Position numbers and translations under genes: made by a program | In this document: piece by piece, positions 1 through 24,385 of the stretch | Position numbering within the stretch: the first letter of the stretch is position 1 | Layout of the letters: every line of letters starts with the position of its first letter | Notes under the pieces: model-generated | What the model was told of the DNA's origin: nothing | Seen by the model: the letters and a program-made list of their open reading frames with translations, nothing else | Databases searched by the model: none | Origin: a virus | Reading direction: 5' to 3' (one strand) | Length of the DNA: 24,385 bases | IMG/VR virus record: IMGVR_UViG_3300018084_000014 | Coordinates: 1 to 24,385 of that record

Positions 1-225
1 AATACTTCTTTGGTCGGTGCTACTAGTACACTTCCTGGTGGCGGTATTCTTGCAGACGCGATAGCTAATGCTCCTACAGTAGAGCAGGCACAAGAAGCTA
101 AAGGCATTCTTGAGACAGTCTGGCAATACTTTCCTAACTGGAAAGCTATGTGTGGTGTAGCAGTCATTGCTATCGGCCTGTATATCATGTATAATAAGAA
201 CAACGAGAAGAAGGAGGGCAAGTAA
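1..225 (+). CDS. C-terminal part of a membrane-anchored protein, probable endolysin or holin (5' end outside window)
   Basis: The frame is open to the left edge, so the start is not visible; a TTG at 10 exists but has no ribosome site in view. The visible part has a flexible Gly/Pro/Ala stretch, a short helix (VEQAQEAKGILETVWQYF) and one transmembrane segment (about WKAMCGVAVIAIGLYIMY), and ends in a charged tail NKNNEKKEGK. Phage endolysins with a linker and a C-terminal membrane anchor have this layout, and the gene lies directly before the spanin pair, which supports a lysis role. A holin tail is equally possible, because no catalytic region is visible. The stop overlaps the next start in TAATG. 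Confidence 0.5.
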   Translation, partial: NTSLVGATSTLPGGGILADAIANAPTVEQAQEAKGILETVWQYFPNWKAMCGVAVIAIGLYIMYNKNNEKKEGK

Positions 226-470
226 TGGGTTTCCTCCTCTCAGGTCCAGGTCTCTCTCTTATCGCTATTGTGATAGGTCTCTTCGCCTTTCAGGGTTGGA
301 AGATCCACTATGGTCATAAGAAGATAGATGAGGGCAAGAAGATAGTAGTTGAACAGTCGATTGAAGAAAACAAGAAGAAGGTTTCTAATGCTAAGAAAAG
401 GACTGATGCTATTAAGCCTGGGACTGCTGCTAGCGAGCTGCTCAAACAGTATCCCCGTATTAATCAGTAA
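225..470 (+). CDS. Inner-membrane spanin (Rz-like)
   Basis: An 81-residue protein with one N-terminal transmembrane helix (about residues 8-23, SLIAIVIGLFAFQGW) followed by a Lys/Glu-rich, helical periplasmic segment (KKIDEGKKIVVEQSIEENKKK). This is the layout of an i-spanin, which spans the periplasm and joins an outer-membrane lipoprotein to fuse the two membranes in the last step of lysis of a Gram-negative host. The start at 225 is preceded by a strong AAGGAGG (211-217) and overlaps the previous stop. It is shorter than lambda Rz (153 residues). The identification rests on topology plus the lipoprotein gene nested in its 3' end, not on sequence similarity. Confidence 0.7.
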   Translation: MGFLLSGPGLSLIAIVIGLFAFQGWKIHYGHKKIDEGKKIVVEQSIEENKKKVSNAKKRTDAIKPGTAASELLKQYPRINQ

Positions 471-681
471 GGACGAGCTCAAACAATCTTGGAGTTTGAC
501 TTGTGTACATAAAACTGATAAACTAACAGAGAAGACAGCAGCCTCTATTCTAAATAACAACATTAACAGAGAAGAGTGGGTAGGAAAAGAGGAATGTCCG
601 AAGAAACAGCCTCCCGAAGAGAAATCGACTACGACCTCCAAAGGAGCCTTGGGCGCCTCGAAGGCAAAGTCGACTCGCTAA
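388..681 (+). CDS. Outer-membrane lipoprotein spanin (Rz1-like), overlapping both neighbours
   Basis: A 97-residue protein read in another frame from inside the i-spanin gene. Residues 1-18 (MLRKGLMLLSLGLLLASC) are a lipoprotein signal peptide: basic N-terminus, hydrophobic core and lipobox L15-A16-S17-C18, giving a mature protein lipidated on Cys18. The ATG at 388 has GAAGG (377-381) upstream and is preferred over the TTG at 349, which would put extra basic residues before the signal. The mature part has C39 and C70 and a Lys/Pro/Ser-rich tail, and is longer than classical Rz1 (60 residues before processing). The last 88 bases also overlap the next gene in a third frame. The o-spanin role is inferred from the lipobox and nested position. 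Confidence 0.7.
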   Translation: MLRKGLMLLSLGLLLASCSNSIPVLISKDELKQSWSLTCVHKTDKLTEKTAASILNNNINREEWVGKEECPKKQPPEEKSTTTSKGALGASKAKSTR

Positions 682-842
682 TAATGCAACTCACTGAACA
701 CATCAAGAGAGATGAAGCGGCCTGGGCTAAGGTTAATTACCTAGAGAAGAAACAAATGTGGGCAGCAGGTGTGGTCGCTACTATCGTTTTTTTCGTTACT
801 GCTTGGGTTAGCACAGGTCTTAAAAAGATAGGCTTTATCTAA
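594..842 (+). CDS. Small C-tail-anchored membrane protein, XhlA/holin-accessory type
   Basis: An 82-residue protein with a charged, probably coiled-coil N-terminal part (about 1-55, including LGRLEGKVDSLIMQLTEHIK) and one C-terminal transmembrane helix (MWAAGVVATIVFFVTAW), then a short basic end. The layout resembles XhlA-type haemolysin/holin accessory proteins, so it may be a holin component. I chose the ATG at 594, with AGGAAA at 582-587, over the GTG at 576. The gene begins inside the o-spanin frame and its stop abuts the next ATG. Function is inferred from topology and the lysis neighbourhood. Confidence 0.6.
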   Translation: MSEETASRREIDYDLQRSLGRLEGKVDSLIMQLTEHIKRDEAAWAKVNYLEKKQMWAAGVVATIVFFVTAWVSTGLKKIGFI

Positions 843-1655
843 ATGAAATTTACTCTACTAGATATGGTACAAGAGATAGCGTCAGCTATGGATAGCGAGG
901 AGGTTAACTCGATAGATGATACTGTCGAGTCAATGCAAATTGCTACTATTATTCGTAGTGTCTTCTACGATCTCGCCATTGAACTCCAGCTTCCTGAACA
1001 CGAAGGTCTCTTCGAACTTAACGCTAGTCTAGATATTACTAAGCCTACACTTATGACTATCCCTGATACAGTCAGTCTAGTCAGGAGTGTTAAGTATAAT
1101 AATCAAGATGCAGATGATACATACTCTAGATATGAGGATGTAACCTTCATTAACTTTGAAGATTTCATGGAAATGCAACGAGGTCTCCAAGGACAGACTT
1201 CAGATGTTGGAGAGATGGACTATATACAGAACTCCGAAACATTTGAGATAATGTATCAGTCTAACAAGATGCCTCAATGGTTTACTACGATGGATGATCA
1301 TACATTCATCTTCGATAGTTATGACAGTGCATTAGACTCTACTCTACAGAAAAGTAAGACTATGTGTATGGGAGTAATACTACCGACCTTCGATATGGTA
1401 GATACATTCACTCCAGATCTGGATCCTACGCAGTTCTCTCTTCTAAAGAACAAGTCTAAGGTTAGGGCTTTTCTCGAACTAAAGCAGATGCAGCATCCAG
1501 AAGCTGTAAAGGAAGTACGTAAGCAACAGATACAGACTCAGAGTAATAAGTGGAATGCCCCTAAAGAACATCCTCTCAATCAGATTGATAGACACTTTGG
1601 GCGTAAGGGTATGACGAGTACAAGTATAAATCGTAGACAGAAACAAGGATGGTAA
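843..1655 (+). CDS. Tail adaptor / tail tubular protein A-like (T7 gp11 position)
   Basis: A 270-residue soluble protein with a helical N-terminus (LLDMVQEIASAMDSEEVNSI; VESMQIATIIRSVFYDLAIE), a beta-rich middle and a basic C-terminus. Adaptor proteins of T7-like phages sit between portal and nozzle, and begin with a similar two-helix segment whose first helix ends near an 'S-I-x-D' turn. It is longer than T7 gp11 (196 residues). The strongest support is context: one small gene later comes the large nozzle/stabilization protein, as gp11 precedes gp12 in T7. The start directly follows the upstream stop, suggesting translational coupling. Confidence 0.6.
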   Translation: MKFTLLDMVQEIASAMDSEEVNSIDDTVESMQIATIIRSVFYDLAIELQLPEHEGLFELNASLDITKPTLMTIPDTVSLVRSVKYNNQDADDTYSRYEDVTFINFEDFMEMQRGLQGQTSDVGEMDYIQNSETFEIMYQSNKMPQWFTTMDDHTFIFDSYDSALDSTLQKSKTMCMGVILPTFDMVDTFTPDLDPTQFSLLKNKSKVRAFLELKQMQHPEAVKEVRKQQIQTQSNKWNAPKEHPLNQIDRHFGRKGMTSTSINRRQKQGW

Positions 1656-1657
1656 TT

Positions 1658-1912
1658 ATGAATAAGAAGATTAGTAGGATCGACAATCCAATGACTGATG
1701 GTTTCACGGGTGAGTTTAAAGAGATGTCAGATGATCAGATGGCTATTCGGCATGTTGAAACCAATGATGGTAAGAAGTACCATGTTGTTCAAGAGAACCC
1801 CTGGCAATTGTGGAAGGTAGTTGACAAGAATGGCAAAGAGATGCTTGGTGGTGAGAAGTTTACCTCCGAACGCAGAGCAGAACAGGCTCTTGAGAAATAT
1901 CTAAATGCCTAG
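1658..1912 (+). CDS. Small hypothetical protein between the tail adaptor and nozzle genes
   Basis: An 84-residue hydrophilic protein of unknown function. The middle (KKYHVVQENPWQLWKVVD) looks like a small beta-sheet domain, and the end is a helix (RRAEQALEKYLN). The ATG at 1658 is better than the in-frame ATG at 1649, because AAGGA (1645-1649) lies 8 bases before it and would overlap the earlier start. It overlaps the next gene by 8 bases. Its position suggests a virion or assembly factor, but no family is recognised. Confidence 0.65.
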   Translation: MNKKISRIDNPMTDGFTGEFKEMSDDQMAIRHVETNDGKKYHVVQENPWQLWKVVDKNGKEMLGGEKFTSERRAEQALEKYLNA

Positions 1913-4475
1913 ACAAGCTGCCAATAAAGTTGAGAAGAAATTTATCCGTGGTCTAATTACGGACGTAACTGCTTTGAACTTTCCAGAAGATGCTTCAACA
2001 GATACGGATAACTGTGTCTTCGACTTTACTGGTAGAGTTACTCGTAGGCTTGGTATTGATCTAGAAGAGGATTACGCGATCTCTGATGGCGGTCCTATAT
2101 TTGACGACACCTTCTGCTTTACCGAGTATCTTTGGGAAGCAGCGGCTGGTTCTGAGAAAACATTTGCAGTGTATCAATTTGGAGGTGCCATCGGATTTTT
2201 TGATGTTTCTAATAGCACTGTACTAGATACGTTACATACGACTATTGATCTAGATGATTATCTACCAGCTGGATCTGGATTAGATGAGACTACTTTTAAT
2301 TGTCAATACGCATCTGGACGTGGTAATCTGATCATTGTTAATCCTGCTATTAATCCCATCTATGTCCAATATGACCCATTGACCGATGAGATAGACGTAA
2401 CATCTTTTGAAATTCAAACAAGAGATTTTAAGGGATTGGATGATGGTTTAACTCTTACTAATAGGCCTACTGAAACTGCTACTTCTCTTGGAACAAACAA
2501 TCCAGAACATTATTACAATCTTCTAAATCAAGGTTGGACAACTACAGACTCTCTTGCTCAGTGGGATGCAGCACGCGCTGACATGCCATCTAACGCAGAT
2601 TATGTAGCTCTCTATCGTGCTTCAGTAACAGACTCTTTTGATAATGCCAGAGTTCTTTCTTTAAGTCCTCTTTCTAGACCTGCTCCTAAAGGGCATTTCA
2701 TTCTTACTGTTACTAATCCTAATCACGATGATGCAATGGCTGCTGATGGTTTCACTGCAGCTAGTATCTCTGGAGAGAATGTACGTATTGGACAGGGTAT
2801 AGGCTCAATTCTTTCTTCAGGTATGTCAACTTTAACTACAGTCAGTACAGTATTTGATGGACAAACCAACGTCGGTGATATCAAAGCAGGACCACTTCCT
2901 TTCTTCGGTGCCGCTTTCGATAATCCAACTTCATTCATTGGTAAGAATTATTCCAGTGCTCCGATTATCATAACTCGTGCTTTAATCTATGGTACTAATA
3001 ATTCTGGGTATATCACTGGCGCCAATCCATCTATTACATTTACTTTAAGAGCTAGTCAAACTGCACCTACTACTGCAACAGATGGGACATCGTTAGGCAC
3101 ACTTACTTTTCTAGATACTGCTGACGAACATATCGGTAGAGAAATAACTAGTAGTGATTTAACCACTTCTTGGAATTATGTATGGGTACATCAAGATTTG
3201 GGAAGTTCATCGGTGGTTATTGTTGAACTAGAATTGTTTACTCTAGGTTCAAGTCTTAATATCATAAGTACTAATAGACGTCCTTCATGTGTTGCATTCT
3301 ATGCAGCTAGAGCTTTCTACGCAGGACTAGAAGCCTTTGCTCTAAACAACACGATCTTCTTTACTCAAATCCTAGAGAAAGAAGAGCAGTATGGTAAATG
3401 CTATTCAGTTAATGATCCAACAGGTGAGTACTTCTTTGACCTCTTATCTTCTGATGGGGGTACTATTGAGATACCAGAGATGGGCAGGGTAACAAGATTA
3501 GTCAACTGTAAGAATGCTCTTATTGTTATTGCTACCAATGGTGTTTGGGCTATCTCAGGTTCAGCTGGTAATTACTTTAGAGCTAATGATTATCAGGTGA
3601 AGCGTATCTCTACTATCGGATCTACAAGTCCTCTAAGCGTCGTAGATGCTCAAGGTCTTCCAGTATGGTGGGGTCAAGAAGGAATATACTCTCTTAAATT
3701 TGATCCATCATATGATGCATTTAGCTTAGAGTTTCTTTCTGTCGGTATCATAGATATATTCTTAAGTGAACTTCCAACTGAGAATAAGAAATACGTTAAA
3801 GGCGTATACTCTCCTGAAGACTACATGATCTTCTGGCTCTTCAATGATGGTGTACTTGGAGATAATAAATATACTTACAACAGAGTTCTTTGCTACGATA
3901 TTAGAACTAAAGCCTATTATCCCTGGACTCTTACATCAGGTGTTGGTTCATTAATCATTCGTGGTAATCTCTTCGTACAGGCAGCAGATAGAACTGGTAC
4001 GCCTGCTGTCAAGTATACAGTAACATATGACAATACAATAGTCACATCTGCTATTACCTTTGCAACAATCTCCGATCCGATTCATCGTGATTGGTTTACT
4101 TATGATGATGAGATAGAGGATATTGATGGTGCACAAGAATACGACAGTTACTTCATTACTGGATATTATATACCAGGTGATGCTGTTAGATTCTCTCAAG
4201 TCAACTATATTTTAACTCTTCTAGAACAAAATGATGCTGATGAAAGCTGCTATGTTCAAGGTGCTTTTGAATATGCTATTACTGGGGACTCCGGTAAATG
4301 GGGATCTCGTCAAGAGATTTACACAGGCTTTATGGAAGATAGATCTTTAACTTGGCGTAGACTTAAGCTAAGAGGTAAAGGTAGATCTATCCAACTTCGT
4401 TACTCTTCTAATGGCACTAAGCCTTTCACTATTATTGGTTGGTCTCTCTTCATGTCAACAAATCAAGGTCTGTAA
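1905..4475 (+). CDS. Tail nozzle / stabilization protein (T7 gp12-like tail tubular protein B)
   Basis: An 856-residue, beta-rich protein, close in size to T7 gp12 (794 residues). The N-terminus (FIRGLITDVTALNFPEDAST, then DNCVFDFTGRVTRRLGIDLE) is the recognisable start of podophage 'stabilization' proteins, in which the first strand enters the tail tube and residues are annotated as 'DNC..D..G.v.rRlG'. The rest has the repeated short strands expected of a propeller-like nozzle (for example residues 510-690, ATNGVWAISGS and WGQEGIYSLKF). It would form the distal tail tube through which DNA leaves. The ribosome site is weak, so translation probably depends on coupling with the overlapping upstream gene. 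Confidence 0.8.
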   Translation: MPRQAANKVEKKFIRGLITDVTALNFPEDASTDTDNCVFDFTGRVTRRLGIDLEEDYAISDGGPIFDDTFCFTEYLWEAAAGSEKTFAVYQFGGAIGFFDVSNSTVLDTLHTTIDLDDYLPAGSGLDETTFNCQYASGRGNLIIVNPAINPIYVQYDPLTDEIDVTSFEIQTRDFKGLDDGLTLTNRPTETATSLGTNNPEHYYNLLNQGWTTTDSLAQWDAARADMPSNADYVALYRASVTDSFDNARVLSLSPLSRPAPKGHFILTVTNPNHDDAMAADGFTAASISGENVRIGQGIGSILSSGMSTLTTVSTVFDGQTNVGDIKAGPLPFFGAAFDNPTSFIGKNYSSAPIIITRALIYGTNNSGYITGANPSITFTLRASQTAPTTATDGTSLGTLTFLDTADEHIGREITSSDLTTSWNYVWVHQDLGSSSVVIVELELFTLGSSLNIISTNRRPSCVAFYAARAFYAGLEAFALNNTIFFTQILEKEEQYGKCYSVNDPTGEYFFDLLSSDGGTIEIPEMGRVTRLVNCKNALIVIATNGVWAISGSAGNYFRANDYQVKRISTIGSTSPLSVVDAQGLPVWWGQEGIYSLKFDPSYDAFSLEFLSVGIIDIFLSELPTENKKYVKGVYSPEDYMIFWLFNDGVLGDNKYTYNRVLCYDIRTKAYYPWTLTSGVGSLIIRGNLFVQAADRTGTPAVKYTVTYDNTIVTSAITFATISDPIHRDWFTYDDEIEDIDGAQEYDSYFITGYYIPGDAVRFSQVNYILTLLEQNDADESCYVQGAFEYAITGDSGKWGSRQEIYTGFMEDRSLTWRRLKLRGKGRSIQLRYSSNGTKPFTIIGWSLFMSTNQGL

Positions 4476-5030
4476 ATGTTTCCTTTCCAACTAGGTATGA
4501 CTGCTGTCGGCATAGGTGCTAGTATTTACGGAGCTAGACAGAAGTCTAAAGCTTCTAAAGAACTTGCAGCTAGTTCAGCAAGAGAGGAAGCAGCTAGACG
4601 TGAGGCTGCTAAACTCCAATTCGAGAGACAACAGAGAGAATACATTCGTCAGGGATACTTGACAGAAGCTGAGTCAACCAGTCGTATGTTCGCTGGTGCT
4701 GGTCTCTCTGCAGGTAACTCTGCTGTGGGAGGTACCAGAGGACAAGAGGCTAACCAGACTGCAGGTAACCTAAACTACAATATGTATCAATACCAACTTG
4801 GTGAAAAGATCTTCAATGAGAAAGCTAATCAGGCTCGTATCAAGCAGAAGCAAGCCGAGGGTGGTGGCATCGAAGCAATCGGTAAGATGTTCATGAGTTC
4901 AGCCGGTCCTGCTGCTCAAATAGCTGGTAGTATCTTCGGCAGTGATGGTAATACATTCCAACCTGGTGGTGGATCAATTGGAGTATCTAGTTTAGATGAG
5001 TATTCACCATTCAGCGGTGGAGCGGAGTAA
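4476..5030 (+). CDS. Internal virion protein, T7 gp14-like
   Basis: A 184-residue protein with a Gly/Ala-rich hydrophobic N-terminus (LGMTAVGIGASIYGA), a long Ala/Glu/Arg-rich helix (residues 25-60), an Ala/Gly-rich segment around 75-100 (AGAGLSAGNSAVGG) and a second helical part. T7 gp14 (196 residues) has the same layout and is ejected into the outer membrane to open a channel for DNA. Size, composition and location just after the nozzle gene and before three very large genes all fit this role. The start directly follows the preceding stop. Membrane insertion is inferred, not seen. Confidence 0.7.
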   Translation: MFPFQLGMTAVGIGASIYGARQKSKASKELAASSAREEAARREAAKLQFERQQREYIRQGYLTEAESTSRMFAGAGLSAGNSAVGGTRGQEANQTAGNLNYNMYQYQLGEKIFNEKANQARIKQKQAEGGGIEAIGKMFMSSAGPAAQIAGSIFGSDGNTFQPGGGSIGVSSLDEYSPFSGGAE

Positions 5031-5032
5031 TA

Positions 5033-8000
5033 ATGGCAGAGCCTTTCGAACCTATTGATCAAAGTATCGGCTTCAGTTTCGAAGATCCTGATAAGAGGAT
5101 CAATCCCGATACTGGTGCTTTTGAAGGTACTATACCCATGGATTTCGGCATGGGTACTGTTGCCACTCAACCCCCGATACCTGGTGAAACAGCACAGCAG
5201 CGTGCAACTAAGTGGACTATGGGAATCAACAGAGATTCCAAGTACCAAGAATTCCTTCTGTCTCAAATTGAAACAGGCAATGAACTAAAAGAAGAGCGTT
5301 TGGCTGAACAGTCGAATGCTATGAATGTTCGTAATGCCAAGGATGCTGCTGTTCAAAAGATTCTTGAGTCTGCTAAAGGTAAGGGGCTTACTCGTAGAGA
5401 TCTAGGAGCTATTCAAAGTATACAAGACTCTCCTGACATCGGTACTGAAGATTACTTCGCTGCACAGTTCGCAGAGAAGATGACCAATTCCACTACTGAA
5501 GCTCTTTTAAAGCAGAAGAAGCCTGACGAAACAGACTTCCAGGCTATGGATGTTCTTCAAAAGGTTATACACCTTAAAGAAGGTGTTCAACGTTTTAAAG
5601 AAGGTTTAGAGGCTCAATATAAGACTCATGGCTGGACAGATTCTCCTCCTCCAGGCCAAGCCTTTAACGTTAGGATAGATGCTAATCTTGAGAGGTTTAC
5701 TCCTCTTCTCTATGATGCTCGTATGCGTGCTTCATTCTTTGCCACTACTGGTAATGATCTAGCTACACAGTATTCTAAGTACACGACCATGGAGAATCCT
5801 AGCGATGCACTTAAAGAGATTAAGGATATTGCTACGAGAATGTATGCGAAGAATCCAGCAGCCGCCATACAGTTTCTCAATGGATTTGCTTCGTATACTA
5901 CGTCAGACGCGAATCTCGCAAATATATTCTCTGTTATTGACTTCGCTACCATCCCGGGATTAGCTACTGGTGCTAGATTAGGATTTAACGCCTATTCAAG
6001 AACAGCTAAAGCACTTGGCAATAGAACCTTTAATCCTATTAAGGTACTGGAAGAGTCTGGTGAAGTAGATAAGGCTGCTAGGCTTATTGCTAAGGAGCAG
6101 ATCAGATCCCTAGGCACTGCAGAAGAGATCGCCAAAGCCCGTAGCGTGGTCCCAGGGACGCTCCAGGAAGCTAGCTACCAAGACCTCAAGAACCACTCCA
6201 CGACCCTCCAGCAGGGCACGCAGGCTCTGGAACAGGGCACCTACAAGCTGTCTAGGGAAAGAGCCTCTAGGATCACAGAAGATATTAGATCTCGTACTTC
6301 CTTATTGGATGATAGTGTCACCGGAGGTACACCTAAAGTACAGCGATTAGAGCAAGAAGGTCAAGCCTTAACTGCTGCTGGTGAAGCTACTGATAGGATA
6401 GTCTATAAATCACATCCATCTATTGTTGGTAGAGTAACCGATATTGCTACTACTAATCTAGATGATCATCTTACTTCTAATTACTTCCGTACATATAGGA
6501 TAGGTGATAAATCTACTCCAGGTCAACTGTCTGTTGTCGCTGGCAAGGCTGAGGGTGGAACTGCTTTAGAAGGTCGTGCTCTACAGGCCGCTAATCAGAC
6601 TGTTGATCTTAGTCAGTATCCATTTACAAAGCGCCAGTCCGATAGATTCCAGAAGCTTGTAGGTGAGGCTAACCTTGCTGCAGCCCAGGGTAATAAAGTA
6701 GCAGCTAAGCAAGCAGAGGAATTAGCTACCGCTTACTTCGAGAAGGTCACTGGTCTTAAGATGAGTGACGTGCAGGGACGGGCCTTCATGGAAGGTAAGA
6801 ATCCTACTGTCTCTCGTCTATCTTTATCTGCTTCTAATGACAACAGATTACTTCAAGGTAAGACTGCTAAAGACTTAGGTAAAGTAATTCCTGCTCGAGA
6901 TACCTTCGAGCGTAATGTCGCTCTTATGAAAGAACTAAGAGGTGTTATTACTTCCACCTTTGCTGATGATACTATTAAGCCTTTCGTTACTGAAGCTAAT
7001 GCTATCTACTCAGCAGAGCGCGAGTTTGGCTTCCATCCTAATAGCTATCGGACTAAGGAGTTTGGTGGTGGATGGGTAGTTGAATACAAGCATCCTATTG
7101 ATGAGACTTCTATCAGTGCTCGTGAAGCTCTGCGTATTGAAACTAAGCACGAGAATCCTCCAGGTCTACGTAGCTTCATAGCTGCTGCTCTTCCTGTCTC
7201 GAAGGACTCTAAGCTCTCCGCTAACATGATGGAAGCAGCTAAACTAGCAGGCTACAGTGTTAAGAACCAGTTTGAACTAGTTAAGAAGTTCATGGATCCT
7301 ATTAGTGAACTTAAGCGACAGGTAGGTAAGAAGGATTGGGATACATTCAAAGGCTTTCTTAACGAACAGAAGAACTATAAGAAGGGCGATGAGTATGGTA
7401 GGTTCTCCAGATCATTTGGAGAGTTCGAACAAGACTTTTTCAAATACAGTGGTAGGATACCTACTGAAGCAGAGCACAGTGCCTATTGGGCATATGTACA
7501 GCTTAACGATATAGACTGGGTCATTAATAACTTAGGTATTTACAGAGATAAGACTCGTCAAGGTATCATGATGTATGGCTTACCGACCAATGCAGAACTT
7601 GGTAAATCCGTAGCTATGAATATCGAAGGCAAGGTTATAGAGAAGCTTCCTGATTCTAAAGTACCCTATGGATTTCTTATCTGGGATCGTGATCCTGCTG
7701 CAGCGCAAGCAGGGTTCTTCCGGTCCGATAGACGCGGTCCTCCCGGGGAAGGTAAGTGGATGCAGCAGGTCCGTCAGCGCGTAGCTGATGGTGAACTTAA
7801 AGTCATCCATGTAGGACCAGAGACCAGTCAGGTTTTAAAGGACCAATACGGCCTCAAATTGCCTCGTGGGCGGGTAGATTATGTTCTGGTGGATGAGATC
7901 CACTCTAGCCCATTGCCCTTCCAGCAGCTTCCCTACAGGCCTGGTGGGCATCGTACATACGATTATCCTTGGGTAGCTAGACAGGCTAATGTTAATGTTA

Positions 8001-10408
8001 GTGATGGTATTACACCTAGTATCTACTATCATGGTGATGTTAATCATACCTTTTTTAATACAGAAAAACAGGGTAAACACTACATTGAACACTTTAATGT
8101 AGCTCGTGGTCTTCTTGTTCAATCAGCCGAGACAGGCAACGTAGGTCCACTAAGAGATTACTTAGGTAAGAACTTAGGACATTCTCCTGAGAGATTCATG
8201 TCTTTCTTCGAGGAAGGTGGTGGAGTCCTTAAGCTCTCTGAAGAGCTTAGACTAACTCCTAGCGGTAAGTCTACTTTAGATGTACATAAACTTGAGGATA
8301 TCTACAAGCGTATTCATCCTAACTGGCAGTTCGTACGTCTAGAGGACAACCCACATAACCTGTATAATGGTGGGGTAAATCTACGCTATGCTCAGGAAAG
8401 AGGAGATCCGCTAAATGCTTTTGAAATCCTTGGTTCCAAACATAATCCTGTCTACAATTTCCAACCTGCCAAGTACGTTGATCCTTTCACTACTGCTCAT
8501 CGTGCCGCTGATCAACTTGCTGCTAGCCGCGTGCTTGATGATGTTAGAATAAAGGCAGCAGAAAGATTTGTAGCAGAATTCAGCGATGGTCTTGCCTGGG
8601 ACATCACTCGTCTTAGAGGTGATCCTCTTCAGGCTCTACTCAATGCTCCTATCAAGGCTGACATTGGAGTAGCAGAGAAGCTTGCTATCTGGGATGCTAG
8701 ACGTTCCACTAAGGAACTTATTTCTATTCGTACTGACTTCGAGAATGGTATAGATACTCTTCAACAGAGAGTCTTCGAGACACTAGGAAGTAATGCTAAA
8801 GCTACTAAGGATAGTTCTGCAGTAGCTGAATGGGCTTGGAATACTATCACTAGTCCTATTCAAGCAATGCGTAATGCAGCCTTCTCCTTTAAACAGGGAG
8901 TGTGGAATCCCGCAGCTCTCTACAACCAGGCGCAGGCTATTAATAACATAGCGGCTGTTCTTGGTCCCACTAATGCTCTTAAAGCAGCTACAGCCTCTAC
9001 TCAAGGTTATCTAGTACGTACTTGGGTGGATAACCCAGCAATGCTGCAGAAGTTCGCAGAGAACCTTGAGAAGATTGGGATGTGGAAGGCTTCAGATTTT
9101 GTTGAAGCTAGTCTTGCTTTTAAGAATATAGGATATAATAGAGCTGGTAAGGAAGTAGCAGACTGGAACCAGTATCTAAAAAGTGATATTACACAAGGTA
9201 AACTGGGGCAGGCTTGGGATTGGCACACCGTGATGTTTAGACGGGGTGAAGAAGTCGGTAGGTATACTTCTTGGTATGGCGCCTATGCTGAGTGGCGTAC
9301 TGCCAATCCTATCGCTCGTTTTGATAGCGCGGCTATCACACAGGTACTCAATAGGGCCGATTTCCTTAATCTGAATATGTCCGGTGTAAGCAACTCCATA
9401 CTTCAGAAGGGTGCTCAAGGTCTTCTGACTCAGTTCTTCCATACTCACCTTCGCCAAGCTGAACAACTTTGGGGTGGTAAACTCACATGGCAAGAGGCTA
9501 GTAGATTGCTCACTTGGAATAGCATAGTATATGGTCTCCCTGTAGGTATCGGCGGTCCACTTACCTTCGGTCTCTGGCCTGTCAAGAGTGAAGTCAACAG
9601 GCAACTCACAGATGCCAGGACATCTGGTATTATCCCTGGGTGGATCAATCCTAATGATCATGAGGGTGTCAACTTTGTGATGAATGGACTTGCTTCTGTT
9701 GCTGTTGAAAAAGCACTAGGTATGAAGTTCGATGTAGGTGGCTCAGGTCTAGGTGGTGTCACGCTACTCAGAGATCTCACTAGAGGAGAGAAGGGTAACC
9801 TGGATATCTTCACTGGTGTCGGTGGCCGTAACATGAAGGGTATCATTCAGTCAATGTATCCTTTCTATAGTTATGTAGCCAGTCTTGGTAATGCCCCCTT
9901 AACTCAAGCAGATCTTCAAGATATGCTAGAGAACGTCTCCTCTCTAAATGCTGCTCAGAAAGTGTGGTATGCATACTCTCTTGGTATCTATCAAGGTAAG
10001 GGTGAGAATAGGCTTGAGAACATCAACACTATGCAAGCTCTCTTCAGTGCCCTTACGGGAACTCAGCCTCAAGAGATAGTTGATATGATGGACAACAATG
10101 CCATCTTGAAAGCTATGAAGGATGGTCAAGTTCGATCCAGAGAATTGTTTAATAAAAGCATCATCAGGTACTTTAAAGAGGTATCAGAAGGTAATGATGA
10201 GCAGGCTAAGATACACTGGGATAGAGCTAATAGAGAATTCATTGTAGGCAACTTCAGAGCTGACGAAAAGCTGAAGATGATGCAACAGGCTATGCAAGAC
10301 AATCAGCCCCTTGTCGTACGGGCACAGAAACGCTTCTTAGATAAGCATCAGAATAATCCAGCAGCTTTAGAAGAGTATCTTAAATATCTCAAGAGACGAG
10401 GACTGTAA
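5033..10408 (+). CDS. Giant internal virion / ejection protein (T7 gp16 position)
   Basis: A 1791-residue protein, larger than T7 gp16 (1318 residues). The ATG at 5033 follows GGAGCGGAG. Most of it is predicted helical. Around residues 940-1000 there is a motif I associate with large multi-domain phage virion proteins (LPYRPGGHRTYDYPWVARQA). The C-terminal third (about 1270-1530) has conserved-looking helices (AAFSFKQGVWNPAALYNQAQ; LLTQFFHTHLRQAEQL) and a hydrophobic stretch near 1505 (GLPVGIGGPLTFGLWPV). I see no convincing transglycosylase catalytic motif, unlike gp16. Codon use is not uniform: residues about 364-410, 883-913 and 943-973 are GC-rich. It probably enters the cell with the DNA and forms part of the periplasmic tunnel. 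Confidence 0.65.
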   Translation: MAEPFEPIDQSIGFSFEDPDKRINPDTGAFEGTIPMDFGMGTVATQPPIPGETAQQRATKWTMGINRDSKYQEFLLSQIETGNELKEERLAEQSNAMNVRNAKDAAVQKILESAKGKGLTRRDLGAIQSIQDSPDIGTEDYFAAQFAEKMTNSTTEALLKQKKPDETDFQAMDVLQKVIHLKEGVQRFKEGLEAQYKTHGWTDSPPPGQAFNVRIDANLERFTPLLYDARMRASFFATTGNDLATQYSKYTTMENPSDALKEIKDIATRMYAKNPAAAIQFLNGFASYTTSDANLANIFSVIDFATIPGLATGARLGFNAYSRTAKALGNRTFNPIKVLEESGEVDKAARLIAKEQIRSLGTAEEIAKARSVVPGTLQEASYQDLKNHSTTLQQGTQALEQGTYKLSRERASRITEDIRSRTSLLDDSVTGGTPKVQRLEQEGQALTAAGEATDRIVYKSHPSIVGRVTDIATTNLDDHLTSNYFRTYRIGDKSTPGQLSVVAGKAEGGTALEGRALQAANQTVDLSQYPFTKRQSDRFQKLVGEANLAAAQGNKVAAKQAEELATAYFEKVTGLKMSDVQGRAFMEGKNPTVSRLSLSASNDNRLLQGKTAKDLGKVIPARDTFERNVALMKELRGVITSTFADDTIKPFVTEANAIYSAEREFGFHPNSYRTKEFGGGWVVEYKHPIDETSISAREALRIETKHENPPGLRSFIAAALPVSKDSKLSANMMEAAKLAGYSVKNQFELVKKFMDPISELKRQVGKKDWDTFKGFLNEQKNYKKGDEYGRFSRSFGEFEQDFFKYSGRIPTEAEHSAYWAYVQLNDIDWVINNLGIYRDKTRQGIMMYGLPTNAELGKSVAMNIEGKVIEKLPDSKVPYGFLIWDRDPAAAQAGFFRSDRRGPPGEGKWMQQVRQRVADGELKVIHVGPETSQVLKDQYGLKLPRGRVDYVLVDEIHSSPLPFQQLPYRPGGHRTYDYPWVARQANVNVSDGITPSIYYHGDVNHTFFNTEKQGKHYIEHFNVARGLLVQSAETGNVGPLRDYLGKNLGHSPERFMSFFEEGGGVLKLSEELRLTPSGKSTLDVHKLEDIYKRIHPNWQFVRLEDNPHNLYNGGVNLRYAQERGDPLNAFEILGSKHNPVYNFQPAKYVDPFTTAHRAADQLAASRVLDDVRIKAAERFVAEFSDGLAWDITRLRGDPLQALLNAPIKADIGVAEKLAIWDARRSTKELISIRTDFENGIDTLQQRVFETLGSNAKATKDSSAVAEWAWNTITSPIQAMRNAAFSFKQGVWNPAALYNQAQAINNIAAVLGPTNALKAATASTQGYLVRTWVDNPAMLQKFAENLEKIGMWKASDFVEASLAFKNIGYNRAGKEVADWNQYLKSDITQGKLGQAWDWHTVMFRRGEEVGRYTSWYGAYAEWRTANPIARFDSAAITQVLNRADFLNLNMSGVSNSILQKGAQGLLTQFFHTHLRQAEQLWGGKLTWQEASRLLTWNSIVYGLPVGIGGPLTFGLWPVKSEVNRQLTDARTSGIIPGWINPNDHEGVNFVMNGLASVAVEKALGMKFDVGGSGLGGVTLLRDLTRGEKGNLDIFTGVGGRNMKGIIQSMYPFYSYVASLGNAPLTQADLQDMLENVSSLNAAQKVWYAYSLGIYQGKGENRLENINTMQALFSALTGTQPQEIVDMMDNNAILKAMKDGQVRSRELFNKSIIRYFKEVSEGNDEQAKIHWDRANREFIVGNFRADEKLKMMQQAMQDNQPLVVRAQKRFLDKHQNNPAALEEYLKYLKRRGL

Positions 10409-12819
10409 TGGCTACTAACAACACCTTTAATATCGATCAGCCTGGTAAGGATTCTGACTACACTGACAAGTCTAAGGGAATGATTCCTGACTTGTCAACA
10501 GCCAATATCTTTGAGAGTGTTGCAACTATTGGTGAATCAGCCATTAAAGGTATCAACGAACTCTTCAAGGTTAAGATCAGAGACGAAGCTACTGCTGGTG
10601 TAGATGCTATCCGTGATCGTGAGATCAATATGGGTGCTCAGCAGAAAGGTTATGGTACTCAGGTTCCTCAAGAGATCAATACTGCAGCCAATCGTCTACA
10701 GACCATGAAGAGTGCAAAGGAATCAGGTCAGATTGGAGATAGTCACTACTTTCTTCTTTTAGATAGTGAAGCTAGACGCCTGCGTTCTAGGTATCCCGGA
10801 CATCGTGAGTACGTAGATAATGTGATGCAAGATCTAACGGGGACGACTCCCGCCAATCATGCCATCTCCATGATGAAAGCAGAGCTAAACAAGACAGATA
10901 AGAACAACGATCTTAACAATGAATATCATTGGGCACGTGATCATGGTGGACCGATAGCTGAGTCACTTGCTCGTGGAGAGCAGCCTGATCTTGCTACTGC
11001 TCGTAAGTACAACGCTCAACACGGAGTGCAGTTAGCGCAGAAGAAAGCTTTTGACGGACAGCTGGATACTGATAAGAAGAAGAGAGAGACTAATTACCAT
11101 CAAGTAGAAGATGCTGCTATCAAGAGAGTCTTTGGTGCAAAGGGTCTTATGGATGGTGCAGCCATGGAGATCCAAGGAGTAGATCCTAAGGCTCTTGCTG
11201 AGGCTTCTATTAGATTTAGAACAGAAGCGGAGAAGGGTGTAGTTAGCCCTGAAGCAACTAAGGCGCTAGATCTAGCTCTTGTCAAGAATAAAGAAGATAG
11301 CTGGAAAGCATTCAATGCGGAACTAGACAAGGTTGGATATGACACAAATGGCAAGCCCTTTACGTTAAGAAGCGAGCTTTCTAACGAGGGGTATAAGCGT
11401 CTTGAAGAAAGATATAATCAAGATATTGAGAGACGCCACAAGGCCTATAAAGCAGGTGATGTAGCTTATATGTCTACTGAAGTTGACCTAGTTAAGTCTC
11501 GCGAGAATGGTGCAATTCTTAGATTGATTGACTCTGCTCCCTATATGGAGCGTCTTAATGCACATCGTAAATTAGGTGGAGATTCATTAACTAACTCCAT
11601 GCTTTCTTTCAGTAGTCCTCTTCTCACTGAATCCCAGAGAACTATGGATAGATATATTATCCAAGGTATTGGTAATTCAAAAGAGAACGTAGCCATTACA
11701 TTAAATACTGCCGAAGCTCATATGACAGCAGCAGGTTTTACTAAAGAACAGATAGCGGAGTCTAAAGGTAGAACTGTTAAAGGTATTACAGATGCTCTTG
11801 CTAGTGGTGGACTGACCAAGGAGCAAGCTGATGCTACTGCTAATTGGTTATTCTCAGGTGCTCCTGAAAATAAAGATTTTTATTCTAAAGCGGGAGGCGC
11901 ACAAGATCAACTATTCAAACAGCTACTTCAGCCTGGTATTACTGAAGATATCTTTCGTAGAGGTAATGAAGTAATCAAGAAGAACTACACTAACTTCGTA
12001 GACATGGTTGTCAATAGACGCCTCGAAGGTGATCAGAATGCAACAGGTTTTAACCAGGTTGCACAGTTAGCTAATACTCCCTCTACTTGGGGTGTTAAGT
12101 ACAATTCAGAGACTAAGACCTTTGATGCTGTTCAAGTACAAGCAAAGATTGATGAAGCTCAACGACAAACTCCTGCAAATAAATCTAATTATATTTTAGG
12201 CTCAGGTAAAGATAACTCAGATTCCATGGCCTTCAGGAATAGGGCTATGGCAGCTGCACGAGATCTTAATGTTACTATGAAGCACTATGTTCCTGTAGCA
12301 GATAAACTAGGTAGAGATTCTAATCTCTTTCCAATAAATGTTTCACTATCTCTTGGTCTTGTACAGGGACCTGATGGTATCTTTGTTGCTGCTCCTAAAA
12401 CTAGGATACCTCAACCTGTAAGTAATGCTCCTCTTGCTCCTCTACAACTACTTCCAACTACTCAAGGAGCATCCCCTAAAGCGGGACTTGAGCCTCAAGG
12501 AGATGGAGAAGATGTAGCTGGAAAGAAGCAAGGAAGAATAGTACCTACCTTTGACACTACTGTAAACCCAGGGGATAGAACTAGAAGTTTTGCTCCTAAT
12601 ATTCCACCTGCATCTACTCCACAAAGTACTTTAACTGAAGGAGATCGTACAATTAATCCTACACTTGAGAGACTGAAGGCTCTCGGCAAAATGCCTACTG
12701 AGACCGAGGCTCAACGCAAGGCTCGCAATAAGGCGATGGATAATTTGCTAAAAAATCCTGAAGTACAGAATCGTATTGATCGAAAAAGAAATATTCCAGT
12801 ATATAGGCCCAAAGAATAA
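10408..12819 (+). CDS. Large internal virion protein, T7 gp15-like by size and position
   Basis: An 803-residue, strongly helical, charged protein with no transmembrane segments; T7 gp15 is 747 residues. The N-terminus is flexible, then come Arg/Asp/Gln-rich helices. Residues about 655-750 are Pro/Gly/Thr-rich and probably disordered. The extreme C-terminus is basic (RIDRKRNIPVYRPKE) and recalls the basic end of T7 gp15 (KFIYGRKE), a weak resemblance from memory. The start overlaps the upstream stop in TAATG and the stop overlaps the next start the same way, so the three large genes should be made in linked amounts. In T7 the gp15 gene precedes gp16; here the order would be reversed, so the assignment is tentative. 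Confidence 0.5.
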   Translation: MATNNTFNIDQPGKDSDYTDKSKGMIPDLSTANIFESVATIGESAIKGINELFKVKIRDEATAGVDAIRDREINMGAQQKGYGTQVPQEINTAANRLQTMKSAKESGQIGDSHYFLLLDSEARRLRSRYPGHREYVDNVMQDLTGTTPANHAISMMKAELNKTDKNNDLNNEYHWARDHGGPIAESLARGEQPDLATARKYNAQHGVQLAQKKAFDGQLDTDKKKRETNYHQVEDAAIKRVFGAKGLMDGAAMEIQGVDPKALAEASIRFRTEAEKGVVSPEATKALDLALVKNKEDSWKAFNAELDKVGYDTNGKPFTLRSELSNEGYKRLEERYNQDIERRHKAYKAGDVAYMSTEVDLVKSRENGAILRLIDSAPYMERLNAHRKLGGDSLTNSMLSFSSPLLTESQRTMDRYIIQGIGNSKENVAITLNTAEAHMTAAGFTKEQIAESKGRTVKGITDALASGGLTKEQADATANWLFSGAPENKDFYSKAGGAQDQLFKQLLQPGITEDIFRRGNEVIKKNYTNFVDMVVNRRLEGDQNATGFNQVAQLANTPSTWGVKYNSETKTFDAVQVQAKIDEAQRQTPANKSNYILGSGKDNSDSMAFRNRAMAAARDLNVTMKHYVPVADKLGRDSNLFPINVSLSLGLVQGPDGIFVAAPKTRIPQPVSNAPLAPLQLLPTTQGASPKAGLEPQGDGEDVAGKKQGRIVPTFDTTVNPGDRTRSFAPNIPPASTPQSTLTEGDRTINPTLERLKALGKMPTETEAQRKARNKAMDNLLKNPEVQNRIDRKRNIPVYRPKE

Positions 12820-15800
12820 TGCCAATCACTCCAGACTTCGGTAGGTTTCAATTTCCTCAAGACGTAGATACAGAGGAAGTAGGTGCCGGCCCATGGACTA
12901 AGGATATGCAGCCTGGTTCCAGAACACCAGAGTATCTACCTGATGAGCAAGGTATTGCAGGTCCTCGAAAGGATGACCCACGTTCACCCTACTATCGGAT
13001 GGAACGCGGCAATCCATATCCTCAAGGCTACTGGAATAGGGCAGAAATAGATCCAATGGATAGTCTCATCCATACTGTAAGTACTACTCTGCCAGGTGTA
13101 CCTCCTCGTCCATATCCCATGGATGGTAGGTTCAAAGCTCTTAATCCTCCCATTCCAGGAAGCATTGATGAAATCGATATGTGGGATAGAGTTGGTGGAT
13201 CACAAAGATTAGATGATATCCCCGATGCTTGGGAAAGATATCAAGATGACATGCGTATTCCTGGTGAAGATGGATTTCCTCATCCCGGCACTACGGTACA
13301 GCAACAGGATACTACTGAAGAATCCAAGACTCCTACATCTGGAAGAGATTCTTTAAAACTGAATGATCAAGAAGAAGCACTCTATCAAAGACATCTAAGT
13401 AATCTATATGGTAAGGGGGGAGTAGATAATGCTGATAAATCTAGATCATCTCTTAAGATCACTACAGCTGAGATCGATGGTAGATACTATGTAATTCCTA
13501 CTGTTCGTGATGGTAAGATTCTAGATAGCCGTGAAGCTATTGCTGCAGCAATTGATGAAGGATTGGATAAGTTTCCAGCGTATGCTTCTCAAGAAGAGGC
13601 TGCTGCTCGCTATGATCAGATGCATCAGTTCATGGAGAAGGATACCCAAAAGTATCAGGAGAACACTGCAGATCTTGGCGGTAGCGTAGGTGCCTTAGGA
13701 GAAATGGAGAAACCTGAGACCAAGACTGATCCTATGCGTGGCACTGAGAGTGCGTCTTCTCTAGGTTTATTTCTTTCTCAAGACTCAGCTGGCGGAGTAG
13801 GCAAAGGTCTTGCTCCTCAACTACTTGAGGCCTTCGCTGAAGATGTATCTAGATTCACACAGACAGGGGATCCTAAGGCTGCCTTTAGAATAGCAACCAT
13901 GGTTGCTGGCGGAGGCTTTGCTCGCGGAGCAGTCTCAGCAGAAGCTAAGGGTACTCTAGGGATGGCTGGAGGTAAGCCACCCACAGGTCCTATAAAAGGA
14001 GTTATAGAAGGCGGGGCAGAAAACACAGGGATAGTACGTATCCCAGATAAACTTAAGTATGATGTTGAGATAGCTACCAAGTCAGAAGACTTGCTACCTA
14101 TCGGTACAGTTATGGATGAGCTTGATAAGCTTCTACCTAAACTCAATCCACTATCTCAAGATGCTAAGGATGCTGCTGCTCTATACAAGAGACTAGCAGA
14201 TCGTGAAGAACATCTATATGGTATTGGTAAATCCTATGAAGTAAAAGAGATCCATCAGCTAATGGCTGATAGAGGTATCACGCCAGATACCCTCTTGTGG
14301 CATGCTATGGAAGCCCTACGTAATCGTATAGATGACGCTAGAGAGACACTAGTAGCTAATCCTAATATGACATATCAGCGTAAGTACTCTCTTAATAAAG
14401 AAATCAGAGACGCTCAGAAGAGACTAGACGATCATCTAACCTATGCTGAGAGAGATCTAGGTTACAAAGAAACCCTGCAGATCAATCCAACTAAATATGA
14501 AGAGACTGCGTTAAATGCAAGTTGGGATGAATTAGGTAAGAAGATTGGAGTATCTGCTAATGATGCTAGATTACAGGTATTCGAAGGTGGTAAAGAGATA
14601 CATGATACTATTAAGGCAATCTTAAAAGATGCTAAAGATCAACTTGTTAAATCTTCAAGAGCTAATACCGATCATCCTGAGCTGATACGTCAGAAAACTG
14701 TATATTACGAAGCAATAAAAGAAGCAGAGTCTTGGTATAAGAGTATTGAACATATCGCAAGAACCACTAAAGAAATACCAGAAGCCGGTACCGCTATCAT
14801 TATGGACATGCAGAAGCGAATTGATCGTGTTATGGAGAAAGCTTCTAATGCTAAGAAGCTCATAGATAACTGGCCCGCTCCAGAAGTACAACAACAACTA
14901 CCTGGTATCAAGAGTCCTCCTGCCAACATGGCTCAGCAGCAATATAAGACTGGTGATACAATCTCGAAGGATCCTAATCAATTAGAACTTAACTTCCAGC
15001 ATGGCCATCGTACTATTGAAGAGCGTGCACCTATCCACTACAGGGAAATGAGAGCAGCTATCCCTAAGCATCCTGAGACTGGTGAAAAGGATATGGGGCT
15101 CTTCAATAAGACTATTGAAGCAGTAGCAGGCTCACGTAAAGAATGGAAAGATCTATCTAAGGAAGAGAGACAGAAGATATACAATACTGTCATCACTCAT
15201 GACTACAATCCAGGTAGGAAGGATCTCTCAGCAGCAAGAACACCAGAAGATCTTATTCATTTCAAAGAATCGAATAGACCGTCTTATCCCGGAAATGATT
15301 TGGAATCTGCTTTAAACTTTAATAGACATGCTGAAGAAGCTGTAGCAGCTAAACAGGCCGATATTGTTGCAGTAGAAAATGCTATGAAGAGTTTTCCTGA
15401 AGGATACATGGCTCATCCAGATTCTGTTAAAATATTAAAAGATCTGAAAGATGAACTTGGAAAGATGCAAGAACTACATCAAACATTTTATAAGCAATCT
15501 AAAAAGAGACATGGTAAAGATTTTACTGATGAGATAAAACGAAGATCTGAGGCAAGTGATCTAGGAGCAGCACGTACTCCTCCGGAGCTTATCCACTATC
15601 GCCAAGCCGGTGAACTACGTACCGGATCAGGTAGAGAGGGGGTTGGCGCGGTCTACTGGGATCAGATAAGAAGTAAGGCAAGTCCTGATTTACTATCCCA
15701 GTTAAAAGAGACTGCTGTACAAGCCCATGAAGCGGGTCAAGGTTACTCAACCATCCGTGACACGATCCTCAAGGAGCACAACATTAAAGCGAGTGACTCC

Positions 15801-15839
15801 ACCGTACGTCAATGGGTTCTTGAGGGAAAGAAGAAGTAA
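12819..15839 (+). CDS. Large virion-associated protein with a phage LYQRHL-type domain and a possible HTH tail
   Basis: A 1006-residue protein. Residues 1-175 are Pro/Gly/Asp-rich and probably disordered. Residues about 181-276 form a domain I recognise from many phage virion-region proteins: LNDQEEALYQRHLSNLYGKG, then VDN..KSRS, then YYVIPTVRDGKIL, then FPAYASQEEAAARYDQMHQF. Residues 330-400 are Gly/Ala-rich. The motif DL(S/G)AARTP..LIH(F/Y) occurs twice (802-815 and 914-927). The last 32 residues (GYSTIRDTILKEHNIKASDS followed by TVRQWV) look like a helix-turn-helix. It is the last gene of the rightward block and ends just before the convergent terminator. A third ejection protein or head-tail scaffold component is likely; the exact role is unknown. 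Confidence 0.55.
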   Translation: MPITPDFGRFQFPQDVDTEEVGAGPWTKDMQPGSRTPEYLPDEQGIAGPRKDDPRSPYYRMERGNPYPQGYWNRAEIDPMDSLIHTVSTTLPGVPPRPYPMDGRFKALNPPIPGSIDEIDMWDRVGGSQRLDDIPDAWERYQDDMRIPGEDGFPHPGTTVQQQDTTEESKTPTSGRDSLKLNDQEEALYQRHLSNLYGKGGVDNADKSRSSLKITTAEIDGRYYVIPTVRDGKILDSREAIAAAIDEGLDKFPAYASQEEAAARYDQMHQFMEKDTQKYQENTADLGGSVGALGEMEKPETKTDPMRGTESASSLGLFLSQDSAGGVGKGLAPQLLEAFAEDVSRFTQTGDPKAAFRIATMVAGGGFARGAVSAEAKGTLGMAGGKPPTGPIKGVIEGGAENTGIVRIPDKLKYDVEIATKSEDLLPIGTVMDELDKLLPKLNPLSQDAKDAAALYKRLADREEHLYGIGKSYEVKEIHQLMADRGITPDTLLWHAMEALRNRIDDARETLVANPNMTYQRKYSLNKEIRDAQKRLDDHLTYAERDLGYKETLQINPTKYEETALNASWDELGKKIGVSANDARLQVFEGGKEIHDTIKAILKDAKDQLVKSSRANTDHPELIRQKTVYYEAIKEAESWYKSIEHIARTTKEIPEAGTAIIMDMQKRIDRVMEKASNAKKLIDNWPAPEVQQQLPGIKSPPANMAQQQYKTGDTISKDPNQLELNFQHGHRTIEERAPIHYREMRAAIPKHPETGEKDMGLFNKTIEAVAGSRKEWKDLSKEERQKIYNTVITHDYNPGRKDLSAARTPEDLIHFKESNRPSYPGNDLESALNFNRHAEEAVAAKQADIVAVENAMKSFPEGYMAHPDSVKILKDLKDELGKMQELHQTFYKQSKKRHGKDFTDEIKRRSEASDLGAARTPPELIHYRQAGELRTGSGREGVGAVYWDQIRSKASPDLLSQLKETAVQAHEAGQGYSTIRDTILKEHNIKASDSTVRQWVLEGKKK

Positions 15840-15849
15840 AACTACGTAG

Positions 15850-15866
15850 TTGCTTCTGCGAAGCAA
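15850..15866 (+). repeat. Short perfect hairpin between the convergent operons
   Basis: TTGCTTC and GAAGCAA form a 7-bp stem around the loop TGC, just after the last rightward gene. Its core GCTTCTGCGAAGCA (15852-15865) is also found on the minus strand at 18297-18310, again within a hairpin. It is followed by A-rich sequence, so it is not itself a rightward intrinsic terminator. It may protect the 3' end of messages or pause RNA polymerase. Confidence 0.5.
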
Positions 15867-15871
15867 AAGAA

Positions 15872-15893
15872 AAGGGACCTTAACAGGTCCCTT
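15872..15893. terminator. Bidirectional intrinsic terminator between convergent operons
   Basis: The stem AAGGGACCT/AGGTCCCTT (9 bp, perfect) closes a TAAC loop. On the plus strand it is followed by CTTTCATTCTT, and on the minus strand by TTTTCTTTT, so both transcripts get a U-rich tail. It lies where the two blocks meet. The stop codon of the last leftward gene (15880-15882) falls at the top of the stem and loop. Confidence 0.85.
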
Positions 15894-16098
15894 CTTTCAT
15901 TCTTACACAAGTACCATAAGGAAATTTATCATAAAGGATAAGGTCTCCAGTCAATATCATTTCTTCTATCTTTGCTTTACCTTCTCCTTCATGAAGTCCT
16001 TTAGTATCGTGAACAGTCTCTAAAGGAGTATCCCAGGCTTTACGTAGATTAAAGAATCTTTCTATCCATTCCGTCAAACTCAATGTCTTCGTCATCAT
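15880..16098 (-). CDS. Small hypothetical protein, last gene of the leftward block
   Basis: A 72-residue acidic/helical protein (MMTKTLSLTEWIERFFNLRK at the N-terminus) of unknown function. I chose the ATG at 16098, since AGGGAAA lies 5-6 bases upstream; an in-frame GTG at 16113 has no such site. Its first 50 bases overlap the end of the preceding gene in another frame. The stop codon lies within the terminator hairpin, so translating ribosomes would reach the hairpin as it forms. Confidence 0.55.
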   Translation of the reverse strand: MMTKTLSLTEWIERFFNLRKAWDTPLETVHDTKGLHEGEGKAKIEEMILTGDLILYDKFPYGTCVRMKEGTC

Positions 16099-16246
16099 AG
16101 ATTTCCCTAACACTTAACTTCTTACGCACTCTCTTCAGCTCTATAGTCTTAGGACTGTAGAGTTTATTTGTTCGTAGCTCCTTGGCAATTAGATTACGCT
16201 TCCTTCGCATAGCACGCTTCTTTGACTTAGTTGGTAAATCGTCCAT
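16049..16246 (-). CDS. Small very basic hypothetical protein
   Basis: A 65-residue protein whose N-terminal 45 residues are dominated by Lys and Arg (KSKKRAMRRKRNLIAKEL), followed by an acidic end (REIYDDEDIEFDG). The charge suggests nucleic-acid binding, but no family is recognised. The ATG at 16246 lacks a clear ribosome site but overlaps the stop of the upstream 45-residue gene in TAATG, so it should be read by re-initiating ribosomes. That junction is the main evidence that it is real. Confidence 0.5.
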   Translation of the reverse strand: MDDLPTKSKKRAMRRKRNLIAKELRTNKLYSPKTIELKRVRKKLSVREIYDDEDIEFDGMDRKIL

Positions 16247-16383
16247 TATAGATAGGCCGTCTTTAATCTTCTAAGGATAATCTCATGATCTAATTTAGGT
16301 TCATATACTTGCCAATCATCCATTCCATATTTTCGAACAAGCATCCAGATACCTGTAGATTTCTTTTCAAATTTAACATCCAT
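16246..16383 (-). CDS. 45-residue hypothetical protein (short gene)
   Basis: Sequence read from the minus strand: MDVKFEKKSTGIWMLVRKYG, then MDDWQVYEPKLDHEIILRRL, then KTAYL and a stop. It fills exactly the space between the endonuclease gene and the basic-protein gene, with TAATG overlaps at both ends (16383 and 16246). The alternating aromatic/charged pattern (GIWMLVRKYG; WQVYEP) looks like a real small beta-alpha fold. No function is recognised. Confidence 0.6.
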   Translation of the reverse strand: MDVKFEKKSTGIWMLVRKYGMDDWQVYEPKLDHEIILRRLKTAYL

Positions 16384-16748
16384 TACACATCCACGATCTT
16401 CCATTTATACCCATATTTATCACACCACTCACTGTTAGTTAGGTTAGATCTATGCACCTTGCGATTATGAGGGAACCACATCTCGATCTCTTTCTCAGGA
16501 TGCTGCCTACGTACAGCTCTCATCTTAACCTGATCCTCATAGCGTAGGTAACCTTTAACTTCAATGTAGAGTAGTGTACCATCTTTATTAGGAATAACAA
16601 AGTCAGGTATATACTTCTTAGGTAGAAAGTATTCTAGCTTCTCTGTCTCGTATCTAGCTTTCCTTCCGAGAAGCTTTGCTATCTTCTGTTCTAGAGGGCT
16701 CTTGTACTTGCCCCATCTCTTGTGCTTTTTCGTATATCTTCTTTGCAT
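16383..16748 (-). CDS. Holliday-junction resolvase, T7 endonuclease I (gp3)-like
   Basis: A 121-residue PD-(D/E)XK nuclease. The basic N-terminus leads to E20 (KSPLEQKIAKLL), then D49 (KKYIPDFVIPNKDG), then E63 and K65 (LLYIEVKGYLRYED), followed by a Lys-containing helix (QVKMRAVRRQHPE). These match the catalytic order of T7 endonuclease I (E20, D55, E65, K67), and the spacing and the following 'RxQHPE' resemble it too. The enzyme cuts branched DNA during recombination and before packaging, and in T7 also helps break down host DNA. The ATG at 16748 has only a weak ribosome site. Shorter than T7 gp3 (149 residues), with the C-terminal extension missing. Confidence 0.85.
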   Translation of the reverse strand: MQRRYTKKHKRWGKYKSPLEQKIAKLLGRKARYETEKLEYFLPKKYIPDFVIPNKDGTLLYIEVKGYLRYEDQVKMRAVRRQHPEKEIEMWFPHNRKVHRSNLTNSEWCDKYGYKWKIVDV

Positions 16749-16818
16749 ATTCTAATTGTAGGTCTGCAAATCTTCGCAGCCAACTTGTATCCTTTCCTCT
16801 ATATCGATATCTGCTCAT
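16654..16818 (-). CDS. Possible 54-residue protein overlapping exonuclease and endonuclease genes
   Basis: An open frame starting at ATG 16818, inside the end of the exonuclease gene, that covers the 50-base gap before the endonuclease and continues 95 bases into it in another frame. The N-terminal part (MSRYRYRGKDTSWLRRFADL, then QLEYAKKIYEKAQEMG) reads like a helical protein; the rest is low complexity. AAGGA lies about 11 bases upstream of the start. Its translation could carry ribosomes to the weak endonuclease start. It may instead be a leader or a chance frame. Confidence 0.35.
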   Translation of the reverse strand: MSRYRYRGKDTSWLRRFADLQLEYAKKIYEKAQEMGQVQEPSRTEDSKASRKES

Positions 16819-17647
16819 CTGGTTTAGGTTCCTTCATGACCACTGTAAGCCACCGTGGGCCGTTGCTGTAAATAAACTTACGCAGTCCCTTGCCACCATT
16901 ACTATCCTTATAACACTCGTTCTTAAACTGACAGTAACTACATTCCATAGGTATCTTCATGTTCCCGGATTTTCCGTCCGGTTGTGAATTATAAGCCCTA
17001 GGAGGTGACACGTCAAGCGCTAGCACAGTTCTTAGGCGTGCTATGAGCTTCTCCCAGGGCTTATTCTGTGCCTTATATACGTCTAGGTGGAGCTTTCCGA
17101 GTTCTTTGTCAACTGCAAGGAACGCCATTTCTCCTCTGACACGCAAAGCCGGGTCATCTTTACTACCAGCGAGGTAAGCGTCAAGCTGATCAAGGTACCC
17201 GAAAGGATCGTCATGATCAAGGCGATGATAAAGGAATTTATGCATGCCACGACTATTGGCAGACTTAACATCGACAAGAACACCGTCAATAATAGCATCT
17301 CTATGACCGGTGACACCATGAAGAACGATAGTACCTTGTCTCCCTGAGACTTCATGACCTGCTTGTTCAGCAAGGGAGAGGACAGTTTCTTCAAGAATGT
17401 CCCCATTGTTGAACTTAAGGAGTGTAGGCCCATCCAAAGGCTCTGCAGCCTCGGGCTTATTCTGTCTATACCATAATTTCCTAACACATTTCTCTCCTAG
17501 ATTAGAGATACGAAGAGCATCACCACTCTCCTGTCCCCTGGTGAGACGATTAGATATCATATCCCCCAGTCTCTTTGCATCGAGACTGAACTTACCAGAC
17601 TCTACAAGAGAATATATATCCTTAACGAGAGTAGTGATGCTTTTCAT
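16799..17647 (-). CDS. Cas4/RecB-type PD-(D/E)XK exonuclease with a probable Fe-S cluster
   Basis: A 282-residue nuclease. Core motifs: E86/E87 in NGDILEETVLSLAEQAGHEV, D121 (RDAIIDGVLVDVKSANS, with D126 and K128 forming the D-x-K signature), and the RecB-type Q154-x3-Y158 (QLDAY). One cysteine lies before the core (C54, GEKCVRKLWY) and three after it (C236, C239, C245, MECSYCQFKNEC). This is the C...CxxC..C arrangement that holds a 4Fe-4S cluster in Cas4 and AddB nucleases. It probably supplies the resection role that T7 gives to gp6, which is a different fold. Its start overlaps the upstream stop in ATGA. There are no cas1/cas2 genes or repeats nearby, so a CRISPR role is not indicated. Confidence 0.85.
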   Translation of the reverse strand: MKSITTLVKDIYSLVESGKFSLDAKRLGDMISNRLTRGQESGDALRISNLGEKCVRKLWYRQNKPEAAEPLDGPTLLKFNNGDILEETVLSLAEQAGHEVSGRQGTIVLHGVTGHRDAIIDGVLVDVKSANSRGMHKFLYHRLDHDDPFGYLDQLDAYLAGSKDDPALRVRGEMAFLAVDKELGKLHLDVYKAQNKPWEKLIARLRTVLALDVSPPRAYNSQPDGKSGNMKIPMECSYCQFKNECYKDSNGGKGLRKFIYSNGPRWLTVVMKEPKPDEQISI

Positions 17648-17817
17648 TTTATCTCAATCTTATGTTTAGGAGCAATCTCTTTTAGAAAAATATCAGCTGC
17701 TTTGTACACTATCTCTCTACTTTCAGCATTCTGTATTTCCCATTTCAAAGGATATTTATGCTCCCAATTATTAAGTTCAAAGAAAGCTTCTCCAAGTCTT
17801 TCTCTAAGAGAAGTCAT
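17644..17817 (-). CDS. 57-residue hypothetical protein (short gene) between SSB and exonuclease
   Basis: Read from the minus strand: MTSLRERLGEAFFELNNWEH, then KYPLKWEIQNAESREIVYKA, then ADIFLKEIAPKHKIEIK. It is largely helical and charged. It starts in a TAATG with the SSB stop and ends in an ATGA with the exonuclease start, so it is linked on both sides. This near-perfect fit, with no other gene for the 170 bases, is strong evidence that it is coding. It may be a small partner of the SSB or exonuclease; function is unknown. Confidence 0.65.
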   Translation of the reverse strand: MTSLRERLGEAFFELNNWEHKYPLKWEIQNAESREIVYKAADIFLKEIAPKHKIEIK

Positions 17818-18275
17818 TACCAAGGAATCCTAGGTTTACCAGCTGGTGCAGAAGTCTCTACAGGCTTGGCTTGTTTCTCGTACTTGATCAGATTGTCAAC
17901 ACACACAGCCTCAAGTCTCGTACCCTTACCTTTGCCAAAGGAGTTATTATAGTCATACACGGCTACCTTAACAGTAACTTTGCTACCGTTACCAATAAGC
18001 TCATGGCAAGGAGTACCATCAGGAAGGATAACCAGAGGCTTGCCAGCTGGAACCTGAACATTGTCTTTCCAGACTTTACCTGTGGGATCTCTTCGGAAGG
18101 TGTAGTATCCTTCACCATCCTTAGAAGGCCTACCCATACACCCAGCCTTATCATAAAGTGCAACAGCCGCCTCATCTAGCTTCACCTCAATTGCATACTT
18201 GTTATACTTATCATCAGCCTTGTCTAGCTTAGCCCAGCGACACTCGCCGGTGAATTCATACGTAGCTGTACCCAT
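17817..18275 (-). CDS. Single-stranded DNA-binding protein (gp2.5-like role, OB-fold type)
   Basis: A 152-residue protein resembling the short phage SSB family: an N-terminal strand region (TATYEFTGECRWAKLDKADD, then KYNKYAIEVKLDE), a basic/aromatic middle (YYTFRRDPTGKVWKDNVQVP), and a strand with Gly and basic residues (GSKVTVKVAVYDYNNSFGKGKG, then TRLEAVCVDNLIKYE). Context supports it: it lies between the polymerase and exonuclease. Unlike T7 gp2.5 and bacterial SSB, it has no acidic tail before its aromatic end; it ends GKPRIPW. The start overlaps the upstream stop in TAATG and has AGGAAGAGG just upstream. Confidence 0.75.
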   Translation of the reverse strand: MGTATYEFTGECRWAKLDKADDKYNKYAIEVKLDEAAVALYDKAGCMGRPSKDGEGYYTFRRDPTGKVWKDNVQVPAGKPLVILPDGTPCHELIGNGSKVTVKVAVYDYNNSFGKGKGTRLEAVCVDNLIKYEKQAKPVETSAPAGKPRIPW

Positions 18276-18493
18276 TAGATAACTACCTCTTCCTTCTGCT
18301 TCGCAGAAGCTCCTGCGGAGCTATTAGCCTCACTTGGAAACATCTCATCGTACTTAGTATCAGTCAGCTTATCGAACTCTGCTTCTGTGAAGCCTACCTT
18401 ATCACGTAGTACCTCAATAGCAGCATTCAGAACACTAATACTATACAGCAACTGACGAGTATTAGGTCCACGTGCACGCTTAGTCTTTTCCAT
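18275..18493 (-). CDS. Small hypothetical protein upstream of SSB
   Basis: A 72-residue protein: basic N-terminus (KTKRARGPNTRQLLYS), a helical middle (VLNAAIEVLRDKVGFTEAEF), and an Ala/Ser/Lys/Glu-rich tail (SSAGASAKQKEEVV) encoded by two back-to-back DNA hairpins. The ATG at 18493 has AAAGG 7 bases upstream. It is the first gene after the largest gap in the leftward block, so it may start its own message. A role with the SSB is suggested only by the shared TAATG junction. Confidence 0.65.
   Translation of the reverse strand: MEKTKRARGPNTRQLLYSISVLNAAIEVLRDKVGFTEAEFDKLTDTKYDEMFPSEANSSAGASAKQKEEVVI
18293..18322 (-). repeat. Two adjacent short palindromes inside the small gene before SSB
   Basis: On the plus strand, CTTCTGC-TTC-GCAGAAG (18293-18309, 7-bp stem) is followed immediately by AGCTCC-TGC-GGAGCT (18308-18322, 6-bp stem), sharing two bases. 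They encode the low-complexity part of the protein tail. The first contains the 14-base core also seen in the hairpin at 15850-15866. Confidence 0.5.
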
Positions 18494-18510
18494 TTTTCTT
18501 ACCTTTCTTC

Positions 18511-18539
18511 AATAGAAAATCATAACTTATCTTAATCAA
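18511..18539 (-). promoter_or_regulatory. Possible sigma-70-type promoter for the SSB/exonuclease segment
   Basis: In the 93-base gap before the 72-residue gene, the minus strand reads TTGATT (18539-18534), a 17-base spacer, then TCTATT (18516-18511). Each box matches 4 of 6 consensus bases. The region is AT-rich and is the only gap in the leftward block large enough for a promoter. The match is weak and no phage-specific promoter motif was recognised. Confidence 0.25.
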
Positions 18540-18566
18540 CCTATATGTATACAAGGCTGCTAAGCA

Positions 18567-18591
18567 ACTAATGAAGGTTTCAATCATTAGT
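18567..18591 (-). promoter_or_regulatory. Inverted repeat over the stop codon of the 88-residue gene
   Basis: ACTAATGA (18567-18574) pairs with TCATTAGT (18584-18591) across a 9-base loop. The stop codon of the 88-residue gene (18587-18589) lies in one arm. There is no U-run after it in the leftward direction, so it is not a standard terminator. It could be an operator or an RNA-processing or pausing signal just before the candidate promoter. Confidence 0.4.
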
Positions 18592-18853
18592 GTAGGTTGG
18601 TTGAAGTCGGTGGAGCTGTTCCACCACCAGTATCTTCAAAGGTCATGTCTTGTTTAGCCATGTCCTTCTCTAGAGCTATATCATGTATCTCTAGATCCTT
18701 TGCACCCGGTACCATCTTAGCCGCGATCTCTAGGGCGTGCTCTTTGTCTTTGGCCCAGACTCTGATTGGTCCTGCTCGGGGTTCCCAGAACGAGATCTGG
18801 AGTATATAGGGCTCACGCTTATCCTTGTCGGACTCTTCTTTCGTTTCATCCAT
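18587..18853 (-). CDS. Small hypothetical acidic-headed protein
   Basis: An 88-residue protein: acidic N-terminus (MDETKEESDKDKRE), a compact alpha/beta core (YILQISFWEPRAGPIRVWAK, then DKEHALEIAAKMVPG, then LEIHDIAL), and a Thr/Gly/Pro-rich tail. The core pattern, a strand with Trp followed by 'A.d.e.Al..A', resembles small ferredoxin-like domains seen in phage genes of unknown function. The start at 18853 has only AAGAG upstream. Function is unknown. Confidence 0.65.
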   Translation of the reverse strand: MDETKEESDKDKREPYILQISFWEPRAGPIRVWAKDKEHALEIAAKMVPGAKDLEIHDIALEKDMAKQDMTFEDTGGGTAPPTSTNLH

Positions 18854-18978
18854 CTCTTATTATCCTCTAAGTAATTGGGACCGATACGCCACTTATGATC
18901 TAGCGCACCCTCTGGATTAGTCTCTTCAAATCTATTAACGATAGGAGTCAAGTGTCGGGTACTGGGCTGTATTATCAT
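18730..18978 (-). CDS. Possible 82-residue protein after the polymerase, overlapping the next gene
   Basis: An open frame starting at ATG 18978, 14 bases after the polymerase stop, with GGAG 9 bases upstream. The first 44 residues (MIIQPSTRHLTPIVNRFEET, then NPEGALDHKWRIGPNYLED) occupy the otherwise empty 140-base stretch and look protein-like. The remaining 38 are Arg/Ser/Lys-rich and overlap the 88-residue gene in another frame. Filling the gap and having a fair start argue for it; the long out-of-frame tail argues against. Confidence 0.4.
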   Translation of the reverse strand: MIIQPSTRHLTPIVNRFEETNPEGALDHKWRIGPNYLEDNKRWMKRKKSPTRISVSPIYSRSRSGNPEQDQSESGPKTKSTP

Positions 18979-18992
18979 AATAATCTGCTCCA

Positions 18993-20822
18993 CTAGTGGA
19001 CGCTGAGCCAGTCTTTTCCAACCTTGTATTCTCCTGCAAGTGGACATCTAAGTAAAAGTAATTCGCCGACTCGTCTGATGGACTCAGCTTGACAGCGTCC
19101 AACCACTTCTGCAAGGCTTCGATCACCTCTGACTTCTGTGACGAATTCATCGTGAACGAGATTGACTTGTTTGAATGCGATTTGCTGTGCATTTAATTTC
19201 TTTCTCCATAATAGATTTGCCATCTTCATTACTATAGCTTCTCCAGATTGAAGCATGCCGGCAAACATACCATGCTCCTCTCCATAATATACTTTCCTAC
19301 CATCTAGCCCTGGGAACCATCCTTGTCTAGCATACCCAGGAATAAGTTCCTGGCTGAGGCGTCTAAGCCCTGGATATGTATCTCTATAGAGCTTAAGGGC
19401 GGCGACAGCATCTCGCATACTGCAACCAAAGATCTCACTAACTTTAGCCGCTCCGGCTCCGTTAAAGAAACTAAATATGAATGTCTTATGGTTATCTCTA
19501 TCGCAGCCAAGGTGTCTGAATATATTAGACCCGAGGGTATGTACGTCTGTTCCAAGTTTCTTGTCTCCACTTACAACTGCCTTTGTGAATACTGGATCAT
19601 TGATGTAATGGGCGAAGAGCCTAACATGTGCAGCCTCCTTATCAGTACCTACCAACCAACAATCTTCATCAGCAATCCAGAAGCTACGCATCCTACCCCC
19701 GAGATCAGTAGCCAGTCGCTTAAGGTACTCACCTTTATACTTGATGGACTTTTTTGTTGATACATTGCCCATGTTTGGAGCTTGATGTGACATTCTTCCA
19801 GGCCAGGTACCAATACTATTAAACTTGCCGTGTATTCTCCCTGTATCTTCACGGTAGGAGGCTGCCCATTCCTTTAGGGTACGCACCCTATTTGCTACCA
19901 ACAGCCTTTCCACCAGTAATCTAGCGCCCTGTGGTGCGTCCCCTGGGAGGGTAGCTAGGTTTTCCTCATTTACCTTCCAGCTATCTCCGCCTTTCGTGGG
20001 CACCGTAGGTTTCCAGCCTGCACTATCAAGTCTAGATACGAGCTGTTTAGGGCTTCCAGGGTTGAAATCCTGTTGTTCGACAAGGACAAATGTACACCCA
20101 GGATGAAGCTTAGAAAAGTCAGTCCAATCACGAGGAAGGTTGCTGCGCGAGAGCGTGCCGTGCTTAGTAAGCTTAGGTGTGATCTCTCTGATTGGGACAA
20201 TTTTAGGCGGGAATGCTTTTTGGATTTCTTTATCCAGCACTTCAAGTCTGGATCGTAACTCCAATGATAACTTATCTGCTTGTTTTTTATCATACTTAAA
20301 TCCATTCAGATGCATATCTAAACAAACCCAGGCAAACTTAAGTTCTGTCTCTACTGCCTGGTGATACTCTGGTGCGTCTAGGAACTCTGCTAGGTAGTTG
20401 TAGAGGAGTTCATTTATCTCTACATCTCTGATGCAATACTCCAGCATCTGAGTAGTGTATACTTGGAAGTCTGGGGATGGGTACTTAGGGAGGTCGAAGC
20501 GAGTACCCCACGCTTCTAATGAGTGTCCTTCACCATCTGAGATCCTGTAATTCAGGAGATGGGACAGGACTAATGTATCTATTACTTTGGTAGGATCAAT
20601 GCTTCCCGGACAAAATCGTTCAAGTACAAGGTAGTCATAGTGAATAAAGTTGTGGCCAATAAAAGAATCAGCATCGGCAGCCAGGGTTCTAAATTCATCC
20701 AGCTGGTTTTCTTCATAGACATATATAACTCCAGTATCTATATCCTTGGCTACTATACACCAGACATGCTTAATCTTATCTATGTCTAGTGCATCAGTCT
20801 CAACATCTATAACCAATCTCAT
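18993..20822 (-). CDS. Family-A DNA polymerase with 3'-5' exonuclease (T7 gp5-like)
   Basis: A 609-residue replicative polymerase. The proofreading domain has D6/E8 (VIDVETDALD), D63 (HNFIHYD) and Y129-x3-D133 (YCIRD). The polymerase domain has TWPGRMSHQAPN (339-350), motif A at D394 (GTDKEAAHVRLFAHY), motif B with R442, K446, F450 (RDNHKTFIFSFFNGAG) and motif C H557-D558-E559. Phe450 aligns with E. coli Pol I position 762, where Phe or Tyr is typical of lytic phages. Motif A lacks the usual Glu (E. coli E710, T7 E480): His399 is there. Motif B lacks the partner Tyr (E. coli Y766, T7 Y530): Asn454 is there. T7 gp5 is longer (704), so the thioredoxin-binding insert is probably absent. The ribosome site is weak. 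Confidence 0.93.
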   Translation of the reverse strand: MRLVIDVETDALDIDKIKHVWCIVAKDIDTGVIYVYEENQLDEFRTLAADADSFIGHNFIHYDYLVLERFCPGSIDPTKVIDTLVLSHLLNYRISDGEGHSLEAWGTRFDLPKYPSPDFQVYTTQMLEYCIRDVEINELLYNYLAEFLDAPEYHQAVETELKFAWVCLDMHLNGFKYDKKQADKLSLELRSRLEVLDKEIQKAFPPKIVPIREITPKLTKHGTLSRSNLPRDWTDFSKLHPGCTFVLVEQQDFNPGSPKQLVSRLDSAGWKPTVPTKGGDSWKVNEENLATLPGDAPQGARLLVERLLVANRVRTLKEWAASYREDTGRIHGKFNSIGTWPGRMSHQAPNMGNVSTKKSIKYKGEYLKRLATDLGGRMRSFWIADEDCWLVGTDKEAAHVRLFAHYINDPVFTKAVVSGDKKLGTDVHTLGSNIFRHLGCDRDNHKTFIFSFFNGAGAAKVSEIFGCSMRDAVAALKLYRDTYPGLRRLSQELIPGYARQGWFPGLDGRKVYYGEEHGMFAGMLQSGEAIVMKMANLLWRKKLNAQQIAFKQVNLVHDEFVTEVRGDRSLAEVVGRCQAESIRRVGELLLLRCPLAGEYKVGKDWLSVH

Positions 20823-20837
20823 TAATTACTTATACCA

Positions 20838-21470
20838 CTAAGAAAGACGCCAGTCAATAGGTTCTACATTTATTTTCTTTAATTCTTCGTTTGCTTTCGT
20901 GAATATCTTCGACCCGTAGAAGTACTTAGAAGATAGGGATGAGGGATGAGCGGCTTCAACAACCGGACATGGATCACATGCTGCTTGGTACTCCTGCGCT
21001 TTCTTACCCAGAAGGATAAAGACCACCTTGCCCGTAGCAGCAAGCTTCTTACAGATTTCATACGTCAACATCTCCCAGCCAATACCCTTGTGAGATAGTG
21101 TCTTACCTTCTTCAACCGTGAGGATAGTGTTGAGGAGGAGGACTCCCCTTTCAGCCCAGACTCGTAGGTCTCCGTTACGTGGTTCAGGGTAGCCGAGATC
21201 AGTTTGATACTCCTTGAATAGATTACGGAGACTACCCGGTATGGACTTATTGTGCGGGAGTACAGAGAACGCGAGGCCATGTGCCATGCCTTTCGTATGA
21301 TACGGATCTTGTCCTAGCAAGACTACTTTAACCTTGTCGAAAGGGGTCAACTCAAGAGCCTTGTACCAGTCTTCTTTTCTAGGTAGATAGTTAGTATCTG
21401 TCTTAAGAAATGATTCTACTAGAGATTGTCTATGCTTCCAGAACTTAAGATGCTTCCAGCTATCTATCAT
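20838..21470 (-). CDS. ung: Uracil-DNA glycosylase, family 1 (Ung)
   Basis: A 210-residue enzyme that removes uracil from DNA. Signature motifs: the water-activating loop GQDPYH (Asp55), AHGLAFSV, the LLLNTILTV segment that forms the uracil pocket, and the minor-groove loop HPSSLS (His175), followed by FYGS and the end EPIDWRL. In most family members the loop reads HPSPLS; here Pro is Ser. The ATG at 21470 is preferred over an upstream in-frame start at 21533, since Ung proteins begin near this point and the extra 21 residues would overlap the preceding gene further. Placed just before the polymerase, it would keep uracil out of newly made phage DNA. Confidence 0.92.
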   Translation of the reverse strand: MIDSWKHLKFWKHRQSLVESFLKTDTNYLPRKEDWYKALELTPFDKVKVVLLGQDPYHTKGMAHGLAFSVLPHNKSIPGSLRNLFKEYQTDLGYPEPRNGDLRVWAERGVLLLNTILTVEEGKTLSHKGIGWEMLTYEICKKLAATGKVVFILLGKKAQEYQAACDPCPVVEAAHPSSLSSKYFYGSKIFTKANEELKKINVEPIDWRLS

Positions 21471-21753
21471 AGGGATATCTTTTACAAGTGCAAGACTGAT
21501 ACTCTTTATGTGTCTTATCAATCCAAAGACCATCCCAATCAGGACAATAGTGTCCGTCCAACATAGGATTAACGTTTAAATTGCCCTGGAGGGGTGCTGG
21601 AGGGCTTTCCAAGGGGACCCCTAGGGGGTAGTACCAGGAATTGTCCTTAGCCTCTGGCGGTGCCTCTGAGGCCCTTATAGGGCAATCATGACAAAGACCG
21701 TCATTTAATCTATCCTTCATACAATGAGGCTCAGAGCACTTGTTCACTGACAT
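21460..21753 (-). CDS. Small Cys-rich protein, possible zinc-binding
   Basis: A 97-residue protein with C6-x4-C11-x9-C21-x2-C24 near the N-terminus (KCSEPHCMKDRLNDGLCHDC), a Pro/Gly-rich middle, and C70, C88, C90 near the end (QSCTCKRYPYDR). A metal-binding finger is likely. The start has GAGGGGA about 6 bases upstream; it overlaps the primase-helicase by 23 bases and the glycosylase by 11. Its DNA is GC-rich at 21581-21640 and contains the palindrome CCCCTAGGGG (21618-21627). Function is unknown; a replisome accessory role is suggested only by position. Confidence 0.65.
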   Translation of the reverse strand: MSVNKCSEPHCMKDRLNDGLCHDCPIRASEAPPEAKDNSWYYPLGVPLESPPAPLQGNLNVNPMLDGHYCPDWDGLWIDKTHKEYQSCTCKRYPYDR

Positions 21754-23398
21754 CAGGTGTCCCCTCTATCTCTGTGATACGGAAGGTTTTAGGGTCAAAG
21801 CTAAGTGAGCCAGCCGGTCCAGTAATACTTGCAAATCTATTACCACGGCACGTAAGGCGCGTAGTGTTTCTTGCTCCGGTATCTGCGGACTCGATGTCCC
21901 TATCAAGATGGATGAGCAGATCCGCAACTTTACCGATATTTCTGCTGCCTCTTGTTTGACCCTGGTCATTGACGTGGGAGACGAGGAACATGCAGAAGTC
22001 AAGCTCTCTGGTGAGCATGGCAAGTCTTGTTGAGATGTAGTCAAGCCGCTTCCTTTCGTCCTCTTCCTCGAAGCCAGTGACAAGCATAGTGATGTGGTCA
22101 AGGAATACAAACTTACAATGGGCCACCTTCACCATGTATCTTATGGCATCAAGAATATTGCGAGGGTCGTCACTCCCAAAGTGAGTATAGAAATGCACAC
22201 GACCATCACGTTTAGTAAGAGATTTGTACGCCAAGATTTGTTCATCGGCTGAAGTGCCGTTATCAGGCAGGTGAGCTGGAACACCAAGCTCGTAACCAAT
22301 AAGGCCTTGAACACTTCTACGTTCCTTCTCTTCTAGGTGGATAATGCCAATGTTTTCATCAGTGCATTTGAGTAGATGGTACTCAATAGCACGTAGTACT
22401 TCTGTCTTCCCAACTTTTTCCAAAGCGGTAAAGAGCACCAGTTCCCCGGTCCGTATGCCATAGGACATAGACTCGAGTGTTTGAAAAGGGTATGACGCAA
22501 TGGAGTGCTTATCCTCACTGCGGAGTATACCTTCAATCGCTTCATAGGATGATACTATCCCCTTCGGCTCATATCTCTTAGCATTATACCAAATTCTTTT
22601 GAGAGCCTCTGCCCCGTCTGCTTGAAGAAGCTCGTTAGCATCTTTGTACTTGTCGATCTTGACGTGGTAGACCTTGTTGACATCGAAGAGGGCTGCCACG
22701 TCTCTAGCGGCTTCCATCCCTGCTCTGTCATTGTCAAAGCATAGGTATATTGCTTCGAAAGAGTTGAGATAGTGATAAGCCTTTTCACATTCACTCCGGG
22801 CCGAAGGAGCACTTCTAACCGAGACGGCGGGGTATCTCCGCCCCAAGGCTTCGTAGACGGACATAGCATCGAAGGCTCCTTCGGTTATGGTGATAGCTCT
22901 AGAACTACCAGAGTTAAAAGACTCTTGACCAAATAGTAGAACGTTGCTTCCGTCACCAACAGTGCGAAAAGAACGATCACTGTATCCACGAAGAGTCGTA
23001 TAAGATCCATAGGGAAGTCCTATCTCCTGTGGTTTACCGGCTCCATCTACCTTGGTTAGCACCTTGTAGTGCTCCATGGTATACCTGGAAATACCTCTAT
23101 GCTCTAAGTATTGATAACTTTCATTAGCCATTAAAGAATCTCTGTTGTTACTATATAAAGAAAGATCATATGTAGAAGTTCCTAATGTAGTAGTTGCTAA
23201 CCCTTCTATATCTATACTATATAAAGAAAGACTATATGTATCTATATAAAGAGAGCACGCGAAGCAATACGCATGCCCGTCAGAATAGATAGCTAAGTTA
23301 TCCCTACCCCTGTCCAGACACTTGGGGCACTGTATCTTCTTCAGACACTTGGTCTTTATCGTAGCCCTTATAGGGGCCTCCATAGATGCATGTAGCAT
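21731..23398 (-). CDS. Primase-helicase (T7 gp4-like)
   Basis: A 555-residue bifunctional enzyme. The N-terminal zinc ribbon has C24/C27 and C45/C48 (CPKC...SDGHAYCFAC), nearly the T7 pattern. A repetitive Ser/Leu/Tyr linker (about 49-88) follows, then the TOPRIM primase domain with E173 (ITITEGAFDAMS) and D222/D224 (CFDNDRAG). The helicase has a relaxed Walker A (ALEKVGKT, residues 325-332), HLEEKERRS, Walker B FVFLDH (430-435), the H-motif LVSHVN, RGSRNIGKVAD, and a terminal CRGNRF region with the arginine finger. It unwinds DNA 5'-3' as a ring and makes primers for the polymerase two genes downstream. ATG 23398 (GGAAG upstream) is preferred to TTG 23404; the first 95 bases overlap the upstream gene. 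Confidence 0.92.
   Translation of the reverse strand: MLHASMEAPIRATIKTKCLKKIQCPKCLDRGRDNLAIYSDGHAYCFACSLYIDTYSLSLYSIDIEGLATTTLGTSTYDLSLYSNNRDSLMANESYQYLEHRGISRYTMEHYKVLTKVDGAGKPQEIGLPYGSYTTLRGYSDRSFRTVGDGSNVLLFGQESFNSGSSRAITITEGAFDAMSVYEALGRRYPAVSVRSAPSARSECEKAYHYLNSFEAIYLCFDNDRAGMEAARDVAALFDVNKVYHVKIDKYKDANELLQADGAEALKRIWYNAKRYEPKGIVSSYEAIEGILRSEDKHSIASYPFQTLESMSYGIRTGELVLFTALEKVGKTEVLRAIEYHLLKCTDENIGIIHLEEKERRSVQGLIGYELGVPAHLPDNGTSADEQILAYKSLTKRDGRVHFYTHFGSDDPRNILDAIRYMVKVAHCKFVFLDHITMLVTGFEEEDERKRLDYISTRLAMLTRELDFCMFLVSHVNDQGQTRGSRNIGKVADLLIHLDRDIESADTGARNTTRLTCRGNRFASITGPAGSLSFDPKTFRITEIEGTPDVSEQVL
23149..23255 (-). repeat. Near-identical 26-bp AT-rich repeats, plus a partial third, in the primase linker
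   Basis: Copies at 23149-23174 and 23215-23240 (plus strand TACTATATAAAGAAAGA, then 2 differing bases, then ATATGTA) match at 24 of 26 positions, 66 bases apart. A partial copy (CTATATAAAG) starts at 23242. The first two are in the same codon frame (TYDLSLYS, TYSLSLYS) but the third is in another, which points to a DNA-level signal as well as a protein repeat. A looser relative, CTATATAAATCAATATG, lies at 23567-23583. Confidence 0.6.
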
Positions 23399-23513
23399 TA
23401 CCAATATACTTCCAACATTGCTTACAGACAGAGCACTTAGTTCTAATCATAATTCTTTGTTCGTGCTTGTCGTACTTAGTCTCTAGTCCCTTAGGAACCT
23501 GCACTTGGCTCAT
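23304..23513 (-). CDS. Small Cys-rich protein overlapping the primase start
   Basis: A 69-residue protein with C27-x2-C30-x2-C33-x8-C42 (RTKCSVCKQCWKYIGNATC), a likely metal-binding finger, and an acidic C-terminus. The start at 23513 has a strong AGGAG 6-7 bases upstream. Its 3' half overlaps the primase-helicase start by 95 bases in another frame, so its translation probably governs access to the primase start. The KTKC-type sequence resembles the primase N-terminus (IKTKCLKKIQCPKC), though this may be chance. Function is unknown. Confidence 0.65.
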   Translation of the reverse strand: MSQVQVPKGLETKYDKHEQRIMIRTKCSVCKQCWKYIGNATCIYGGPYKGYDKDQVSEEDTVPQVSGQG

Positions 23514-23730
23514 TGATTGCTCCTGTCTTCTCTACAAATCCAGTAATACCTGGAGGAAGAGCACCACTATATAAATCAATATGCCATTTACCATCACTAT
23601 CTTCATCATCTGAGAGGCTGAAGCGTAGTTCTCCACCAGCTTTTAGTGGAAAGCATATCTGACTAGAACAGATACCCTCGTATCTATATCCACCAGGTAT
23701 TTTACCTGCTTCTTTTATCAAATAATCCAT
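23491..23730 (-). CDS. Small hypothetical protein
   Basis: A 79-residue protein with a beta-rich look: ICSSQICFPLKAGGELRFSL, an acidic turn (SDDEDSDGKW), then HIDLYSGALPPGITGFVEK. No family is recognised. It starts 22 bases after the ATP-grasp stop and overlaps the next gene by 23 bases, so it sits in the same operon. The ribosome site is weak (GTGAGA close to the ATG). Confidence 0.6.
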   Translation of the reverse strand: MDYLIKEAGKIPGGYRYEGICSSQICFPLKAGGELRFSLSDDEDSDGKWHIDLYSGALPPGITGFVEKTGAINEPSAGS

Positions 23731-23752
23731 GTCTCACAGTACTCCCGCTAGC

Positions 23753-24385
23753 TCAAAAAGTCAAGCTGATTCCGTACTTCTCTTGTATCATTTTCTTAAG
23801 ACCATCAGCATATCCTTGAACGGTCAATGTACCTCCTATTGATGGAGCAGTATTAGTCTCCAGCACCCAGGCCTTAGTTCCGTCCCAAAGAACATCTACT
23901 CCAGCGAAGTCTAGACCTACTGCTTTTGTCGCCTTAAGAGCTTGATCGACTACGTCGTTATGATAGATTGTAACGTTCTTAAAGTCTCCTACAACAGTAG
24001 GATCTCCGACACTAGTTATCTTCCGTCGTACATTAACAGCCTTACCGTCTACGACGTGGACCCTGTACTCCTTCGTAAAGGGTACATATTGGGTATAAAG
24101 GGGGCTATGCCCTAGGAGTGTCAAATTGGCACCGCCAGCGGCTCCCGTGAGCCAGGCTACCATGGTACTCCAAAACCCAGGATCGGTCTGTACGGTCAAA
24201 TTTGGGGCCGTAGCTTCGATTATACGGATACCACTGCCCTCCGACCCTGTAGCGGTGTCTCTACAGACCACTTTATGACCAATACCTAGCCACTTAAGGG
24301 CCTCTAGGCGGTTAGTGGTGTAGGGAACATGCCTGCACTTACCATCCATAGCCTGGAAGGCTGCTATCTTGTTAACAGAAATCCT
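23753..24385 (-). CDS. ATP-grasp ligase, RimK-like (5' end outside window)
   Basis: The frame stays open to the right edge, where 12 codons (RISVNKIAAFQA) precede the internal ATG at 24349. This 'NK..A...M' helix with the P-Y-T-T that follows is the normal N-terminal part of ATP-grasp folds, so the true start lies outside. Counting from the internal Met: E94 in EYRVHVVDGKAVNVRRK, D152 (AGVDVLWDG), and E164/N166 (VLETNTAPSIGG) are the ATP and metal ligands. These enzymes join a carboxylate to an amine via an acyl phosphate, often adding residues to proteins or peptides. The substrate is unknown. Residues 52-82 seem an extra, GC-rich Gly/Ala/Trp segment before the EYR motif. It may tag a phage or host protein. 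Confidence 0.8.
   Translation of the reverse strand, partial: RISVNKIAAFQAMDGKCRHVPYTTNRLEALKWLGIGHKVVCRDTATGSEGSGIRIIEATAPNLTVQTDPGFWSTMVAWLTGAAGGANLTLLGHSPLYTQYVPFTKEYRVHVVDGKAVNVRRKITSVGDPTVVGDFKNVTIYHNDVVDQALKATKAVGLDFAGVDVLWDGTKAWVLETNTAPSIGGTLTVQGYADGLKKMIQEKYGISLTF

Follow-up and report, generated by a model that had tools for sequence, protein, structure and literature searches.

How does a family-A DNA polymerase build its nucleotide pocket when two residues regarded as universal are both replaced? In this family, a hydrogen bond between Tyr766 and Glu710 (E. coli numbering) forms the pocket (PMC4882331; PMC12756729). Specifically, in the closed complex the motif A Glu bonds the O-helix Tyr, backs the pocket and positions the nucleotide (PMC12756729; PMC4256020), and E710 sterically blocks rNTPs (PMC9324360). 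Conservation throughout family A has been stated for E710 and Y766 (PMC4882331) and for the Tyr (PMC12220841), and mutants at these positions are textbook mutators and rNTP-gate mutants: E710A and Y766A are mutators (PMC4882331), N845A lowers selectivity (PMC3347538), and changes at I709, E710 and N845 lower the fidelity of E. coli Pol I (PMC7708058). The initial annotation of a 24,385-base viral contig, hereafter the window (the whole stretch of DNA analysed), proposed that its polymerase has His for the Glu and Asn for the Tyr. The present data bear out both replacements and place them in a larger set of pocket positions.

An intact T7-type polymerase with both residues replaced

The gene lies on the minus strand, as the sole long open reading frame (ORF) at its coordinates (Table 1), and encodes an intact family-A DNA polymerase of the T7 fold. 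It matches PF00476 DNA_pol_A (E 1.8e-33; 116.5 bits, above the curated cut-off of 34.3) and PHROG 17 (E 4.9e-106), and its AlphaFold2 model is confident (pLDDT 91.1, pTM 0.86). A Foldseek search with this model recovers the T7/Klenow fold, with T7 DNA polymerase at the top (E 1.4e-35) and Klenow at 4.7e-24, and T7 DNA polymerase is also the closest solved relative by sequence (HMMER). Some 95 residues fewer than in T7 gp5 make up the protein, and its thumb segment is also shorter in the HMMER alignment; the thumb is where T7-type polymerases carry the loop for host thioredoxin, their processivity factor. Codon changes relative to the polymerase of contig L001 are more often synonymous (141) than non-synonymous (76).

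The motifs quoted in the initial annotation, LVGTDKEAAHVR and RDNHKTFIFSFFNGAG, are exact; motif A reads LVGTDKEAAHVRLFAH and motif B RDNHKTFIFSFFNGAG. The residues were placed by HMMER against T7, by a 110-sequence MAFFT alignment including T7, and by alignment with E. coli Pol I (from MG1655). All three concur that H399 corresponds to T7 E480/E. coli E710 and N454 to T7 Y530/E. coli Y766, which rules out alignment error as the source of the pair, and all are anchored unambiguously by D394 (D475/D705), R442 (R518/R754), K446 (K522/K758) and D558-E559 (D654-E655/D882-E883). The polymerase thus carries the family-A catalytic residues D394, D558 and E559 and the triphosphate-binding O-helix residues R442 and K446, which are invariant in the alignments. 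Also kept are Q525 (T7 Q615, E. coli Q849), R343 (E. coli R668), an Arg within the conserved GR..(H/S)..PN stretch, and the exonuclease set D6, E8, D63, Y129 and D133 (T7 D5, E7, D65, Y170 and D174). The catalytic and proofreading residues are thus retained, and the enzyme differs in the pocket. Three further residues were absent from the initial annotation: Phe450, Ala521 (against the near-invariant T7 N611) and Glu528 (against T7 G618). Position 450 is Tyr in most relatives and Phe, the state of E. coli F762, in 6/6 His/Asn enzymes.

The surrounding genes form a T7-like replication module on one strand, comprising primase-helicase, uracil-DNA glycosylase (UDG), polymerase, a PD-(D/E)XK nuclease candidate and endonuclease I, and megablast of the record against phage isolates found no near relative. 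UDG matches also occur in the contigs of L001, L101 and L019 and are absent from those of L002 and L106, which may be fragments. A replication or processivity role of the UDG, as for poxvirus D4, is conceivable. Contig L117 has a 130-aa ORF between primase-helicase and polymerase with weak likeness to the C-terminal half of UDG (E 0.002); it lacks the catalytic motifs and is possibly a degenerate glycosylase. The window and L117 each have a gene for a RimK/R2K-type ATP-grasp ligase beside the replication genes. The L101 and L019 contigs encode a ribonucleotide reductase large chain; no such gene is found in the window or in the L001 and L002 contigs, which may be incomplete.

Table 1. Positions of the polymerase, its pocket and catalytic residues, and associated features. 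Positions refer to the window unless another contig is named.
Feature	Position	Strand	Correspondence or basis
Family-A DNA polymerase with 3'-5' exonuclease domain, 609 aa	18993..20822	-	PF00476, PHROG 17, AF2, fold match
Catalytic Asp394, kept	19641..19643	-	T7 D475 / E. coli D705
Ala398	19629..19631	-	T7 L479 / E. coli I709
His399, codon CAT	19626..19628	-	T7 E480 / E. coli E710
Phe450	19473..19475	-	T7 Y526 / E. coli F762
Asn454, codon AAC	19461..19463	-	T7 Y530 / E. coli Y766
Ala521	19260..19262	-	T7 N611 / E. coli N845; coordinates derived from residue number
Glu528	19239..19241	-	T7 G618 / E. coli A852; coordinates derived from residue number
Catalytic Asp558-Glu559, kept	19146..19151	-	T7 D654-E655 / E. 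coli D882-E883
Uracil-DNA glycosylase	20838..21533	-	Directly upstream of polymerase; NCBIfam equivalog 4.3e-65
Primase/DnaB-type helicase, T7 gp4-like	21731..23404	-	Toprim and DnaB_C matches
RimK/R2K-type ATP-grasp ligase	23753-24349	-	
RimK/R2K-type ATP-grasp ligase	L117 1692-2522	+	
130-aa ORF	L117 4494-4886	+	
Motif A insert	L002 1409-1782		L018 ORF 1430-1783, +
Motif A insert	L101 7155-7486		

Distribution of the pair and of further pocket columns

Relatives gathered from IMG/VR contigs and phage isolates gave 146 distinct polymerases; they were picked by similarity to the window polymerase, so the counts describe T7-like polymerases rather than the whole of family A. At positions 399/454 these enzymes have Glu/Tyr (96), Gln/Leu (22), Gln/Phe (21), His/Asn (6) or Gln/Met (1), and a mixed pair, in which Glu stands with a residue other than Tyr or the reverse, occurs in 0/146. 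Glu and Tyr are unchanged in all 96 standard enzymes, including remote ones such as those of ICP1, PAK_P3 and mycobacteriophage Alsfro, so both sites are under strong constraint. As the initial annotation had suggested, Gln/Leu is a lineage trait of related podophages: this class includes Cobavirinae and long-known isolates such as roseophage SIO1, whereas His/Asn comes here from uncultivated contigs only.

The His/Asn pair is rare. It is found in seven contigs, the window included, which rules out a sequencing or assembly error or a lone mutant, and these encode six distinct proteins with pairwise identities of 43-88%. Identity to the window polymerase is 88% for L001, 73% for L002 and 52% for L101 (second exon only for both), 49% for L116 and L117 (two contigs with 99.7% DNA identity) and 45% for L106. 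In independent DNA scans of 2.9 million viral contigs, the search for a motif A His and the search for a motif B Asn each returned contigs of the His/Asn set only and no other polymerase. A scan of one-genome-per-species genome contigs found no relative; four pattern matches there were discarded, as no polymerase is encoded. An apparent Asn399 in L017 was likewise rejected: the BLAST piece had run into an inserted element, and the true exon reads MESAHLR. No description of the pair was found in the open-access literature searched, and an earlier account may exist elsewhere.

Further columns of the same pocket change with the pair, in keeping with the rebuilt pocket that the initial annotation had suggested. 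The T7 N611 column (position 521) is Asn in 95/96 Glu/Tyr enzymes (Ser in one) and Ala, Ser, Val, Gly or Cys in 50/50 alternatives, and the T7 G618 column (position 528) is Gly, Ala or Ser in 96/96 Glu/Tyr enzymes and Glu in 50/50 alternatives and 0/96 standard ones. As both columns follow the same split, motif A loses a Glu while helix Q gains one. Position 398 is almost always Leu in the Glu/Tyr class, Ile with Gln/Leu, mostly Cys (in some Asn) with Gln/Phe, and Ala with His/Asn. Taken jointly, positions 398/399/454/521/528 read LEYNG in 93 of the 146 enzymes and a near-standard state in 3; the alternatives are CQFVE (19), IQLSE (11), IQLAE (11) and AHNAE (5), along with four more single variants, AHNGE among them. 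By mutual information, the columns most strongly associated with 399 are 454 (1.000 of its entropy), 398 (0.963), 521 (0.880) and 528 (0.836). Shared ancestry inflates these values, yet the top four of about 600 columns still all fall within three elements of the pocket, namely motif A, the O helix and helix Q. The joint distribution supports a coupling of the pocket sites.

The two residues do change together, but the label "sugar-gate pair" used in the initial annotation is too narrow, since the pair belongs to a five-position set (E. coli I709, E710, Y766, N845 and A852). Apart from A852, every position in this set is known to matter for fidelity in E. coli, and an effect on base-pair checking is therefore no less likely than one on sugar choice.

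Two members of the His/Asn set, L002 and L101, have an insert of some 330-370 bases within the polymerase gene, immediately ahead of the motif A catalytic Asp; it is absent from the window, L001, L106 and L116. The insert is open in the polymerase frame and holds an Endonuclease VII-like ORF in a different frame (L002 ORF against Endonuclease_7, 7.8e-19); Rfam gave no group I intron match on the L002 insert. A similar out-of-frame homing element, termed "hidden HNH", has been described in a phage methylase (PMC11855218). Separately, the polymerase translations of L148, L154 and L161 contain stops inside the matched span, which suggests introns, inserts or split genes.

Evolutionary history and competing readings

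When columns 399, 450 and 454 were left out, a maximum-likelihood tree placed the His/Asn enzymes in one clade (SH-aLRT 98, and 97-98 with the 57-row tree included), which adjoins L019 (Gln/Met) and L020 (Gln/Leu) and is nested in the Gln/Leu group with the Cobavirinae phages. On this tree, the window polymerase thus falls in the clade holding Cobavirinae (Zobellviridae/Cobavirinae). A different clade unites the Gln/Phe enzymes, which come from CVT22, Vibrio phage 402E50-1 and many contigs. Position 399 changes three times on the tree, each time together with 454, which has one additional change, Leu to Met; the Gln class arose once or twice, and Gln gave way to His a single time. As the alternatives are confined to few clades, 50 sequences do not equal 50 events. 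In AU tests that excluded seven pocket columns, a single origin of all alternatives was rejected with 54 rows (p 0.0004) and was not rejected with 57 rows (p 0.25), in which more Gln/Phe members broke the long branch. Because the result shifts with denser sampling, convergence is not claimed.

The available data best support a model in which the pocket is held together by different contacts. In the standard pocket, T7 E480 is hydrogen-bonded to T7 Y530, with T7 N611 of helix Q beside the minor groove. Which residues are present, how they co-occur, the clade and the undamaged catalytic core are observed; the contacts described next and all biochemical consequences are inferred. In the window polymerase, with His for the Glu, Asn for the Tyr and Ala for the helix-Q Asn, His399 (Gln in the sister enzymes) would wall the C2' side of the sugar, and Asn454 (Leu, Phe or Met in the sisters) would fill the space left by the Tyr and may partner His399 in the closed state. 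The new Glu528, two helical turns further along helix Q, may replace the lost carboxylate of motif A or re-tie the palm; alternatively, it may do neither and simply mark the lineage. Since T7 N611, Q615 and G618 are spaced i, i+4 and i+7, they should lie on one face of helix Q, as inferred from helix geometry. Selection of dNTPs would be preserved, and minor-groove mismatch checking would be expected to change.

Could the changes instead make nucleotide selection laxer, so that the lineage tolerates more ribonucleotide incorporation or misincorporation now that the Glu gate, the Tyr and the minor-groove Asn are lost? The rNTP-blocking, mutator and selectivity phenotypes known for E710, Y766 and N845 fit such a view, as all three positions are altered in the window polymerase and a UDG gene adjoins it. 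We nevertheless consider it unlikely: the replacements are specific rather than random and conserved over 43-88% identity, with the new Glu always gained, the gate position stays polar in every alternative lineage, with a Gln or His that is about as large as the Glu or larger, exonuclease and catalytic residues are retained, and the UDG is missing from the L002 and L106 contigs (possibly fragments).

The main sceptical alternative is neutral lineage drift, in which the pair disappeared in a single founder and the remaining columns reflect that ancient division with no functional coupling. The few independent events would agree with this, as would the larger tree, which is compatible with a single origin of all alternatives, and the several non-pocket columns that also separate the classes, as common ancestry would give. 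Against it stand the strong constraint on Glu and Tyr in the standard enzymes, the absence of any change at 399 without one at 454, the concentration of the four most associated columns in motif A, the O helix and helix Q, and a second joint switch, from Gln/Leu to His/Asn, inside the group; we regard drift as quite improbable. Least plausible is a pocket adapted to phage DNA, or a dNTP pool, that contains a modified base or sugar: family-A polymerases for modified dNTPs do exist (DpoZ, NCBIfam) and the changes face the sugar and the minor groove, but the DpoZ match here is weak, far under its cut-off, no nucleotide-modification gene was recognised among the searched ORFs (24 kb of genome), and ordinary marine podophages (SIO1, CRP-4) belong to the Gln/Leu class.

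The gene probably encodes a working T7-type replicative polymerase whose pocket for the sugar and the nascent base pair follows a second, co-evolved architecture. About 50 related viral enzymes share the same coordinated swap, and so would represent a second natural way to build this pocket. More tentatively, and with slightly more doubt than belief, we suggest that in this pocket the Glu of motif A has been relocated to helix Q (at T7 618), with the Tyr and the minor-groove Asn dispensed with, and that the His/Asn clade has rebuilt this solution once more, so that its sugar selection or fidelity is distinct.

Implications and comparison with known systems

These findings contradict the published view of universal conservation, which does not hold for these phages. 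The window polymerase has H399/N454 in place of Glu710/Tyr766, and the Glu/Tyr pair is missing in 50 of the 146 distinct relatives; what fails is therefore the claim of universality, not membership in family A. Natural polymerases that lack the Glu, Tyr and Asn together show that these contacts are replaceable, and the Glu/Tyr, Gln/Leu, Gln/Phe and His/Asn enzymes form a comparison set ready for testing the roles of the individual contacts. They might also yield polymerases whose substrate range is altered.

Among known systems, T7 DNA polymerase (gp5) is the best match in sequence and fold, with shared catalytic, dNTP-binding (R518, K522) and exonuclease residues, and the window also has primase-helicase and endonuclease I genes near the polymerase. 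The window polymerase differs from it in having His for E480, Asn for Y530, Ala for N611 and Glu for G618, and in length (609 against 704 aa). The closest isolates are Cobavirinae (SIO1, P12053L, CRP-4, CRP-5 and vB_LenP_ICBM2; 33-38% identity), whose polymerases likewise lack Glu710, Tyr766 and Asn845 and have the helix-Q Glu, but carry the Gln/Leu pair and Tyr at E. coli 762. In Veravirus CRP-5 and ICBM2, exonuclease and polymerase are two overlapping ORFs (L004 3986-5882; L015 1492-3403), in contrast to the single gene of the window. Other Zobellviridae, Citrobacter phage CVT22 and Vibrio phage 402E50-1, share Gln for Glu, a small residue at T7 611 and Glu at T7 618, but have Phe for Tyr and Val (once Cys) at 611, and form a separate clade in the best tree.

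Natural active-site variation has been described in virioplankton PolA, and the window polymerase is of the Phe762 kind; those surveys, however, type enzymes by position 762 (Tyr, Phe or Leu762; PMC6302109, PMC13228545), and no mention of variation at 710 or 766 was found in PMC6302109 or PMC9069017. The positions concerned are those of the E. coli Pol I fidelity mutants (I709, E710, Y766 and N845; PMC7708058, PMC4882331). Those mutants are laboratory single substitutions, whereas the window polymerase combines several natural ones that have become fixed, together with a Glu at A852.
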